64,000 nucleotides of DNA. It comes from Altererythrobacter xiamenensis (GTDB lineage Bacteria; Pseudomonadota; Alphaproteobacteria; Sphingomonadales; Sphingomonadaceae). The notes under the pieces were generated by a model that saw only the letters and a program-made list of their open reading frames with translations, was not told where the DNA came from and did not search any database. Position numbers and translations under genes: made by a program. This document shows, piece after piece, positions 1 through 64,000 of this stretch. Numbering within the stretch: the first letter of the stretch is position 1; each line of letters starts with the position of its first letter. The stretch covers positions 868,001 to 932,000 of the forward strand of contig NZ_FXWG01000002.1 of the NCBI RefSeq assembly GCF_900177715.1, in the 5' to 3' direction.

Positions 1-170
1 TGCGCGACTTCGCCGGCAAGCAGAACCAGGGCGCGGACAGCTTCCTCGAAAGCGGTCAGTCAGGGGCAGAGGCCGCCGAGGCCAGCCGCCAGGCCGCGCT
101 CAAGGGCATGGAAGAGATGAGCGAAAAGTATAAGGATATGGGGCAGAAACTGTATTTGCCGGAGGGGTGA
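1..170 (+). CDS. thiC: ThiC C-terminus (partial)
   Basis: The window opens inside a reading frame that runs from base 3 to a TGA at 168-170 and gives the last 55 residues of a protein. The tail reads RDFAGKQNQGADSFL, later MEEMSEKYKDMGQKLYLPEG. This resembles the end of phosphomethylpyrimidine synthase, the radical-SAM enzyme that makes the pyrimidine half of thiamine; in that family a tail of this kind follows the C-terminal Fe-S cysteine motif, which would lie upstream of the window. The identification rests on a short tail remembered from the family, so it is probable and not certain. Any TPP riboswitch would be outside the window. Confidence 0.65.
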   Translation, partial: RDFAGKQNQGADSFLESGQSGAEAAEASRQAALKGMEEMSEKYKDMGQKLYLPEG

Positions 171-303
171 CAGCACCATCAACCTGTGCGGCAAACAAGA
201 CGCTTCGCCTCTACGAGCGACGCACTTAGTTCGACTACGGATGTAGTCAATCTTCGTGTTTCTGCGTAGACCTCCACATGACAAGAACCATGAGGAGGCT
301 TCC

Positions 304-1797
304 TTGGCTGCAAAAAAAGCGCTTTCATATACCTTGACTTGGCTTGCGGTCGGATTGCTGACGCTGGCAACGCAGATTACTCCGCTGCGTGCGGACCCTC
401 CCGATCCTGCCCAGCAGCACCACCACATGATCGCGCAGATCGAGCAGGGGCTGCGACCTCCGCTTGCGGCCAAGGGCGAGCCTCATCCTGTCTGGTCACT
501 GGAAGAGCGGATGGAGCACCACGATGTGCCAGCCATTAGCATCGCAGTCGCACTTGATGGCGAGGTCGTGTGGGCGAAGGCATATGGCGTGGCCGAGAAG
601 GGTAGCGATCTGCTCGTCGATGAAAACACGCTCTTTCAGGCGGCCTCCCTGTCCAAACCCGTCGCGGCGCTTGCTGCGCTTTCGCTGGTCGACAAGGGCC
701 AACTTGATCTCGATTCGCCTGTCGGGATTTACTTGCGATCTTGGGACGTGCCCGACAACAGCTTCACGCAAAGCCAGAGTGTGACGCTCCGTCATCTCCT
801 GTCGCACCGCGCTGGCACGACGATCCACGGATTCAGAGGATATAAGGCCGATGCCGAACTGCCGTCGAGCGCGCAGATTCTCGAAGGCGCCGAGCCTGCC
901 AATACGCCAGCGGTCACTATCGACCAAGTACCGGGCACCGCGCGCCGCTATTCCGGAGGCGGGTACCAAGTGGTGCAACTCCTGCTCGAGGATCTGACCG
1001 GCAAGCCCTTTGCCCAAGTCGTCGCCGAAGAGGTTTTCGCCCCCGCGGGGCTAGTGCGCAGTAATTACGACCACATCCAGTCTGGCGGTAACGTAGCGTC
1101 AGGCCACGTCGGCGGGGCATCCGATCCCATCACGACGCCCGGCTATTTCGCTTATCCCGAACTGGCGGCCGCCGGGATCTGGACGACGCCCACAGAACTT
1201 TTGCAGCTTGGCAGCCAGGTCGCCAGGGCGCGGCAAGGCCACAGCGAGCTGATCTCCGACGATCTCGCACTCCAGATGGTTCCTAGCAGCGCCGACTAGC
1301 ACGGCCTCGGTTTTGGCCTCAACGATCCGGGCGACGGCGTGGTCTTCGTCCATAACGGCCACAATCCGGGCTACAGCGCGCGCTGGTACAGCTATGCCGA
1401 CGGGCGGGCGAGCGTGGCGATCCTGACCAATTCGGACAGCGGCGGAGAGCTCATCCGCGAAGTGGCCAGCGCTATCGGCCACGCCTACGGCTGGAAACAG
1501 GACGCCTTCGAGCAGCGCGCCACCGTTGCGCTGGACGAAGACTGGATGAGGCAGATCGCGGGCGGCTACGCTTTCGGCGCCGACAGCACCGAGCCCGCCG
1601 CTACAGTCAGCCTTGAAGACGGAGTACTATGGCTGGAAGGAGCGCTGGGCGAACGCTCGCGCTTCTATCCCACGAGCGATACCGATTTCTTCGTCCCGGG
1701 TGGGCTCGACTTCGTGATCGAGACCAATAATGCGGGGGATGTGACGGGCATCAATGTCGAAGGGGAATTCGTACTTTCGAAGCTGGCCGCGTTTTGA
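304..1797 (+). pseudogene. Beta-lactamase-family serine hydrolase interrupted by amber codon
   Basis: This is a class C beta-lactamase/esterase-fold serine hydrolase. The frame is open from 256 to 1797 apart from a TAG at 1297-1299. The best start is the TTG at 304, which has GAGGAGG 5 bases upstream and leads into a signal peptide; a GTG at 256 is possible. Counting from 304, the active-site SxxK (SLSK) is at residues 115-118 and the Tyr motif YSG at 216-218, both before the stop. The third motif, HNG near residue 350, and a C-terminal beta domain lie after it. Reading through the TAG gives the family-typical HGLGFGL directly downstream, so a single base change (from CAG, TAC or TAT) broke the gene, or the base is a sequencing error. 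The product ending at the stop would lack a complete active site. Confidence 0.75.
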
Positions 1798-1827
1798 ATG
1801 AAGATGATCTCAAGCTGGGGGCGCTAA

Positions 1828-2310
1828 TCATCCCCGCCCCATCCGCACCAGCACCCCGTCGAGAGCCTGCAGGAAGTGTGAGCGGTCGGCCTTGGTGAAC
1901 GGCGGCGGGCCGCCTCCGCTTGCACCTAGGGGTCCGTCCATCCCGGCGCGCAGGTCTTCCATGATCGCGCGGGTCGCAATCGCGCTGCCGATGCTGGCGG
2001 CGTCGAACTCGCGCCCGTCATGCTTCAGCACGCGCGCGCCTGCCTTCAGGCAGCGTTCGGCCAGCAATATGTCGCCCGTCACCACCACACTGCGCTCGTT
2101 TGCATTCTCCGCGATCCAGTCATCCGCCGCGTCGAAGCCGTCGCTCACCACAACGCGCTTTACCCTCTCGCTCACCGGCACGCGGAAGGGGCTGTTGCTG
2201 ACCACCCGAACCTGCGCCTTGTAGCGGTCGGCCACGCGGTAGATTTCCTCCTTCACCGGGCAGGCATCGGCATCGACGAGGATGGTGACGGGGTCGGCGG
2301 GCGAGGTCAT
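1828..2310 (-). CDS. YaiI/YqxD family (UPF0178, DUF188) protein
   Basis: The 160-residue protein belongs to the YaiI/YqxD family, whose PIN-like fold suggests a metal-dependent nuclease; its role is not established. The family start ILVDADACPVK is at about residues 9-19. It is followed by VVSNSPFRVP and VTGDILLAERCL, the conserved acidic region of the fold. The C-terminal GGPPPFTKADRSHFLQALD is also typical. The frame is open further upstream, but the ATG at 2310 gives the normal family length and starts just before the conserved core. It is transcribed away from the thioesterase-like gene at 2463. Confidence 0.85.
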   Translation of the reverse strand: MTSPADPVTILVDADACPVKEEIYRVADRYKAQVRVVSNSPFRVPVSERVKRVVVSDGFDAADDWIAENANERSVVVTGDILLAERCLKAGARVLKHDGREFDAASIGSAIATRAIMEDLRAGMDGPLGASGGGPPPFTKADRSHFLQALDGVLVRMGRG

Positions 2311-2462
2311 GCGCGCGGCGGTAGCCGAAGCGGGCAGGGTAGGTAAACCGGACAGTGCCGCTTGCCGAGGGCCGTCCGTCTGTCCCGCCATAAACTTCTC
2401 TCGATGCTGCCAAATCGATCCAAAGGCGATATGGTGCGCCTCGAACTCACAGGGAGAAGGGC

Positions 2463-2906
2463 ATGAGCGCAGAGAAGCCGACATACAGCGTTCCATTCGT
2501 GGATCGCACAGGGATGCAGCGACTGGAAGAGAGGCGCGGCCATTCGAAGCTGCTCATGCCGCTCGAACCCAATGCCAACCACGTCGACGTGATGTATCTC
2601 GGCGCTTTCTGCGTCTTGGCGGAGGCGGCGGCGGCGGGGCCGGGTATCTCGGTGCTCGATACGGAAAAGTACTTCCCGATCGTCAAGGATATCGCGGTCG
2701 ACTTCCACCGCATGGCGGCGAGCGACGTCACCGCCGAATACACGCTGAGCGAGGAGCAGATCGAAGAACTGCTTGCCGATCTGGAGCGCAAGGGCAGCGC
2801 GACCTATGTCGCCGAAGTTCCGATGCACGATGCCGAGGGCAATCTCGCCGCGACGGGCAGGGTGACGATCAAGCTGCTGTCGCACAACTGGTCGAAGCCC
2901 GACTGA
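2463..2906 (+). CDS. Hotdog-fold DUF4442-type thioesterase-like protein
   Basis: The 147-residue protein looks like a single hotdog-domain protein of the PaaI/DUF4442 kind, which act on or bind acyl-CoA thioesters. The segment HVDVMYLGAFCVLAEAAAAG fits the long central helix of the fold. DIAVDFHRMAASDVTAEYTL and GRVTIKLLSHNW fit the flanking strands. An AGGGAGAAGGGC ribosome-binding stretch precedes the ATG. Six bases separate it from the next gene, so the two are probably co-transcribed. Substrate is unknown. Confidence 0.6.
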   Translation: MSAEKPTYSVPFVDRTGMQRLEERRGHSKLLMPLEPNANHVDVMYLGAFCVLAEAAAAGPGISVLDTEKYFPIVKDIAVDFHRMAASDVTAEYTLSEEQIEELLADLERKGSATYVAEVPMHDAEGNLAATGRVTIKLLSHNWSKPD

Positions 2907-2912
2907 CGGGCC

Positions 2913-3503
2913 TTGGCCGAATACCTCGTCTTTTTCGCGCTCGTCCTCGGCGTGAACCTGATGCCGGCCTTCGGCCCGCCGACCTGGTCGATCATCGCGC
3001 TCTACACGCTCAATAGCGATCTGGAGCTGGCCCCGCTGGTGCTGACGGCGGCAGTGGCGGCGGCGACGGGTCGCTTCCTGCTGGCGCTGGCGACGCGCGC
3101 GCTGGGCACGCGTTTCCTGTCGGAGAAAACCCACGCCAACCTCGCCGCGGCGCGGGAAGCGCTGGAGCAGCGCCGCCGCAACAGCATGCTCGCGCTCGGA
3201 CTGTTCGCGCTGTCACCCGTGCCATCGGCGCAATTGTTCGAGGCGGCAGGCCTCGCCAAGCTGCGGCTGCTGCCGTTCACCGCCGCTTTCTTCGCCGGGC
3301 GGCTCGTATCCTATACGATCTACGGCCTCACCGCGCAGGGCATCCGGTCGACCAGTCTGGGGGAGGTGCTGCGCGAGGAGTTGAGCAGCCCGATCGGCAT
3401 CGCGATCCAGGTCGCCATGCTCGCCGCACTGGTCCTGCTGGCGCGGATAGACTGGCGCAAGCGGCTCGGGCTGGAGGACGACCGGGGTCCGCAGGGGCAA
3501 TAG
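2913..3503 (+). CDS. Integral membrane protein, VTT-like
   Basis: The 196-residue protein has hydrophobic stretches near residues 1-30, 40-62, 95-112, 122-142 and 160-180. Its N-terminal VNLMPAFGPPTW and the re-entrant-looking central part recall small-molecule or lipid-scrambling VTT/DedA-like proteins, but I cannot place it firmly. The start is a TTG only 6 bases after the preceding stop; an in-frame ATG at 2962 would remove most of the first membrane segment, so the TTG is preferred. It probably forms a two-gene operon with the hotdog gene. Confidence 0.55.
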   Translation: MAEYLVFFALVLGVNLMPAFGPPTWSIIALYTLNSDLELAPLVLTAAVAAATGRFLLALATRALGTRFLSEKTHANLAAAREALEQRRRNSMLALGLFALSPVPSAQLFEAAGLAKLRLLPFTAAFFAGRLVSYTIYGLTAQGIRSTSLGEVLREELSSPIGIAIQVAMLAALVLLARIDWRKRLGLEDDRGPQGQ

Positions 3504-3540
3504 GCCGGATTTGCGCCAATTCTCCGTCCCGGACCAATTC

Positions 3541-3565
3541 GGAACATCCAAACGCCTGCACCGTT
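3541..3565 (+). promoter_or_regulatory. EcfG-type (general stress) promoter
   Basis: GGAAC at 3541-3545 and CGTT at 3562-3565 are separated by exactly 16 bases. This matches the consensus of the alphaproteobacterial general-stress sigma factor EcfG/SigT. Transcription would start about 8 bases further on, leaving a leader of roughly 70 bases before the fasciclin gene. Confidence 0.75.
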
Positions 3566-3613
3566 CGTAACTTAGACCGGACCGCGCAGGCTCGCTGTCG
3601 CGGCCGGACGAAA

Positions 3614-3630
3614 TTTCGTAAGTTACGAAA
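3614..3630 (+). promoter_or_regulatory. 17-bp palindrome before fasciclin gene
   Basis: TTTCGTAA-G-TTACGAAA is a perfect palindrome ending 14 bases before the ATG at 3645. One half, TTCGTAACTT at 3564-3573, also occurs inverted relative to AAGTTACGAA at 3620-3629, giving a 10-bp inverted repeat spaced 46 bases apart. The first half overlaps the -10 element of the EcfG promoter. It could be an operator, or a hairpin that hides the ribosome-binding site. Confidence 0.45.
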
Positions 3631-3644
3631 GGATACCCCCTATC

Positions 3645-4223
3645 ATGAACAAGCTTTCCATTGCGCTCGCTTCGGCGGCGTCGCTCGCTCTCGTCGCCTG
3701 TGGCGATCCTGCGGAAGAATATCCCGAGGAAGACGCCATGGCCGCCGACCAGATGGCCATGGACGAAGCTGCCACCCCCGGCACAGTCGTAGAAGTCGCA
3801 CAGGGCAACCCTGACTTCTCCACGCTCGTCTCGGCCGTGACTGCCGCAGAGCTTGGCGCAACCCTCTCGGGCGATGGCCCGTTCACTGTATTCGCGCCGA
3901 CGAACGCCGCGTTCGAGAAGCTGCCTGACGGCACCGTCGAAACGCTGACGACCGAAAACACCGAACAGCTTTCGAGCATCCTCACCTACCACGTGGTGCC
4001 GGGCAATGTTGACGCAGCCACGCTGACCCAGGCGATCACCGATGCGGGCGAAGGCGGCTACACCATCGAGACCGTCGGCGGCGGCACGCTCACCGCGAAT
4101 GTCGTGGACGGCAATGTCGTGCTGACCGACGCGACCGGTGGCACCGCGACCGTCACTTCGACCGATGTCGAGGCATCGAATGGCGTGATCCACGTGATCG
4201 ACACCGTGCTGATGCCGGCCTGA
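3645..4223 (+). CDS. Fasciclin-domain lipoprotein
   Basis: The 192-residue protein starts with a lipoprotein signal peptide ending in the lipobox LVAC (lipidated Cys near residue 20). A short acidic, Met-rich linker follows. One fasciclin (FAS1) domain fills residues 52-192: NPDFSTLVSAV, GPFTVFAPTNAAFEKLP, LTYHVVPG and the closing ASNGVIHVIDTVLMP are the conserved FAS1 blocks. FAS1 proteins are surface or periplasmic adhesion-type proteins; in sphingomonads and relatives they are often stress-induced. The GGAAC-N16-CGTT promoter upstream supports control by the general stress response. It is monocistronic, with a terminator at 4256. Confidence 0.9.
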   Translation: MNKLSIALASAASLALVACGDPAEEYPEEDAMAADQMAMDEAATPGTVVEVAQGNPDFSTLVSAVTAAELGATLSGDGPFTVFAPTNAAFEKLPDGTVETLTTENTEQLSSILTYHVVPGNVDAATLTQAITDAGEGGYTIETVGGGTLTANVVDGNVVLTDATGGTATVTSTDVEASNGVIHVIDTVLMPA

Positions 4224-4255
4224 TCGGCCCAGCAATAGCTGACAATCACCAGAAG

Positions 4256-4284
4256 CGGGCTCCGGGAGACCGGGGCCCGTTTTG
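4256..4284 (+). terminator. Rho-independent terminator
   Basis: A 10-bp stem (CGGGCTCCGG at 4256-4265 with CCGGGGCCCG at 4270-4279, one wobble pair) has a GAGA loop and is followed by TTTT. It lies 33 bases after the fasciclin stop codon. Confidence 0.75.
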
Positions 4285-4345
4285 CGTCGGTAGTACCTCC
4301 ATTCCACCCTTGGAATTGCGCGCGGTTTCGGCATAGTCCGTCCCC

Positions 4346-4750
4346 ATGACCGACACCGAAAGCAACCGCGCGCTCATCACCAGGGCTTTCGAAGGGCTTC
4401 GCAATGGCGACCCGTCGAACTTCATCCCGCTGTTCGACGAGGATATCGAATGGCAGGTCATGGGCTCTTCCACCTGGTCCAAACATGCAAAGGGTCTGCC
4501 CAATGTCGAGCGTGACCTCGTCGGCCCGCTCTTCGCACGTTTTGCCGGACCCTATCTCAACATTCCCGAGCTGATCCTCGCCGATGGCGACCACGTCGTC
4601 GTGCTGGCGAAGGGCGATGCGACCACGCATGAGGGCGCACATTACAACAACGACTATTGCTTCGTCTTCCGCATGGCGGGCGGCAAGATCGTGGGCGTGC
4701 GCGAGTATATGGACACCATCCTCGCCGATGCGGCGCTCGGCACCGGATAG
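4346..4750 (+). CDS. SnoaL-like/NTF2-fold protein
   Basis: The 134-residue protein has the layout of SnoaL-like polyketide-cyclase or NTF2-fold proteins. It has an N-terminal helix (NRALITRAFEGLRNGD), FIPLFDEDIEWQVMGSS, a strand HVVVLAKGDATTHEGAHYNNDYCFVFRM and a closing KIVGVREYMDTILADAAL. Such proteins bind or isomerise small hydrophobic molecules; the substrate cannot be told. No operon partner is clear, since 97 bases separate it from the next gene. Confidence 0.75.
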   Translation: MTDTESNRALITRAFEGLRNGDPSNFIPLFDEDIEWQVMGSSTWSKHAKGLPNVERDLVGPLFARFAGPYLNIPELILADGDHVVVLAKGDATTHEGAHYNNDYCFVFRMAGGKIVGVREYMDTILADAALGTG

Positions 4751-4847
4751 CGCCAGGGCGTATCGGCGGCGCGCTTGCAGTCCGCGCCGGAAGCGGCCAC
4801 CGTCCTCGCCATGCGCGCAAGCCGCGCTGCCGCTGAGGGACACGCAT

Positions 4848-5189
4848 ATGACCACAACGCTGGAAACCGGACCCGCCCAAATATTGGACGACAAGCGAGA
4901 GCGGCGCCGTCTGCCGCAGATCGGGCTGGTGCTGACCGCGACCTACCTGGTCGGACTCGTCGTCTATCTTGCTGTGCAGGGGCAGAACCCCGCCGAACTG
5001 CGGCTCAACGAGTTGGGGGACTTTCTGGGCGGGGTATCGAGCCCGCTGGCGTTCCTGTGGCTGGTGCTCGGCTTCTTCCAGCAAAGCCGCGAGATCCGCC
5101 TGTCCTCCACCGCGCTGCACCTGCAGGCGGCGGAGATGAAGCGCTCGGTCGACGAGCATCGCAGGCTGGCCGAGGGACAGCGCGGCTGA
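4848..5189 (+). CDS. Small membrane protein of unknown function
   Basis: The 113-residue protein has a charged N-terminus, two likely membrane helices (about residues 20-40 and 55-78) and a cytoplasmic helical tail (SREIRLSSTALHLQAAEMKRSVDEHRR). I do not recognise a named family. The frame is open further upstream, but the ATG at 4848 is the first start that gives a normal membrane topology. The next gene follows after 40 bases. Confidence 0.6.
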   Translation: MTTTLETGPAQILDDKRERRRLPQIGLVLTATYLVGLVVYLAVQGQNPAELRLNELGDFLGGVSSPLAFLWLVLGFFQQSREIRLSSTALHLQAAEMKRSVDEHRRLAEGQRG

Positions 5190-5229
5190 CGCTCCGCGCG
5201 CACGGGTTTTGCCGATTGAGGATACGCAC

Positions 5230-5610
5230 ATGATCAAGCTGACATACTGCCTCCACCGCCTGCCGACGCTTTCGCGCGAGGAGTTCCAGCAATACTGGCG
5301 GGGGACGCATGCTCCGCTGGTCGCCGCAGCGCGCGAGGCGCTGGGCATCCGCCGCTACATCCAGCAGCACACGGTGGGAAGCGCGGTGGCCGAGGCGAAC
5401 AATGCGGGGAGGGGTATCCCGACCGGCGATGGCGAGGACTTCGACGGCGTGGCCGAGCTATGGTTCGATAGCGAGGAAGCGGTCGCCGCCGCCGCCGCGA
5501 CCGAGGAAGGGCAGAAACACGCGCGCATCCTGGCTGGCGACGAGGCGAACTTCATCGACTTTTCCCGCAGCCGCTGCTTCATGACGCAGGCGAACGAAGT
5601 GATTGGGTGA
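5230..5610 (+). CDS. EthD-domain protein
   Basis: The 126-residue protein carries the EthD ferredoxin-like alpha+beta barrel fold. It starts MIKLTYCLHRLPTLSREEFQQYW with RGTHAPLV, the conserved YW..HAPL motif of the family. A later FDGVAELWFDSEE and a C-terminal DEANFIDFSRSRCFM close the domain. EthD relatives help oxidation or cyclisation of small hydrophobic compounds. The ATG at 5230 has GAGG 8 bases upstream; a TTG at 5209 would add seven residues without a better ribosome site. Confidence 0.8.
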   Translation: MIKLTYCLHRLPTLSREEFQQYWRGTHAPLVAAAREALGIRRYIQQHTVGSAVAEANNAGRGIPTGDGEDFDGVAELWFDSEEAVAAAAATEEGQKHARILAGDEANFIDFSRSRCFMTQANEVIG

Positions 5611-5716
5611 GGGGGGCGCTTTGGCTTGTCAGGCTAGCCGCGTGGAACCAGCTTCTCCACCAGCGCCCGAAGTTCGTTAGCGCGGCACGCCACACGGATT
5701 AAGAATCCGCAACCCC

Positions 5717-5743
5717 GTCATCCTGAACTTGTTTCAGGATAAC
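5717..5743 (+). repeat. 27-bp inverted repeat, left copy, framing GIY-YIG gene
   Basis: The stretch is an exact reverse complement of 6050-6076. Inside it ATCCTGAA and TTCAGGAT form an 8-bp stem with a 5-base loop, so each copy can itself fold into a REP-like hairpin. Confidence 0.9.
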
Positions 5744-5762
5744 GCCCCTCTACGCCCGCTGC

Positions 5763-6059
5763 ATGGCCAAGGAACCCTGCGTCTATATCCTCGCCAGCGG
5801 CAGGCGGGGCTACATCTACATCGGCGTGACCTCCCACGTTCCCGGACGCCTCTGGCAACACCGCAATGATGTGTTCGACGGCTATGCCAAGCGCCGCAAT
5901 TGCAAGCGGCTGGTGCGGATCGAGACGTATCCGACGATGGTGGAGGCGATCGCGCGCGAGAAGCAGTTGAAGAACTGGCATCGACAATGGAAGATCAACC
6001 TGATCGAGGGGGACAACGGCGAGTGGCGTGATCTGGCGGTGGAGATGGGGTTATCCTGA
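5763..6059 (+). CDS. GIY-YIG nuclease-domain protein
   Basis: This is a stand-alone 98-residue GIY-YIG domain of the YhbQ/UvrC-N type. The motif appears as VYILASGRRGYIYIGVTS (GIY..YIG positions about 7-22), with RLWQHRN (catalytic Arg and His region) near 29-35, KRLVRIETYPTMVEAIAREKQLKNW (the conserved Glu-bearing helix) and WKINLIE. Members nick or cut DNA. The gene is framed by perfect 27-bp inverted repeats, and its TGA stop lies inside the right-hand repeat, so gene and repeats look like one unit. This resembles the REP-associated transposase arrangement but with a different nuclease. Confidence 0.9.
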   Translation: MAKEPCVYILASGRRGYIYIGVTSHVPGRLWQHRNDVFDGYAKRRNCKRLVRIETYPTMVEAIAREKQLKNWHRQWKINLIEGDNGEWRDLAVEMGLS

Positions 6060-6076
6060 AACAAGTTCAGGATGAC
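6050..6076 (+). repeat. 27-bp inverted repeat, right copy
   Basis: The stretch is the exact reverse complement of 5717-5743. It overlaps the last ten bases of the GIY-YIG gene, supplies its stop codon, and runs into the 47-bp tandem array. Confidence 0.9.
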
Positions 6077-6191
6077 GTTTCTCGAAGCGAGTTCGCAATC
6101 TCGTGACACAAGTTCAGGATGACGTTTCTGGAAGCGAGTTCGCGCTGTGGTGACACAAGTTCAGGATGTCCCGAAGCGAGTTCGGCAGGAC
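6061..6191 (+). repeat. 47-bp tandem repeat, about 2.8 copies
   Basis: Units are at 6061-6107, 6108-6154 and a shortened one at 6155-6191. Each begins ACAAGTTCAGGAT and carries GAAGCGAGTTCG; the first two share GACGTTTCT and end in GTGAC. The unit head is half of the flanking REP-like palindrome, so the array seems to have grown from the right end of the GIY-YIG cassette. Confidence 0.85.
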
Positions 6192-6263
6192 GAAACAAGA
6201 TCAGCTTAGCGGCTGGGAGCCAAGCCCTTTCCTACTCCGGCATTTTCTGCCTTAAACTATCGG

Positions 6264-6848
6264 ATGAGCACTCCGAAAAGCACAGCCCTCACCGCAAGCC
6301 CCACAACCAATCAAACCACCCCATACGCTGCGCGCCATCACGGCTGGTCGCCTGAAAAGCAGGCGATCTTCCTCCGCGCGCTGGCTGCCAGCCACTCGGT
6401 CGCGCAGGCGGCGCGGGTCGCAGGGATGTCGCGCCAGTCGGCCTATGACCTGCGCGCGCGGCTGAAGGGCGAACCCTTCGACCTCGCCTGGCACGCGGCG
6501 CTGCAATGCCGCTTCGACGCGCTGGCCGAGGCGGCGCTCGAACGCGCGCTCCACGGGGTGGAGGTGCCGCATTATTACAAGGGCGAGCTGGTCGGCACCT
6601 CGCGCCGGTTCGACGAGCGGCTGACCGTGGCGCTGCTCGCCATGCGTGAACGACTGGGGCCGCGCGCCGCGCCGCAGTGGCACCCCTCCGCCCATTATGA
6701 CCGCAGCGACTTCTCCCGGCTGGTTGCGCGGGTGGAGGAGGGGCCGGCGACCTGGCACGAGGAATGGCTGGAGGATCGCGAGGCGGCGCTGGACGAATGC
6801 GGCGCTGAATGCGGGGAGGATGCTTCGGACGCGGGAACAGGCGCGTGA
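6264..6848 (+). CDS. Helix-turn-helix protein of a sphingomonad-type family
   Basis: The 194-residue protein has a terminase-small-subunit or transposase-like helix-turn-helix near residues 28-70 (WSPEKQAIFLRALAASHSVAQAARVAGMSRQSAYDLR). A conserved middle with DALAEAALERALHGVEVPHYYKGE and LTVALLAMRERL follows, then an acidic tail. I read it as a DNA-binding protein of unknown role; similar proteins recur in sphingomonad genomes, often in several copies. The ATG at 6264 is the first in frame. It stands alone between the repeat array and the hibernation-factor gene. Confidence 0.65.
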   Translation: MSTPKSTALTASPTTNQTTPYAARHHGWSPEKQAIFLRALAASHSVAQAARVAGMSRQSAYDLRARLKGEPFDLAWHAALQCRFDALAEAALERALHGVEVPHYYKGELVGTSRRFDERLTVALLAMRERLGPRAAPQWHPSAHYDRSDFSRLVARVEEGPATWHEEWLEDREAALDECGAECGEDASDAGTGA

Positions 6849-6925
6849 TCGCGTTGGAAAAGTGTCAAGTGACCGGGTTGGCGCTAACATCATCAAAACA
6901 CGGGCGAATACGTATCTGCGCGCGC

Positions 6926-6940
6926 TTGACAATGTGTCAA
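6926..6940 (+). promoter_or_regulatory. TTGACA-N3-TGTCAA palindrome
   Basis: TTGACAATGTGTCAA is a perfect 6+6 palindrome around three bases. Two further TGTCAAG copies lie near it, at about 6863 and 6944. It sits 190 bases before the hibernation-factor gene. It may be an operator; no promoter can be fixed. Confidence 0.3.
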
Positions 6941-6983
6941 TTGTGTCAAGTTTGTTGGAATGGGTGGCGCGCCGAAGCGTCTC

Positions 6984-7003
6984 CCCTCCCGCCTGCGGGA
7001 GGG
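6984..7003. repeat. GC-rich hairpin of intergenic repeat
   Basis: CCCTCCCGC and GCGGGAGGG form a 9-bp stem followed by GCTTGGGGGTGGGC. This C- and G-rich signature is familiar as a dispersed intergenic element in Erythrobacter-type genomes. No T-run follows, so it is not a classical terminator. Confidence 0.45.
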
Positions 7004-7132
7004 CTTGGGGGTGGGCGATTTTTTCGCGCTACCGCTCCGCTACTTGAGCGCGTTTTTCGCGTCGATTTCGAGGCACCGAAAGCGAAATCGAACGTTGGTA
7101 TGGTGAGAGCATCAAACGAGAGGAGCAACCCT

Positions 7133-7477
7133 ATGCAAGTCCAGTTCAACTCCGACAGCAGCGTCATGGGGACCGAGAACGTCGCCGAACGGATCGAGGC
7201 CATGCTTCACACCAAGCTCGCCCGTTTCGAAGAGCGGCTGACCCGGATCGAGGTGCATGTGCGTGACGAGAACGGGGCGAAGGGCGGCGGCGATGACAAG
7301 GCCTGCGTTATCGAGGCGCGGCCGCGCGGCGGCAGGCCGATCGGCGTGACCGAACATGCCGGCAAGGTCGACGATGCGGCGCGCAAGGCGGCGAACACGC
7401 TCGCCCAGCGGCTCGAACGGCATTTCGGCAAGGGTTCGCGCCACGGGCACGATCCGCGGCCCGACAAGATGATGTAA
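7133..7477 (+). CDS. Ribosome hibernation promotion factor (HPF/RaiA domain)
   Basis: The 114-residue protein carries an HPF/RaiA-type domain that binds the 30S subunit between head and platform and silences ribosomes in stationary phase. ERIEAMLHTKLARFEERLTRIEVHVRDENG and ACVIEARPRGGRPIGVTEHAG fit the beta-alpha-beta fold; DDAARKAANTLAQRLERHFGK is the second helix. It is shorter than the long HPF form, with no C-terminal dimerisation domain. AGGAG lies 7 bases before the ATG at 7133, which settles the start although the frame is open upstream. Confidence 0.75.
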   Translation: MQVQFNSDSSVMGTENVAERIEAMLHTKLARFEERLTRIEVHVRDENGAKGGGDDKACVIEARPRGGRPIGVTEHAGKVDDAARKAANTLAQRLERHFGKGSRHGHDPRPDKMM

Positions 7478-7499
7478 AAAGGGTGCCCGGGGGCGGGCC

Positions 7500-8186
7500 C
7501 TAGCGGCTCGCCTTCGCGCCCTTCCACTTGCGGCCCGGCCAGGCGTCGGGGTCGAACCAGTCGCAGGCGAGGTCGGGTCGCGCATCGGCCAGCGCCATGA
7601 ATCCCTCGAAGGTGGAGACGGCCTTGGCGCAGCGCAGCCGCTTCAGCTTACGGCAGGTGATGAGCGGAGAGAGGTCCTTGTCCGCCACCGAGGCATTGGT
7701 GAGGGTCAGTTCCTCCATCTCGAACCCGTCGAGCGGATCGAGGCTGGCGAGCTTTTGGGTGGTGTTGATCGACCCGTCGAGCCCGAGAAAGGTGAGACGG
7801 TTCTTGAGCGGGCGAATCCAGCCGAGGTCATGGAGATGCTTGGCATTCTCGATCTCGAGCCGAGTGAGGCTGGGCAGCCTCAGGATCGGCGTGAAGTCGG
7901 TGATGTTGCGCGGGCTGTCGATCTTGAGCCGGTGCAGCTTGGTAAGGCGGGTCAGCCCTTCGAGCGTCTCGGCAGTGACGGGCCAGGTAAGTTCGAGCCA
8001 TTCGAGATTGGAGAGTTCGCAGATCTCGTCGAGGAAGTCCTGGTTGACGGCAGACGCTGTCAGGGTGCGGAGGTTCTGACGGGTGGAGATACCGCGGAAG
8101 CTCTCCTTCTCGCGGTGGTGAACGCCCAGCTCGGCATCGGGCGCGATCTTGAGCCTTTCGCTGAACTCGTCGGGTTCGGTTGTCAT
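7500..8186 (-). CDS. Leucine-rich-repeat protein
   Basis: The 228-residue protein has at least five leucine-rich turns between residues about 38 and 190, such as LSNLEWLELTW, LTKLHRLKIDS, LPSLTRLEIENA, LTFLGLDGSIN and MEELTLTNASV. No signal peptide or membrane segment is seen, so it is probably cytoplasmic and mediates protein contacts. LRR proteins of this size occur as immunity-like or hypothetical proteins; there is no toxin gene next to it. It ends 22 bases from the convergent HPF gene and is followed upstream by the GFA gene, perhaps in one transcript. Confidence 0.6.
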   Translation of the reverse strand: MTTEPDEFSERLKIAPDAELGVHHREKESFRGISTRQNLRTLTASAVNQDFLDEICELSNLEWLELTWPVTAETLEGLTRLTKLHRLKIDSPRNITDFTPILRLPSLTRLEIENAKHLHDLGWIRPLKNRLTFLGLDGSINTTQKLASLDPLDGFEMEELTLTNASVADKDLSPLITCRKLKRLRCAKAVSTFEGFMALADARPDLACDWFDPDAWPGRKWKGAKASR

Positions 8187-8201
8187 GCTTCAGGCACCGC
8201 T

Positions 8202-8642
8202 TCAGTCGAAGGTGAAGCCGGCGGCCTGGGCCTCGGCGATGACTTCGGCGCCGGTCTTGCGCTCTGTTTGCTGGGCGAAGGTATAGTAGGGCGGTTGCTC
8301 GTCGACGAAGATTTCCTCGGCGAGCGTGCGGTCGCCGACTTCGTCGAACAATCCTGCGAGGAACGAGTACGAGCCGGTCGGAAGGAAGCGATAGAAGAGG
8401 TTGCTTCCGCACTTGCTGCAGAAGCCGCGTTCGGCCCAATCGGAGGACTGGTAGCGCTTGATGTGCTCTTCGCCGGTGAATTGCGGTGAGGCGTCGGATT
8501 GCACTGCGAGATAGGCGCTACCGCACCAGCGGCGGCACATCTCGCAATGGCATGCCTCGAGGTGCGGCTTGGCAGGGGTGGCAGTGACGGTGACGGCGCC
8601 GCACAGGCAGCGACCGTTGAGGCGGGTAACGGGTTCGGTCAT
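8202..8642 (-). CDS. GFA-family (CENP-V/Mss4-like) zinc protein
   Basis: The 146-residue protein has the zinc motifs of the GFA (glutathione-dependent formaldehyde-activating enzyme-like) family: CLCGAV near residues 12-17, CHCEMCRRW near 31-39 and CSKCGSNLFYRF near 74-85. Family members bind two zinc ions; most have no proven glutathione activity. A second member of the family lies at 10258. It starts 16 bases upstream of the LRR gene and may be co-transcribed with it. Confidence 0.85.
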   Translation of the reverse strand: MTEPVTRLNGRCLCGAVTVTATPAKPHLEACHCEMCRRWCGSAYLAVQSDASPQFTGEEHIKRYQSSDWAERGFCSKCGSNLFYRFLPTGSYSFLAGLFDEVGDRTLAEEIFVDEQPPYYTFAQQTERKTGAEVIAEAQAAGFTFD

Positions 8643-8703
8643 CGCGCGCTCTCCTTCGCCCTTGGTTTAGGACCGGCGCGAGAGCGGCGCAATGGCGGAC
8701 ACT

Positions 8704-9258
8704 TTACCGGTTCGACTGCGCCTCGACGTTAATGACCCGCGCCTTGCCTATGAGGGTCGCATTGCGCTCTGCAAACCGCGTGTGCTGCACGGCGGGTGCG
8801 GTCTTCGTGTCCGCAGGGGCGGCGGTGTTGTCCGTGTTCTCGAACACGCCTTCTTCGAGCGGCACGAAGTCGGCTGGCTGGATCGGCTCGCCAGCGTAAG
8901 CATTGCTGGGATCGCTTTCGGCCGCGAGAAGCTCGGTATCCTCTGCCATCCCGTAAGCTTCGGCTTCGGTTTCGGCACCGTAGAGAGGCTGTTCTCGCAT
9001 CCTGTCACGCAAGCGTCCGTGGTAGGCGAGTTCGCCGACTTCGATCACGCCATCAGGCGTTTCCAGAGGATACTGATCGCGCGTCGCTGTCATGGCACGC
9101 GCTTCATCCGCTGTTCGCGTTTCGATCTCGTGCTGCGGGATCTGCTCCAAGGGGTTGGCAGTGCGGCCGATCGGATCGGCAGTTACGGAGGTGCCAATCG
9201 CAGCGCCTGCAAAAATGGTGAGCGGGATCGCGCCCAGAATCAGGGGCGTGCGCTTCAT
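8704..9258 (-). CDS. Exported protein of unknown function
   Basis: The 184-residue protein begins MKRTPLILGAIPLTIFAGAAIGTSVTA, a clear secretion signal or N-terminal anchor. The rest is acidic, with TADEARAMTATRDQYPLETPDGVIEVGELAYHGRLRDRMREQP in the middle and no cysteines. I know no named domain for it. The frame stays open upstream to 9504, but only the ATG at 9258 gives a signal peptide. About 35 bases upstream lies GGAAC-N17-TGTT on the same strand, a near match to the EcfG promoter, so stress control is possible. Confidence 0.6.
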   Translation of the reverse strand: MKRTPLILGAIPLTIFAGAAIGTSVTADPIGRTANPLEQIPQHEIETRTADEARAMTATRDQYPLETPDGVIEVGELAYHGRLRDRMREQPLYGAETEAEAYGMAEDTELLAAESDPSNAYAGEPIQPADFVPLEEGVFENTDNTAAPADTKTAPAVQHTRFAERNATLIGKARVINVEAQSNR

Positions 9259-9404
9259 CGTCTGTCTCCAAATGCCTGTTTTGAAACTATAACACCTGGA
9301 ACGCGACAATCGTTCCATCGCGCCGATGAATGATCGGGGGTGACGGGCGCCCAGCACTCGCCTAACACCATGTGTAAGGAAATCTTGGCCATAGAGGATG
9401 GGGG

Positions 9405-9839
9405 ATGGAAAGCCTGCCAACGAGGATTGTGACCATGCTTGGCGCGATCGGTGCTCTTGCCGCATGCGGAGCCGGCGGCGAGCAACCGGGCGATGTGCCG
9501 GCATTCGACGGCATTGCTGAAAGCGAAATCATCACCGCGCTAGGGAATGAGCCGTTCTGGAACGCGAAGATTGACGGCGATACGCTCGTCTATTCCACAC
9601 CAGAGAATATTGACGGGACCACGATCACCATTTCCCGCTTCGCCGGTAACGGCGGATTGGGCCTGAGTGGCACCTTTTCGGGCGAAGCGCTGCTGCTGGC
9701 CATCACCCCAGGCGAATGTTCGGACACTATGAGCGATCGAACTTATCCCTTTACTGCAACGCTTACGATCGGTGATGATCAGCGCAACGGGTGCGCTTAT
9801 ACCGACCAGCAGCCGTTCACGGGGGAGGATATGCCATGA
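9405..9839 (+). CDS. COG3650-type lipoprotein
   Basis: The 144-residue protein starts with a lipoprotein signal whose lipobox is GALAAC. The signature GNEPFWNAKIDGDTLVYSTPEN, including the GNEPFW block, belongs to the COG3650 family of small envelope proteins. Two cysteines in the tail (GECSDT and NGCAY) probably pair. ATG at 9405 or 9435 would both keep the signal peptide. Its stop overlaps the next start as ATGA, so the two genes are coupled. Confidence 0.75.
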   Translation: MESLPTRIVTMLGAIGALAACGAGGEQPGDVPAFDGIAESEIITALGNEPFWNAKIDGDTLVYSTPENIDGTTITISRFAGNGGLGLSGTFSGEALLLAITPGECSDTMSDRTYPFTATLTIGDDQRNGCAYTDQQPFTGEDMP

Positions 9840-10219
9840 GCTCGGCACAATACGGGGAAGTTTCGGTGATCTGGCGCAGGTTTTTCTGGGTAGCCGCCAT
9901 CTTCAATTTCGTGATCGGCCTTGCTGGCATGCTGACCCCCGAGGCCACGATCGATGCACGGATAATCGGACTGCTCGTCTTCGCATTTGGATTGATCTAT
10001 TTTCTCGTCGCGCGCGATCCGCTGCGCTTCGCGCCTGTTTTATGGGCAGGCGTCTTGGGGAAAGTCGGGGTCGTGGCGCTGCTCGGTCCGGATGCGTTCA
10101 GAGCAAGTGGCGACCCCATTATCGCTGGCGTTCTCATAGGAGACGCCCTGTTCGCGCTGGGATTCCTGGCGTTCCTGTTCACGCGCGAAGATGCGCATTC
10201 CGGCGCGCTATCAGAATAA
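9836..10219 (+). CDS. Four-helix small membrane protein
   Basis: The 127-residue protein has four predicted membrane helices (about residues 15-33, 42-58, 67-82 and 92-112), a compact bundle seen in many uncharacterised inner-membrane proteins. The ATG overlaps the stop of the lipoprotein gene by four bases, which fixes the start and indicates translational coupling. No function can be assigned. Confidence 0.7.
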   Translation: MSSAQYGEVSVIWRRFFWVAAIFNFVIGLAGMLTPEATIDARIIGLLVFAFGLIYFLVARDPLRFAPVLWAGVLGKVGVVALLGPDAFRASGDPIIAGVLIGDALFALGFLAFLFTREDAHSGALSE

Positions 10220-10257
10220 GCGTTCAATAGAACGGCACGGAGAGGGGAGATAATGCG

Positions 10258-10665
10258 ATGGGCCTGACCGGGGGATGCCTTTGCGGCAAGATCCGCTACG
10301 AACTGACGACCGATCCGGCGATGTGCGTCACCTGCCACTGCAAGAACTGTCAGCGACAAGCTGGCAGCGCCCTGTCCATAATCATCGCTGTGCCGGAAGG
10401 TTCGGTTAAGGTCGAGGGAACTCCGAAGACCTATAACGACACTGGCGATAGCGGCGCGACGGTGGGCAGGCAGTTTTGCGAGAACTGCGGCTCTCCCGTC
10501 TTCACCAGGGTTGTCCACCCGCCTGGCATGATGTTCATCAAGGCGGGCACGCTCGATGATACGTCGAGCCTCAAGCCTGCTTTCCACTGCTATACCAAGA
10601 GCAAGCAGGCGTGGATCGATCTCGGCGATATTCCCGGTTTCGAAACCGTTCCCGAGAGCCTTTAA
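10258..10665 (+). CDS. GFA-family zinc protein
   Basis: The 135-residue protein is a second GFA/CENP-V-type protein. The zinc motifs are CLCGKIRYEL (residues 7-16), CHCKNCQRQ (24-32) and FCENCGSPVFTR (76-87). The C-terminal HCYTKSKQAWIDLGD is the usual closing block (family consensus H.y...r..W). GGAGAGGGGAGA just upstream is a good ribosome site. Its 3' end overlaps the convergent Mpo1-like gene by four bases. Confidence 0.88.
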   Translation: MGLTGGCLCGKIRYELTTDPAMCVTCHCKNCQRQAGSALSIIIAVPEGSVKVEGTPKTYNDTGDSGATVGRQFCENCGSPVFTRVVHPPGMMFIKAGTLDDTSSLKPAFHCYTKSKQAWIDLGDIPGFETVPESL

Positions 10666-11006
10666 CTTCGCTCGTTATTTACTCCGGCGCGCTCAAGCTC
10701 CGGGCCGAGGCGTCCGATAAGCCAGAACAGCCACATCTTGAAGTCGGCGATCAGCGACCACAGCGGATAGGTAAAGGTCGCGGGACGATTCTTCTCGACC
10801 GCGAAATGCGCGATCCAGGCGAAGAAATATCCGGCGACCGGAAGCGCGACTAACCAAAGCCATGCGCCTTTGAAGATGGCCATCACCGCGATCGCAACGA
10901 CAAGTGTAGTCCCGATATAGTGCAATGCGCGCGTCGAAGGTTTGCTATGCTCTTGCAGATAGAAGGGCCAGAACTCTTCGAAGCTGCCGTACTTGCGCTG
11001 CGTCAT
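10662..11006 (-). CDS. Mpo1-like (DUF962) membrane protein
   Basis: The 114-residue protein is a member of the DUF962/Mpo1-like family. In yeast, Mpo1 is an Fe(II) dioxygenase that shortens 2-hydroxy fatty acids. The conserved start FWPFYLQEHSKPSTRALHYIG holds the H...H motif, and AWIAHFAVEKNRPATFTYPLWSL is the second His-bearing block. Two to three membrane helices lie between and after them. A role on hydroxylated sphingolipid fatty acids would suit a sphingomonad but is inference. Confidence 0.85.
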   Translation of the reverse strand: MTQRKYGSFEEFWPFYLQEHSKPSTRALHYIGTTLVVAIAVMAIFKGAWLWLVALPVAGYFFAWIAHFAVEKNRPATFTYPLWSLIADFKMWLFWLIGRLGPELERAGVNNERS

Positions 11007-11036
11007 GACTTAATCGCTCTCCCGAAAGCCCGAACC

Positions 11037-12482
11037 TTAAAACAGCCCGGGGATCCTGTGCTGCGCTGCGTTCGGCTGCGCGGGTTGCAGCAAATCGCGA
11101 CGCGGACCGACCGCCTGAGCCCCCTGCTTGCCGCTCTCCGCGATAGCCGTGCAGGTCCGCCCCGCAAGGAAATCGAGCGCGGTCGCGACCGAAGCCTCTG
11201 CCGGGTCGCCTAGCTGGACCGAGATGTCGTCAGCCGCCCGACAGGTGTTGGGAAAAACGCTGGCAAGGCCCGAGAAATACTCGCCCTGGCCGTTTGCGTT
11301 TTCGGTCTTGAAGGCGACCACGCGCAGGCGGTCGTCGCATTCGTCGCGGTCGAACCCGAACTGTCCGACCGGCTTGCCGAAAGTATTGGCGCCAATCAGC
11401 GCGGTGTTGTTCCCCAGGTAAGGGATCATGCTGTTGGCAACGAGCTCGCTCGCAGACGCGGTGCCGCCGCGCCCGATAAAGGCGATCTTTGTCGGAGCGA
11501 TTGCGTTGGGCTCGCTCTGGAACAGTTCGGTTTCGTTCTCGCTCGCCTTGCTGTCGCGCAAGACCGTGCGGCTGAATACGTTGCCGACATTGCCGCCGCC
11601 CATCAGGTCGCCCATCAGCTCGGCAACTTCGACCAGGCCGCCGCCATTGTAACGGTAGTCGATGATCAGTTCGGTCACGCCCTCTGCCTGGAACTGGCCA
11701 TAGGCTTCGCGCAGCTGACCCGCTGCCGAACTGACGATAAAGGTGCGAAGGTTGAGATAGCCGACCTTCTTGCCGCCATCATTAATGATGCGCACGCCGT
11801 AGCGGTCCGAGATGGGGTCGAGCGAATAATCGGCTTTCGCGATACTCTGCTCGACTGTCGTGCCTGCAGCGGTACGGAACTGGATGACCCGCGTGACGCC
11901 CGGATCGGATGGGCCGAGCGCATTGATAACTGCCTGGGGGCCGCCACTCGCCATAAGCGTCGAAACCGCCTGCAAGTTTGAGCTGGAGGTTCCGATAGCC
12001 AGCAGTTCGGTGCCACGGTCCATCCCCGCGCCAAATGCGGGCGCATTCTCATACGCCTCGAGCACGAAGACGCGGTTGTTCACGCTGTCATAACCAAGCC
12101 GGATGCCGAAACCTGCGCTCGAGCCCGAATTGATCAGCGCCTCTTCCTCGCTCTTCGACGTGATATAGGTGAAAAAGCGGTCACGGTCCTGTGCGCGGGC
12201 CGGCGCGACGAGTGCGTCAATATAGTCCTGTACGGTCGAATAGTTGGCCTTGTTGACCGAAGTGTCGAGCAGGTTCGGGAACAGATACCATTCGTTGATG
12301 ATGCCGAGCGACCAGTCCTGTCGATCGCTGAGCGAGCAGGTCGCGGCGCCCCCTCCGCCTCCGCCACCACCTGAACCGCCGCCGCCGGAAACCCCGCCAC
12401 CCGGATTTGAAGAACCACCGCCGCCACAGGCTGCAAGTGACGTGGCCGCGATTGCGGCGATTAAATTGCGACCCAAAGACAT
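11037..12482 (-). CDS. S41-family peptidase lipoprotein
   Basis: The 481-residue protein has a lipobox (SLAAC, Cys19) followed by a Gly/Ser-rich linker of about 35 residues, placing it at the outer membrane or in the periplasm. A PDZ domain fits SAGFGIRLGYDSVNNRVFVLEA through MDRGTELLAIG. The C-terminal S41 (tail-specific protease) domain includes YLNLRTFI, ELIIDYRYNGGG, the catalytic Ser in GGTASASELVAN and the catalytic Lys in NTFGKPVGQ. ATG at 12482 is chosen because it begins the lipoprotein signal. It is probably monocistronic. Confidence 0.9.
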   Translation of the reverse strand: MSLGRNLIAAIAATSLAACGGGGSSNPGGGVSGGGGSGGGGGGGGAATCSLSDRQDWSLGIINEWYLFPNLLDTSVNKANYSTVQDYIDALVAPARAQDRDRFFTYITSKSEEEALINSGSSAGFGIRLGYDSVNNRVFVLEAYENAPAFGAGMDRGTELLAIGTSSSNLQAVSTLMASGGPQAVINALGPSDPGVTRVIQFRTAAGTTVEQSIAKADYSLDPISDRYGVRIINDGGKKVGYLNLRTFIVSSAAGQLREAYGQFQAEGVTELIIDYRYNGGGLVEVAELMGDLMGGGNVGNVFSRTVLRDSKASENETELFQSEPNAIAPTKIAFIGRGGTASASELVANSMIPYLGNNTALIGANTFGKPVGQFGFDRDECDDRLRVVAFKTENANGQGEYFSGLASVFPNTCRAADDISVQLGDPAEASVATALDFLAGRTCTAIAESGKQGAQAVGPRRDLLQPAQPNAAQHRIPGLF

Positions 12483-12710
12483 ATTGTTTCCCTGCTCCGT
12501 AATCCAGGATTCTGCCTGGACGCTTAGGGCAAGATGCCGCCTGAACCGGCACTGAGCAACGACCGGAGGGCTCTCAAGGCGCAGATTTTTCGCCGATTGG
12601 CCCGGTTTGAGCACAGTTTACGGGGAAAACCGGTGCAAACGGGTGGCGTTTGCCTCGTCACACCCCTTCGAAGGGCCTAGCATTTTCAATCAAGAGGAAG
12701 GACGAATCCG

Positions 12711-13295
12711 GTGACAGCCGACGCTGACTGGCTCAATTCTGAATTACCGCCTGCCGCGCGGCACAAGGGTCTGGCAATCGCCAGGCTTGGCGACGCGCGC
12801 ACCCTCGGCAAGGGAGGGTTTGCCCTGAGCAGCCCTGCCTTCAGGCCGGGGGAGGAACTCGATCCAAGTTTCACGGCCGACGAGGAAGACGCGGTCGCCC
12901 CCCCGCTTGAATGGACGGCGCCGCCACCCGGCGCTCAGGAAGTTGCCATTATCGTGGAGGATGCGACGAGCGACGGGGCAGAGCCACGTTGCCACTGGCT
13001 TGTCTGGGGTCTCCCCGGCCAGCGCGGCAAGATCTTCGAGGGGGAGGTTCCACCTCGAACCGGCAAGAACTCGGTCGGCAATTCGGAGTGGCTGCTGCCA
13101 GACCTCCCTTCCGACGAGACGCACACTTTCGTATTCCAGCTGTTTGCACTCGACCTGCCGCTTACCCTGATGCCAGGGGCGAGCCGGGACGAACTGCTTG
13201 CAGCTTTGGATGGGCATGTCATGGCCAGCTCCGTGCTGGTCGCCCGATATACCAAGTCGGAAGAAAACGACGACTGGGTCGATGACGATTTATAA
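12711..13295 (+). CDS. YbhB/YbcL (PEBP-like) protein
   Basis: The 194-residue cytoplasmic protein belongs to the phosphatidylethanolamine-binding, Raf-kinase-inhibitor-like family. The conserved pieces are FALSSPAFRPGEELDPSFT, PPLEWTAPPPGAQEVAIIVED, HWLVWGLPG and TFVFQLFALD. The start is a GTG with AGGAAGGA about 7-8 bases upstream. Bacterial members have no settled function. It is followed after 33 bases by the SWIB gene, probably in one transcript. Confidence 0.9.
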   Translation: MTADADWLNSELPPAARHKGLAIARLGDARTLGKGGFALSSPAFRPGEELDPSFTADEEDAVAPPLEWTAPPPGAQEVAIIVEDATSDGAEPRCHWLVWGLPGQRGKIFEGEVPPRTGKNSVGNSEWLLPDLPSDETHTFVFQLFALDLPLTLMPGASRDELLAALDGHVMASSVLVARYTKSEENDDWVDDDL

Positions 13296-13328
13296 TGACA
13301 ACGGCCATTTATAGGAAAGGAACTTAAT

Positions 13329-13577
13329 ATGGCTGGCAATAACGCCCTTCAGAAACCGGTGACGCTTTCACCGCAACTGGAAAACGTGGTCGGCAAGGGT
13401 CCCATGACCCGCGCCCAGGTTACCTCCAAGGTGTGGGAATACATCAAGGCCAACGGTCTTCAGGACAGCAAGGACAAGCGTCAGATCAATCCTGACGACA
13501 AGCTCGGCGCCGTAATCGGCAAAGAGCAGATCTCGATGTTCAAGATGACCGCTGCGGTCTCGAAGCATCTCAGCTAA
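13329..13577 (+). CDS. SWIB/MDM2-domain protein
   Basis: The 82-residue protein is made almost wholly of a SWIB domain: LSPQLENVVGKGPMTRAQVTSKVWEYIKANGLQDSKDKRQINPDDKLGAVIG is the full helical core. In bacteria (chlamydiae, alphaproteobacteria) such small proteins are suspected DNA-binding or topology-related factors. AGGAAAGGAAC precedes the ATG. The last eight bases overlap the convergent DoxX gene. Confidence 0.92.
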   Translation: MAGNNALQKPVTLSPQLENVVGKGPMTRAQVTSKVWEYIKANGLQDSKDKRQINPDDKLGAVIGKEQISMFKMTAAVSKHLS

Positions 13578-13983
13578 GTTGTGAGCGTCGGCGACGAAGC
13601 GGCCAGTCCGTTACGTCGCCGACCCACAATGCGAGCCAGATCAGCACTGGCTGCGCGATCATCCTCGGCACGTGATAGGCGAGGCCGAGACCGCCGTCCG
13701 GGCGCGCCATGTCCATCGCGAAATGGTTGATGTTGGCAGGCCAGACGCACACCGCATAAAGCGCCAGCCCGATACCGCCGGCTTTCCGAAGTGGTGTTGA
13801 AAACGGCTGCAACAGCCCGGTCGCGCCGAGCAATTCGGCGATTCCCGTCCAGAACACGACAGCTTCCGGCCACGGCACTTGCTTCGGCATGATCGTCAGA
13901 AAGGGGTCGGGGTTGGCGATGTGCTGCCAGCCAGCCAGCGCATAAAACAGCGCGAGCATAATGCGCAGTCCCGCGCGGATCAT
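13570..13983 (-). CDS. DoxX-family membrane protein
   Basis: The 137-residue inner-membrane protein has four helices in the DoxX layout: an N-terminal LRIMLALFYALAGWQHI, then FWTGIAELLGATGLL, GLALYAVCVWPANINHF and a final VLIWLALWVGD. DoxX proteins take part in thiol and redox homeostasis or quinone chemistry in some species; here nothing specific is indicated. The gene is divergent from the dipeptidase gene, with 112 bases between start codons. Confidence 0.82.
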   Translation of the reverse strand: MIRAGLRIMLALFYALAGWQHIANPDPFLTIMPKQVPWPEAVVFWTGIAELLGATGLLQPFSTPLRKAGGIGLALYAVCVWPANINHFAMDMARPDGGLGLAYHVPRMIAQPVLIWLALWVGDVTDWPLRRRRSQLS

Positions 13984-14095
13984 GGCGCTCCCGTCCCGGT
14001 GTCGCGCATCGCAATCGTCTCCTTTTCTTGGCCCACGATTGCGCTATGAGCGCTGTAGCACCACCAATCTGCACTCCTATCATTCGGAGAGACCG

Positions 14096-15358
14096 ATGAA
14101 AATTGCCTCTATGTGCGCTGCCAGCATCCTCGCATTCGCCAGCATTGCCGTGCAGGCCCAGACTGCGGAGGAAACCGCTGCGGCTGCGCTCGAGGCCGCG
14201 CCCGTATTCGACGGGCACAACGACGTGCCGATTCAGCTGCGCTCGCGTTTCGACAACCAGATCAACACATTCAGTTTCGAAGATACGACGGCCACGGGCG
14301 AGACGCATCCTGAAGGTCGCACGATGCATACCGATCTGCAGCGGCTGCGGACGGGCAAGGTCGGCGCGCAATATTGGTCGGTCTATGTCCCTGCGGCGCT
14401 CGACGAGCCCGAAGCGGTCGTCATGACGCTGGAGCAGATCGACGTCACCAAGCGACTTATCGAACGCTATCCGGAGGACCTGCAGTTGGCGCTCACGGCG
14501 GACGATGTCGAGATCGCTCTGGCACAGGGTCGCATTGCCTCGCTGCTGGGAATGGAGGGCGGACATTCGATCGGTTCGAGCCTCGCGGTAATCCGGCAGA
14601 TGTACGATCTCGGCGCGCGCTACATGACGCTGACTCACTCAAGGAACACCCCGTGGGCCGACGCAGCGACCGACACGCCCGAGCACGACGGGCTCACCGA
14701 TTTCGGGCGCGACGTCATTCGCGAGATGAACCGTATCGGCATGCAGGTCGATCTCAGCCACGTCAGCGAGAAGACCATGCACGACGTGCTCGACGTCGCC
14801 CAGGCGCCGGTCATCTTCAGCCATTCCGGAGCGCGTGCAATTAACGGCCACGCGCGCAACGTGCCCGACAGTGTGCTGGCACGCCTGCCCGAAAACGGCG
14901 GTGTGGTAATGGTGGTAGGGCTTCCCGGCTTCCTCAGCGAGGAACAGCGGCAGTGGTACGCCGCGCGCGAGGCGGAGAAAAAGCGCCTCGAAACGCTATG
15001 GCAGGGCCAGCCCGGAGAAGTCGAAGCAGCCCTCGCGGAATGGGACGAGGCGAATGAGAGCCCCGTCGCGACCATTTCAGACATGGCCGATCACATCGAC
15101 CATATTCGCGATGTCGCAGGTGTCGCGCATATCGGTATCGGCGGCGATTATGACGGCATGCCCACAGGGCCCGAGGGCATGGAAGACGTGGCTGGATATC
15201 CCGCCTTGTTCACGGAGCTCGCCCGGCGCGGCTACTCGCAGGCGGAGCTGGAAATGATTTCCATGCGTAACGCGCTGAGAGCGCTGCGCGAGGCCGAGCA
15301 ATATGCCGCGAGCCAGCGAGACAGTGCGCCGATCGAGACGCTGATTGCAGCTGACTGA
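14096..15358 (+). CDS. Membrane dipeptidase (peptidase M19)
   Basis: The 420-residue exported protein has a signal peptide cleaved near VQAQ (residues 18-21). The M19 renal-dipeptidase family features are DGHNDVP (first zinc ligands, His and Asp, near 40-45), LGMEGGHSIG (bridging Glu), YMTLTHSRNTPWADA, VDLSHVSE, VIFSHSGA (His ligands) and HIGIGGDYDG. It hydrolyses dipeptides, and in some bacteria L,D- or D-containing dipeptides from peptidoglycan. The ATG at 14096 follows GGAGAG and begins the signal peptide; the open frame upstream is rejected. Confidence 0.93.
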   Translation: MKIASMCAASILAFASIAVQAQTAEETAAAALEAAPVFDGHNDVPIQLRSRFDNQINTFSFEDTTATGETHPEGRTMHTDLQRLRTGKVGAQYWSVYVPAALDEPEAVVMTLEQIDVTKRLIERYPEDLQLALTADDVEIALAQGRIASLLGMEGGHSIGSSLAVIRQMYDLGARYMTLTHSRNTPWADAATDTPEHDGLTDFGRDVIREMNRIGMQVDLSHVSEKTMHDVLDVAQAPVIFSHSGARAINGHARNVPDSVLARLPENGGVVMVVGLPGFLSEEQRQWYAAREAEKKRLETLWQGQPGEVEAALAEWDEANESPVATISDMADHIDHIRDVAGVAHIGIGGDYDGMPTGPEGMEDVAGYPALFTELARRGYSQAELEMISMRNALRALREAEQYAASQRDSAPIETLIAAD

Positions 15359-15381
15359 TCCAGGGATTCGGTCCGGGTACG

Positions 15382-15567
15382 CTAGTCGGCGTTCTCGGGC
15401 AGGTCTTCGCGCGGGGTGGACGCCATTTCGTCCAGTTCTTCCTCGCTCATGCTGTCATACATGTCCTTTGACGCACCCTGGAGTTCGGAGACTTTCTGCT
15501 CGCCGCGCTTTGCGGCCAGTGCCGCGCCTGCGGCTTGTTGCTGTGCCTTGGATTTTGCCTTGGGCAT
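15382..15567 (-). CDS. DUF3008 small protein
   Basis: The 61-residue hydrophilic protein reads PKAKSKAQQQAAGAALAAK, then SELQGASKDMYDSMSEEELDEMA, the signature of the DUF3008 family. The N-terminus is basic and the C-terminus acidic. It starts two bases after the stop of the DUF2945 gene, so both come from the EcfG-type promoter at 15823-15847. This pairing suggests a small stress-induced protein. Confidence 0.85.
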   Translation of the reverse strand: MPKAKSKAQQQAAGAALAAKRGEQKVSELQGASKDMYDSMSEEELDEMASTPREDLPENAD

Positions 15568-15569
15568 GA

Positions 15570-15794
15570 TCAGGCGGCCTTCAATTCGCTGCCGAGCTTC
15601 AGGACCTCGTCGCCATCTTCCTGCTTGATGAGGTAGGCGGGGTTGTCCTCGCTCCCATCGCGGGTGACTTCATTACCCTTGAGCGTACGGGTCACTTCGC
15701 GCTCGAAGCGCTCCTTGATCTGTCCGTTTGCGGTGCCGTCGCCCCAATCCCATTTGACGTGTTGATCCGTCTGGAAGCTATTGGAATTGCTCAT
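15570..15794 (-). CDS. DUF2945 (HVA1/TUDOR-like) protein
   Basis: The 74-residue protein contains the DUF2945 domain: DQHVKWDWGDGTANGQI, VTRTLKGNEVTRDGSEDNPAYLIKQEDGDEVLKL. The fold is a small TUDOR-like beta barrel, also called hypervirulence-associated protein; its ligand is unknown. The ATG at 15794 has AGGAG upstream. A GGAAC-N16-CGTT promoter ends 29 bases before the start codon. First gene of a two-gene stress operon with the DUF3008 gene. Confidence 0.88.
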   Translation of the reverse strand: MSNSNSFQTDQHVKWDWGDGTANGQIKERFEREVTRTLKGNEVTRDGSEDNPAYLIKQEDGDEVLKLGSELKAA

Positions 15795-15822
15795 AATAAT
15801 CTCCTGGTCGATACCAGGATGA

Positions 15823-15847
15823 AACGAGAATGGGGCGACAATGTTCC
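15823..15847 (-). promoter_or_regulatory. EcfG-type (general stress) promoter
   Basis: On the minus strand GGAAC (15847-15843) and CGTT (15826-15823) are separated by exactly 16 bases. The predicted start of transcription is about 20 bases before the DUF2945 ATG. Position and spacing both fit the EcfG consensus. Confidence 0.8.
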
Positions 15848-15861
15848 CCTGTTGGCTTCCC

Positions 15862-16149
15862 TTACTGGGCGTTGCCGCCGACTTCTTCGGTGTCGTCGAG
15901 ACTGTCACCCTCTTCCATGATGATGCTGTCGGTGTTGTCGCCTTCATCATCGGTGCTGAGGATTTCTCCGGTGACAGTCGCCTCTTCCTCGACATCGCCC
16001 TGCGTCAGAGCGCCTGTCATCCAGATGATCGTGAGAAGGCCGATCGCCAGGGCGGTGCCGATGCCAAGAACCCAGCGCATACGACCGCTGGTCTCGCCTG
16101 CGCTTGCAGCGTCATCGTCGATATGAATTTCGTCGCCTTCTTTATGCAC
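15862..16149 (-). CDS. Small single-pass membrane protein, acidic tail
   Basis: The protein of about 95 residues has an acidic N-terminus, one membrane helix (MRWVLGIGTALAIGLLTIIWMTGAL) and a strongly acidic tail rich in Glu, Asp and Thr. I recognise no family. The GTG at 16149 has GGGAG seven bases upstream and is preferred; a TTG at 16176 would add nine residues. It lies upstream of the DUF2945 operon on the same strand, but that operon has its own promoter in the gap. Confidence 0.6.
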   Translation of the reverse strand: MHKEGDEIHIDDDAASAGETSGRMRWVLGIGTALAIGLLTIIWMTGALTQGDVEEEATVTGEILSTDDEGDNTDSIIMEEGDSLDDTEEVGGNAQ

Positions 16150-16228
16150 GACTGTACTCCCTGTCCTATTCGTCAATCAAAAGCTGAACGTTCCACGCAG
16201 TGCGATGTTCCGCGCTGCAGCATTTCCA

Positions 16229-17068
16229 TCAATCGCGCAGCAGCTCGTTGATACCGGTTTTTGCGCGGGTTTGCGCGTCCACCGTCTTAACGATCACGGC
16301 GCAGTAGAGCGAGGGACCCGGCGATCCGTCGGGCAGGGGCTTGCCCGGAAGCGAGCCTGGCACGACCACCGCATAGGGCGGCACTTGTCCGCGATGAACT
16401 TCGCCGGTCGCACGATCGACAATCTTGGTCGAAGCGCCGAGATACACGCCCATGGATAGCACCGCGCCCTCGCCAACGCGGACCCCTTCTGCGACTTCGC
16501 TACGCGCACCGATGAAGGCCCCGTCGCCGATGATGACAGGTTCCGCCTGAAGCGGCTCGAGTACGCCGCCAATGCCGGCACCGCCAGAAATATGCACATT
16601 CTTGCCGATCTGTGCGCAAGAGCCGACGGTGGCCCAAGTGTCGACCATCGTACCTTCATCGACGAAGGCGCCGATATTGACGAAGCTTGGCATCAGGACA
16701 ACGCCCTTGCCGATAAAGCTGCCGCGCCGCGCAACAGCGCCGGGCACGACGCGGAAACCGGCGTCGCGGAAACGGTTCTCGCCCCATCCGGCGAACTTCG
16801 ATGCCACCTTGTCATAGGCGGGCTGTCCGGCAGAACCGCCTTCCATCACGCGATTGTCACGCAGGCGGAATGAGAGAAGCACCGCCTTCTTGAGCCATTG
16901 GTTGACCTGCCAATTGCCCGAGCCATCCGGTTCGGCAACCCGCGCCGCGCCGCTGTCGAGCATCTCGATCACTTCGGTTACGGCATCGCGCACATCGATG
17001 CTGCCGGGTGTCACGTTTTCCCGATCTTCCCATGCGGCATCGATCTTTGCGACTAACTCTTCTGACAT
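16229..17068 (-). CDS. dapD: Tetrahydrodipicolinate N-succinyltransferase
   Basis: The 279-residue enzyme transfers succinyl from succinyl-CoA to tetrahydrodipicolinate in the succinylase branch of lysine and diaminopimelate synthesis. The N-terminal helical domain ends at about residue 100; then a left-handed beta helix runs through hexapeptide repeats ([66 protein letters not shown]). [17 protein letters not shown] is the substrate loop typical of DapD. ATG at 17068 gives the usual length. Divergent from the subtilisin-like gene. Confidence 0.95.
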
Positions 17069-17235
17069 GTCGGCTCCACCGGTTTTTCCGTCGGTCTTGC
17101 TGCTAGCGGCGGGCAGGGGGCGCGGCAAGGAGATAGAAAGCAAAACTCGCTAAAGAAGCTCGGGAGAAGCCCTTGCCCGGATCGCGGGCATGCGCCAGAA
17201 AGGCGAGGACAGGGGCGGACGAGAAGGGTTGCAGA

Positions 17236-19641
17236 ATGTCCAGACCTGGCGGTTTGTCGCTTACCATTCGCGGTTTGACCGCGGTTTCGGCATTAGCCCT
17301 GCTTGCCGCCTGCGGGGGCGGTGGTGGCGGTGCCCCCATCAGCACGCCCGCACCGACTCCAAGCCCGACACCTACTCCCAGTCCTACCCCGACACCGACC
17401 CCTACGCCCGCTCCGCCTCCGACCAATTTCGACACGGCCGAGTATCGCCAATCGGACGGTCCAGCCCAGCACAATGCGATTGCTGCCTGGGAGGACGGGG
17501 TAACGGGCGGCGGATCCATTATTGCTGTCATCGATTCCGGCATTGATTCCGACAGCCCCGAATTCGCCGGGCGTATCCATCCCGATTCCACCGATGTCGT
17601 CGCCAATCGCGGTATCGACGGAGAAGACGATCACGGCACGAATGTCGCGCTCGTCGCGGCTGCCGCACGTGACAATACGGGGATGCTGGGCATAGCGTTC
17701 GACGCACAAGTGCTAGCGCTGAGGGCGGACGATGTCGGGTCATGCGGGAACGACACGCCGACGGATGCCTCGCTCAGCTGCCTGTTTGACGATCGCAGCA
17801 TTGCCGCCGGAATTGATCTTGCCGTGAGCTCGGGGGCCAACGTTATCAATATCAGCCTTGGCGGAGGGGCGGCCTCGCAAGTGGTATTCGACGCGGTGTC
17901 GCGTGCCTCGGCGGCGGGCGTTGTCATCGTCGTTTCCGCCGGTAACAGCGGCGATGGGTCCGACCCTGACATCGATCCCGATCAGCCCGACCCCTTCGCC
18001 CAGAGCCTGCTCAATGCTGGCAATGGCAATGTCATCATAGTCGGATCCGTTAATGCCGATGGCGCGATATCGGACTTCAGCAATCGCGCCGGCAACAATG
18101 CCACCTTCTTTATGACCGCACGCGGCGAGGCGGTGTGCTGTGTCTATGACAATGGCGAGCTGTTCGTCGAGACGATCAACGGACAGCAGTTCGTAACGCT
18201 TTTTTCGGGTACGAGCTTTTCCGCACCGCAGGTATCGGGCGCGGTGGCGCTGCTGGCGCAAGCCTTCCCGAACCTTACGGGACAAGAGATCGTCGAGATC
18301 CTGCTCGAAAGCGCCAGCGATGGCGGTGCTGCCGGTATTGATGCCGTTTATGGCCGGGGCATCCTCGATATAGCGGCGGCGCTGGCCCCTTCCGGAACGA
18401 CCACGCTGGCGGGGACGGGGACGCAGCTTGCGCTGTATGATGATGTCGCGATCGGCTCTGCCGCGATGGGCGACGCCATGCAGGGGCAGCAGATATCTGC
18501 CGTCATTCTCGACAAATATGACCGCGCCTATTCATACGAGCTTTCGGGCGGACTGCGGTCGGTCCAGTCGGTCGCGCCACGCCTTTACAATGCCGTCGAG
18601 CGCCGAGGCCGGTCGATGGCCGCAGGCAATCGCGCGGTTTCGCTCGCCTTTACCGTGGGCGATGGCCCGCGCGCGGCTGGCATGGACTGGGCGGGGCCCT
18701 TGCGCCTGACAGCCGACGAGGCAGATCAGGCGAAACTGCTGGCGATGCGCGTAGCAGCAAAACTCGCGCCTGCAACCGAGCTCGGCTTTGCCTTCAATCA
18801 GGACGCGAGCGGACTGGTTGCGCAGTTTAAAGGGCGCTCGGAAGAGGTTCAGCGTGCCGCATTCATGCTCGCACCCTCGGCCGGAAGCGGCTCGGGACTG
18901 GAGGCGCAGACCGACATTGCCTTCGCAGCGCGGCACGACCTAGGTGATTGGGGGGCGACGGTCTTTGCGCAGTCGGGCGATATCTGGCTCGGCGGCAATC
19001 GCCAGATCAGGGGCGAGTTGATCGAACGGATCGAGCGTGACGAGTTTCGCACTTTCGGCCTTGCTTTCGACCGCCAGATGCGCGGCGCCGATATTGCGCT
19101 TGGACTGCGCTGGATGGCAGAAGACCGCACCGTGCTCGGGGGCTTCTTTCACGAGGCGATCGGCGGCAGCGGCGCCGATACGGTGTTCGCCGATTTCGAC
19201 GTAGCAGGCGAGTTGGGAGCGAATTGGACTATCGGCGCGCAATGGACGCAGGGTCTTACCATGCCCCGGGCCAACGGCATTCTGGACGCGGGATCGCGCA
19301 TTAACAGTAACGCCTGGTCGTTCGACCTTATGCGAGAAGATACGCTGCGCGACGGCGACCGACTGGGCTTGCGCGTTAGCCAGCCTCTGCGTGTGGTGTC
19401 GGGCGGGCTAGACCTGAATCTGCCGATCGCCTTCGACTACGCGAGCGAGCGCGCGACAATCGCGCCTTACCGGCTCAATCTTGCGCCATCGGGGCGCGAA
19501 GTGATCGGTGAACTCAATTGGAGCAGTACCCTGTTCTGGGGGCATGCAGGGGCGAGCGTGTTCTACCGGCATGAACCGGGCCACTTCGCCAACCAGCGCG
19601 CCGATGTAGGCGCGCTGGTAAGCTTCGACGCAAGGTTCTGA
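17236..19641 (+). CDS. Subtilisin-like (S8) lipoprotein/autotransporter-type protease
   Basis: The 801-residue protein has a lipobox (LLAAC, Cys26), a Thr-Pro/Ser-Pro linker at residues 35-63 and an S8 domain with Asp100 (AVIDSGID), His133 (DDHGTN), Asn237 (SAGNSG) and Ser327 (SGTSFSAP). Residues from about 400 to 801 are beta-rich, and the protein ends in SFDARF with a terminal Phe, as in autotransporter or outer-membrane barrels. A lipid anchor together with a barrel-like end is unusual. The ATG at 17236 starts the signal sequence; there is no partner gene. It probably cleaves proteins at the cell surface. Confidence 0.88.
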   Translation: MSRPGGLSLTIRGLTAVSALALLAACGGGGGGAPISTPAPTPSPTPTPSPTPTPTPTPAPPPTNFDTAEYRQSDGPAQHNAIAAWEDGVTGGGSIIAVIDSGIDSDSPEFAGRIHPDSTDVVANRGIDGEDDHGTNVALVAAAARDNTGMLGIAFDAQVLALRADDVGSCGNDTPTDASLSCLFDDRSIAAGIDLAVSSGANVINISLGGGAASQVVFDAVSRASAAGVVIVVSAGNSGDGSDPDIDPDQPDPFAQSLLNAGNGNVIIVGSVNADGAISDFSNRAGNNATFFMTARGEAVCCVYDNGELFVETINGQQFVTLFSGTSFSAPQVSGAVALLAQAFPNLTGQEIVEILLESASDGGAAGIDAVYGRGILDIAAALAPSGTTTLAGTGTQLALYDDVAIGSAAMGDAMQGQQISAVILDKYDRAYSYELSGGLRSVQSVAPRLYNAVERRGRSMAAGNRAVSLAFTVGDGPRAAGMDWAGPLRLTADEADQAKLLAMRVAAKLAPATELGFAFNQDASGLVAQFKGRSEEVQRAAFMLAPSAGSGSGLEAQTDIAFAARHDLGDWGATVFAQSGDIWLGGNRQIRGELIERIERDEFRTFGLAFDRQMRGADIALGLRWMAEDRTVLGGFFHEAIGGSGADTVFADFDVAGELGANWTIGAQWTQGLTMPRANGILDAGSRINSNAWSFDLMREDTLRDGDRLGLRVSQPLRVVSGGLDLNLPIAFDYASERATIAPYRLNLAPSGREVIGELNWSSTLFWGHAGASVFYRHEPGHFANQRADVGALVSFDARF

Positions 19642-19701
19642 GCCTTTCGGATCTGGGCGAGGTCATGTCGAAGCTCGGCCGCATCTCTTTCAAGTTACGG
19701 T

Positions 19702-21249
19702 CTATCGGGTCAGGCGAAGGTTACCGATGCCCTGTCCGATTTCTTCAAAAACGTCTTCCAGGTCAGAGCCGTCGCTCGTGTAAAAATGCTCCGATGTAGT
19801 CGCACAGCCAGCGACATCTTCGGTATCCTCGACATCAAGTGCGATGACCCAGATCGTGACCCCCATGGCCTTGGCCACCCGGCAGGCGGATTCGAAGCGG
19901 GAAAGATGCTTGCTATCGAGACTGCTCCAGCCCTGCGTGCGTTCCTGAAACCGCTCGATGCCATGAGCCGAATAGAGCGTTTCGCCTGTATCAAGCATCC
20001 CATCCGTCATGAAGACGATGTGCTTGTTGATCGGAATATCTCCCCAATAGTCCGGGTTTTCCGACGCGAAAAAGCCGTTGCGAGAGATAAATCGGGTGCC
20101 CCAGAGCATACCGACATCGTGATAGGTTCCGCCCGTTACCCTTGAGGTTGCAGAACCGATGGCGGAGGTGAACGTGTCCTCATCCGCATAGGTGCGAAGC
20201 TTCTGCGCTTCAGCGGGGCAGCCCGTTTGGACCCACGAACCGCCGATGCGGTAGAAGCGGATCCCGCCTGACATTGCGGTATTGCTGTGAGAATGTTTGG
20301 GCGGATCGTAGCGGCCAAACTGCAGCTCTGGCTCGTTGCCCGCATTGCCGGCGACCGTGTCGACATCGGCGAGAGTGATCTCGTCGTCGATTTCGAACGG
20401 GTCGATATCGTTTCCGATACTCGGACGTTCTTCGATACAGGCGTTGCCGCTGGTCCTGAACTCCTGAGTATTGCCGCCGCTATTGCCGCCGCCACCGCCG
20501 TTGCCATTGGTGTTACCGCTGTTCCAGCTCGACTGGTTGATATGCACCCATTTCGTGAAAGTGCATCCGGCAGAGAAGCAATCCGAATCCTGCCCCACCA
20601 TCGGCTGGTCACGAAGAATGTCCTTGCTCTTGAGCGACCGACCGACATTCACGGTGTGGGAATAAGGCACGATGCCATAACGGGTGATGGAACCGTCATC
20701 TTCGTCAAGCGCACGGTAGAGCCCTGCGGCCGCCTCGCGCAGCCGAGCGATCTTTGTGCCGGAGCCGTTGCTCGGCGCATCTTCCATCGAGCCGGTCACA
20801 TCAAGCACCAGGACGATATCATTGTGGCCGAGGTCGCGCTTAGCGTCGCACGAGGCGGCGATATCGATGGTCTCATATCCGAACACGCGCATTAGCGATG
20901 TCGGAACGGTGGCGCTTGCCGATGCCAGCAATTCCGAGCTGTCGTCTTCATTGGGTGCGATTGCGAACTCGACGTCGCGACTTCCCTGCGTCCCTTCACG
21001 GAAGTTGAACTCGAAGAACTTCTCCGCTTCGGCCTTGTCTGCGCTCGTCCAGTCCGTGCCCTTCATGCTCTGCCTTCCGGCGAGCACCGCGGCATCGCAG
21101 GCATTCTGCAACTGGGCGCGGGTCATGTAGGCGGCCGTGACGTCGATCGCCGAACCGATCATGATCGTGAGCGGGATCAGCGCTGCTGCCATCAGTGCGA
21201 GCGTGTTGCCGGCCGTATCTTGGCTCAGCCTACCCATCAAAGTGGTCAT
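19702..21249 (-). CDS. TadG-like protein with von Willebrand A domain
   Basis: The 515-residue protein starts with the TadE/TadG-type N-terminus (QDTAGNTLALMAAALIPLTIMIGSAID, then an ARxQLQNACDAAVLAG-like stretch), a pseudopilin-like helix that anchors it in the inner membrane. A vWA domain follows with the metal site DVTGSMED near residue 155 and GG/Asn-rich inserts around 265-280. Six or more Cys in the exported part probably pair. It belongs to Flp/Tad pilus systems, but no tad, rcp or flp gene lies near, so it is an orphan. ATG at 21249 is chosen over upstream starts because it opens the family motif. Confidence 0.85.
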   Translation of the reverse strand: MTTLMGRLSQDTAGNTLALMAAALIPLTIMIGSAIDVTAAYMTRAQLQNACDAAVLAGRQSMKGTDWTSADKAEAEKFFEFNFREGTQGSRDVEFAIAPNEDDSSELLASASATVPTSLMRVFGYETIDIAASCDAKRDLGHNDIVLVLDVTGSMEDAPSNGSGTKIARLREAAAGLYRALDEDDGSITRYGIVPYSHTVNVGRSLKSKDILRDQPMVGQDSDCFSAGCTFTKWVHINQSSWNSGNTNGNGGGGGNSGGNTQEFRTSGNACIEERPSIGNDIDPFEIDDEITLADVDTVAGNAGNEPELQFGRYDPPKHSHSNTAMSGGIRFYRIGGSWVQTGCPAEAQKLRTYADEDTFTSAIGSATSRVTGGTYHDVGMLWGTRFISRNGFFASENPDYWGDIPINKHIVFMTDGMLDTGETLYSAHGIERFQERTQGWSSLDSKHLSRFESACRVAKAMGVTIWVIALDVEDTEDVAGCATTSEHFYTSDGSDLEDVFEEIGQGIGNLRLTR

Positions 21250-21582
21250 GAAAATCCCTTCCAATACTCGCAACCTGAGAAATACAGGATGAATATTAGT
21301 CTGGGCTATTATTTGAGTCTGAAACGAGTTGGTTGCCAGCGCGGTAAGAATTTACTGCGATTGCAAGGATAATACGAGAAAACTTCGAAATGTTAACATA
21401 AATTTGCCTTGATGCTTAGCCACAAGCTGCAAGGCGATCTGAACCTCGATGGTAATAGCCCTGTAAAGGGTTAGACAGCCTTGCTAGGTACGGTGGGCGT
21501 GCCTTTTGCCGCTGACCAAAACGCGAGCCAGTTACGGGTCGTCGTTTCGATCAGTGGCAATGGGCGGAAATTTATAAATTGG
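21250..21582. other. Intergenic region without a gene
   Basis: The 333 bases lie between the start of the TadG-like gene and the end of the phosphotransferase gene. The TadG-proximal part is AT-richer (around 21295-21410) and probably holds its promoter. I see no RNA gene, no convincing small protein and no strong terminator. Confidence 0.5.
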
Positions 21583-22665
21583 CTAGCTTGGCATCCCCGC
21601 TTCGCGGGCGAAATCATAGGCGCGCTCGATCAGCGGGGTAACCCGCTCGGACATCGACTTTGCATGGGCCGAGGAGGCCGTGCCATCGATGACGCGCTTC
21701 TTGATGCCCTGCATGATGCCGGCCAGGCGGAAGAGGTTGTAGGCGAAATACCAGTCCATCGGCGGAACTGGATAGCCGGTCCGCGCGACATAGCGTTCGA
21801 CTGCCTCTTCCATCGTCGGAATGCCGAGCTTCTCGAGATCGAGGCTGGCGAGGCCAGCGCGTCCGTCGCTCTCGTTCTTCCAGTTCAGCATGAGGTAGCT
21901 GAAGTCGGCAATCGGATCGCCCAGCGTCGAAAGCTCCCAATCGAGCACCGCGATGACGCGGTTTTCGGTCTTGTGGAAGATCATGTTGTCGAGCCGGTAG
22001 TCGCCATGGACGACCGAACTTTCATGCTGCGGCGGGATAGTCTCCGGCAACCACTCGATCAGCCGTTCCATCTTGGGCTGATGCTCGGTTTCGGAAAGCT
22101 TGTACTGCTTCGACCAGCGGCTGATCTGCCGCGCGCAATAATCGGTCGGCTTGCCATAGTCGCCAAGCCCGATCTCGTCCGGGTTCTTGAGGTGGAGATC
22201 GGCCATGGTGTCGATCATGGCGTAATAGATCTCGCGGCGTTCCTCCGGCGTGTTGTCGGGCAGGGCACCGTTCCAAAGGCTGCGCCCGTCCGCCATGCTC
22301 ATCACGAAGAACTTCGATCCGATGACCTCGGGATCCTCACACAGCCCGTAGGTGCGAGGGACGGGGAAGCCGGTGGGATAAAGTCCGGTCATCGCCGTAT
22401 ATTCGCGGTCGACCGCATGCGCGGACGGCAGGAGTTTCCCGAAGGGCTGACGGCGCAGAACGTAGGATGTCCCGGGAGTGTCGATCCGGTAGGTCGGGTT
22501 CGACTGCCCGCCCTTGAACTTGGTGTAGCTGATCGGTCCCGAAAAGCCCTCGACATTCTCGTCAAACCACTGGGTCAGGCGATCAAGGTCGAGCTGGTCC
22601 TTCTCCGGCACCTCGATCGTGCCGACCATCTCCTTGTCGAAATCGATCTTCGGCTCATCAGTCAT
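21583..22665 (-). CDS. APH-like phosphotransferase (ACAD10/LvaA type)
   Basis: The 360-residue kinase-fold protein has the small-molecule phosphotransferase catalytic loop VVHGDYRLDNMIFH (near residue 215-228) and metal Asp in AVLDWELSTLGDP. The N-lobe has KFKGGQSNPTYRI and YVLRRQP (ATP-binding Lys region replaced by RR). This is the subfamily fused to acyl-CoA dehydrogenase in mammalian ACAD10/ACAD11 and found as LvaA in Pseudomonas, where it phosphorylates 4-hydroxyacyl-CoA. The start overlaps the alcohol dehydrogenase stop by one base (TGATG), and an ACAD11-like dehydrogenase is in the same operon. Confidence 0.88.
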   Translation of the reverse strand: MTDEPKIDFDKEMVGTIEVPEKDQLDLDRLTQWFDENVEGFSGPISYTKFKGGQSNPTYRIDTPGTSYVLRRQPFGKLLPSAHAVDREYTAMTGLYPTGFPVPRTYGLCEDPEVIGSKFFVMSMADGRSLWNGALPDNTPEERREIYYAMIDTMADLHLKNPDEIGLGDYGKPTDYCARQISRWSKQYKLSETEHQPKMERLIEWLPETIPPQHESSVVHGDYRLDNMIFHKTENRVIAVLDWELSTLGDPIADFSYLMLNWKNESDGRAGLASLDLEKLGIPTMEEAVERYVARTGYPVPPMDWYFAYNLFRLAGIMQGIKKRVIDGTASSAHAKSMSERVTPLIERAYDFAREAGMPS

Positions 22666-23753
22666 CAGTCGAACACCACCACGCTTCGTGCCGAATGCCC
22701 CTCGCGCATCTTGTCGAACCCCTTGTTGATGTCCTCAAGCGGAATGCGCTCGGCAATGATCGTGTCGAGATCGAGCAGACCCCGCATGTAGAAATCGACG
22801 AGGCGCGGGAGATCGACCGGGAAATGGTTTTCGCCCATGATCGCGCCTTGCAGCTTCTTGCCCGAAAGCAGGTCCATCGCACCGAGTCCGACCTTGCAGT
22901 CAAGCGGCATCATGCCGAGGATGATCGCGGTGCCGCCACGCCGGAGCGAGGCGACCGCGAGATCCGCCGAAGCCTGTCGGCCGACTGCCTCGATGCCATA
23001 ATGCACGCCGCCGCCCGAGATTTCGATGATCTGTTTGGCGGCATCGTCTGCCATCGCATCGACGGTGTGCGATGCGCCCAGAACCTTGGCGAGTTCACGC
23101 TTTTCGGGGAGCGGGTCGGCTGCAATGACCTTGCCGGCCCCTGCAATCTTCGCCGCATTGATCGCGGCGAGGCCGACCCCGCCGCAACCGACCACCAGCA
23201 CGGTTTCACCGGGCGTGACCTTGGCCGCGTTGAAGATCGTGCCAGCGCCGGTCGTCACCGCACAGCCGATCACGGCTGCACGATCGAGCGGCATGTCCTT
23301 GTCGATCGCGACACAGGCATGTTCGTGGATCAGCATCTGTTCGGAGAAGGCCGAAAGGTTGAGCATCTGGTTGACCAACTCGCCACCATTGCGCGTGATA
23401 CGCGGGGCGCCGTCGGCGCCGCGTCGCGTGTCAGCCCCGAGGCACAAGGCCATGCGGCCCGTGACACAGAACTCGCAATGGCCGCAGAATGCGCTGAGGC
23501 AGGACACCACGTGGTCGCCCGGCTTCACCGTCTTCACTTCGCTGCCTACGGCGCGGACCACGCCAGCGGCCTCGTGACCCGGAATGGCAGGGAGCGGGTG
23601 CGGATAGGCACCGTCGATGAAGTGAAGGTCCGAGTGGCAGAGACCGCACGCCTTGGTATCGATCAGCACTTCATGAGGAGCGGGATCGGCGATTTCGACG
23701 TCGCCGATGACAAGCCCTTCACCCGGTTTTTCGAGAATTGCAGCCTTTGCCAT
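22665..23753 (-). CDS. Zinc-dependent alcohol dehydrogenase
   Basis: The 362-residue medium-chain dehydrogenase has the catalytic zinc ligands CGLCHSD (residues 36-42) and GHEAAGVV. The structural zinc cysteines are CGHCEFCVTGRMALC, and the NAD site VVGCGGVGLAAINAAK has Asp at the end of the second strand (IAADPLPEK). It oxidises an alcohol to aldehyde or ketone with NAD. Its ATG overlaps the upstream stop (TAATG) and its stop overlaps the next ATG, so it sits in a tightly coupled three-gene operon. In this setting a hydroxy fatty-acid derivative is a likely substrate, by inference. Confidence 0.92.
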   Translation of the reverse strand: MAKAAILEKPGEGLVIGDVEIADPAPHEVLIDTKACGLCHSDLHFIDGAYPHPLPAIPGHEAAGVVRAVGSEVKTVKPGDHVVSCLSAFCGHCEFCVTGRMALCLGADTRRGADGAPRITRNGGELVNQMLNLSAFSEQMLIHEHACVAIDKDMPLDRAAVIGCAVTTGAGTIFNAAKVTPGETVLVVGCGGVGLAAINAAKIAGAGKVIAADPLPEKRELAKVLGASHTVDAMADDAAKQIIEISGGGVHYGIEAVGRQASADLAVASLRRGGTAIILGMMPLDCKVGLGAMDLLSGKKLQGAIMGENHFPVDLPRLVDFYMRGLLDLDTIIAERIPLEDINKGFDKMREGHSARSVVVFD

Positions 23754-25087
23754 TAGCGCGCTACTCCCATGTCGCCGGAGCTGTAATTGTCATCGCCCGG
23801 AGCAGGCGCGCGGCCTTCGCGAAGTGCGTTGGCGGTCGGTCCTTCCTGCGGCAGGTGCTTGGCGAACTCCATTCGCGCGATCGAACGGGCGTGAACTTCG
23901 TCCGGACCATCGGCGAGGCGCAGCGTACGCTGATGGGCATAAGCGCTGGCAAGGCCGTAGTCTTCCGACACGCCGCCGCCGCCGTGCGCCTGGATTGCAT
24001 CATCGATGATCCGGAGCGCCATGTTCGGCGCCTGGACCTTGATCATGGCGATTTCCTGCTTGGCAGACTTGTTGCCGACCTTGTCCATCATGTCGGCAGC
24101 CTTGAGGCACAGCAGGCGCGTCATGTCGATATCGATGCGCGCACGCGCGACCCGCTCTTCCCAGACCGAGTGCTTGTAGATCGGCTTGCCGAAAGCTTCA
24201 CGCTCCTGCAGGCGCTGGCACATCTTCGACAGCGCTTCTTCGGCGACGCCAATCGTGCGCATGCAGTGGTGGATGCGGCCCGGGCCGAGACGGCCCTGCG
24301 CGATCTCGAAGCCGCGGCCTTCGCCCAGCAGCATATTGCTGACGGGGACGCGGACGTCCTTGAGTTCCACTTCCATGTGGCCGTGCGGTGCATCGTCATA
24401 GCCGAACACGGGCAGGTGACGGATGACGTTTACGCCGGGCGCGTCGATCGGCATCAGCACCATCGACTGCTGGGCGTGGCGCTTGGCCTCGAAATCGGTC
24501 TTGCCCATGACGATCGCGACCTTGCAGCGCGGATCGCCGAGGCCCGAGGACCACCATTTCCGGCCATTTATGACGTACTCATCGCCATCGCGTTCGATCC
24601 GGGTCTCGATATTGGTCGCGTCCGAGCTGGCGGTGAACGGTTCGGTCATCAGGAAGGCCGAACGGATCTCGCCGTTCATGATCGGCCGCAGCCACTCTTC
24701 CTTCTGCTCGAGCGTGCCGTAGCGGTGGAACACTTCCATGTTGCCGGTATCGGGCGCCGAGCAGTTGAAGACTTCAGACGCGAAACCGATGCGGCCCATT
24801 TCCTCGGCGCACAATGCATATTCCAGGTTGGTAAGGCCCGGACCTTCGAACTCGAACGACTCCTCGACGTGGTGATGACCATCATTGCGCGGCGGCATGA
24901 AGAGGTTCCAGATACCCTCTGCCTTGGCCTTTGCCTTTAGCTCCTCGACCACCGGGATGACCTTCCAGCGATCGCCCTCGGCATCCTGCTGCTTGTAGGT
25001 CGGCACTGCCGGGCGGACGTGGTTGTCGATGAAACCCTTCACGCGGTCGCGCCAGTATTGCTGACGTTCTGTCGGTTCGAAATCCAT
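23753..25087 (-). CDS. Acyl-CoA dehydrogenase, ACAD10/11 (LvaC)-like
   Basis: The 444-residue flavoprotein has the FAD/substrate motif [18 protein letters not shown], then [27 protein letters not shown], and the C-terminal [34 protein letters not shown]. The ending [12 protein letters not shown] marks the ACAD10/11-like branch. In this branch the enzyme acts on 4-phosphorylated acyl-CoA made by the companion kinase and the net result is conversion of 4-hydroxyacyl-CoA to a 3-hydroxy or enoyl form that enters beta-oxidation. First gene of the three-gene operon; it starts at the ATG at 25087 and a GACAGGAGACAG site precedes it. Confidence 0.9.
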
Positions 25088-25158
25088 AGCCTGTCTCCTG
25101 TCTCTCTTGTCCTGTGATTGGTTTGACCGTGGCAGAGCCTAATGGCTGCGCCAAGTAT

Positions 25159-26610
25159 TCATTTGATAGGTATTTCCTTGGGCGGCGGACGCGGCTCGCT
25201 GCCGGTCTTGGCCGCGGCGGCGAGAGCCGCCACGCGGGCCTCGTGCTCGGCGCGGTTGATCGGAAAACGGCCCAGCCAGTAGGCTGAAATCACGGCAAGC
25301 AGAGCCGAGCCGACACCGAAGTAGATGATGATGCTGTCGATGACGCCCTGCTCGACCGCGCCGGGCCGCGCATTGTTCGGCAATTGCGAGAGCGCGACGA
25401 TCTGTCCGGTCAGGAAAATGCCCATGCCGGTGGCGCATTTCTGCACCAGCCAGTTACCGGAGTAGAAGCTGCCTTCCGCACGCCTGCCGGTCCGCTCGAG
25501 GAATGCTTCGACGATTTCGGCGATCATCGAGGATGCAGAGACCATGACCACGACCGCCAGCGCATTGCCCACGACGAGGAAGCAATACAGCAACACGGTC
25601 GAGGGAAGCGTGCCCACCTCCGGCCAGAAGCCCATCAGCAGCAGCAGATAGGGTGTGAAAAGCACGGCGAATGAGGTGAGGGCGGAAATCTGCGCGCTCT
25701 TGGGCTTGCCGAAGTTGCGATGCATCGGCCCGACGATGAAGAACATCAGGATGACCGATACGAACAGGACGATCGGATAGGCGATCAGTGCGGCTTCGTC
25801 GAACTGCCACACGAAAACGTTGAGATAGTTCGATATCGAGAAGGTCATGCCCTGAGCGACATAAGCGGCGAGACCGCCGACTGCGAAAATCAGGAAGGCT
25901 TTCTCGCTGAACGCCTCGAAAATCTCCGCGAAGGCACCCTTCAGGCTGAAGGGCGGCGGCTTTGTCTCGGGCAGATGCGCCACGAGCCGGTGTTGCCCGA
26001 TAGCCGAGCCGAGCACCGATACCGCCATCAGCACCGCACCGAAAATCCCGAAGGTCACATAGCCGTCCCGCTCCAGCAGGCCATCGGCCCCGGGCATGAA
26101 GACGGTGTAGGCGAGCAGCATCATCAGAATCCCGCCGCACCAGCCCGACAGGTAGCGATAGCGGAAAAGCGTGGTGCGCTCGTCATAGTCCGAAGTGATT
26201 TCCGGGAGGAGCGAAACCGATGGAACTTCGCATGCCGAGAGGAGGACGCGCACGACTATCGCAATGCCAAGGAGCCCAAGGAAGCTGGGCGCTTCACCCC
26301 CTGGCGGAGACCACATGATGACCCAGGCAAAGGCGAGCGGGATCGGAGCGACATAGAGCCACGGCAGGCGGCGGCCCCAGCGCGTGTAGGTGCGATCGGA
26401 AAGATTGCCGAGAATGGGGTCGATTACCGCATCGACGAGCAGCGCGATCAGCAGCGCGAGACTGACCAGTCCCGCATCCATGCCCAGCACCTGATTGTAG
26501 AATAGCAGGAGGAAAAAGCTGAAGCCGGAATCCTTGACCCCGAATGCGACCGCGCCGAAGCCGTGAACCAGCTTCAGGCGAAGTGGCAAGGGGCCATTGG
26601 TAAAGCTCAT
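25159..26610 (-). CDS. MFS carrier of the GPH/MelB type
   Basis: The 483-residue permease has twelve hydrophobic segments and the GPH (glycoside-pentoside-hexuronide:cation) signature DAVIDPILGNLSDRTYTRWGRRLPWLY near residues 53-80. MelB relatives import sugars with Na+ or H+. In sphingomonads proteins of this type often sit next to fatty-acid or steroid genes, so the solute may not be a sugar. It lies 71 bases upstream of the dehydrogenase operon on the same strand and may be its first gene. Divergent from the acyl-CoA dehydrogenase pair. Confidence 0.88.
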   Translation of the reverse strand: MSFTNGPLPLRLKLVHGFGAVAFGVKDSGFSFFLLLFYNQVLGMDAGLVSLALLIALLVDAVIDPILGNLSDRTYTRWGRRLPWLYVAPIPLAFAWVIMWSPPGGEAPSFLGLLGIAIVVRVLLSACEVPSVSLLPEITSDYDERTTLFRYRYLSGWCGGILMMLLAYTVFMPGADGLLERDGYVTFGIFGAVLMAVSVLGSAIGQHRLVAHLPETKPPPFSLKGAFAEIFEAFSEKAFLIFAVGGLAAYVAQGMTFSISNYLNVFVWQFDEAALIAYPIVLFVSVILMFFIVGPMHRNFGKPKSAQISALTSFAVLFTPYLLLLMGFWPEVGTLPSTVLLYCFLVVGNALAVVVMVSASSMIAEIVEAFLERTGRRAEGSFYSGNWLVQKCATGMGIFLTGQIVALSQLPNNARPGAVEQGVIDSIIIYFGVGSALLAVISAYWLGRFPINRAEHEARVAALAAAAKTGSEPRPPPKEIPIK

Positions 26611-26825
26611 GCAGCAGCGACCTGCACTGATACTCGCGATGCGAATCCGCTCACCAAAGCTCTCCCAAAACTCGTGTCCAAGGGTAAGCGCGCCAAGCGG
26701 TCCGTCAATCGAAACTCTCTGACGCTACGGCATGGCGACCTGATATAAGTCTGCTTGCGGCAGAGGGGCGAATCACCCTAACGTAAGCGTCAACATACCG
26801 GATTTTTAAAGGAGAGGATTCGACC

Positions 26826-28010
26826 ATGTCCGATCAGGATCTCGAGACATTCCGCCAGGAAACCCGCGCATGGCTGGAGGCAAATTGCCCCCCTGAAATG
26901 CGCGAACCCGTCCGCGATGATGGCGATGTTTACTGGGGTGGACGCAACGCGACCTTCAAGAGCGACGCGCAAAAGGCGTGGTTCGAAGCATGCCGCGACA
27001 AGGGTTACACCGTGCCGGCATGGCCCAAGGAATATGGCGGCGCCGGCCTCACCCCTCCGGAAGCAAAGGTGCTGCGCGAAGAGATGGCGGCGATCAATGC
27101 GCGTCCGCCTCTTTCGAGCTTTGGCATCTGGATGCTTGGCCCGGCGCTCCTGCACTTTGGCACGGAAGGACAGAAGCAGCGCTTCCTGAACGAGATTGCT
27201 CGCGGTGAAATCCGCTGGTGCCAGGGCTACTCCGAACCCGGCAGTGGCTCCGATCTCGTTTCGATGCAGACTTTCGGCGAAGACAAGGGCGATCACTGGA
27301 TCGTCAACGGTCAGAAGATCTGGACCTCCTATGCCGATCAGGCCGACTGGATTTTCTGCCTCGTCCGTACCGACAAGGAGAACAAGTACCAGGGGATTAC
27401 CTTCATGCTGTTCGATATGGCGAGCGAAGGTGTCTCGACCAAGCCGATCCTGCTGATCAGCGGTAACTCGCCCTTCTGCGAAACCTTCATGGACGATGTG
27501 AATGTGCCCAAGAGCTACGGTGAGGACATTCCCGCCTATGTGGGCGAGATCAATCGCGGCTGGGACGTTGCCAAGTATCTGCTCGGCCACGAGCGCGAGA
27601 TGATTTCCGCTACCGGCGGCGGCGATCGGGCCACTTCGCTCGGCGCGGCTGTTGCGCGCCAGGGCGAGCTTGACCCGGTGCTGCGCGCCGAAATGGCCAT
27701 GTTCGATGTCGATGCGCTGGCGTTCACCGCGATGAGCGAGAAGTTCCTGGATGAAATCAAGGTCGGCAAGGCCCATCCGGCACAGCCCAACATGATGAAA
27801 TACGCCGGGACCGAGCTCAACAAGCGTCGCCACGAGCTGATGATGAGCGCGGGCGGCAGCACGGCGCTCGAATGGGATAGCGACGAAACGAGCGGCGGCA
27901 AGCCGTCGCGCAACTGGTTGCGGACCAAAGCCAATTCGATCGAAGGCGGCACGAGCGAAGTCATGCTCAACGTCATTTCCAAACGCATTCTTGACCTTCC
28001 GGGAGCCTGA
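26826..28010 (+). CDS. Acyl-CoA dehydrogenase
   Basis: The 394-residue flavoenzyme has the N-terminal helical domain and WCQGYSEPGSGSDLVSMQT (FAD/substrate loop). It continues with WIVNGQKIWTSYADQADWIFCLVRTD and ends in NSIEGGTSEVMLNVISKRILDLP, the family's flavin-contacting tail. It inserts a double bond next to the CoA thioester. Three bases separate it from a second acyl-CoA dehydrogenase; such adjacent pairs often form alpha2-beta2 heterotetramers, as in steroid side-chain degradation of actinobacteria. An AGGAGA site precedes the ATG. Confidence 0.92.
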   Translation: MSDQDLETFRQETRAWLEANCPPEMREPVRDDGDVYWGGRNATFKSDAQKAWFEACRDKGYTVPAWPKEYGGAGLTPPEAKVLREEMAAINARPPLSSFGIWMLGPALLHFGTEGQKQRFLNEIARGEIRWCQGYSEPGSGSDLVSMQTFGEDKGDHWIVNGQKIWTSYADQADWIFCLVRTDKENKYQGITFMLFDMASEGVSTKPILLISGNSPFCETFMDDVNVPKSYGEDIPAYVGEINRGWDVAKYLLGHEREMISATGGGDRATSLGAAVARQGELDPVLRAEMAMFDVDALAFTAMSEKFLDEIKVGKAHPAQPNMMKYAGTELNKRRHELMMSAGGSTALEWDSDETSGGKPSRNWLRTKANSIEGGTSEVMLNVISKRILDLPGA

Positions 28011-28013
28011 CCC

Positions 28014-29156
28014 ATGCCGCTTTATCACGATGACGATCAGGCGATGCTCGCCGACAGCGCCTCTGCCTTCATGGCCGAGGAAGGCAGCATCCAGAAACAG
28101 CTGCGCCACTGGCGCGACCGCGACTGCAAGGACGGCTTCGGCCACGGGCTATGGAAGCAGTTTGCCGAAGAACTCGGTGTGACGGGCATCCTCGTTTCCG
28201 AGGAAGATGGCGGTCTCGGCATGGGTCATGTCGAAGCGGGGATTGTGCTGGAGGAAATCGGGCGCAACCTCACTCCGTCGCCTTTCCTCACCAGCAGCGT
28301 GCTGGCCGCGACCGCGCTCAAGCATGCAAGCGACGACCTTCGCGGACGTTACCTGCCGGGTCTCGTTGCGGGCGATAGCGTCTTTGCCGTCGCGATCGAC
28401 GAGGGCGCGAAGCACCGCCCCGAAACGATCACGACCAGAGCCGAGAAATCGGGCAATGGCTTCAAGCTTTCGGGCAAGAAGGACTTCGTGATCCAGGGCG
28501 CCAGCGCCGACATGCTGGTGGTCGCTGCGCGGACTTCGGGTTCCGATAGCGACAAGGACGGCATCACGCTGTTCGCGGTTCCCAAGGATGCCGCCAACAT
28601 GAGCCACGACGCGGTGCGCCTCGTCGACAGCTCAATGGCTACACACACGACCTTCGATGGTGTTGAACTCGATGGCGATGCGGTGATCGGCGAAGTCGAC
28701 GGCGGTCGCGAAGTGCTCGATGCCATGCTGATGGCGGGCCGTGTCGGCGCCGCTGCAGAGGGCGTGGGCGTTGCCCGCGGCGCGATGGACATGACCGTCG
28801 ACTACATTAAGCAGCGCAAGCAGTTCGGCAAGGTGATCGGCGAGTTCCAGGCGCTTCAGCACCGCGCTTCTCACCTTTACTCCGAAGTCGAAATCGCGCG
28901 TGCTGCCGTGATCAAGGCGCAGCAATTGCTCGACGCGGGCAGCGAGAAAGCTGACCTGATGGCGTCGGTCGCCAAGGCCAAGGTTGCCAAGACCGCAGGC
29001 CTTGCCGTGCGCGAAGGCGTGCAGATGCATGGCGGGATCGGCATGACCGACGAGTATGACATCGGGCTCTACATGAAGCGCGATCGCGCGCTGCAGGAGT
29101 TTCTTGGCGATGCGTATTACCATGCCGGCCGTGTTGCCGAGCTGAGCGGATACTAG
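28014..29156 (+). CDS. Acyl-CoA dehydrogenase, partner subunit
   Basis: The 380-residue protein is a second acyl-CoA dehydrogenase. It keeps GLGMGHVEAGIVLEEIGRNLTPSP, the KDFVIQGASADMLVVAART core and QMHGGIGMTDEYDIGLYMKRDRALQEF. Its FAD/substrate loop (around SVFAVAIDEGAKHRPETI) is weaker than in the upstream protein and lacks the T/S-x-P-x-x-GSD motif, which fits a partner subunit that completes a shared active site. It starts three bases after the upstream gene, so the two are co-translated. Confidence 0.9.
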   Translation: MPLYHDDDQAMLADSASAFMAEEGSIQKQLRHWRDRDCKDGFGHGLWKQFAEELGVTGILVSEEDGGLGMGHVEAGIVLEEIGRNLTPSPFLTSSVLAATALKHASDDLRGRYLPGLVAGDSVFAVAIDEGAKHRPETITTRAEKSGNGFKLSGKKDFVIQGASADMLVVAARTSGSDSDKDGITLFAVPKDAANMSHDAVRLVDSSMATHTTFDGVELDGDAVIGEVDGGREVLDAMLMAGRVGAAAEGVGVARGAMDMTVDYIKQRKQFGKVIGEFQALQHRASHLYSEVEIARAAVIKAQQLLDAGSEKADLMASVAKAKVAKTAGLAVREGVQMHGGIGMTDEYDIGLYMKRDRALQEFLGDAYYHAGRVAELSGY

Positions 29157-29162
29157 GGACCT

Positions 29163-29211
29163 CGGCCCGGCACCCGGCCGGGCCGCAAGGTCGACCGACC
29201 GTCGGCCGGTC
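29163..29211 (+). repeat. Two tandem GC-rich hairpins
   Basis: CGGCCCGGC (29163-29171) pairs with GCCGGGCCG (29177-29185). GACCGACC (29193-29200) pairs with GGCCGGTC (29204-29211), one mismatch. They lie between the dehydrogenase pair and the SDR gene. No T-run follows, so they may stabilise or attenuate the mRNA and not end it. Confidence 0.5.
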
Positions 29212-29271
29212 AGGCCGCCCCTCGGAGGCGATCGGCGCAGCCGATTTGCCGGGAGAGAAAGGAATTTAACA

Positions 29272-30081
29272 ATGATGAACATGAAGGATCTGTTCGGTCT
29301 CGAAGGCCGTGTCGCTCTCGTCACTGGCGGAAGCCGAGGGATCGGCAAGATGATCGTCGAAGGCCTGCTAGAAGCGGGCTGTGCACGGGTCTATATTGCT
29401 GCGCGCAAGAAGGAGCAGGTCGACGAAACCTCGGCCGAGCTGGGTGAAAAGGTCATCGGCCTCACTGCCGACCTCAGCCAGATGGACGGCATCCAGCAGC
29501 TTGCCGATGCGATTGCAGAGCGTGAAGACAAGCTCGATATTCTCGTCAACAATGCTGGTGCTGCTTGGGGCGAGCCGTTCGACAAGTTCACCGAAGCGGG
29601 CTGGGACCGCACGATGGACCTCAATGTGAAGGCGCCGTTCTTCCTCACGCAGAAACTCCATCCGCTGCTGAAGGCCGCGGCGACCGAGGATCGTCCGGCC
29701 AAGGTGCTGATGATCGCCTCGATCGACGGGATGAAGTCCAACCCCTGGCCGACCTATCCATACCAGGCGTCGAAGGCTGGCCTCATCCATATGACGCGCC
29801 GTGTCGCGGCCGAGCTGATCCGCGACAACATCGTCGTCAACGGCATTGGTCCCGGCGCTTTCCCGAGCGCGATGAACCGCGCCGCGCGCGACAATCCCGA
29901 TGCTTCGGCGAAGGGCATACCTTCGAAGCGTATCGGTGTGACCGAGGATATGGCTGCCGGCGCGATCTACCTGTGCAGCCGCGCAGGCGACTATGTCGTC
30001 GGCACGACGATCCCGATCGATGGCGGCGTGGTCAACGCCAATATCGGCTCGGGGAACTTCGTCGATCCCTCGGGCGAATAG
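29272..30081 (+). CDS. SDR-family oxidoreductase
   Basis: The 269-residue Rossmann-fold enzyme has the NAD(P)-binding TGGSRGIGK (residues 18-26), NNAGAAWGEPF (NAG motif) and the catalytic Ser in MIASIDG. Tyr and Lys are in YPYQASKAGL (YxxxK). IPIDGGVVNANIG closes the protein as in FabG-like reductases. With two acyl-CoA dehydrogenases upstream it probably oxidises or reduces a 3-hydroxy or keto intermediate in the same pathway. ATGATG gives two possible starts three bases apart; AGAAAGGA lies upstream. Confidence 0.9.
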   Translation: MMNMKDLFGLEGRVALVTGGSRGIGKMIVEGLLEAGCARVYIAARKKEQVDETSAELGEKVIGLTADLSQMDGIQQLADAIAEREDKLDILVNNAGAAWGEPFDKFTEAGWDRTMDLNVKAPFFLTQKLHPLLKAAATEDRPAKVLMIASIDGMKSNPWPTYPYQASKAGLIHMTRRVAAELIRDNIVVNGIGPGAFPSAMNRAARDNPDASAKGIPSKRIGVTEDMAAGAIYLCSRAGDYVVGTTIPIDGGVVNANIGSGNFVDPSGE

Positions 30082-30120
30082 AAGCAAGGCATTCGCTGCA
30101 AAGGATGGTAGGATACCAGG

Positions 30121-30154
30121 AGGCCGTCGGAGCGATCCGGCGGCCTTTCGCTTT
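30121..30154 (+). terminator. Rho-independent terminator after SDR gene
   Basis: AGGCCGTCGGA (30121-30131) and TCCGGCGGCCT (30136-30146) form an 11-bp stem with one wobble and a GCGA loop, followed by TTCGCTTT. It sits 39 bases after the SDR stop. Confidence 0.7.
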
Positions 30155-30185
30155 GCGCATGGCTAGCGGATGCTCGCCCGTAAAC

Positions 30186-30435
30186 CTACTGCCGCAATGC
30201 CAGATCTGTGTTCCCGGCCCTGTGCTTAAGCCTCTGAGCGGCGATATTCGCGGTGATTGCATCAAGGGCGGGTTTGAAGCGGGCGTGCTTGCTCACCCGC
30301 GCAAAAAGCGGATCGTCGGTAAGTGGGCCTCCGGCCGTCCCAGCAGGCTTCGACAAGTTTGTCCTTGGTAAAGAAGTCCCCTTCTCCATTCGCGAGGAGG
30401 ACGAGAACGTTCACCCGCGGAACTCTGGGTTGCGC
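30186..30435 (-). pseudogene. Relic of a winged-helix (CadC/TPR-type) regulator
   Basis: On the minus strand a frame at about 30435-30335 reads VNVLVLLANGEGDFFTKDK then LVEACWDGR, the recognition part of an OmpR-like winged-helix domain as found at the head of CadC- or adenylate-cyclase-type regulators. The matching C-terminal piece, DPLFARVSKHARFKPALDAI, is in a different frame at 30330-30186 and ends at a stop. The whole central part is missing. I read this as a gene that lost its middle and its frame. Only the helix-turn-helix part is recognised with any confidence. Confidence 0.5.
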
Positions 30436-30460
30436 GCTCCTCTATTCCAACGGCTGTCGG

Positions 30461-31114
30461 CTATTCCATCAGCCCGCGCACGAACGGGATCAGCCCGGTC
30501 TGGCGGGTGCGCTTCATGCGTTCGGCGTGAAGGATTTCGCGCACCTTGACGAAGCATTGGTCGACGTCGTCATTGATCACGACATAGTCATACTCCGCCC
30601 AGTGACTGATCTCGCCACGCGCGCGGTCCATCCTTGCATCGATAACATCGGGCGAATCCTGTCCGCGACCTTCGAGGCGCTTTCTCAATTCGACTATGCT
30701 CGGCGGCAGGATGAACACGCTGACGACGTCCTGATCGTCCTTCTGCTTGAGCTGCTGCGTACCTTGCCAGTCGATGTCGAAGAGAAAGTCGCGCCCCTCC
30801 TTCAGGGCCTTGCGGATATAGCCCTTTGGCGTGCCGTAGCGGTGGCCGAACACGTGCGCCCATTCGTAGAAGTCATCTTCCTCGACCATGGCATCGAACT
30901 TCTCGTCCGAAACGAAGTGGTAGTCGATACCCTCGATCTCTCCCGGCCGGCGCGGACGGGTCGTGGCCGAAACCGAGAGCGCGATCTCGTCATCCGCGCC
31001 GAGCAGCATGCGGGAGATCGTGGTCTTGCCCGCGCCCGAAGGCGAGGACAGGATGAACAGCAGACCACGCCGGTGCAGCGCGTCAGTCTCGGAACTGGTG
31101 TGGGTGTCGGCCAT
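30461..31114 (-). CDS. gmk: Guanylate kinase
   Basis: The 217-residue enzyme phosphorylates GMP to GDP with ATP. The P-loop SPSGAGKT is at residues 24-31. SVSATTRPRRPGEIEGIDYHFV is the GMP-binding region, EWAHVFGHRYGTPKGYIRKAL and FDIDWQGTQQLK follow, and DARMDRARGEISHWAEYDYVVIND is the conserved lid/closing part. ATG at 31114 gives the usual length with a modest N-terminal extension. It stands alone on the minus strand. Confidence 0.97.
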   Translation of the reverse strand: MADTHTSSETDALHRRGLLFILSSPSGAGKTTISRMLLGADDEIALSVSATTRPRRPGEIEGIDYHFVSDEKFDAMVEEDDFYEWAHVFGHRYGTPKGYIRKALKEGRDFLFDIDWQGTQQLKQKDDQDVVSVFILPPSIVELRKRLEGRGQDSPDVIDARMDRARGEISHWAEYDYVVINDDVDQCFVKVREILHAERMKRTRQTGLIPFVRGLME

Positions 31115-31187
31115 GTGCGCTGTTGGCGCAAAGCATGGCATGGAATCAAGGGGGAGGGCGCGATAAGCCGCCGAAAAGCGCGGTTGG

Positions 31188-31622
31188 CTACTCTTCGATA
31201 TCTTCCTCGGTCATGGTGTCGATCTGCTCGATGCCCTGACGACGAGCCTCGCGCTTGCTCAGTCCCCGATCGTACAGCGTCTTGGCGAGCAGCCCTCCGC
31301 CGACCAGCAGAGCGCCGGGGATCGAACGGGTCGCGACCTTGCTAGCGCCGTACAGGATCAAGCTGCTCAGCATCGTCCGACTGTTGACGATTTCACGGGC
31401 CTGGTCCCGGTCGAATCCCGCCCGCAGCATGCCCTTTTGCATGGAATTGCGGACAATACGCCCGGCGCTGCGCAGTGCGATGTCGGCAATGAGCATATTC
31501 GTAGCGGGGTTGGTGCTTGGGCCGGGCATCCCTTCAAGGTGCGGACGACGATCCTGGCTCGCTTCGCCAACCGGCTCTGCGATCTTGTCTGATGCCCGTT
31601 CTTCGAGTGTCTTGTCTGCCAT
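31188..31622 (-). CDS. Conserved hypothetical, possibly stress-induced
   Basis: The 144-residue protein has an acidic N-terminus, a basic helical middle (RSAGRIVRNSMQKGMLRAGFDRDQAREIVN) and a semi-hydrophobic stretch SLILYGASKVATRSIPGALLVGGGLLAKTLYDRG that may associate with the membrane. It ends in an acidic tail. I recognise no named domain. It follows sspB on the same strand after 36 bases. A GGAAC-N16-CGTT promoter inside the end of sspB points to it, so it may be part of the general stress response. Confidence 0.65.
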   Translation of the reverse strand: MADKTLEERASDKIAEPVGEASQDRRPHLEGMPGPSTNPATNMLIADIALRSAGRIVRNSMQKGMLRAGFDRDQAREIVNSRTMLSSLILYGASKVATRSIPGALLVGGGLLAKTLYDRGLSKREARRQGIEQIDTMTEEDIEE

Positions 31623-31658
31623 TCTAGCCCCTCGACGGGCACCGTGCAGGCACCCGCG

Positions 31659-32162
31659 CTATTTCTTCTTGCCGAAATCGACTGTGACGACGTTGGATCC
31701 GTCATCGCTTCCTTCAACGGGCGCAGAGCCGCTCTGTTCCGAGCCATCGTTTTCCGCAAAGTCATGCTCTTCAGGTGCCATGTCGGGCACGGTCGCCTGG
31801 AACTGGAGTCCGAAATCGACTGCCGGATCGACGAAAGCAGTGATCGCGGCGAACGGGATCGAAAGCTTGGCCGGTATCTGGTTGAAGCTGAGCCCGACCG
31901 AAAAGCGGTCATCTTCGACTTCGAGATCCCAGAACTTGTTCTGCAGAACGATGGTCATCTCGTCGGGAAAACGCTCGCGCAGGTGCGGTGGGATCGAAAC
32001 GCCGGGGGCGCCAGTCTTGAAGGTGATGTAGAAATGGTGGTTGCCCGGCAGCTCACTACCGCCCTGCTGGATCTCGCCAAGTACGCGGCCAACAACGGCG
32101 CGCAGCGCTTCCTGCACGATCTCGTCGTATGGGATCAGGCTATCGGGCGTATGGTCACTCAT
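31659..32162 (-). CDS. sspB: SspB-type ClpXP adaptor
   Basis: The 167-residue protein is the alphaproteobacterial form of the ClpXP specificity adaptor, which tethers ssrA-tagged and other substrates to ClpX. The folded domain covers about residues 10-120 (HFYITFKTGAPGVSIPPHLRERFPDEMTIVLQ, FWDLEVEDDRFSVGLSF, PAKLSIPFAAITAFVDPAVDFGLQF). A flexible acidic linker leads to the C-terminal ClpX-docking tail NVVTVDFGKKK. The last codons of the gene also hold a possible EcfG promoter for the downstream gene. Confidence 0.9.
   Translation of the reverse strand: MSDHTPDSLIPYDEIVQEALRAVVGRVLGEIQQGGSELPGNHHFYITFKTGAPGVSIPPHLRERFPDEMTIVLQNKFWDLEVEDDRFSVGLSFNQIPAKLSIPFAAITAFVDPAVDFGLQFQATVPDMAPEEHDFAENDGSEQSGSAPVEGSDDGSNVVTVDFGKKK
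31716..31740 (-). promoter_or_regulatory. EcfG-type promoter inside sspB
   Basis: On the minus strand GGAAC (31740-31736) and CGTT (31719-31716) are exactly 16 bases apart. The site lies in the linker-coding part of sspB and about 95 bases before the start of the gene at 31622. It is within coding sequence, so chance is more likely here than at the two intergenic sites. Confidence 0.5.
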
Positions 32163-32270
32163 CGCGCCGATAGGTGGCGCTGCATAACCTATTGGTCAAG
32201 CGATTTAAGCTGTGCTTGCTGCAATGCACCAATGCTTGCGCGGCGCGGCTGAGAGCCTATAGCCGCGGGC

Positions 32271-32864
32271 ATGCGCACTGGCTCTATCTCTCGCAAGACG
32301 GCGGAAACCGCCATCGCCATCGAGGTCAATCTGGATGGCACCGGCAGCTATGATGTTTCGACGGGGATCGGCTTCCTCGATCACATGGTTGAGCAGTTCT
32401 CGCGTCACTCGCTGATCGACGTGACGATGAAGGTGGAGGGCGACCTCCATGTCGACCAGCATCACACGACGGAAGACAGCGCGATAGCGCTCGGCCAGGC
32501 GATTTCCGAGGCGCTGGGCGACAAGGCCGGAATCGGGCGATACGGCAGCGCCTATTCGCCGATGGACGAGACGCTCGCACGCGTCGCGCTGGATATTTCG
32601 GGGCGGCCTTATCTGGTGTGGAAGGCTGGTTTCACGCAGGAGAAGCTCGGCGAATGGGACACCGAACTGATCGAACACTGGTTCCACTCGGTGGCGCAGA
32701 CGGCGGGTATCACGCTTCATATCGAGCTGCTCTACGGCACCAACAACCATCACATCTGCGAAGCGATCTACAAGGGTTTCGCGCGTGCGATGCGCACGGC
32801 AGTGGAGCAGGACCCGCGCAAGGGCGGGGCTATCCCGAGCACCAAGGGGCAACTCGGTGGCTGA
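32271..32864 (+). CDS. hisB: Imidazoleglycerol-phosphate dehydratase
   Basis: The 197-residue enzyme carries out the sixth step of histidine synthesis, dehydration of imidazoleglycerol phosphate. The two metal motifs are [18 protein letters not shown] and [18 protein letters not shown] (HHxxE type), and [13 protein letters not shown] is the third conserved block. It is the monofunctional form without a phosphatase domain. First gene of the cluster hisB-hisH-hisA-hisF-hisE-HIT; its end overlaps the hisH start by eight bases. Confidence 0.97.
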
Positions 32865-33486
32865 AGTCGTCGCGCTGGTGGATTACGGCGCGGGCAACCT
32901 GCACTCCGTTCACAACGCGCTAAAGCGTGTGGGCGCGCATGTGAAGGTGACCGACGACCCCGAGGTGGTGCGCGCGGCGGACCGCATCGTCCTGCCCGGA
33001 GTGGGCAGCTTCAAGGCGTGTGCCGAGGGGCTTCGCGGGGTTCACGGCATGGTCGAAGCGATGACCGAGCGGGTGCAGGTGGGCAGCGCGCCGTTCCTCG
33101 GCATCTGCGTCGGCATGCAATTGCTCGCGACGCGTGGGCTGGAGCATGGCAGCACGTCGGGGCTCGGCTGGATCGATGGCGAGGTGCGGCTGCTCGAACC
33201 GACAGACCCCTCGATCAAGGTGCCGCACATGGGCTGGAACGATGTGGCCGTGATGCCGCATGCGAAGGGGCATCCGGTGTTCGAGGAGGGCGAGGCTTAC
33301 TTCCTCCATTCCTATCACTTCGTCGCCAGTGACGGGCATGACGTGGCGGCGATGACCGATCATGGCGAAGGGCTGGTTGCAGCGGTCGCGCGGGACAATG
33401 TGCTCGGCGTGCAGTTCCACCCGGAAAAGAGCCAGGCTTACGGGCTGGCGCTGCTAGAGCGTTTCTTAGAATGGGATCCGAGATGA
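32857..33486 (+). CDS. hisH: Imidazole glycerol phosphate synthase, glutaminase subunit
   Basis: The 209-residue class I glutamine amidotransferase supplies ammonia to HisF. The N-terminal [14 protein letters not shown], the nucleophile Cys in [11 protein letters not shown] and the His-Glu pair in VQFHPEKS complete the triad. The start is the GTG at 32857, eight bases inside the end of hisB; the protein then begins [13 protein letters not shown] as expected. Its stop overlaps the hisA ATG (ATGA). Confidence 0.96.
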
Positions 33487-34211
33487 TTATCTTTCCGGCC
33501 ATCGATTTGAAGGGCGGCGAAGTCGTCCGCCTTGCCGAAGGCGATATGGACCGCGCCACCGTCTACGGAGACGATCCGGCGGCACAGGCGATGATCTTTG
33601 CCGAGGCAGGCGCCGAGCATCTTCACGTGGTCGACCTAGACGGTGCCTTCGCAGGCGAAAGCCGCAATGCCGAGGCGGTGCAGGCGATCGTCGAACGCTT
33701 TCCCGGTTACGTTCAGCTGGGCGGCGGCATTCGCACGCCCGAGGCCTGCGATTTCTGGTTCAACCTGGGCGTGGCGCGGATCGTGATCGGCTCGGCTGCG
33801 CTGAAGGACCCCCAGTTCGTGAAAGACATGGCGCGTGAGTGGGAGAACGGCATCGTCGTCGCCGTCGACGCGCGTGACGGCATGGTCGCGACCGAGGGTT
33901 GGGCAGAGGTGTCCACCGTCTCCGTGGTCGACATGGCGCGCCGGTTCGAGGATGCGGGCGTTGCCTCGCTGCTCTTCACCGACATCGGGCGCGATGGCTT
34001 GCTCAAGGGCTGCAATATCGACGCGACGCTCGACCTGGCTCAGCGCGTTGACATTCCGGTGATCGCCAGCGGCGGGGTGAAGGGCCTGGACGATATCCAT
34101 GTGCTTTCACTTCACGCGCATGAAGGCATCGAGGGCGTGATCACCGGCCGCGCGCTTTATGAAGGGCGGCTGGATCTGGCTGCGGCAATCGCGATGGGAG
34201 CGAGGGTGTGA
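33483..34211 (+). CDS. hisA: ProFAR isomerase
   Basis: The 242-residue TIM barrel opens the ring of ProFAR (Amadori rearrangement) in step four of histidine synthesis. The first catalytic Asp is in [14 protein letters not shown]; the second is in the region [19 protein letters not shown] and [11 protein letters not shown] are the phosphate-binding loops. ATG at 33483 overlaps the hisH stop and gives the standard length. Confidence 0.97.
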
Positions 34212-34248
34212 TGTCGTTCCCCAGGCAAGTTTCAATCGAGAGCATGCC

Positions 34249-35049
34249 ATGACCGTCCGTATTCGCGTCATACCCTGCCTCGATGTGGCCGATGGCCGCG
34301 TGGTGAAGGGAGTCAATTTCGTCGATCTCAAGGATGCGGGCGATCCGGTCGAACAGGCGCAGGCCTATGACGCGGCGGGGGCGGACGAGCTGTGCTTCCT
34401 CGATATCTCCGCGAGCCATGAAGGGCGCGGGACGCTGCTCGACATCGTGAAACGCACGGCGGAGGTGTGCTTCATGCCGCTGACCGTAGGCGGAGGCGTG
34501 CGCAGCGTCGAGGATGCGCGCGCGCTCTTGCTCGCAGGGGCGGACAAGGTCGCGATCAACTCTGCCGCGGTGGCGCGGCCCGAACTCGTCGCGGAAATCG
34601 CCGCGAAGTTCGGCAGCCAGTGCGTCGTCGCCAGTGTCGATGCACGGCGCGTCGCGCCTGAGGTGCCGGTGCAGGGGGAAGAACCCAAACCCGGACCGCG
34701 CTGGGAAATCTTCACCCATGGCGGGCGCAAGCCCACCGGGATCGATGCTGTCGAATATGCGAAGAAAGTCGCGGAATTGGGCGCGGGCGAACTGCTCGTC
34801 ACCAGCATGGATGGCGACGGCACACAGGCGGGGTACGACCTCGAACTGACGCGCACCATCGCCGATGCCGTGAGCATTCCGGTCGTGGCGAGCGGCGGCG
34901 TGGGCAACCTCCAGCACCTCGTCGAAGGGGTGACGGAAGGGCATGCCAGCGCGGTGCTGGCAGCCAGCATCTTCCACTTCGGCACGCATTCGATATCCGA
35001 AGCGCATGAGGAACTTCGCGCAGCCGGCCTCCCGGCCCGGGGGATATGA
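34249..35049 (+). CDS. hisF: Imidazole glycerol phosphate synthase, cyclase subunit
   Basis: The 266-residue TIM barrel joins with HisH to form imidazoleglycerol phosphate and [20 protein letters not shown] holds the first catalytic Asp; [15 protein letters not shown] holds the second. VGGGVRS and [11 protein letters not shown] bind phosphate. ATG at 34249 begins the conserved [12 protein letters not shown]; a 37-base gap separates it from hisA, the only real gap among the linked his genes. Confidence 0.97.
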
Positions 35050-35086
35050 TCTTGCCTGCGCGCGGCATTTGAAGGACAACGAAGCG

Positions 35087-35404
35087 ATGGACACTTTGGC
35101 CCGTCTCGAACAGGTTATTGCAGAGCGCCGCAGCGCCTCGCCCGATTCCAGCTATGTCGCGAAACTCAACGCCAAGGGCATAGAGGCCGTCGCGCAAAAA
35201 GTGGGAGAGGAAGCGGTCGAGACCATCATCGCCGCGCTCTCCGAAAGCCGAGAGGAAGTGATCGGCGAAAGCGCCGACCTGATCTTTCACCTGCTGGTGC
35301 TGCTGCAATCCCGGCGCATCAAATTGAGCGAAGTGATGGAAGAGCTCGACCGGCGCGAGGGGACATCGGGCCTCGAAGAGAAAGCAAGCAGGAAGGACAA
35401 CTGA
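35087..35404 (+). CDS. hisE: Phosphoribosyl-ATP diphosphatase
   Basis: The 105-residue protein is a MazG-fold pyrophosphatase that turns PR-ATP into PR-AMP in step two of the pathway. DSSYVAKLNAKGIEAVAQKVGEEAVETIIAAL and ESADLIFHLLVLLQSRRIKLSEVMEELDRREGTSG hold the acidic metal-binding residues (EExxE and ExxD). It is separate from HisI, which is not in the window. The stop shares one base with the HIT start. Confidence 0.95.
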   Translation: MDTLARLEQVIAERRSASPDSSYVAKLNAKGIEAVAQKVGEEAVETIIAALSESREEVIGESADLIFHLLVLLQSRRIKLSEVMEELDRREGTSGLEEKASRKDN

Positions 35405-35784
35405 TGCCCATCGACGCGACCCAGCCCTATGACGACGAGAATATCTTCGCCAAGATCCTGCGCGGCGAGATTCCGTCCAACAAAGTCTATGAGGACGAGT
35501 GGGCCTATGCCTTCGAGGACATCAATCCGCAGGCCGAAATCCACACGCTGGTGATCCCCAAGGGACGCTACGTCAGCTGGGACGATTTTTCGACGAAGGC
35601 TTCGGACGAGGAAATCGGCGGCTTCGTGCGCGCCGTGGGCGAAGTCGCCCGCGCCAAGGGGCTCGTCGAACCCGGATACCGGCTCCTCGCCAATATCGGC
35701 GGGCACGGCCACCAGGAAGTGCCGCATCTGCATGTCCATATCTTCGGCGGGCACCCATTGGGTCCGATGATTTTGAAAAGGTGA
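35404..35784 (+). CDS. HIT-family hydrolase (HinT-like)
   Basis: The 126-residue histidine-triad protein probably hydrolyses adenosine phosphoramidates or aminoacyl adenylates. The triad is HLHVHIFGG near residues 110-118. NIFAKILRGEIPSNKVYEDEWAYAFEDINPQAEIHTLVIPK is the usual N-terminal part. It ends the his cluster, with its ATG joined to the hisE stop. A very strong hairpin follows about 40 bases later. Confidence 0.93.
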   Translation: MPIDATQPYDDENIFAKILRGEIPSNKVYEDEWAYAFEDINPQAEIHTLVIPKGRYVSWDDFSTKASDEEIGGFVRAVGEVARAKGLVEPGYRLLANIGGHGHQEVPHLHVHIFGGHPLGPMILKR

Positions 35785-35823
35785 TTTGGTTTCGGATTGG
35801 AATTCCATCCAATCCGGACCGCG

Positions 35824-35899
35824 CCACCCGCGCCCTCCACCCTTCCACCCGGATGGTGTCCCGGTAGGTTCCGGGTGGAAGGGTGGAGGGCGCGGGTGG
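35824..35899. repeat. Perfect 29-bp inverted repeat (long hairpin)
   Basis: Bases 35824-35852 are the exact reverse complement of 35871-35899; the loop is 18 bases. The arms are nearly 80% GC. It lies 39 bases after the HIT gene and 105 bases before ybgC. There is no T-run, so it is not a standard terminator, but such a stem could block polymerase or protect the mRNA 3' end. Confidence 0.9.
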
Positions 35900-36004
35900 T
35901 CTAGTATGACTCGAACAAAGAATCGCGCTTTTGGTCGCAAGCCTGAGTCACTTCGTCGGATTGTCTTGCGGGGGGACTCGCGCCTCCGCTAAAGCGCGCA
36001 GCGA

Positions 36005-36469
36005 ATGACTACACCCAATCCTCCCGGCGGCGTTATCGACGGCTCGCGGCATCTCTATGCAGTGCGCGTCTATTACGAGGACACGGACCTCTCCGGCATC
36101 ACTTACCACGCCAACTACCTGCGCTGGTTCGAACGCGCTCGCAGCGACCTGCTGCGCATGCTCCACATAGACCAGCGCGCGGCGATCGAGGCCGAAGAAG
36201 GGGCCTATGCCGTCTCCGAGATCAACCTCAAATATCTGCGTCCCGCGAAACTCGATGACGATGTCGTGATCGAGACCATTTGCACCGAAATGCGCGCGGC
36301 CAGTTGCCGCATGCACCAAAAGGCATTTCGCTCCACTGATATTGGGGACGAATTGCTGGCCGAGGCACAATTGCGCGTCGGCTTCGTTGCACCTGATGGA
36401 AGACCGCGTCGCCAGCCCGAAGAATGGCGCGACGCCTTTACCCGTTTCATGGAAAGCCAAATTGCATGA
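36005..36469 (+). CDS. ybgC: Tol-Pal-associated acyl-CoA thioesterase
   Basis: The 154-residue hotdog-fold enzyme has the YbgC signature VYYEDTDLSGITYHANYLRWFERARSDLL, with the catalytic Asp in YEDTD. YAVSEINLKYLRPAKLDDDVVIET is the central strand region. It hydrolyses acyl-CoA or acyl-ACP and has a conserved place at the head of tol-pal operons. Its stop overlaps the tolQ ATG (ATGA). Confidence 0.95.
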   Translation: MTTPNPPGGVIDGSRHLYAVRVYYEDTDLSGITYHANYLRWFERARSDLLRMLHIDQRAAIEAEEGAYAVSEINLKYLRPAKLDDDVVIETICTEMRAASCRMHQKAFRSTDIGDELLAEAQLRVGFVAPDGRPRRQPEEWRDAFTRFMESQIA

Positions 36470-37173
36470 CCAACACCCTTTCGTTCCTTGCTGCCGCTGC
36501 CGGTGGTTCGGGCCGACTCAATCCGCTCGAACTGTTCCTGCAAGCCGATATCGTCGTCCAGGCGGTGATGGTCGGGCTGCTGCTCGCCAGCGTCTGGGTG
36601 TGGATGATCATCGTGTCGTTCTCGCTCCGCATGGGTGGACTGGAACGCAAATCGCGCCAATATGAGGAAGAGTTCTGGGAGACCCAGGATTACGAGCGCA
36701 TGCTCGGCAAACGCACGCGCGCGAACCTGCCCATGGCGCGGGTTGCCGGAGCAGGGCTCGACGAATGGCAGCGTTCGACGCAGAAGCAGCCGATCGACCG
36801 AGACGGCGTGCGCCAGCGTCTGGCGGGCGCGATGGAAAGCCGCACTGCGCAGGAGGCGGATGATCTTGCCGAGCGCTTGAACTTCCTCGCCACCACCGGC
36901 TCGGTCGCGCCTTTCGTCGGCCTCTTCGGCACGGTTTGGGGCATCATGAACAGCTTCTTCCAGATCGGCGCGCAGGAAAGCTCATCGCTTGCCGTGGTCG
37001 CGCCCGGTATTTCGGAAGCGCTGTTCGCTACCGCCATTGGCCTCTTCGCCGCAATCCCGGCGGTCATCGCCTACAACCGCTTCAGCCACCGCGTGAACCG
37101 TTATGAGGCCCGCCTGCAGCGCTTTGCCGACCGCTTCCATGCGGGGCTCAGCCGCGAACTGGACAAAGCCTGA
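36466..37173 (+). CDS. tolQ: Tol-Pal proton channel subunit
   Basis: The 235-residue inner-membrane protein belongs to the TolQ/ExbB/MotA family. The first helix is at about residues 22-46. The large cytoplasmic loop follows, and helices two and three cover VAPFVGLFGTVWGIMNSFFQIGAQ and ISEALFATAIGLFAAIPAVIAYNRF. With TolR it forms the proton-driven motor that energises TolA during cell constriction and outer-membrane maintenance. Start and stop overlap both neighbours. Confidence 0.96.
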   Translation: MTNTLSFLAAAAGGSGRLNPLELFLQADIVVQAVMVGLLLASVWVWMIIVSFSLRMGGLERKSRQYEEEFWETQDYERMLGKRTRANLPMARVAGAGLDEWQRSTQKQPIDRDGVRQRLAGAMESRTAQEADDLAERLNFLATTGSVAPFVGLFGTVWGIMNSFFQIGAQESSSLAVVAPGISEALFATAIGLFAAIPAVIAYNRFSHRVNRYEARLQRFADRFHAGLSRELDKA

Positions 37174-37646
37174 TGGCGATGGGCCTCGCCACCTCAAGCA
37201 GAGGCGGACGCCGTTCGCGTCGCGCGCCGATGGCAGAAATCAACGTCACACCATTCGTCGACGTGATGCTAGTGCTGCTGATCATCTTCATGGTCACCGC
37301 GCCGCTGCTCGCCTCGGGCGTGCCGATCGACTTGCCCGAAAGCAACGCCAATCCGGTCGATCAGACGCCCGATCAGGTGACGATCAGTATCGATGGCGAG
37401 GGTTTCATCTACATTGACGACGCGCTGGTCCCCGAAGGCGGGCTGCCTGATGCTCTGGCGGCGATCGACACCCGCGGTGATGGGGAGCAGCCGGTGATCG
37501 TGCTGCGCGGCGACCGCGCGCTCGACTATGGCCGTGTGATGGCGGTGATGGGTGAGCTTAACCGCAGCGGCTTCAACACAATCTCGCTCATCACCAGTTC
37601 GGCGGGCGGCGGTTCCGTAAGCCGCGGTTCATCGGACGAGGAATAG
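37173..37646 (+). CDS. tolR: Tol-Pal motor subunit
   Basis: The 157-residue ExbD/TolR protein has a short cytoplasmic N-terminus (MAEINVTPFVDVMLVLLIIFMVTAPLLASGVPIDLPES) with the proton-carrying Asp in FVDVML at the head of its single membrane helix. A periplasmic domain follows (DQVTISIDGEGFIYIDDALVPEGGL, VIVLRGDRALDYGRVMAVMGEL). ATG shares a base with the tolQ stop. Confidence 0.96.
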   Translation: MAMGLATSSRGGRRSRRAPMAEINVTPFVDVMLVLLIIFMVTAPLLASGVPIDLPESNANPVDQTPDQVTISIDGEGFIYIDDALVPEGGLPDALAAIDTRGDGEQPVIVLRGDRALDYGRVMAVMGELNRSGFNTISLITSSAGGGSVSRGSSDEE

Positions 37647-37656
37647 CGGTCGGGCA

Positions 37657-38424
37657 ATGGAAGCGAGCGCCTTCAGGAAAGAGGAACGCGTCGGCCTGAT
37701 GGTCGCGCTGGTCCTGCATGTCGCGCTTTTCGCGGTTTTCCTGCTCCAGCCATCGCGCGGCGAAGTGCTCGACATTCCAGAACGCATGACGGTGAGTCTT
37801 GCCGAAGACGTCGGATTGGAGGCGACTGCGCCCGAGCCGGTGCCGGAAAGCCGCGCCGCGATTGCACCCACTCTGGCCGATCAACCTGCGCCGGTGGCGG
37901 ACCAGCCCCAGCCGCGGCCGACCGTCGCGCCGGCGCCGTCCGAGAGCGCCAACACCGCACCGCGTCCGCGCAACACGCCTCAGCCGCGCCCTAGCGCTGC
38001 ACCTGCCGAACCGCGTGGCGGAAGCCGGATTGGCGATAATTTCCTTGGCGGCGCAGGCAATTCGACCACGACCGAAGAGACGCGCATCCCCGCCTCTCAG
38101 ATCGGCGCGAGCGCCAAGGCCTCGATCATTCAGGCCATCGTGCGCCAGATCCGCCCGCATTGGAACGCGCCCTCGGGCGTGGATGCGGAACTGCTGGTGA
38201 CCGAGCTTGCCTTCGACCTCGATGAAGATGGCAGCCTGCGAGGCCGCCCGCGCGTGCTCCGCCAGTCCGGCATCAACGATTCCAACCGCCCGCAGGCCAG
38301 CCTTCACGCAGAGCGCGCCATCCGCGCCGTGCAACTTGCCGCACCCTTCGACCTCCCCGACGAGTATTACAACGCGTGGAAGTCGATCCGTGGCGCCCGT
38401 TTCGATAGGAACCTTTCCCGATGA
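37657..38424 (+). CDS. tolA: TolA-like energy-transducing protein
   Basis: The 255-residue protein has a membrane helix at residues about 14-31 (LMVALVLHVALFAVFLL) and a Pro/Ala-rich periplasmic stalk at about 55-125, shorter than the enterobacterial helical stalk. A TonB/TolA-type C-terminal domain follows (IIQAIVRQIRPHWNAPSGVDAELLVTELAFDLDEDGSL). It bridges the TolQR motor and the outer-membrane Pal. Its position between tolR and tolB makes the assignment firm although sequence in the stalk is poorly conserved. Confidence 0.88.
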   Translation: MEASAFRKEERVGLMVALVLHVALFAVFLLQPSRGEVLDIPERMTVSLAEDVGLEATAPEPVPESRAAIAPTLADQPAPVADQPQPRPTVAPAPSESANTAPRPRNTPQPRPSAAPAEPRGGSRIGDNFLGGAGNSTTTEETRIPASQIGASAKASIIQAIVRQIRPHWNAPSGVDAELLVTELAFDLDEDGSLRGRPRVLRQSGINDSNRPQASLHAERAIRAVQLAAPFDLPDEYYNAWKSIRGARFDRNLSR

Positions 38425-39824
38425 AAAAGCTCTTTTTCGCCATCGCATTCCTCGCCGCGCCGCTCGCCGCGCAGAACGAGGATCTCGGTCAGCCGGCTCC
38501 CGAAGGCGGCGAGGTCGAAACCACCGGTATCGACGCATCTGGCGAAGATGCCGAGGGCGGCCTGACCTTCACGGTCACCGATGAAAGCGACTGGCAGGAC
38601 CTGGGTATTGCCATTCCCGCCTTCGCCACCGATCGCGATCAGCCTACACCCGCGAACTCCGACGGCACCTCTGCACTGGGGCAGGAAGTCGCTCGGGTGA
38701 TCACGGCGAACCTGCGTAACAACGGTCTGTTCAAGCCGGTCGGCCCCGACAGCCTGCCGCGCCCGACTTTCCCGCAGATCACTGCGCCCAACTGGCCGAC
38801 CTGGACCGGTCGCGGGGCCGAGATGCTGGTTCATGGCTATGTCCGCGCGCGAACCGATGGCCGTTTGCTGTTTGGGTGCTACCTCTATGACGTTGCGCTG
38901 CAAGATGAGCTCGTGCGTGAGGGCTGGGTCGTCCCGCCCGCCGACTGGCGGCGCGCGGCGCACAAATGCTCTGACCTGATCTATTCGCGTCTGACCGGCG
39001 AAAGCCCGTTCTTCGACAGCCGCATCGCTTATATCGCCGAAACCGGCCCGAAGGATAACCGCGTGAAGCGGCTCGCGATCATGGATAGCGACGGGGCCAA
39101 CCATCGCTTCCTGACACTCGGCAGCGCGACCGCGCTCACCCCGCGCTATTCGCCCGATTACAAGAAGCTGCTTTATCTCAGCTATGTCGACGGCAATCCG
39201 CGCATTTATGTCTACGACATCGGCACGGGTCGTCAGCAGCTCGTTGCGCAAACGGGCAATCCGACGCTGGCCCCGCGCTGGAGCCCGGATGGCCGCTATA
39301 TCCTCTATTCTATGGCCGTGGCCGGGAACACCGACATCTACCGCGTGCCCGCAACTGGCGGACAGAGCGTGCGCCTGACCGATACGCCGGGGATCGACAT
39401 CGGCGGGTCATATTCGCCCGATGGTTCGCAGATCGTATTCGAAAGCGACCGTTCGGGCAGCCAGCAGTGCTATGTGATGAGTGCCGACGGGTCGAACCAG
39501 CGCCGTATCAGTTTCTTCGGCGGTCGCTGCGCCACGCCGGAATGGAGCCCGCGCGGCGACCAGATCGCCTTCACCCGCATCGCCGGCGACTTCAATATAG
39601 CCGTCATGACGCCCGCTGGCCGCAATGTCCGCGTGCTGACCAATGGCTGGCAGGACGAAGCGCCGACATGGGCACCGAATGGCCGGATCATCCAGTTCTT
39701 CCGTACGGCGCGCAATTCGGGCCAATCCTCGCTCTATCAGGTCGACGTGACCGGGCGGAACGAGCGACGCCTGCGCACCCCGGTTGATGCTTCGGACCCC
39801 GCGTGGGGACCGATTTTGCCTTAA
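38421..39824 (+). CDS. tolB: Tol-Pal periplasmic beta-propeller protein
   Basis: The 467-residue protein has a signal peptide cleaved near LAAQ (residue 18), the N-terminal TolB domain (ITANLRNNGLFKPVGP, WRRAAHKCSDLIYSRLTGE) and a six-bladed propeller with repeated TPRYSPDYKKLLYLSY, APRWSPDGRYILYSM, GGSYSPDGSQIVFESDRSG and TPEWSPRGDQIAFTR blades. It binds Pal and TolA. Its ATG overlaps the tolA stop. Confidence 0.96.
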   Translation: MKKLFFAIAFLAAPLAAQNEDLGQPAPEGGEVETTGIDASGEDAEGGLTFTVTDESDWQDLGIAIPAFATDRDQPTPANSDGTSALGQEVARVITANLRNNGLFKPVGPDSLPRPTFPQITAPNWPTWTGRGAEMLVHGYVRARTDGRLLFGCYLYDVALQDELVREGWVVPPADWRRAAHKCSDLIYSRLTGESPFFDSRIAYIAETGPKDNRVKRLAIMDSDGANHRFLTLGSATALTPRYSPDYKKLLYLSYVDGNPRIYVYDIGTGRQQLVAQTGNPTLAPRWSPDGRYILYSMAVAGNTDIYRVPATGGQSVRLTDTPGIDIGGSYSPDGSQIVFESDRSGSQQCYVMSADGSNQRRISFFGGRCATPEWSPRGDQIAFTRIAGDFNIAVMTPAGRNVRVLTNGWQDEAPTWAPNGRIIQFFRTARNSGQSSLYQVDVTGRNERRLRTPVDASDPAWGPILP

Positions 39825-39895
39825 GCGCGTTGAATTTTTGAACACGGGGCCAAATCACTTCTAGTCTCGGCCCCTATTGGGAAAGGAAAGCCCGT

Positions 39896-40411
39896 ATGAA
39901 TACGCGTTTTGCCACTGCCATGTTGCTCGCCGGATCGATCGGACTCGCCGCTTGCGCGAAGAAGGCTCCGGAAGAGCTACCCCCGCCGCCTGCCGAAACG
40001 ACGGCGCCGGTGACGGATACGACGCCGACCACCACTGGCCCGCAAGTCGGCAGCCAGATGCATTTCGAAAATGCTGTGAACGGTCAGAACGTGATCTACT
40101 TTGACACCGATCGCTACAATATCGACAGTGCCGATGCCGCTGCCCTGCAAACGCAGGCCCAGTACCTCGGCCAGTATCCGCAGGTGAACATCACCGTCGA
40201 AGGCCATGCCGACGAACGCGGCACCCGCGAATACAACCTCGCCCTGGGTGAGCGGCGCGCGAACTCCGCGAAGAACTATCTCGTCAGCCTTGGGATCGCG
40301 GCGAACCGCATCCGGACTGTCAGCTATGGCAAGGAGCGTCCGGTCGCCTTGGGTTCGAACGAAGAGGCCTGGGCGCAGAACCGCCGCGCGGTCAGCGTCG
40401 TCGTGAACTGA
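39896..40411 (+). CDS. pal: Peptidoglycan-associated lipoprotein
   Basis: The 171-residue outer-membrane lipoprotein has a lipobox (GLAAC, Cys21), a Pro/Thr linker, and an OmpA-like domain with IYFDTDRYNIDSADAAALQTQA. The peptidoglycan-binding core is VEGHADERGTREYNLALGERRANSAKNYLVSLGI. A Gly-Lys-Glu stretch (SYGKERPVALGSNEEAWAQNRR) completes it. It anchors the outer membrane to the wall and works with TolA/TolB. A separate AAGGAAAG site lies upstream; the gap from tolB is 71 bases. Confidence 0.97.
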   Translation: MNTRFATAMLLAGSIGLAACAKKAPEELPPPPAETTAPVTDTTPTTTGPQVGSQMHFENAVNGQNVIYFDTDRYNIDSADAAALQTQAQYLGQYPQVNITVEGHADERGTREYNLALGERRANSAKNYLVSLGIAANRIRTVSYGKERPVALGSNEEAWAQNRRAVSVVVN

Positions 40412-40432
40412 TTTTCGGTTCGCTGGCTGCGA

Positions 40433-40612
40433 TTAGCCAGGAAGAATTGAGGGGCCGGGCAGCTCGATCTGTGGCAGCTCGGCCTCCACTGCAAACACGC
40501 CGCTCTCTGTGCCGTGACCCGACCGGTCCGGCGTATGGATGAGCGCCATCGCAGCCATCGCGAAGGTGGCAAAGGCGCTGGAGACGGCGAGTTGCTTGCT
40601 CATTTTCTGCAT
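40433..40612 (-). CDS. Small exported protein (59 residues)
   Basis: A 59-codon frame converges on pal. It begins MQKMSKQLAVSSAFATF, then AMAAMAL, a short basic N-terminus and a hydrophobic core like a signal peptide, and ends in a Pro/Glu-rich stretch with AELPQIELPGPSILPG. I know no family. The clean signal-like start, the lack of any competing gene, and an end point 22 bases from pal favour a real gene. A second ATG nine bases on (40603) could also be used. Confidence 0.55.
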   Translation of the reverse strand: MQKMSKQLAVSSAFATFAMAAMALIHTPDRSGHGTESGVFAVEAELPQIELPGPSILPG

Positions 40613-40775
40613 TGCGATTGGGCCAGTAGCCTTAAATTATGAACGGACTGTTGCATTGCAACATTTTTAATCGCAACTGGTTCCCATCCCTTTCAATCAT
40701 AAGCAAGGCCACCTAGACTGAATGCCATGACAGTCGGACAAACGACATTTCTTCCAGATCGAGTGAGCATGACGC

Positions 40776-41309
40776 GTGGCTAAGGCGCGTCGTTCCAACG
40801 ACTGGGGTTTCCCGCGCTGGCGTGGCTACGGCTCCTCGCGCGAGGCGACGAACGTCCGGCTTTGCGACCGCCATGGCTGCGAAGAGAAGGGCGATTGCCC
40901 TGCACCGAAAGCGCCCAACAGCCCCGATCGCTGGTATTTCTGCCAGAAGCACGCCGCCGAATACAATTCGAAGTGGGATTATTTCGAGGGACTAGACAAG
41001 GCCGAGAAAGAAGCGCGTGCCAAGTCGGAGCGGCAGGAAAGCGCAGGATATGCCGAGGCATCCCATTACGGCTGGACCGGCTCTGGCGACGGGTCACGCA
41101 GCGCCGATGAAATGCGCGCGCTCGACTTGCTCGAATTGGAGGCGGATGCTGATCACGCTGCGGTAAAGAAAGCTTACCGCGAGAAAGCCAAGCTGGTGCA
41201 TCCCGACGTAAAGCCCGGCGATAAGGAAGCCGCGGCCGAGTTCCAGAAACTGCAGGTCGCCTACGAAGTGCTCAAGATTGCCGAAGTACGCCGCGAATGG
41301 AAGGGCTGA
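40776..41309 (+). CDS. J-domain protein
   Basis: The 177-residue protein has a Cys-rich N-terminus (LCDRHGCEEKGDCPAPK, CQKHAAEY) that may bind zinc and a C-terminal J domain (MRALDLLELEADADHAAVKKAYREKAKLVHPDVKPGDKEAAAEFQKLQVAYEVL) with the essential HPD at HPDVKPG. It would stimulate DnaK ATPase on specific clients. The start is a GTG at 40776; no good ATG lies upstream. The J domain at the C-terminus is typical of this sphingomonad/rhodobacter-type subfamily. Confidence 0.88.
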   Translation: MAKARRSNDWGFPRWRGYGSSREATNVRLCDRHGCEEKGDCPAPKAPNSPDRWYFCQKHAAEYNSKWDYFEGLDKAEKEARAKSERQESAGYAEASHYGWTGSGDGSRSADEMRALDLLELEADADHAAVKKAYREKAKLVHPDVKPGDKEAAAEFQKLQVAYEVLKIAEVRREWKG

Positions 41310-41431
41310 AGCGCTCGTAAGCGATCGATAGTCTAAGAGCCGATTGCTGTCAGGCCGCGCCACCGCTTCTGGCTGCGAGCGCAAACCAGCATGCAAAACG
41401 AACGGATCACGGATCCTGCCGGCCCAAAGGC

Positions 41432-41797
41432 TCAGTCGATCAGGGCCTGAAACACCATGGCGAAAGCTTCGCCCGGACCAAGCAAGGCAGACTGCAACGT
41501 AAAAGTCGAGCCGCTGAATGAAGCGCCCCTTGGATCGTTTTCATCGGTTCCGCTGGCATCGTCATCTTCGGCGACGGTTGCAGTCCCGCAAGTGGAACCC
41601 GAAAGTATCGAACTGCTCACATAGGTGAGGTTTGCAGGCAGGTCGCTGTCGGCGACCAATTGGGTCGCAATCCCATCGCCGGAATTGGAAACGGTCACGC
41701 AGTAGCGACTGGGTTCCAGAAGTTTATGCAAACGAAGTGGCGGTGCTGTCAGTCTAACGCTAACTCGTCTCCATTCTTTATCCGCTTTGCGCCCCAA
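41432..41797 (-). pseudogene. C-terminal relic of a DUF11-repeat surface protein
   Basis: Residues 30-121 of this frame look like the last DUF11-type repeat of a secreted protein: RYCVTVSNSGDGIATQLVADS, then DLPANLTYVSSSIL and an acidic loop, ending LGPGEAFAMVFQALID. The first 28 residues (GRKADKEWRRVSVRLTAPP) do not belong to such proteins, and no signal peptide or earlier repeats precede it. So the upstream part was lost, probably by deletion near 41710. It may not be expressed. Confidence 0.55.
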
Positions 41798-42002
41798 TTC
41801 CGGTCATAGGTAATACACACACTGAGCAACCGAAGCTGACATTCCTTGCGTTATATTTCTTCCGTTCGTTCTCCCGACCCGCCGGAAGTAAGACTGCGAA
41901 CTGAGTTTTCGCCCTTGCTGCATCCGATCAGGCATCCTCGGTGTAGCTGCTCACCGGAACCCGTCCGATCGCACCGGGACGGGAGCGTACGGAGAGTGAT
42001 GG

Positions 42003-42422
42003 ATGCACAAATGTCCGAATTGCGGAGAGCGGCTGGAGGCATTCCAGCCTTTGGTCTTTGGCAATATCGTTTTGCTGGACCGGGGAGTGCTGCTGTTCAA
42101 TCGCGAGAGACTGGCCTTGCCACGTTGCCAGCACGAGATCATCGAAGCCCTGGTGAGAGCGGAGGGACGCGCCCTGACGACGGCGCACCTTGCTGGCTGC
42201 CTGGGCGGAGAGATCTACGACCAGTCCATCGCCGTCTATGTCGGACGGGCGCGGTCCACGCTGCGTAGTGTCGATCCTGACTTCGACCAGATCGACTGCG
42301 TCCGCGGATTCAGCTCCTACAAGTGGATTTGGAAATCGCCAGAGGCCCCTTCGACCACTTGCAGAACTGGAGACAGGAGCGCTCATCCCGGTATCAATCC
42401 GATGCGCGAAACGATCCAGTAG
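42003..42422 (+). CDS. Winged-helix DNA-binding protein with CxxC head
   Basis: The 139-residue protein starts with a zinc-ribbon-like HKCPNCGERLE and then has an OmpR/PhoB-type winged helix at about residues 35-105 (LPRCQHEIIEALVRAEGRALTTAHLAGCLGG, DQSIAVYVGRARSTLR, CVRGFSSYKW). There is no receiver domain. Such stand-alone proteins are seen in prophages and accessory regions. Its 3' end overlaps the convergent HupE-like gene by 40 bases, which suggests the last 25 residues or so are recent. Confidence 0.7.
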   Translation: MHKCPNCGERLEAFQPLVFGNIVLLDRGVLLFNRERLALPRCQHEIIEALVRAEGRALTTAHLAGCLGGEIYDQSIAVYVGRARSTLRSVDPDFDQIDCVRGFSSYKWIWKSPEAPSTTCRTGDRSAHPGINPMRETIQ

Positions 42423-43513
42423 ACGGACATCGCGCCGACCAAGGAAGCCAGTGCGAGACGTACCGGCCGATAGAGTGCTTTCCTTTCCAGCCATAACAGG
42501 ACAGGGACGAACAGCACGATCAGCGCCACCTGGATTACTTCGATGCCAATATTGAAACCGGCCAGCGTTGCCATGCTCCGCCCGACTTGAGCTTCGGTCT
42601 GCTGCACGAAGCCTGCGAAACCGAGGCCGTGGATTAGGCCGAACACGATGGCGACGACAAGCTCCCTGCGCGCGAAGATCGGGCGGACCGCGTGAACGGC
42701 GGTGATGAGGACGGTGGCTGCGATCGCCGGCTCCACGACAGACCCTGGCAAGGTCGCACCGCTCAAGACCACGCCGACCAGCGTCAGGGAATGGCCGATC
42801 GTGAAACCGGTCGCCAGAATCACCAATGCGCGAATGGAGCCGCGATGGTTTCGCAGTCCTTGCCAGCGCCCATTCTTGGCGACCAGTGGAGCCGCCAGCA
42901 GCAGGACGAGTAGGAAAGCCAAATGGTCCAGCCCGCCCATTATGTGTTCGATGCCCAGACGCATGGCGGAGCCAAACCGGATGCTGAAACCGGAACGGCC
43001 GCGCGGAATTTCGATCTGCGTATCGCCCTGGCGCAGGAGCCCCGCGAGTTCGGGGGCCTCGCCGGAGCCTTCGCGCTGCACCAGCACGGTGGCGAAGTGG
43101 TCGGGGGTCTGCTCCAGCACCGGAGACCAGCTCAGAGTGATGGCTTCATCCACCGCGTCGCCGGGCGCGGTAAAGGTGATAGTCGCCAGCAAATCCTTCG
43201 GTCCCGAGACGGTCGCGAAGCGAAGATTGTCGATACGTTCGTCCCATTCCTCTCCGGAGCGATCGGCGATGGATGCATGTGCTGCAATATAGGCACGTGC
43301 GGATTTGAGGGAACCTTCATCGTTCGCGTCCAAATTGCCCGTCGCATAGCCGTATTCGCTGGCCGGTATGATGACGTCGGCGACGATCCGCCGATCGTGA
43401 ATGTGGAGCGTCACCTGGCTGTCGGGCGTGGTGTGTCCTTTTACGCCGGATGCCGGCAAGAGAGCCAGGCACGCCGCGAGCAGAACAGAAGCGATGAAGA
43501 TCCAATTTCTCAT
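42383..43513 (-). CDS. HupE/UreJ-type membrane protein
   Basis: The 376-residue protein has a signal peptide, a periplasmic domain (about residues 25-185) and a membrane part of six to seven helices with GIEHIMGGLDHLAFLLVLLLAAP and VFGLIHGLGFAGFV, the His-rich motifs of the HupE_UreJ_2 family related to nickel/cobalt permeases. ATG at 43513 overlaps the TPR gene stop (ATGA) and is preferred to the ATG at 43528. Last gene of the DUF4331-DUF4331-TPR-HupE operon. Metal transport is the family guess; the substrate here is unknown. Confidence 0.85.
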   Translation of the reverse strand: MRNWIFIASVLLAACLALLPASGVKGHTTPDSQVTLHIHDRRIVADVIIPASEYGYATGNLDANDEGSLKSARAYIAAHASIADRSGEEWDERIDNLRFATVSGPKDLLATITFTAPGDAVDEAITLSWSPVLEQTPDHFATVLVQREGSGEAPELAGLLRQGDTQIEIPRGRSGFSIRFGSAMRLGIEHIMGGLDHLAFLLVLLLAAPLVAKNGRWQGLRNHRGSIRALVILATGFTIGHSLTLVGVVLSGATLPGSVVEPAIAATVLITAVHAVRPIFARRELVVAIVFGLIHGLGFAGFVQQTEAQVGRSMATLAGFNIGIEVIQVALIVLFVPVLLWLERKALYRPVRLALASLVGAMSVYWIVSRIGLIPG

Positions 43514-44865
43514 CCGTGAGCGAACCATACGAGCGCCGCTTTCGGCGACATGATTTCGGGGTTGAGTTCGATCGCCTCCTCCCGCGCCTTTGCCGCGGCC
43601 CCCATATTGCCGGACGCCTCTTCGCTGCGTGCCAGTTCCAAGAAAAGCATCGCGCTTCTCCACCCACTTTCTTTTGCCGCCATCAATTCCCTGCGGGCAT
43701 CGGAATAGCGGCCATTTGCATTGAGCGCCTTGGCAAGGAGTATGCGCGCCTCGCCGTACGGGCGGGCATCGACATTGCGCCTAGCCATGCCGAGTGCCTT
43801 GCGGGCATCGCCGAAAGCGAGCTCATGCTCGGTCGCATGGGCGATCGCGGCGGACGGCAGGGCGTCGATGCGCCGCGACCATTCGGTGCTAGCCTGCTGC
43901 GACCAGCGCAGGCTGTTCTTTCGGTCACCCCGATGGCGATGGATCATTGCCAAAGCATCCATGGCCTCCGGCGCGCGATTGTATTCGACCACGCTTTCGA
44001 GAAGCGCGATCGCTTCGTCTATCCGGCCCGACAGCAGTGTAGCTTCGCTCTGGTAGAGACGGGTTTTCCAGTAGCCCGGAAACAGATCAGCAGCTCTGGC
44101 GTACCACGCGCTCGCGGCGGCGTAGCGCCCGCGGGCAAATTCGATGGCTCCGATCTGGATAGAAAGATTGGCTAGGCCTTGTGGCGTACGCAGCGTGTCG
44201 GCCCTGGCTGCCTCGCGCAGAAGATCGATGGCGTCGTCGAACTTTCCCTCGGCCTTTGCCACGGTCGCCTGGCGAACCAGAATGCCCGGGCCGCGCTCGA
44301 CCGTCTCCGACTGTCGGTAGATGTCTCGCGCCAGAGGCATGTTGCCGCGATAGAAGGCAAGGTCGCCTCGCAGGGCGAGCGCAGCCATTTCCTCGCTGCG
44401 GGAGAGCTTGGCGACCTGCGCGTCGAAGGCGTCGAGACTGCGCTCCGCCAATTCTAGATCGTGGACCGACATCGCCCATTCCGCACTGACGAGGTTCGGG
44501 CCAGTACCGGCAACGGCCAGCCGCCGCCCTTCGCCCAGTTCGCGTCCGGCCTTTGCCAGTGCGGCGAAGTCCCCATTCGTGGCATAGGCCCGCGACAGAC
44601 TGCGCGACAGCATCTGTCTGGCCAACCACGAACCCTTGTCCCTTGCGACGCGTTCACGTGCCAGTGACAGCCGCCGTTCGGTAGCACCCCGGGCCTCTTC
44701 CTGATCGGTCGCTCCGAAACCGGCTTCGGGAAAGGCAAGATGGAGGCGAACGGGTGCCATCTCGCTTTGTTGCTGCTGGACGAATTCGATTCCGGCAACG
44801 GCGCCGACGACGAGCAGCGGAATCCCGAGCGACAATGTCCAGCGCTTCGGTTGTGCCACGGTCAT
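43510..44865 (-). CDS. Membrane-anchored TPR protein
   Basis: The 451-residue protein has one N-terminal membrane helix (LGIPLLVVGAVAGIEFV, about residues 13-29). It is otherwise helical with TPR-like repeats: MAALALRGDLAFYRGNMPLARDIYRQSE, QATVAKAEGKFDDAIDLLREAA, ARGRYAAASAWYARAADLFPGYWKTRLYQSEATLLSGRIDEAIALLESV. It most likely faces the periplasm and scaffolds the other products of the operon. ATG at 44865 begins the charged residues before the helix. It overlaps hupE-like by four bases. Confidence 0.82.
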   Translation of the reverse strand: MTVAQPKRWTLSLGIPLLVVGAVAGIEFVQQQQSEMAPVRLHLAFPEAGFGATDQEEARGATERRLSLARERVARDKGSWLARQMLSRSLSRAYATNGDFAALAKAGRELGEGRRLAVAGTGPNLVSAEWAMSVHDLELAERSLDAFDAQVAKLSRSEEMAALALRGDLAFYRGNMPLARDIYRQSETVERGPGILVRQATVAKAEGKFDDAIDLLREAARADTLRTPQGLANLSIQIGAIEFARGRYAAASAWYARAADLFPGYWKTRLYQSEATLLSGRIDEAIALLESVVEYNRAPEAMDALAMIHRHRGDRKNSLRWSQQASTEWSRRIDALPSAAIAHATEHELAFGDARKALGMARRNVDARPYGEARILLAKALNANGRYSDARRELMAAKESGWRSAMLFLELARSEEASGNMGAAAKAREEAIELNPEIMSPKAALVWFAHG

Positions 44866-44920
44866 GTTCTCCGGAAGAAAGGGTGTGGGACCGGACAGGA
44901 AGATCCGGTCCCGCTTGTGC

Positions 44921-45625
44921 TTAGGTCTCTTCCGTCGCGCAGGGCGTAAGGCCTGCCCCGACGAGATCGTCGGCAAGGGCGTTGGTCAGCCCGGTCAGCT
45001 GCTCGGCCAGTTCAGGCACGAAGGTTCCTGCGACATCGTCGGCCGGATCCGCATCGTTATAAGCGATTTTGGAGTCCGAGCCGATCAACGCCGTGGCCAC
45101 GGCCGGCATGCCCATCCGGTCTACCCGCACATATTCCGAAACCGCTGCTGTGCGGAAATCGAAGCTGGTGCTGGTCGAAGTGGTAACCGGCGGCGAGCCC
45201 TGCGGCGGCGCCAGAAACGGGAAGTCGCTGCGGAAGGCCACATCATTCGCCGGCGGGTTTAACGGAAGCCCAGCCAGCGTAGTCGGCGAGTGGACGCTCA
45301 GGTCGAGGAAGATAACGGCCAATGTGACGTCGATGACCGGGTCAGCAAGTTGACGGCCATTCGGGAATCCCGATGCCCCCGCCAGGTTAAGCGTCAGCGT
45401 GTCGGGCACGATCAGGTCGGCCACGGCAACCCCGGGCGCAACCTCCTGCTCAAGGCAGGCCGTGACGTCGTAGGTCCCCGTTGCGGGCGGAGTGGGTGTC
45501 GGCGTCGGGGCCGGCATCATAATATCGTCATCGTCGTCGTCATCGAAGCACGCTGTTACGCCGAAGGCGATGAACAGCAACGGTGCCGAATGAAGCACTC
45601 GGCGCTTGAAGGTGGGAGTTTTCAT
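44921..45625 (-). CDS. DUF4331-related lipoprotein
   Basis: The 234-residue lipoprotein has Cys26 in FGVTAC, a run of seven Asp right behind it, a Thr-Pro linker and then a domain that resembles the C-terminal half of DUF4331 proteins (TLTLNLAGASGFPNGRQLADPVIDVTLAVIF, NDVAFRSDFPFLAPP). The D7 run next to the lipid anchor suggests cation binding or avoidance of inner-membrane retention. Its ATG is joined to the stop of the upstream DUF4331 gene. Role unknown. Confidence 0.75.
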   Translation of the reverse strand: MKTPTFKRRVLHSAPLLFIAFGVTACFDDDDDDDIMMPAPTPTPTPPATGTYDVTACLEQEVAPGVAVADLIVPDTLTLNLAGASGFPNGRQLADPVIDVTLAVIFLDLSVHSPTTLAGLPLNPPANDVAFRSDFPFLAPPQGSPPVTTSTSTSFDFRTAAVSEYVRVDRMGMPAVATALIGSDSKIAYNDADPADDVAGTFVPELAEQLTGLTNALADDLVGAGLTPCATEET

Positions 45626-46290
45626 TACAGCTGTCCTCCGAAACGTGCGGTTGTTGCCCAGACATCGATCGGGTTTTCGCCGTTCTCGATGCGGTCGCGA
45701 GGTATGCTCAGCACCACCGCGGTGAGGTTCTGTCCGGCGAAGAAATCCCGGTCCGCATCGAACATCAGAGTTCCAGAGGACGCCGTGTCCTTGAAACCCT
45801 GCAGGTCGAAGAAGAACGGATCGTCGAACAGGCCCGCGCGGGCCATGACTCCGTCGCTCATCAGCGTGGTCTCGACCGATCCCTGGATGGGACCAGCGGT
45901 GCCCGGAACACCGGAAACCTGTACGCCGTAGTCGTTGCTGCCCATTCCGCTGCCGAAACGGATGCGAATTGGAATTTCGGCGTCGGTGCGGCTGCCCGCA
46001 TTCGATACGTTGATGGTATAGAGGACATCGCGGTCGTAGGTGGCCGGTTCGCTGGTGGCCTGAGGTCCTGCGAAGGTCAGGATCATGTTAACCCTGTCGC
46101 CTGTGTGCCAAGCGTAAAGGTCCGCTATGTCGGCCGCACGATCGGGCGTATCATCCTGGCTCGGATCGGTGCGTTCCGGCGGATCGAGGTGATCTGCCGC
46201 AATAAGGCCGATACCGGGAAGGAAAGCGGCGGCTCCCCCTGCCAAGACCAGTCCTGCGGCCACACCTGCAATGTGTTTCGTTTTTCTCAT
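45625..46290 (-). CDS. DUF4331 exported protein
   Basis: The 221-residue protein has a signal peptide and the DUF4331 opening AADHLDPPERTDPSQD, then ADIADLYAWHTGDRVNMILTFAG and a beta-rich core ending in VVLSIPRDRIENGENPIDVWATTA. It seems to be one half of a DUF4331 unit, the other half being the next gene. First gene of the operon. ATG at 46290 has GGGGAGTATT upstream. The family is widespread and its function is not known. Confidence 0.88.
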   Translation of the reverse strand: MRKTKHIAGVAAGLVLAGGAAAFLPGIGLIAADHLDPPERTDPSQDDTPDRAADIADLYAWHTGDRVNMILTFAGPQATSEPATYDRDVLYTINVSNAGSRTDAEIPIRIRFGSGMGSNDYGVQVSGVPGTAGPIQGSVETTLMSDGVMARAGLFDDPFFFDLQGFKDTASSGTLMFDADRDFFAGQNLTAVVLSIPRDRIENGENPIDVWATTARFGGQL

Positions 46291-46611
46291 AATACTCCCC
46301 GCTACATCTGCGTGAATCTGCGATGCGGGAGGAATTCGAGGCGCCACCGGCGTTCTTCATCCACCCGCACTAGCAACGTCGCAGCTGCGATTTACAATTC
46401 GATAACACTCGTTTTGGAAGCTCCGGCGGCGGGCTTGTCCGCCAAATACGTTCGCCTTCGCCGGTGTCTTTAATCGCCGTTCTAAATATGCACGAAGCAA
46501 TGTCTTCGAGCTTGGGATCCAAAAGCAGACTGTCCGGATTCGGCCCACTTACTGACCTCGGCCAACGACCAAAATTGGGTGGATAGCGGAACTGGGTAGA
46601 ACGCCTTGACC
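46291..46611. other. Intergenic region with decayed repeat
   Basis: The 321 bases hold the start-proximal region of the DUF4331 operon and the 3' flank of the cation transporter gene. A copy of a dispersed repeat lies at 46514-46546 (minus strand). No gene is visible. Confidence 0.5.
46514..46546 (-). repeat. Dispersed intergenic repeat, copy 1
   Basis: On the minus strand it reads GGGCCGAATCCGGACAGTCT followed by GCTTTTGG. The plus strand at 52617-52645 has the same pattern with changes at six positions. A weaker copy is recognisable around 49380-49430 on the minus strand. Confidence 0.6.
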
Positions 46612-47538
46612 TTAGTCGCGCAGCTCTTCCTGCGTGCAATTGGGCGGGGTAAAATTAATCTCCGCCAAGCGCCATGTTGGGTCTTCGCCCATCAAATCCT
46701 TCAGAGATGGAATTTCTCCAGGCACTCCGATTCCGTGAACGTTTGCTATCATGTAGCGACCAGACTCTCTCACCCTTACTGTGCTCTCAGGCCATTGGTT
46801 TCTCAGGCGCTTCTGCAAGCGAAGAGCTTCTGGGGATATATCCGATCCTTTCAGCTTTCGCGGAGCGCCATCAAGAAGCTCTGCAGAGGCGGTATGCGCG
46901 TTCTTCAGTCCATCGGCGATAATCGAAAAGGAGATTAGGGCAGCGGCGGCGGAGTCCGCCCACCAGAAGCCCAGCCCGATGCCCAAAATGCCTAAGATGC
47001 CGGCAAGCCCGGTCTGCCAGTCAGCCTTCTGCATTTGTGCATCGGTGTGCAGAACCTTGTCTCGCAGATTGTCCGCGACTGGTTTTTTCAGTCTGCCTAG
47101 AATTGTTGGAATGATTATCGAGTAGGCGAGCGCCGCGATCATCAGCCAACCCATCCAAAAGGTATAGCCGAACATGGTAACCGGCCCGATTGAGGGGTGC
47201 TCCCCCTTCATCAAGGCGGTCACGCCGTCATAAAGTAGCCAGAACCCCATCGCGGCCAACACTACGGCGGAAGCAAGAAACGCGAGACTGTTTACACGCA
47301 CGAATCCGAAGGGGTGTCTCTCAGTAGGTTCCTTTGGTTCGAGGCGAGCGGCGAGGAGGAATGTTGCAGCAGGCACGAGGCCGAGCAGATCCTCGAGAAA
47401 CGCGGTTTTCATTGCCTGGCTGCCGCCCATCGCAAAATACATCACGACGACGACGCTTGCCATGCCTACGAGTGTCCACCACTCGAGCTTTTTAGCCTTT
47501 CGCATATCGCCACGGATTTCTTCAGGGAGCTTACTCAT
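46612..47538 (-). CDS. CDF-like cation transporter
   Basis: The 308-residue membrane protein has the cation-diffusion-facilitator layout: helix one from TLVGMASVVVVMYF, the conserved ERHPFGFVRVNSL after helix two (family consensus HPFGYGR), and later LGFWWADSAAAALISFSIIADG with Asp in helix five. In helix two the usual metal-binding HxxxD pair is changed to FLEDLLGLVPA, so the transport site may be altered. A C-terminal cytoplasmic domain is present. Its ATG overlaps the stop of the lipoprotein gene. Base composition is lower in GC than in neighbours. Confidence 0.78.
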   Translation of the reverse strand: MSKLPEEIRGDMRKAKKLEWWTLVGMASVVVVMYFAMGGSQAMKTAFLEDLLGLVPAATFLLAARLEPKEPTERHPFGFVRVNSLAFLASAVVLAAMGFWLLYDGVTALMKGEHPSIGPVTMFGYTFWMGWLMIAALAYSIIIPTILGRLKKPVADNLRDKVLHTDAQMQKADWQTGLAGILGILGIGLGFWWADSAAAALISFSIIADGLKNAHTASAELLDGAPRKLKGSDISPEALRLQKRLRNQWPESTVRVRESGRYMIANVHGIGVPGEIPSLKDLMGEDPTWRLAEINFTPPNCTQEELRD

Positions 47539-47981
47539 GGTCGCGCGGCCTCCTCGACAAGCATGATCCAACCATTCTCCCCGTTGCGCATGGCAAAGCG
47601 GCTAACCGACTCTTGTTTTGGCGCGCGCGCTCTCCAGCCGAGAGCGCGCCCAAAATAAACCTCCTTGCTCCAAGGGCTGTCGATCGGGAATTTACCGTAA
47701 ACCAGGTCGATCTTTCCTCCAGCGAGGTCGGCAAAGACTTGTTCGCTATCGCCGCGAGTTATCTCTAAATCGGCGCCGGTTTTTTTCTGAAGGTTGGCGA
47801 GCGCGTCGGACACATGCTCGTCGGCCTTGGCGCCCTCTACCCAGCCAAGGCGTATTGTCCCGGTCTCTTTGACAAGGTCCGTGGTCAACTGGGGATCGCG
47901 CGGCATATCGCACGAGATCATCGACAAGCTCGTGATAACGACCGCCGCGACTATTTTTATCCGGCTAGGCTTCCAATTCAT
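47535..47981 (-). CDS. Truncated solute-binding lipoprotein
   Basis: The 148-residue lipoprotein (lipobox SMISC, Cys near residue 21) contains one lobe of a periplasmic solute-binding fold: TGTIRLGWVEGAKADEHVSDAL, LQKKTGADLEITRGDSEQVFADLAGGKIDLVYGKFPID, then a return segment. The second lobe is missing, so this is a half-size binding protein. It is translationally coupled (ATGA) to the cation-transporter gene, which is not an ABC or TRAP partner. The start at 47981 has GGAGGAGAC upstream. Divergent from the APC permease. Confidence 0.65.
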   Translation of the reverse strand: MNWKPSRIKIVAAVVITSLSMISCDMPRDPQLTTDLVKETGTIRLGWVEGAKADEHVSDALANLQKKTGADLEITRGDSEQVFADLAGGKIDLVYGKFPIDSPWSKEVYFGRALGWRARAPKQESVSRFAMRNGENGWIMLVEEAARP

Positions 47982-48113
47982 TGTCTCCTCCTCATGCAAG
48001 AAACGCAACTTCCCTGCGATGTTTCCGAGACGGGTCCAGCCCAGAAAGCATTTCCCGACGGCTTGGAGGCTTGCAGCCTTGCCCGAAAAATCAAAGAGTC
48101 CTAGCCAATTGGC

Positions 48114-49289
48114 GTGAGTAGCAAAGCACAACTCGGCTTCAATGCATCCTGGTCAATGGCCGTCGGCGGCATGATCGGCGGGGGGATATTCGCCACGCTT
48201 GGTGTTGTGATTGAAGTGGCGGGCGCATGGGCGTGGGGCAGCTTTTTAATAGGTGGCCTAATCGCATTGGCCACCGGACACAGCTACGCTGCGCTCACTG
48301 TTGAAAGCGGAAAACCAGGAGGGGTTTATCGCTTTCTGCGCGAGCAGCAACATGAGCGCATTGCGCGCTGGACAGCGTGGATATTGATCCTCGGTTACAC
48401 TCTTACAGTGGCAGTCTATGCATTCACATTTGGAGCTTATGCAGCCAATGCTCTGGGAGGGCCAGCATGGATGCCGCAAGGGTTGGCCGTAGCCTCGATC
48501 ATAGTGCTCGCGGGCGTAAATCTGCTTGGGGTTGGTGAAGCTTCGACCCTCGAGATTATCGCCGTATGGGGCAAGATCGCCATTCTTGCGGGCTTGGCTA
48601 TATTTGGATTGTCTCAATGGGATGCCGGCGATCTCGCTATTCCCGAGCAGCCCGGGTGGATCGGAATGGTCATCGGTGCAGGCACTGTGTTCATGGCCTA
48701 CGAGGGGTTTCAGCTTCTGGCTTATGACTATGACGAGATGGCTGATGCCGAGAAACTCTTACCGAAGGTTATGCCTGCATCCATTCTTACAGCGATAGTC
48801 ATCTATATTGCAGTTTCGCTCGGCGCTCCCATGCTTGTTGGTGCAGAGGCGATAGTTGAAGAACGAGAGGTCGCCTTGGCGTCTGCGGGTCGCGCTGCAC
48901 TCGGCATGACCGGTTTTATTCTAGTCACCATTGCGGCAGCTTTTTCGACGGCGTCAGCGATAAACGCGACACTGTTTGCAACTGCGCGTTTGGCCCGGTC
49001 AGTCGCTAGCGAAGGAGAGATGCCCGCGATCTTCGCCAAGACCGATAAGGCGGGCGTCCCCTACGTCGGCGTCCTACTCATCTCCGGCGTAGCAATTTTC
49101 TTGGCAGTCATAGGCGGTATTGGTGAACTCGTGAAAAGCGCCAGCGTTGTTTTCCTGGTCGTTTTCGCCTTGGTCAATGCAATCGTTATTCGTCGTGCGA
49201 TCGGCCAGCTCTGGATCGCCTGGGCGGGTTGTCTAGGCGCTTCGCTGGCCGCGACCATCCTTCTCGCTCACAAGCTTGGCATGATTTAA
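48114..49289 (+). CDS. APC-superfamily permease
   Basis: The 391-residue permease has about eleven membrane segments and opens SWSMAVGGMIGGGIFATLG, the APC signature in helix one (GxGIGxGIFxxxG-like). AYEGFQLLAYDYDEMADAEKLLPK is the conserved helix-six region. It would take up or exchange an amino acid or amine. The start is a GTG at 48114 with 132 bases to the divergent lipoprotein gene. Codon use is AT-richer than in the core genes, as in the CDF gene. Confidence 0.88.
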   Translation: MSSKAQLGFNASWSMAVGGMIGGGIFATLGVVIEVAGAWAWGSFLIGGLIALATGHSYAALTVESGKPGGVYRFLREQQHERIARWTAWILILGYTLTVAVYAFTFGAYAANALGGPAWMPQGLAVASIIVLAGVNLLGVGEASTLEIIAVWGKIAILAGLAIFGLSQWDAGDLAIPEQPGWIGMVIGAGTVFMAYEGFQLLAYDYDEMADAEKLLPKVMPASILTAIVIYIAVSLGAPMLVGAEAIVEEREVALASAGRAALGMTGFILVTIAAAFSTASAINATLFATARLARSVASEGEMPAIFAKTDKAGVPYVGVLLISGVAIFLAVIGGIGELVKSASVVFLVVFALVNAIVIRRAIGQLWIAWAGCLGASLAATILLAHKLGMI

Positions 49290-49620
49290 TCTAAGCGACA
49301 GCGATCACGGGATTCCGCAGTGCAGATTCCGGTCCAAAAGAAATGGCAGCAATCGGGTCGTTAGCGGAATGGCGGCTTTGCGACGTTGCTCGGCCAGAAG
49401 CGGACTGACCGCTGACCGCCCCGTATCTGGCGCTGCATATAAGCTGGATTGAACGTCGAGAATGGGAATTCCGCGCTCGGAACCCATGGCCTTTATGCCC
49501 CCTGAAGATTCAGATCAGACCCATGCTCACGTGAATGACAAAGGTGCGGCTTGGCGGGGAACCTCATTGTAAAATCGGACACTCGATCTAAGGTCGGGCC
49601 AAATCAAGGAGGGGCCTTTC
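49290..49620. other. Intergenic region, decayed repeat
   Basis: The 331 bases hold no convincing gene. A weak copy of the dispersed repeat lies around 49380-49430. AAGGAGGGG at 49607-49615 is the ribosome site of the amidohydrolase gene. Confidence 0.45.
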
Positions 49621-51627
49621 ATGAAGTTTTTCGTCGTTTCCGTTGCTGCGCTTTGTTCCACTTCGGCGCTAGCCCAGACCCACGAATATCGCGTGCTGTT
49701 CGGGGGTGATGATGTCGGCGGACTCGAGGTCGAAACCGAAGGCGACACGTCGGCTATCGTATTCGACTACAAGCAGAACGGCAGGGGCCCGACGATCGCG
49801 GAAACCGTGCTTACCGGCCCCGAAGGCAACCCGATAAACTGGACCATTACCGGCCGGACCACCTTCGGAAACCCGGTGAACGAGAGCTATGCCTGCAATG
49901 ACGGGAAAGCAGAATGGCGGGACTCGACCGGGCCGGGTTCGGCGGATGCGTGCTCGTTCTACATCGACCAGAACGGCAGCCCTTGGGGCGTCTCTCTGCT
50001 TGCGAAGGCTCTGCTTGAAGATCCGGACGGCGAAATGGCGGTACTTCCTGGCGGCACCGCACGCATCAGGGCGCGCAATACCGCGAGCTACGATGGTGAA
50101 GCGGGTGAGGTGACCGTTACCACCTACGAAATCACCGGCCTTTCGACCAATCCTGTGCACGTCACCCTTGATCAAGACCTGAGACTGTTCGCGGTCGCCT
50201 CGCCCCGTTTCGCGATCATCCGCAAAGGTTACGAGGCCGCCGACGAAGCTCTGCGGGCCGAGGCCGAGCGCTACTCGACGCAGCGCTTCGTTGAAATCCA
50301 GGCACAGGCTGCACGTAATTTCGACGGGCCCGTGCGCATCCGGAATGTTCGCATTTTCGACCCGAAGGGGCTTGCTCTCACTGAGGCGAAAGATGTCGTC
50401 GTAAGCGGCGAGCGCATTGCCAGTATTCAGAGCGTCGGCAGTCCGGTTACCGAGGGAGAAACCGTTATCGACGGAGCTGGAGGCACGCTTGTCCCGGGCA
50501 TGTACGAAATGCATGGCCATATCGGACAGGACAACGCCTTGATGAACCTTGTTGCTGGCGTGACGTCCGTACGCGACATGGGGAATGAAAATAATGTCCT
50601 GGACGGTCTGATCGAGCGGATCGACAACGGTGTAATCGCAGGACCGCGCATCACCCGGTCCGGTTTCATCGAAGGCAAATCGGAGTTTTCCGCCGCGACC
50701 GGAGAGATCGCCGCCAATCAGGAAGAAGCGATCGATCTGGTGCGATGGTACGCCGCTCGAGGCTATCCGCAGGTGAAGCTCTACAATTCAATGAACCCCG
50801 AGTGGGCGAGCGCTGTTGTGAGCGAAGCACATGAACTCGGTATGCGGGTCGCCGGCCATGTGCCTGCCTTCTCGACCGCCGATGCTATGATCAATGCCGG
50901 TTTCGACGAGATCACCCATGTCAATCAGCTGATGCTCGGCTGGGTACTGAACGAGGGTGAAGATACGAGAACCCTGTTCCGTTTCACCGCGATGCAGCGT
51001 TTCCCCTCGCTCGACCTTGATGGGGACAAGGTTCAGTCGACGCTGAACAAGATGGCTGAAGAGGGCGTCGCACACGATCCCACCATCGCCATCCATGAAC
51101 TGGGATTGACCGCCGTCGACGGGGAAGTCCCTGCAGGCTCCGTAGACGTGTACGATAATATGCCGGTCAACACACAAAGGTCCATGAAGCAGGCTCTGTT
51201 CGGAACAGAGAACCAGGAAGAAAGGGACGCCTACGTCGCCGCCTATGGCACGATCATCGAAACACTGAGCTTGATGCACGAGAAAGGCATTCTGCTGGTG
51301 CCCGGCACCGACCTCGGCGGCAGTTTTGCGTATCATCGTGAACTCGAACTTTTCGAGCAAATCGGCATGACACCCGCGCAAGTGTTGAAGCGCGCCACGT
51401 ATGACATGGCCGAATACTTGGGCCAGGATGAGGACCTTGGCTCGATCGAGAAAGGAAAGTATGCCGATTTCTTTCTGGTCGCCGGTGATCCGACCGCCGA
51501 TCTCAAGCAGATCAAGAGCATCCAGATGGTCGTATCGAATGGAACTGTTTACTTCCCCAGCGAAGTTTACCCGAACTTCGGTATCAAGCCTTTCGCAGCC
51601 GCCCCGCAGATATTGACCGAACAGTAA
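49621..51627 (+). CDS. Exported amidohydrolase
   Basis: The 668-residue protein has a signal peptide cleaved near LAQT (residue 19). An N-terminal beta-rich domain fills residues 20-215. A metal-dependent amidohydrolase barrel follows: MYEMHGHIGQDNALMNLVAGVTSVRDMG (HxH near 299-301), YPQVKLYNSM (Lys ligand), RVAGHVPAFS (His) and LLVPGTDLGGSF (Asp). Proteins of this type act as prolidase- or organophosphate-like hydrolases in the periplasm. A strong AAGGAGGGG site is present. A sulfotransferase gene follows after 40 bases. Confidence 0.88.
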   Translation: MKFFVVSVAALCSTSALAQTHEYRVLFGGDDVGGLEVETEGDTSAIVFDYKQNGRGPTIAETVLTGPEGNPINWTITGRTTFGNPVNESYACNDGKAEWRDSTGPGSADACSFYIDQNGSPWGVSLLAKALLEDPDGEMAVLPGGTARIRARNTASYDGEAGEVTVTTYEITGLSTNPVHVTLDQDLRLFAVASPRFAIIRKGYEAADEALRAEAERYSTQRFVEIQAQAARNFDGPVRIRNVRIFDPKGLALTEAKDVVVSGERIASIQSVGSPVTEGETVIDGAGGTLVPGMYEMHGHIGQDNALMNLVAGVTSVRDMGNENNVLDGLIERIDNGVIAGPRITRSGFIEGKSEFSAATGEIAANQEEAIDLVRWYAARGYPQVKLYNSMNPEWASAVVSEAHELGMRVAGHVPAFSTADAMINAGFDEITHVNQLMLGWVLNEGEDTRTLFRFTAMQRFPSLDLDGDKVQSTLNKMAEEGVAHDPTIAIHELGLTAVDGEVPAGSVDVYDNMPVNTQRSMKQALFGTENQEERDAYVAAYGTIIETLSLMHEKGILLVPGTDLGGSFAYHRELELFEQIGMTPAQVLKRATYDMAEYLGQDEDLGSIEKGKYADFFLVAGDPTADLKQIKSIQMVVSNGTVYFPSEVYPNFGIKPFAAAPQILTEQ

Positions 51628-51667
51628 GTCCGACAGATCCTGCCGGGCACTTTGGAAGGATTGGCGA

Positions 51668-52573
51668 ATGACGGATTTGATCGGGCAAGCGAGAAGCGTT
51701 GAAGACTTTGGCGCAGTGATGGGCAAGGCGATGGCCGGCGAACGGCCCCACCACAAGCCTTACGAATGCCCGCCGGAAGGATCGCCGGCAGATGTTTTCA
51801 TCACCAGTTGGGCCAAGAGCGGCACCACGATGATGCAACAGATGTTCCACCAGATCCGCACAGCACACCGCGGCGGCGATATGGATTTTGATGACATCAG
51901 TAGGGTCGTGCCTTGGGATGACACCGCCTACATGCTCGATTTCGACATGACGGTTCCCCAACGCGCTCAACCGCGCGGGTTCAAGTCTCACCGGGAGTAT
52001 GAACGCCTGCCAGAGGGCCAGCGTTACGTAATCACACTGCGAGAGCCGAAAGAGACCTATGTCTCGATGTACCGTTTCTTCAACGGCTGGCAGCTTGAGC
52101 GTGATGCGGTTTCAATGGAAGATTTCTGGCCGCTATGGTTGGGCGGGGGACCGGGAGGCTGCGATTACGCAACCCATATCACCAGCTGGTATGCACGGCG
52201 CAGGGAGCCGGATACGCTCTTGCTGGATTACACTTGGGTGGTGAAGAACAAGGAGGAGACGGTTCGCCGTCTCGCCGCTTTCATGGGAGTAGATCTTTCC
52301 CCGGAAAGCGAAGCGTTGGTAGTTGAGCGGGCCAGTCGCGAGTTCATGGTCGAGCACCAGGATCGCTTTGACGATGCGATGATGTGCGCCGTCCTCGAAA
52401 AACGGTGCGGCATCTCGGCTGACTCAGATTCGACCAAGGTACAAGCCAGCGGAAGCGCGTCAAAAATCTTGCCAGCTTCGGTCGCAGAGAAAATCGACGC
52501 GCTCTGGGCTGAGCGGATTGCGCCCGTCACGGGCCATCATGACTACAGCACGTTGGCGCAATCGCTGAACTGA
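51668..52573 (+). CDS. Sulfotransferase-domain protein
   Basis: The 301-residue cytoplasmic protein has the PAPS 5'-phosphosulfate loop FITSWAKSGTTMMQQMF near residues 40-56 and the 3'-phosphate motif YVITLREPKETYVSMYRFF near 117-135 (family consensus R.P.D..vS). The region TLLLDYTWVVKNKEETVRRLAAFMG is also conserved. It moves sulfate from PAPS to a small alcohol, phenol or amine. Its place behind an amidohydrolase suggests linked metabolism, but the substrate is open. GGAAGGA precedes the ATG. Confidence 0.92.
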   Translation: MTDLIGQARSVEDFGAVMGKAMAGERPHHKPYECPPEGSPADVFITSWAKSGTTMMQQMFHQIRTAHRGGDMDFDDISRVVPWDDTAYMLDFDMTVPQRAQPRGFKSHREYERLPEGQRYVITLREPKETYVSMYRFFNGWQLERDAVSMEDFWPLWLGGGPGGCDYATHITSWYARRREPDTLLLDYTWVVKNKEETVRRLAAFMGVDLSPESEALVVERASREFMVEHQDRFDDAMMCAVLEKRCGISADSDSTKVQASGSASKILPASVAEKIDALWAERIAPVTGHHDYSTLAQSLN

Positions 52574-53118
52574 TCAGACGGGGTTTCCGCCACAACCCAC
52601 GCGAATGTCTGAAACGGGGCCGATAGCGGACAGTCTGCTCTCGGGTGAAGTGAGAGGCGAACCGGTCATCTCTCGAAAACGCACTCGATGTGTGTCTCGC
52701 AGATGATGGCCATTGGAACAGCGGTATTTCGCATGTCACTGCTTTGAGTATCTTATTGCCGAACGAAGAATGCTTCCAAGACTCCCTCGCGTATGAGCCA
52801 ATAGATGCTGGCAGACCGGCACCTATTGGCTTTGGTGACGGATTTGACATAGTTTGTATTATCAATCCGGATCAGACCTCCCAGGCTTCAAAACCAGGGT
52901 AGACACGAGATCAATCCCGTGGTGCCGTTTCCATACTCAGCCCTTTGGATTTTTATTTCAACTTGCTGAATCTACTAGACTAGTGTATTCGTTGCGCGAT
53001 GTATGGTGCCGGCGGCAGCGCTGATTCTGGGCGTTAGGCCAAGGTCCGGAGCGCATGGCGTGCCGGACTGTGGGTGGTGGGAGCAGCGATGAAGCCATGC
53101 TCCCAAAAAGGAGCACCC
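52574..53118. other. Long region without a recognised gene
   Basis: The 545 bases lie between the sulfotransferase and the recombinase module. A repeat copy is at 52617-52645. From about 52690 to 52990 base composition is AT-richer. Short frames exist on both strands but none shows a motif or a good start. The left boundary of the inserted module is probably here; I could not find its end sequence. Confidence 0.5.
52617..52645 (+). repeat. Dispersed intergenic repeat, copy 2
   Basis: GGGCCGATAGCGGACAGTCT followed by GCTCTCGGG. It matches the minus-strand sequence at 46514-46546 at most positions and lies in a gene-free stretch. Confidence 0.6.
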
Positions 53119-53637
53119 ATGGCAAACAACAATTCGAAAAGAGCCCATAGCGATGCGGGAGCGCCCGCAAGCGAGCCGGACAACTACCAATCGAATAGCC
53201 ATCCAGGGAGCCAGATCACAAAGCTCACAGACCTCGACGCCGATCTGACCGCACTGGCCGACATGACTCTCGCCCAGTTGCGTTCCCGCTGGCTGGAGGT
53301 CTGCGACCAGCCAGTCCCGCGAGTGCGTCAAACGCTGCTGCGCCTGGCGCTGGCCTACGAACTGCAAGCTGCGCTCCACGGCGGCCTGTCGCGCCGGACC
53401 GAGCAGCGCTTGGCCTATTTGGCGGGCAAGAACTCCGCGCCCGATACCCTACGCCCCGGAATGCGCCTGGTTCGCGAGTGGAATGGGACACTCCATACCG
53501 TGCACATAGACGAGGACGGCCTGATCCACTGGCAGGAGAAGACCTGGCGCTCGCTCAGCGAAGTGGCCCGCGCGATCACCGGCACACGCTGGTCAGGCCC
53601 AGCGTTCTTCGGGCTCAGGCAGCGCAAGGCGACATGA
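53119..53637 (+). CDS. DUF2924 protein of recombinase module
   Basis: The 172-residue protein has the DUF2924 core: LTALADMTLAQLRSRWLEVC then RQTLLRLALAYELQAALHGGLS, LRPGMRLVREWNGTLHTVHIDEDGLIHWQEKTWRSLSEVARAITGTRWSGPAFFGL. The C-terminal half, with GTRWSGPAFFGL, resembles a recombinase-associated DNA-binding fold. It is nearly always found directly before a large serine recombinase, as here (ATGA overlap). AAAGGAGCACCC gives a strong ribosome site for the ATG at 53119. Exact role is not known. Confidence 0.88.
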   Translation: MANNNSKRAHSDAGAPASEPDNYQSNSHPGSQITKLTDLDADLTALADMTLAQLRSRWLEVCDQPVPRVRQTLLRLALAYELQAALHGGLSRRTEQRLAYLAGKNSAPDTLRPGMRLVREWNGTLHTVHIDEDGLIHWQEKTWRSLSEVARAITGTRWSGPAFFGLRQRKAT

Positions 53638-55301
53638 AGAGTGTGCGCTGCGCGATCTACACTAGGAAATCGAGCGAGGACGGCCTCGAACAGGATTTCA
53701 ATTCGCTCGACGCCCAGCGCGAGGCCTGCGGTGCCTATGTGTTGAGCCAGGCCAGCGAGGGCTGGACCTTGCTCCCTGACAAATACGACGATGGCGGGCT
53801 CTCCGGTGGGACGCTTGAGCGACCGGCGCTTCAGCGCCTGCTCGCCAATGTCGCGGCGGGCAAGGTCGATATCATCGTGATCTACAAGCTCGACCGCCTG
53901 ACCCGCTCGCTGCTCGACTTTGCCAAGTTGGTCGAAGCTCTCGACCAGGCCGGGACCAGCTTTGTCTCGGTTACCCAGTCCTTCAACACCACTACCAGCA
54001 TGGGGCGCCTGACCCTCAACATGCTGCTTTCCTTTGCGCAGTTTGAGCGCGAGGTCACCGCCGAGCGGATCCGCGACAAGATCGCGGCCTCCAAGGCCAA
54101 GGGCATGTGGATGGGCGGGATCCCGCCACTTGGCTACAAGCCCCATGGACGCACGCTGGTGGTGGTCGAGGAGCATGCAGCGCTCGTGCGCGGCATTTTC
54201 GAGCGATACCGCGAGCTCGGCAATGTCCGCCTGGTCGCTGAAAGCCTGAAGAGCGAGGGTCGGCATTGCCCCAGGCGGAAGACTTCAAGCGGTAAGGCTT
54301 ACGGGGGAGGCCCTTTCCGCCGCGGACAGCTCTACGCCATTCTGCGCAATCCAATCTACATCGGCCGTATCCTCCATCGCGGCGAGCAGCACCAAGGCCA
54401 ACACTCGGCTATCATCAACCTAGCTCTGTGGAAGGCAGTGCAGGGCCGGCTCACCGGCAATGTCAAGGGAACGCGGGGCGGCCGATCTCGGACAGTGAGT
54501 ACCCTTGCGGGCCGCATTGTCGATGCGTCAGGAGCGCCTCTTATCGCCGTCCATACCCGTAAGGGTAAGCGCCGCTACCGCTACTATGTCAGCAAGGCTC
54601 TCCATCACGACGGGCAAAGTGCAACGAAAAACCCGATGCGGATCCCGGCGGGAGAGATCGAACAGGTCGTAGCGCAGGAATGCGCGAGGCTCCTCAACGA
54701 CCCCTTGCAGTTGGTCGAACGCGCCAACTTATCCTCGGAGCCGCAAGAGCTCGAAGGTCTAATGGAGCGGAGCAAGACTCTGGCGAAAGAACTCGTCGAG
54801 GGCCAACATAGGCTGCTCACTTCGATCATCCACGAGGTCCGGGTGGAAGCAACCGGTCTCAGAATCGAGATCTTGGTCCCAAGCCTCGCCGCGGCAGTCG
54901 GGCTGACCGCAAGCGATGTAAGCCAGCCACTGATCGAGCGCGACTGCGCTGTCCGCCTTGCCCGCACGGGCCGGGCGCTTCGCTTGATCGATGACAATGG
55001 GGCCGCTGCCACGGAGGAAGGAGTAGATCTTACCCTTCTGCGCCTGATAGTGAAGGCGAGGACATGGTGGCAGCGCATTGTGGAAACTGGAATCGATCCC
55101 TCAAATCTCGCAGCCCTCGAGAGCGTCAGCCGATCCTATATAGTCAGGGTGCTGCGGCTCGCGTTCTTGTCACCGGCAGTGGTCGAGGCAGTGCTGGATG
55201 GAAGGCTACGTGCCGGTATCGACAGCTCTGCTCTCCTCAATATCCGTGCCATTGATCCTTCGTGGGAAACCCAGGAGCGCAGGTGCATGCTGCGCAAGTG
55301 A
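53634..55301 (+). CDS. Large serine recombinase
   Basis: The 555-residue recombinase opens with the resolvase domain CAIYTRKSSEDGLEQDFNSL (catalytic Ser13) and DIIVIYKLDRLTRSLLDF, then FNTTTSMGRLTLNMLLSFAQFEREVTAERIRDKI. The recombinase domain follows (GGIPPLGYKPHGR, LYAILRNPIYIGRILH) and a Cys-poor C-terminal region of about 180 residues in place of the usual zinc ribbon. It would integrate or excise an element at specific att sites. Start overlaps the DUF2924 stop. It lies just before an ars operon that may be its cargo. Confidence 0.93.
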   Translation: MKSVRCAIYTRKSSEDGLEQDFNSLDAQREACGAYVLSQASEGWTLLPDKYDDGGLSGGTLERPALQRLLANVAAGKVDIIVIYKLDRLTRSLLDFAKLVEALDQAGTSFVSVTQSFNTTTSMGRLTLNMLLSFAQFEREVTAERIRDKIAASKAKGMWMGGIPPLGYKPHGRTLVVVEEHAALVRGIFERYRELGNVRLVAESLKSEGRHCPRRKTSSGKAYGGGPFRRGQLYAILRNPIYIGRILHRGEQHQGQHSAIINLALWKAVQGRLTGNVKGTRGGRSRTVSTLAGRIVDASGAPLIAVHTRKGKRRYRYYVSKALHHDGQSATKNPMRIPAGEIEQVVAQECARLLNDPLQLVERANLSSEPQELEGLMERSKTLAKELVEGQHRLLTSIIHEVRVEATGLRIEILVPSLAAAVGLTASDVSQPLIERDCAVRLARTGRALRLIDDNGAAATEEGVDLTLLRLIVKARTWWQRIVETGIDPSNLAALESVSRSYIVRVLRLAFLSPAVVEAVLDGRLRAGIDSSALLNIRAIDPSWETQERRCMLRK

Positions 55302-55338
55302 CGGCTTCAACTGGCGAGAAAGTCGCTATCGGCCTCAA

Positions 55339-55382
55339 CATTATCCGCCAAGAGCGGGCTCGCTCTTTTGCTGCGGATAATG
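55339..55382 (+). repeat. Nested inverted repeat after recombinase gene
   Basis: CATTATCCGC (55339-55348) is the exact reverse complement of GCGGATAATG (55373-55382). Inside it AAGAGCG/CGCTCTT forms a second stem with a GGCT loop. The inner stem looks like a terminator; the outer arms could be a recombination or protein-binding site. Confidence 0.7.
55350..55369 (+). terminator. Rho-independent terminator for recombinase gene
   Basis: AAGAGCG-GGCT-CGCTCTT ends in TTTT and lies 48 bases after the recombinase stop. Confidence 0.6.
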
Positions 55383-55512
55383 GCCAAAGCTGGGCCGGTT
55401 GCGGACTGTACGGTGTTGGTCATGGCTCGGCTCATAACGGAATCAACTTGGCAGAATGTCGGGGCTGCAAGTCTCTGGAAACCTGCTTGACGCAGATCGC
55501 ATATTTCCATAT

Positions 55513-55528
55513 TTCGATAATTATCGAA
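55513..55528 (+). promoter_or_regulatory. ArsR-type operator palindrome
   Basis: TTCGATAATTATCGAA is a perfect 16-bp palindrome ending 15 bases before the arsR ATG at 55544. ArsR/SmtB repressors bind AT-centred palindromes of this form. It would cover the promoter and give arsenite-inducible expression of the four-gene operon. Confidence 0.8.
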
Positions 55529-55543
55529 TCATTGGAGTAGGCG

Positions 55544-55882
55544 ATGAATGCAGACCGCGTGATCCGCGCACTATCCGCCTTGGCGCAGGAGCATCGCCTC
55601 GCCGCGTTCCGTCTTCTAGTTCAGGCCGGAGAGGAAGGCGTCGCCGCTGGGGTGTTGGCTGAGAAGCTAAATGTTCCCCCATCGTCGATGAGCTTCCACT
55701 TGGCTCAGCTCGCCAATGCGGGACTGGCTACCCAGCGGCGGGAAAGCCGCTCGATCATCTATTCGGCGGACTACGCCGCGATGAATGGCCTGATGAGCTA
55801 CCTCACGGAAAACTGCTGCGGCGGCATGGCCTGTTCCGAGGACACCGCCTGCCTGCCCTCCTCTCAACGAAAGAGCGCCTGA
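55544..55882 (+). CDS. arsR: ArsR-family arsenite-responsive repressor
   Basis: The 112-residue winged-helix repressor has the ArsR helix-turn-helix VAAGVLAEKLNVPPSSMSFHLAQLANAGLATQRRESRSIIYS. Four Cys near the end (Cys91, 92, 97 and 103 in ENCCGGMACSEDTAC) can bind As(III), which differs from the CVC site in helix 3 of the E. coli type. Binding would release the palindrome just upstream. Its stop shares a base with the arsI start. First gene of arsR-arsI-arsC-acr3. Confidence 0.93.
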   Translation: MNADRVIRALSALAQEHRLAAFRLLVQAGEEGVAAGVLAEKLNVPPSSMSFHLAQLANAGLATQRRESRSIIYSADYAAMNGLMSYLTENCCGGMACSEDTACLPSSQRKSA

Positions 55883-56352
55883 TGAAACGCTTCCATATGC
55901 ATGTCGGCGTGACCGACCTCGACAAGTCCATAGCCTTTTACTCGAGCCTGTTCGGTGCCGAGCCTTCCGTGGTGAAGGCCGACTATGCCAAATGGTTGCT
56001 GGATGACCCCCGCATCAATTTCGCGATCTCGATGCGCGATGATGCCACCAAGGGTATCGAACATGTCGGCTTGCAGGTCGAGTACAAGGCCGAACTCGAA
56101 GAGGTCTTTGGCCGCCTCAAGGCTGCGGATCGTCCCGTGCTCGACGAAGGCGCGACCACCTGTTGCTATGCGCAGTCCGAGAAGAGTTGGATCGCCGATC
56201 CTGATGGCGTGGTGTGGGAAGCCTTCCTGACCGAAGGCGAGAGCACAACCTATGGCGGCAGTCCTGATCTCAATCAGCTCGCTTCCGCCAATGCTGCGTC
56301 AAGCGCCTGCTGTGCACCGCAGCTGACTCCCGCCAAGACCTCCTGCTGCTGA
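55882..56352 (+). CDS. arsI: ArsI/CadI-type VOC metalloenzyme
   Basis: The 156-residue protein is a vicinal-oxygen-chelate enzyme with probable metal ligands His7 (HMHVGVTD), His61 (IEHVGLQV) and Glu113 (VVWEAFL). A conserved Cys pair is at 94-95 (TTCCYAQSEKSW). This arrangement marks ArsI, which splits the C-As bond of methylarsenite and aromatic arsenicals with O2 and Fe(II); CadI relatives share it. The C-terminal tail adds a CC and SCC motif that may bind arsenite. It lies between arsR and arsC. Confidence 0.85.
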   Translation: MKRFHMHVGVTDLDKSIAFYSSLFGAEPSVVKADYAKWLLDDPRINFAISMRDDATKGIEHVGLQVEYKAELEEVFGRLKAADRPVLDEGATTCCYAQSEKSWIADPDGVVWEAFLTEGESTTYGGSPDLNQLASANAASSACCAPQLTPAKTSCC

Positions 56353-56361
56353 GGCTACCGA

Positions 56362-56859
56362 ATGTCCGAACAACCGCTGAACGTGCTGTTCCTGTGCACG
56401 GGCAATTCCGCTCGCTCGATCTTGGGCGAAGCTATCCTCAACCATGACGGCGAAGACCGCTTCAAAGCCTACAGTGCTGGGAGCAATCCAACCGGTACCG
56501 TCAACCCTTGGGCAATCCATACGCTCAAGACCTTGGGCTATCCGGCAGAAGGCTATCGCTCGAAAAGCTGGAGCGAGTTTGCCAATGGCCCGGAGTTCGA
56601 CCTGATCTTCACGGTCTGCGACAGTGCGGCGGCAGAGACCTGCCCGGTCTGGCCCGGTCGCCCTACCTCTGCACATTGGGGCATTCCCGACCCGGCGGTC
56701 GACGGCAGCGATACCGAGAAGGCGGCAGCCTTTCTTGATGCCTTCCGCATGCTCAAGCGGCGTATCGACCTGATGCTGGCCTTGCCGATCCCCAGCCTGG
56801 AACAGATCGCCTTGCGCGAAAAGCTGCAAGCCATTGGCCACGAGGCAGACAATCAATGA
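56362..56859 (+). CDS. arsC: Arsenate reductase, low-Mr phosphatase type
   Basis: The 165-residue protein has the CX5R loop LCTGNSARS (Cys12, Arg18) of LMW tyrosine phosphatases and thioredoxin-coupled arsenate reductases. [19 protein letters not shown] supplies further Cys used in the disulfide cascade, and [13 protein letters not shown] is the conserved Asp region. It reduces arsenate to arsenite for export by Acr3. The ATG is 9 bases after arsI, and its stop overlaps the acr3 ATG. Confidence 0.93.
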
Positions 56860-57923
56860 CTGCTGCTACAGCTGACGTCGATGCCCGCGCGGCGGGCCTC
56901 GGCCTGTTCGAAAAATGGCTCTCTGTCTGGGTCGGCGGAGCGATCCTTTCAGGGATTGCGCTTGGCAATTTCGCACCAGATATCTTCGCCTCGTTTGCAG
57001 CCATCGAGTACGCCTCGGTCAATCTCGTGGTCGCCGTGCTGATCTGGGCGATGATCTTCCCGATGATGGTCGCGGTCGACTTTGGCGCGGTGCGACGGGT
57101 CGGCGACAAACCCAAGGGCCTGATCATTACGCTGATCGTGAACTGGCTCATCAAGCCCTTCACCATGGCGGCACTGGGCGTGCTGTTCTTCGAGGTCGTC
57201 TTTGCCGACTTGATCGATCCTGCCGACGCCCAGCAATATATCGCCGGGCTGATCCTGCTCGGCGCCGCTCCGTGCACCGCGATGGTCTTCGTCTGGTCCC
57301 AGCTTACCAAGGGCGATCCGGCCTATACGCTGGTGCAGGTCGCGGCGAACGATCTCATCATGATCGTCGCCTTCGCGCCTATCGTCGCACTGCTGCTGGG
57401 CGTGACCGACATACCGGTTCCATGGGAAACGTTGCTGCTTTCGGTCGCGCTCTACGTCGTAGTGCCGCTCGCAGCAGGAGCATACCTACGCCATCGGTTG
57501 CTAGCGACGCATCACAGCGATGAAGCGGCGGTTTCCGACTTCACTGGTCGCATGAAGCCGCTCTCGATTATTGGCCTTCTGCTGACGGTGCTGCTGCTAT
57601 TCGGCTTTCAGGCGGAAACCATTGTCGCCCGCCCGCTGCTGATCGCGCTTATCGCCGCACCGATCATCATCCAGAGCTACGGGATATTCTTCGTCGCCTA
57701 TGCCGCAGCCAAGGCATGGAAGGTGCCGCATGCGGTCGCCGCGCCCTGCGCCTTGATCGGGACCTCAAATTTTTTCGAGCTCGCCGTTGCCGTAGCCATA
57801 GGTTTGTTCGGATTGGGAAGCGGTGCGGCGCTCGCTACCGTTGTAGGGGTGCTTGTCGAAGTCCCGGTCATGCTGTCGTTGGTGGCCATCGCCAATCGCA
57901 CGCGAAGCAGTTTTCCCGGCTGA
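56856..57923 (+). CDS. acr3: Acr3-family arsenite efflux permease
   Basis: The 355-residue membrane protein has ten hydrophobic segments. [23 protein letters not shown] contains the conserved Cys of Acr3 and [18 protein letters not shown] the conserved Glu, both needed for As(III) transport. This is the Acr3 type, unrelated to ArsB. It exports arsenite using proton motive force. The ATG overlaps the arsC stop; it ends the ars operon. Confidence 0.95.
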
Positions 57924-58031
57924 TAGGAACTTCCGCAACCCAGTTGCTCGTCTCTAGGGAAGAGGCGCGAGCACGAGGCTGAAGCGCGATCGCGACTCTT
58001 TTGTTACCGCGCGTCGACTTTTGAAATGTCT

Positions 58032-58060
58032 CCGTCACCGATCTGACGCGAAGCCGTCAA
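58032..58060 (+). promoter_or_regulatory. Candidate Pho box (three 11-bp-spaced repeats)
   Basis: CCGTCAC (58032), CTGACGC (58043) and CCGTCAA (58054) start exactly 11 bases apart, the spacing of PhoB-binding direct repeats (consensus CTGTCAT). Two units match in five of seven positions, one in four. It lies 43 bases before a TonB receptor-phytase-PhoX operon, where PhoB control is expected. Confidence 0.5.
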
Positions 58061-58103
58061 GAGAGCATCGTAGCGCGCCTTCAACATCTGGAGGGCAATA
58101 TCG

Positions 58104-60914
58104 ATGAAACTGAAATCCGTACTTTCTGCTGGTGCAGCTGCTGCTGCAATTCTCGCTCCGGCAACCGCTTTTGCTGGTGACATTCGAGGGCAGGTTACCG
58201 ACGCCGAAGACACCGTCTCGGTTCGCGCTGCCGAAGTGCGTATCGTCGAGCTCGATCGTCAAACCACGACCGAGCGGGATGGCACCTTCAGTTTCTACGA
58301 TGTGCCGGCTGGCACATACAAGATCGAGGTCAGCTATATCGGGGCCGCAACGCAGACGCGAAGCGTCACGGTCAGCGACACAGGGGTCGAGCGCGTGGAT
58401 TTCGCGCTGAGCTCTGCTGGCGACGGCAATATTCTCGTGATCGGCCAGATTGCCAACCAGGCGTCCGCCCTCTCGCGCAAACGCGCGTCCGACTTAGTGA
58501 GCGACGGCCTGACCCGAGATGCGATCGGTCAATTTCCCGACCAGAACGTGGCAGAAAGCCTCCGCCGCCTGCCGGGCGTCAACGTCCTCAACGACCAGGG
58601 CGAAGGCCGCTTCGTTTCGGTCCGCGGTCTCGACCCGACGCTCAACGCAACCTCGATCAACGGGGTGCGCCTCCCTTCGCCCGAGAATGATGTGCGTGCG
58701 GTCGCGCTAGACGTCATTTCATCGGACATCATCGAATCGGTCGAAGTGAAAAAGTCGCTGACCCCCGACATGGACGCCGACACGATCGGTGCCTCGATCG
58801 AAATCGAGACCACCAGTGCCTTCGACCGGCAGCAGGACCTCTTTGTCGCGTCGATCGGCGGCAGCTATAACGACCTGTCCGAACAACTGACGCCCGACCT
58901 CAGCGCTGATTTTTCGGTCAAGCTTGGCGAGAACGTTGGTATCTCCGGCGGCGTTTCGTTCTACAATCGAGAGTTCGAGACGGACAACATCGAGGCCGAT
59001 GACTGGGAAGAGGACGGCTTGATCTACGCCGAGGAAATCCAGTACCGCGACTATGATGTCGAGCGTGAGCGGATCAGCGCAACACTGGGTCTCGATTTCC
59101 GTGTCGGCGATAGCACCGAGCTCTACGTAAAAGGCATCTGGAGCCAATTCGACGATCAGGAGTTCCGCCGTCGCCTGATCTTCGATCTGGGCGATGCGGG
59201 CGTCAGCGGCTCGAGCGACGCGCCGCTCTATGACGATGACGAAGCCATCACCGTCGAGCGCGACGTAAAGGATCGCTTTGAACGCCAGCGCATCCGTTCC
59301 ATTGCCTTCGGAGGTGAGAGCGACTGGGACGCCTGGTTCGCCGAATACTCGGTCAGCTACGCCAAATCGAGCGAGTTCGAGAACGGAAGTCTCGATCCGA
59401 CCCAGTTCGAACGGGAGTTCGAAGCCGAAGGTTTGCAGGTCGGGTTCGACTTCTCCGCCCCGCGCCTGCCGATCTACTCGGTAGCAGCTGACCCGACCGG
59501 GGATTTCTTCGATCCGGCCGCATACGAGCTCAACGATATCGAGCTTACCGCATTGTCGGACAGCGAAGACGAGGAGTACGCGGCGAAGTTCGACGTTGGC
59601 CGACGTTTCATCGGCGATACCGGCACTTTCACCGTGCAGGCCGGTTTCAAGGGCCGCTGGCGCGAGAAGAGCTTCAACGGAGAAATACAGTTCTACGAGA
59701 ACGACAATTTCTTCATGTCGGATGCTCTGGGTATCGGCCAGACATATCGCATTGCGGATCTGGACCCGCTGCCGGGGCTGACGGAATCGACCGATTTCTT
59801 CTTCGCCAATTTCGGTGATTTCGAGTTGCAGGAGATCGACAGCCAGTTCGATTCCAATGTCGAGGATTTCGTGGTCGAAGAGGACATCCTTGCCGGCTAT
59901 CTCCTCGGACGCTGGGACAGCAGCGACTTCACGGTCATCGCCGGCGTGCGCTATGAGGACACGTCGAATACCCTTTCGGGCAACGATGTTTTGCTTGTCG
60001 AAGAAGATGGCATTCTGCCCGGCGGGGCGGTCGCTACTGACGATACGGTACTTGTCACGCCGACCACAACGACCCGCAATTACGATCACTGGCTGCCGAG
60101 CATCAATATCCGTTACGAAGCGCAAGACGACCTCATTCTGCGCCTTGCCGGATACCGCAGCATCGTGAGGCCTGGTCCGTTCCAGCAGGCGCCGCGCATA
60201 ACGGTGGAAGAGGCTGATGATGGCGAGCGTGAGGGTGAGTTCGGCAACCCCTCGCTGCGCCCGACCGAGGCCTGGAACATCGACGCTGCAGCCGAATACT
60301 ACATGAGCAACAACGGCGCGATCTTCGCTTCGGTGTTCTACAAGAGCGTCGAGGATTTCATCGTCGAACAGAACTTCGACAATGGCGGTGTGTTCAATGG
60401 CGTCACCTTCGATGAAGCGACGATCTTCACCAATGGGGACGAGAGAGACATATTCGGTTTCGAACTCGGCTTTGCGCAGGCGTTCGGCGGGCCGCTGGAT
60501 GGCTTTGTGGTTCAGGCGAACTACACCTTCACCGATGCCGACGGCACGATCACCACAGTCGAAAGCGAAGGGCCGCGCAACATACCGCTGCCGACCACCT
60601 CGAAGCATACCGCGAACTTCTCAGTCGGTTTCGACAAGGGGCCGTTCGATATCCGGCTCTCGGGAACCTATCGCGACGGTTATCTCGACGAGCTATCCGA
60701 CGAAGCCGATCTCGACCGGTATGTCGATGATCACTTCCAGCTCGATCTCAGCGCCAAGTTCCGAGCCACCGACAATCTCCAGTTCTATTATGAATGGGTC
60801 AACATCAACGATGCGGAGTATTTCGCTTTCAACCGCCTGGGCGGGCGCGAAAACCTGCTGCAGTATGAAGAGTACAGCTGGACTATGAAGTTCGGTGCTC
60901 GGTACACGTTCTGA
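58104..60914 (+). CDS. TonB-dependent receptor with carboxypeptidase-like N-domain
   Basis: The 936-residue outer-membrane receptor has a signal peptide to about residue 25 (AFAGD), a carboxypeptidase-regulatory-like domain (GQVTDAEDTVSVRAAEVRIVELDRQTTTERDGTFSF) and then the plug IGQFPDQNVAESLRRLPGVNVLNDQGEGRFVSVRGLDP. The 22-strand barrel follows and ends in MKFGARYTF with a terminal Phe. It carries a substrate through the outer membrane with TonB energy. Phytase and PhoX genes follow within three bases, so a phosphorylated ligand such as phytate or its breakdown products is likely. Confidence 0.93.
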   Translation: MKLKSVLSAGAAAAAILAPATAFAGDIRGQVTDAEDTVSVRAAEVRIVELDRQTTTERDGTFSFYDVPAGTYKIEVSYIGAATQTRSVTVSDTGVERVDFALSSAGDGNILVIGQIANQASALSRKRASDLVSDGLTRDAIGQFPDQNVAESLRRLPGVNVLNDQGEGRFVSVRGLDPTLNATSINGVRLPSPENDVRAVALDVISSDIIESVEVKKSLTPDMDADTIGASIEIETTSAFDRQQDLFVASIGGSYNDLSEQLTPDLSADFSVKLGENVGISGGVSFYNREFETDNIEADDWEEDGLIYAEEIQYRDYDVERERISATLGLDFRVGDSTELYVKGIWSQFDDQEFRRRLIFDLGDAGVSGSSDAPLYDDDEAITVERDVKDRFERQRIRSIAFGGESDWDAWFAEYSVSYAKSSEFENGSLDPTQFEREFEAEGLQVGFDFSAPRLPIYSVAADPTGDFFDPAAYELNDIELTALSDSEDEEYAAKFDVGRRFIGDTGTFTVQAGFKGRWREKSFNGEIQFYENDNFFMSDALGIGQTYRIADLDPLPGLTESTDFFFANFGDFELQEIDSQFDSNVEDFVVEEDILAGYLLGRWDSSDFTVIAGVRYEDTSNTLSGNDVLLVEEDGILPGGAVATDDTVLVTPTTTTRNYDHWLPSINIRYEAQDDLILRLAGYRSIVRPGPFQQAPRITVEEADDGEREGEFGNPSLRPTEAWNIDAAAEYYMSNNGAIFASVFYKSVEDFIVEQNFDNGGVFNGVTFDEATIFTNGDERDIFGFELGFAQAFGGPLDGFVVQANYTFTDADGTITTVESEGPRNIPLPTTSKHTANFSVGFDKGPFDIRLSGTYRDGYLDELSDEADLDRYVDDHFQLDLSAKFRATDNLQFYYEWVNINDAEYFAFNRLGGRENLLQYEEYSWTMKFGARYTF

Positions 60915-60916
60915 CC

Positions 60917-61945
60917 ATGAGAAACTTCCATCGCTTTTCGCTTGTCGCGCTTGGTCTGGTGGCGGCGTGTGCCACTATCCAGATCGAGGGCGACCCTGCG
61001 GTCGAAGTCGGCGCGGTCGCGCAGACTGAACCGGTGGGAACCGCTGACGAGGATGCGGCAGACGACCCCGCCATCTGGCGCAACGCGGCCGATCCCTCAG
61101 CCAGCCTGATCGTCGCAACGGACAAAAAAGCCGGGCTGTATGTCTATGGCCTCGACGGCAGTGTCCGAAGCTTCCTGGGCGGCGGCTTGCTGAATAACGT
61201 CGACCTCATCGAGCTGGCCGATGGCACGATATTGGTCGGCGCGAGCGATCGCGGCGATCCGGCCAATGCGAAAATCCTGCTTGCTTCGCTCGATACGCGC
61301 AGCGGCACGCTGAGCGAGCTGGCCCGCGTTGATGCCGGTCCGGGCGAAGCCTATGGTTTCTGCATCGGTGAGCAAGCCAATGATGGTTCGGTCACACTCT
61401 TCAGTCCGATCAAGGATGGCAGGATCGCGCGCAATACCGTTCGGCGTGATGGGGATGGCTGGAGCAACGCGACAGAGACTTTCTCAAGCGTGCCGAGCCA
61501 GCCCGAGGGGTGCGTCTACGATTCGCGGACCAACCGGCTTTATGTCGGCGAGGAGATGGCCGGCATCTGGCGCTTCGATGTGGCAAGCGGCGTTGGTGAC
61601 CTGGTCGCGGCGGTCGACAATCGCATGATCGTCGCAGACGTCGAAGGTCTTGCTCTCGCACCTGATGGAGAGGATGGCGGCTATCTTGTGGCCTCGAGCC
61701 AGGGCGACAACGCCTACGCTGTCTTCTCTCTCCCAGACATGCGCGCAGTGGGCCGGTTCCGGATTGGCGGAAATGCTATCGGCGCGACCGAGGAAACGGA
61801 TGGCATTGCTCTACACCTCGGCTCTTTCGGGGCATCCTACCCGGGCGGATTGTTCGTTGCGCAGGATGGCATCAATCCTCCCGCTGCGCAGAACTTCAAG
61901 CTAGCTTCCTGGGAAGCTATATTGAGCGCTTTGGAAGCGAGGTAG
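60917..61945 (+). CDS. Beta-propeller phytase lipoprotein
   Basis: The 342-residue lipoprotein (lipobox LVAAC, Cys18) belongs to the calcium-dependent beta-propeller phytases, which remove phosphates from myo-inositol hexakisphosphate. ADDPAIWRNAADPSASLIVATDKKAGLYVYGLDG, VGASDRGDPANAKI, QPEGCVYDSRTNRLYVGEEMAGIWRFDV and DVEGLALAPDGEDGGYLVASSQGDNAYAVF are the propeller's conserved strips with their calcium-binding acidic residues. The ATG is three bases after the receptor stop. It acts at the cell surface or in the periplasm. Confidence 0.93.
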   Translation: MRNFHRFSLVALGLVAACATIQIEGDPAVEVGAVAQTEPVGTADEDAADDPAIWRNAADPSASLIVATDKKAGLYVYGLDGSVRSFLGGGLLNNVDLIELADGTILVGASDRGDPANAKILLASLDTRSGTLSELARVDAGPGEAYGFCIGEQANDGSVTLFSPIKDGRIARNTVRRDGDGWSNATETFSSVPSQPEGCVYDSRTNRLYVGEEMAGIWRFDVASGVGDLVAAVDNRMIVADVEGLALAPDGEDGGYLVASSQGDNAYAVFSLPDMRAVGRFRIGGNAIGATEETDGIALHLGSFGASYPGGLFVAQDGINPPAAQNFKLASWEAILSALEAR

Positions 61946-61947
61946 CG

Positions 61948-63255
61948 ATGCAATGTGATCGCCGCATGTTCGTGGGGGCAACCGGGACCGCTTTTGCCGC
62001 GCTGCTGTCGAGTGGTTGTGCCCGATTCGTCGGCAATCCGTCAGGCTCGCTCTTAGCAAGTCCTTATGGTCCTCTCGTGCCTGATCCCGCAGGCCTGCTC
62101 GATCTGCCCGAAGGGTTTTCCTATCGGGTCATTTCCCAGCTGGGAAGTTCGATGTCCGATGGTGGCACCGTCCCCGATCGCGCGGACGGCATGGGGTGTT
62201 TCGACCTTGGTGACGGATCGATCGCTCTGGTGAGAAATCACGAGCTGAAGGTCGATCACGCGGCTAGCGGAAAGCTTTCCGAAGGGTTCGACAGAAACGA
62301 CAGCGGCGAAATCCTTCCCGGCGGAACGACCAACCTGATCCTCGATGCAAAGACGCTGAAAGTGAAGGGCGAGTTCCGCACCCTAGCCGGGACGATCCGC
62401 AATTGTGCAGGCGGGGTGACCCCATGGGGCACCTGGTTGACCTGCGAGGAAGACGTGACCCGTGCGGGCGACGGTGTGGAGCGCGATCACGGCTGGGTTT
62501 TCGAAGTGCCTGCCGACGCCAATGGTCTGGTCGATCCGGTCCCGCTTAAAGCGATGGGCCGCTTCAATCACGAGGCCGCATGTGTCGATCCGGCGACCGG
62601 CGTGGTTTACATGACCGAAGATCGCGATGACAGCTTGCTCTACCGGTTCATTCCCGAGGTTCCTGGGGAGCTGAGGCGGGGTGGAAAACTGCAGGCTCTC
62701 ATCGCCACGAGTATCGCTGACAGCCGCAACTGGTTTCGGCCGAGCATGGCTCCGGGTTCGTGGGCGGCAGTCAGCTGGGTCGATATCGATAATGTCGAAA
62801 GTCCGCAGGACGACTTGCGATCGCGCGGCGCTGCAATGGGCGCAACGCTCTTTGCACGCGGCGAGGGCATCCACATGGGCGATGGCGAACTCTACTTCTG
62901 CTGCACATCGGGCGGCGTGAGGAAGCTAGGCCAGATTTTCCGTTTGTCGCTGGATGAAAAGGGGGAGCAACTTCAACTTTTCTTCGAAAGCAGCGACCCG
63001 ACCCAGTTCCATTATGGTGACAACCTTACGGTCGCGCCCAACGGCCATCTCATTGTCTGCGAAGATCAGAGCGGCGATGTGTCGACCAATCATTTGCGCG
63101 GGATCACGCCTGCTGGCGACGCATACCCGCTCGGCTGGCTGAAAGCCGAAACCGAATTGGCGGGTGCATGCTGGTCACCTGACGGAACCACCCTTTTTGT
63201 GAATGCCTACAGCCCCACAACAACGCTCGCTATCACCGGCCCTTGGTTGAACTGA
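61948..63255 (+). CDS. PhoX-type (DUF839) alkaline phosphatase
   Basis: The 435-residue protein is a DUF839/PhoX-family protein, calcium- and iron-dependent phosphatases that hydrolyse phosphomonoesters. The N-terminus has Arg-Arg (CDRRMFVGATG), compatible with Tat export, and a lipobox SSGC. GMGCFDLGDGSIALVRNHE, NCAGGVTPWGTWLTCEEDV, GRFNHEAACVDPATGVVYMTEDRDDSLLYRFIP and GDNLTVAPNGHLIVCEDQSGD are the propeller blocks with the Glu/Asp metal ligands. It follows the phytase after two bases and would finish dephosphorylation of phytate products. Confidence 0.88.
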   Translation: MQCDRRMFVGATGTAFAALLSSGCARFVGNPSGSLLASPYGPLVPDPAGLLDLPEGFSYRVISQLGSSMSDGGTVPDRADGMGCFDLGDGSIALVRNHELKVDHAASGKLSEGFDRNDSGEILPGGTTNLILDAKTLKVKGEFRTLAGTIRNCAGGVTPWGTWLTCEEDVTRAGDGVERDHGWVFEVPADANGLVDPVPLKAMGRFNHEAACVDPATGVVYMTEDRDDSLLYRFIPEVPGELRRGGKLQALIATSIADSRNWFRPSMAPGSWAAVSWVDIDNVESPQDDLRSRGAAMGATLFARGEGIHMGDGELYFCCTSGGVRKLGQIFRLSLDEKGEQLQLFFESSDPTQFHYGDNLTVAPNGHLIVCEDQSGDVSTNHLRGITPAGDAYPLGWLKAETELAGACWSPDGTTLFVNAYSPTTTLAITGPWLN

Positions 63256-63444
63256 GAGATCCAGGGCTGCCCACAGGTCTGTGGAATTCGAGATCTTTGA
63301 AGAAATGACTGTTTTCAGGCATAGCTAAATAGAGATCGAATGTCCGAGTTTGGGGCGCAAAGCTCACCTTGCGACCGGTACGCCGAAATGTCTGCTTAGC
63401 CAGATACCATTGCCAATTCCTGCCGTTTCGGCTCCGCCACTCGC

Positions 63445-64000
63445 TCAGCAATCTTGTGCACTTGAAGTTTCAGTTGGGAACCACCCCGCCTGCATCGTCA
63501 GCTCCAGCGCCATGTTTTCAATTCGACTGTTCCAGGCGAGCCGCTCGAGCCAGTACGCCGGGATGCCTTCCTTGCCATAAAGTGCTCCAGCAAGCTGTCC
63601 CGTGATGGCGGCGACCGTGTCGGCATCGTCGCCTAGGTTGGCAGCGAGCAACACGGCTTTGGCAAAGCTGTTAGTCCGCGCGACGCACCAGAGCGCGGCC
63701 TCAAGGCTGTCGATCACATAGCCAGAGCTTCGGATCGTCTCGCGGGTTCGCCCGCGCCAGGATCCGGCCAGGACTTCTGAGAGGCGGCCTGCGAATGGCT
63801 CTTGCCTTAGTCGCAGGACTTCATGACGAGACCTCCCGGCAATCGCTTCGGCCAGCATGTCTGCAAAGACCACGCAGGCATCAACCGCCTCTGGTGCGGC
63901 ATGGGTTGTTCTGCTCTGCCGGGCCGCGATGTCCCGGCGCGAGCTGTCATCCTGCCAGTAACGGACCGCGACAGGACTGAGACGCATAAGACTGCCGTTG
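63445..64000 (-). CDS. ADP-ribosylglycohydrolase-family protein (partial)
   Basis: The frame continues past the right end of the window: reading from 63999 it starts NGSLMRLSPVAVRY, a conserved block of the ADP-ribosylglycohydrolase (DraG/ARH) fold. The fragment also holds LAANLGDDADTVAAITGQLAGALYG, the Asp-rich metal motif GDDADT, and ends in GIPAYWLERL. These enzymes remove ADP-ribose from proteins or hydrolyse related substrates using Mg2+. The ATG at 63987 is therefore an internal Met, not the start. About half of the protein is missing from the window. Confidence 0.88.
   Translation of the reverse strand, partial: NGSLMRLSPVAVRYWQDDSSRRDIAARQSRTTHAAPEAVDACVVFADMLAEAIAGRSRHEVLRLRQEPFAGRLSEVLAGSWRGRTRETIRSSGYVIDSLEAALWCVARTNSFAKAVLLAANLGDDADTVAAITGQLAGALYGKEGIPAYWLERLAWNSRIENMALELTMQAGWFPTETSSAQDC

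Follow-up and report, generated by a model that had tools for sequence, protein, structure and literature searches.

Site-specific single-stranded GIY-YIG nucleases, named Ssn, are reportedly associated with NTS repeats in Neisseria; the study, said to have appeared in Nature Communications in 2025, reportedly deals with a cutter that affects natural transformation. On the side of repeats, the closest described elements are the CGTC REPs, which comprise the families CGTC-1 to -4, with neisserial dRS3 included, and occur mainly in Alphaproteobacteria, according to the accessible portion of the survey by Di Nocera et al. (2013, PMC3733652). The same portion gives them an 8-9 bp stem, a short loop and mostly a CCA tail, with dimers as the prevailing arrangement; it places REPs frequently downstream of genes, links those of the GTAG class to RAYTs, and reports for the CGTC repeats neither an association with transposase genes nor a dedicated transposase (PMC3733652). 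The term GIY-YIG has 0 occurrences in PMC3733652; none of the matches listed from the open-licence literature linked GIY-YIG genes with REPs, and no co-mention of GIY-YIG and ‘repetitive extragenic palindromic’ was found in open-licence texts. The maker of the CGTC REPs is left open in the accessible part of the 2013 survey (PMC3733652), and the nuclease described below may be the missing partner enzyme.

The locus in question lies in the window, i.e. the whole 64,000-nt stretch of Altererythrobacter xiamenensis DNA that was analysed, and has the following features:

5716..6077, + strand: whole repeat-bounded cassette, 362 bp
5716..5746, + strand: left REP-like hairpin with CGTC tag (CGTCATCCTGAACTTGTTTCAGGATAAC...), its CGTC end being the outer one
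5763..6059, + strand: GIY-YIG nuclease gene, 98 aa, assigned from PF01541, alignment and AlphaFold2 model
6047..6077, - strand: right hairpin, inverted relative to the left one, contributing the TGA stop of the gene
6057..6168, no strand: 47-bp tandem array, 2.4 copies, beginning within the right hairpin

The two arms (5716-5746 and 6047-6077), each 31 nt long, are inverted relative to each other and 97% complementary, with a perfect inverted run of 28 bp (5716-5743/6050-6077). A preliminary description of this DNA had reported perfect inverted repeats flanking the gene, correctly so, but its length of 27 bp was slightly short. Both arms fold as DNA hairpins, at -7.4 (left) and -7.7 kcal/mol (right), with z values of -5.76 and -4.72, respectively, and none of 200 shuffles folding equally well, which bears out the REP-like hairpin proposed for each copy. 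As also described beforehand, the stop codon of the gene (6057-6059) is located inside the right arm, and the 47-bp array (6057-6168; 90% matches over 2.4 copies) starts from within it. In the further array units the outer half of the hairpin is better kept than the inner half; for 49 nt around one of these units, 191 of 200 shuffles fold as well. The neighbours of the cassette encode EthD, weakly HTH-like and S30AE/HPF proteins. At 6979-7016 the window contains a GC-rich palindromic stretch, another dispersed repeat, which many congeneric genomes match at 90-97% over 35-40 bp.

The window protein carries a GIY-YIG domain (PF01541, E = 1.8e-14, 54.2 bits against a cut-off of 22.6). In an alignment of 53 proteins, all residues invariant among homologues (Y19, G21, T23, H33, L50, K70, R74, N85, W88 and D90) are found in it, in addition to Y8, R29 and E66; we take Y8, Y19, G21, R29, E66 and N85 to be the catalytic GIY-YIG residues. 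Its AlphaFold2 model has a pLDDT of 94.9. Among PDB entries, the UPF0213 protein 1zg2 matches best by sequence (E = 0.00098); it is also the best match by fold (Foldseek E = 8.3e-4), where UvrC and Slx1 match more weakly; 1zg2 is like the window protein in fold, but only 28% identical to it in the fold alignment. Judged by sequence, i.e. by its domain and putative catalytic residues, the window protein is a member of the GIY-YIG superfamily. The window genome (G000) has two matches to PF01541, namely this gene and a 725-aa open frame that is probably UvrC.

Homologues were present in 138 of 199 family genomes, with up to 12 per genome, in genome sets that hold one genome per species. We inspected 132 family loci, comprising 30 initial ones (the window's included), 100 further ones and two from congeners (L073, L088), with a few loci at contig edges skipped; they represent the better-scoring homologues and not a random draw. 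A gene was considered framed if the best ungapped inverted match between its 250-bp flanks scored at least 14. This applied to 119 of the 132 family homologues versus 1 of 396 shuffles and, among further named homologues, to 54 of 76 and, outside Sphingomonadales, to 36 of 48. The 76 named loci were taken from the best 80 of at least 575 relatives, after removal of one short flank and three duplicates of family loci, and the best-scoring ones belong mostly to Sphingomonadales. With duplicates out, framing was detected in 172 of 206 real genes versus 1 of 332 dummy genes placed at these loci. Framing by chance was rejected on the strength of these flank shuffles and dummy-gene controls.

Framed loci are distributed among Alpha-, Beta- and Gammaproteobacteria, with one each in Mariprofundia, Planctomycetota, Nitrospirota and Ignavibacteriota. 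A qualifying inverted repeat was absent in 13 of 132 family and 22 of 76 named homologues; at the same threshold, no framing was seen in either of the two Chloroflexota loci or in the Myxococcota, Vibrio and unplaced Deltaproteobacteria loci, and some of the 13 sub-threshold family loci have a hairpin on one side only. The preliminary description had held that orthologous loci with the gene but no repeats would tell against it: all four genomes with the window lineage (G000, G121, G242 and G249) have repeats, and the exceptions are the 13 sub-threshold loci among the 132 wider homologues. A simple hairpin finder run on the 132 loci detected hairpins on both sides in 91, on one side in 20 and on neither in 21, and several of the loci negative by this finder carry long TTGCGAG-type repeats. 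Where a hairpin was found on each side, the CGTC ends of the nearest hairpins were outermost in 64 of 91 loci.

Long TTGCGAG...GCAATCCAG repeats (L149, L165, L175 and L183) accompany one nuclease clade, with 10 loci and one tree change. Carriage by phages was rejected, since no tblastn match at E 1e-5 was obtained in 50,697 phage records. The plasmid-filed records CP090106.1, NZ_CP104127.1 and NZ_CP119140.1 have chromosome-like sizes of 2.2-3.7 Mb.

The hairpins were classified by stem and loop, and 119 of the 132 loci, with one class on both sides, were kept and 13 dropped. On the protein tree, which is based on 97 columns and has weak resolution, hairpin class changes 16 times as compared with a shuffled mean of 63.6 (0 of 200 shuffles as low). 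The nearest protein from another genus predicted the class in 103 of 119 cases, the chance level being 0.25 as a baseline from the sum of class frequencies; classes E (3 of 9), G (1 of 2) and H (0 of 1) were poorly predicted. In the 25 genomes with at least two classes, proteins from other genera predicted the class for 50 of 57 genes and pairs from the same genome agreed in 14 of 92 instances; because other-genus proteins predict the class and same-genome pairs mostly disagree, the hairpin goes with the nuclease and not with the host. Cognate pairing of nuclease and hairpin is thus well supported. Residues 71 and 73, placed between two helices by the model, share the highest information with hairpin class, an association that is in part shared descent. 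The common hairpin form is CGTCAY - stem - loop - stem - ATCCA, and TCCA is the commonest tail among family homologues. In the genus of the window, the tail is ATAAC in the window lineage (4 of 4) and TCCA in the ruvAB genes (8 of 8), and G249 has both forms.

That these are ordinary intergenic hairpins, such as terminators or mRNA ends, with coincidental framing, is extremely improbable. REPs do often lie downstream of genes, as the accessible part of the survey states (PMC3733652), and the right copy ends the window gene, but such a reading is contradicted by the shuffle and dummy-gene controls, by the preferred CGTC-out orientation and by the way hairpin class follows the protein.

Copies of the hairpin exist beyond the cassette. 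With a tolerance of 3 mismatches, its 19-nt core occurs four times in the window (mean of 0.00 in 100 shuffles) and nine times in the 3.08-Mb genome, the four in the window included. Three core copies outside the window have 0, 1 and 2 mismatches; the remaining two matches, with 3 mismatches each, are the partner arm of a dimer and a probable chance match. These copies form a single hairpin at C5:165016 and dimers at C3:341784 (second arm identified by eye) and C3:773396/773456, so that the repeat is not restricted to this locus, and the single and paired copies anticipated in the preliminary description do exist, both in this genome and, as exact-pattern class-A hairpins, in 94 of 199 family genomes. 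The latter amount to 1600 in total, with 4 in G000 and a maximum of 199 per genome; the control counts listed for the exact pattern are zero.

The surplus of class-A hairpins, counted as those beyond two per labelled class-A gene, has a median of 11 in the 45 genomes with a labelled class-A gene, of 1 in the 35 genomes with only other labelled classes and of 0 in the 61 homologue-free genomes, many genes being unfetched and hence unlabelled. Two or more class-A hairpins are found in 9 of the 61 homologue-free genomes, one of which holds 71 (assembly 86% complete). Matches to the exact class-F hairpin were obtained in 5 of 199 genomes. Four of these together have 8 matches, 7 of which flank the F gene; the remaining genome, G114, has 10 matches and no labelled F gene, and of its five homologues only one was fetched. 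Since nearly all class-F hairpins lie next to an F gene or belong to a single genome, hairpins are not multiplied by the nuclease alone, and the idea that hairpin number simply follows from the gene is countered by this distribution.

We also considered spread of the repeats by a RAYT/Y1 transposase, with the nuclease as a mere bystander. GTAG-class REPs are linked to RAYTs in the accessible text of the survey, but the same text describes CGTC repeats as free of any association with transposase genes (PMC3733652). In a search with the single profile PF01797, Y1_Tnp was detected in 31 of 199 genomes and not in G000; it showed no association with class-A hairpins (Fisher p = 0.43), 1355 of 1600 of which are in genomes without it. 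RAYT mobilisation of these hairpins was therefore rejected on account of the missing association, and we regard this explanation as very unlikely.

The history of the unit can be followed at orthologous sites. We have taken 50 regions from 61 genus genomes that are flanked by genes presumed to be ruvA and ruvB, their proteins being recognised by sequence. The GIY-YIG gene is located between the two in 10 of the 50. G225, G230 and G236 have the order hairpin-gene-hairpin, with about 6-7 bp between its end and ruvB, and the hairpin core in ruvA-ruvB units starts 24-27 bp past the last codon of ruvA. At the same position as the cassette, G215 has a hairpin dimer alone; G214 has an empty site with 6 bp from stop to start, G232 a dimer plus gene with the left repeat shifted, and G201, G199 and G229 the gene plus a third repeat. 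Among the 40 gene-less regions, one is empty, one holds a class-A dimer, 34 are without a class-A hairpin, and most contain other inserts.

Spacing between ruvA and ruvB in the 50 congeners (L287-L295, L297 and L303-L342) ranges from 6 bp to >2.4 kb, with many different inserts. This intergenic region is a variable spot within a conserved gene pair.

Around HPF, where synteny rests on DNA matches, the window lineage occupies three or four positions in four congeners. At the position following HPF, the unit is present in G249 and absent in G121 and G252, although an unrelated repeat has been rearranged at this site as well. No clean empty site corresponding to 5716-6077 of the window was found in congeners, the EthD/HTH/HPF neighbourhood being variable. 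The preliminary description had called for empty orthologous sites: gene-less positions exist in congeners (ruvAB, after HPF), but none is clean at the position of the window. At the congeners' sites, the unit is absent from orthologous positions and its edges coincide with the repeats, and we consider the presence and absence of a repeat-bounded unit at orthologous sites to be well supported. Next to HPF, an unrelated repeat has opposite orientations in G249 (L088 4697-4816) and G252 (L091 2636-2754).

In Sinorhizobium, a related GIY-YIG gene is situated between hflX and mazG (L282, L285) among repeat dimers, presumably RIME-like, whose number varies between strains and among which the gene stays. 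The hflX-mazG locus of Sinorhizobium M103 was rejected as a candidate empty site: it is shorter and differs in the number of repeat dimers, but the gene is still there.

On the ruvAB tree the gene has a scattered distribution (9 changes, with 269 of 500 shuffles giving no more), but the eight nuclease proteins of the main ruvAB set form a cluster (3 changes, with 0 of 500 shuffles giving so few). Taken together, this fits an old residence with many losses, and old residence with recurrent loss is no less likely than recurrent insertion at ruvAB. Across the family, ruvA or ruvB adjoins the gene in 20 of 132 loci from 17 genera. In 17 of these loci the gene lies between both, and in three the fetched stretch has one of the two; 19 loci carry class-A hairpins and one is unlabelled. 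The gene is antisense to ruvAB in 19 of these 20 loci, or in 23 of 27 if seven further named loci are included and duplicates removed.

Such residence, with its antisense orientation and clustered proteins, also favours a resident, non-mobile gene that encodes a host-serving cutter of single-stranded DNA, acting for example in natural transformation or repair, with target hairpins kept nearby and differences between genomes arising through homologous recombination, import and loss. The homologue of N. gonorrhoeae, presumably the published Ssn, points in the same direction: it is 53% identical to the window protein and likewise flanked by inverted repeats of the same class, although in their best-matching pair the CGTC ends face the gene, and its family reportedly modulates transformation. 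A gene that never moves is harder to reconcile with the gene-less dimer at the exact cassette position in G215, with one protein lineage at three or four positions near HPF, and with up to 12 homologues per genome and more than one hairpin class in 25 genomes. We regard this alternative as a serious one, somewhat short of even.

The reading we prefer, and consider probable, is a two-part system that pairs a small GIY-YIG endonuclease with its cognate CGTC-tagged hairpin and that genomes acquire and lose as one REP-bounded unit. Two inverted hairpins with their CGTC ends outermost bound the unit; hairpin - nuclease gene - hairpin is its gene-bearing form, gene-less dimers and single hairpins are the others. 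The nuclease may recognise and nick its own hairpin when this becomes single-stranded during replication, transformation or repair, and such cutting, in combination with repair by the host or with homologous recombination among the copies, may help to spread or preserve hairpins.

We infer movement because the presence of the unit and its positions differ between genomes; similar traces would be expected after loss of the unit or after recombination among the repeats. Neither a target-site duplication nor a donor-acceptor pair was seen at the compared loci, so that transposition is not demonstrated, and active transposition by the nuclease is put forward as a hypothesis. Of the mobile or formerly mobile unit with a nuclease in the transposase role, as originally suggested, the framing, the dispersed copies and the gene-less orthologous sites were thus found, but not nuclease-driven movement. 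More tentatively, and with somewhat less than even confidence, the CGTC REPs might be the terminal hairpins of widespread minimal mobile units moved by GIY-YIG nucleases, with hairpin-nuclease-hairpin as the autonomous and gene-less dimers as the non-autonomous form, a code partly read by residues 71/73 and an old ruvA-ruvB home in Sphingomonadales. If this is true, a class of repeats and a family of enzymes would be linked to each other and to REPIN-like dynamics without a classical transposase. Thanks to the match of nuclease lineage and hairpin type, the question can be addressed with oligonucleotides and small purified proteins, and the ruvAB regions offer a natural comparison of empty, dimer and gene-bearing states.

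As regards known systems, the window nuclease is probably a member of the Ssn family, in which a small GIY-YIG protein is reportedly combined with a repeated target, as here. The CGTC REPs, as far as the accessible text describes them, fit the framing hairpins in outline (tag, short hairpin, several copies, dimers), the classes found here being set beside CGTC-1 to -4 by description. A CCA tail is usual there, though not universal, whereas the window lineage ends in ATAAC, and the CGTC REPs are described in that text without a partner enzyme, whereas here a nuclease gene sits between such repeats. With the REPtron/REPIN-RAYT system, in the accessible accounts of it, the unit shares a small nuclease gene between inverted REPs, gene-less dimers elsewhere and several element-specific pairs per genome. 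REPtrons combine an HUH Y1 nuclease with GTAG hairpins, whereas GIY-YIG is combined with CGTC hairpins here; defined by the HUH Y1 nuclease, the window unit is not a REPtron, its protein being GIY-YIG and G000 having no Y1_Tnp match. Its architecture, with cognate inverted REPs around a nuclease gene and gene-less copies elsewhere, is nevertheless REPtron-like.
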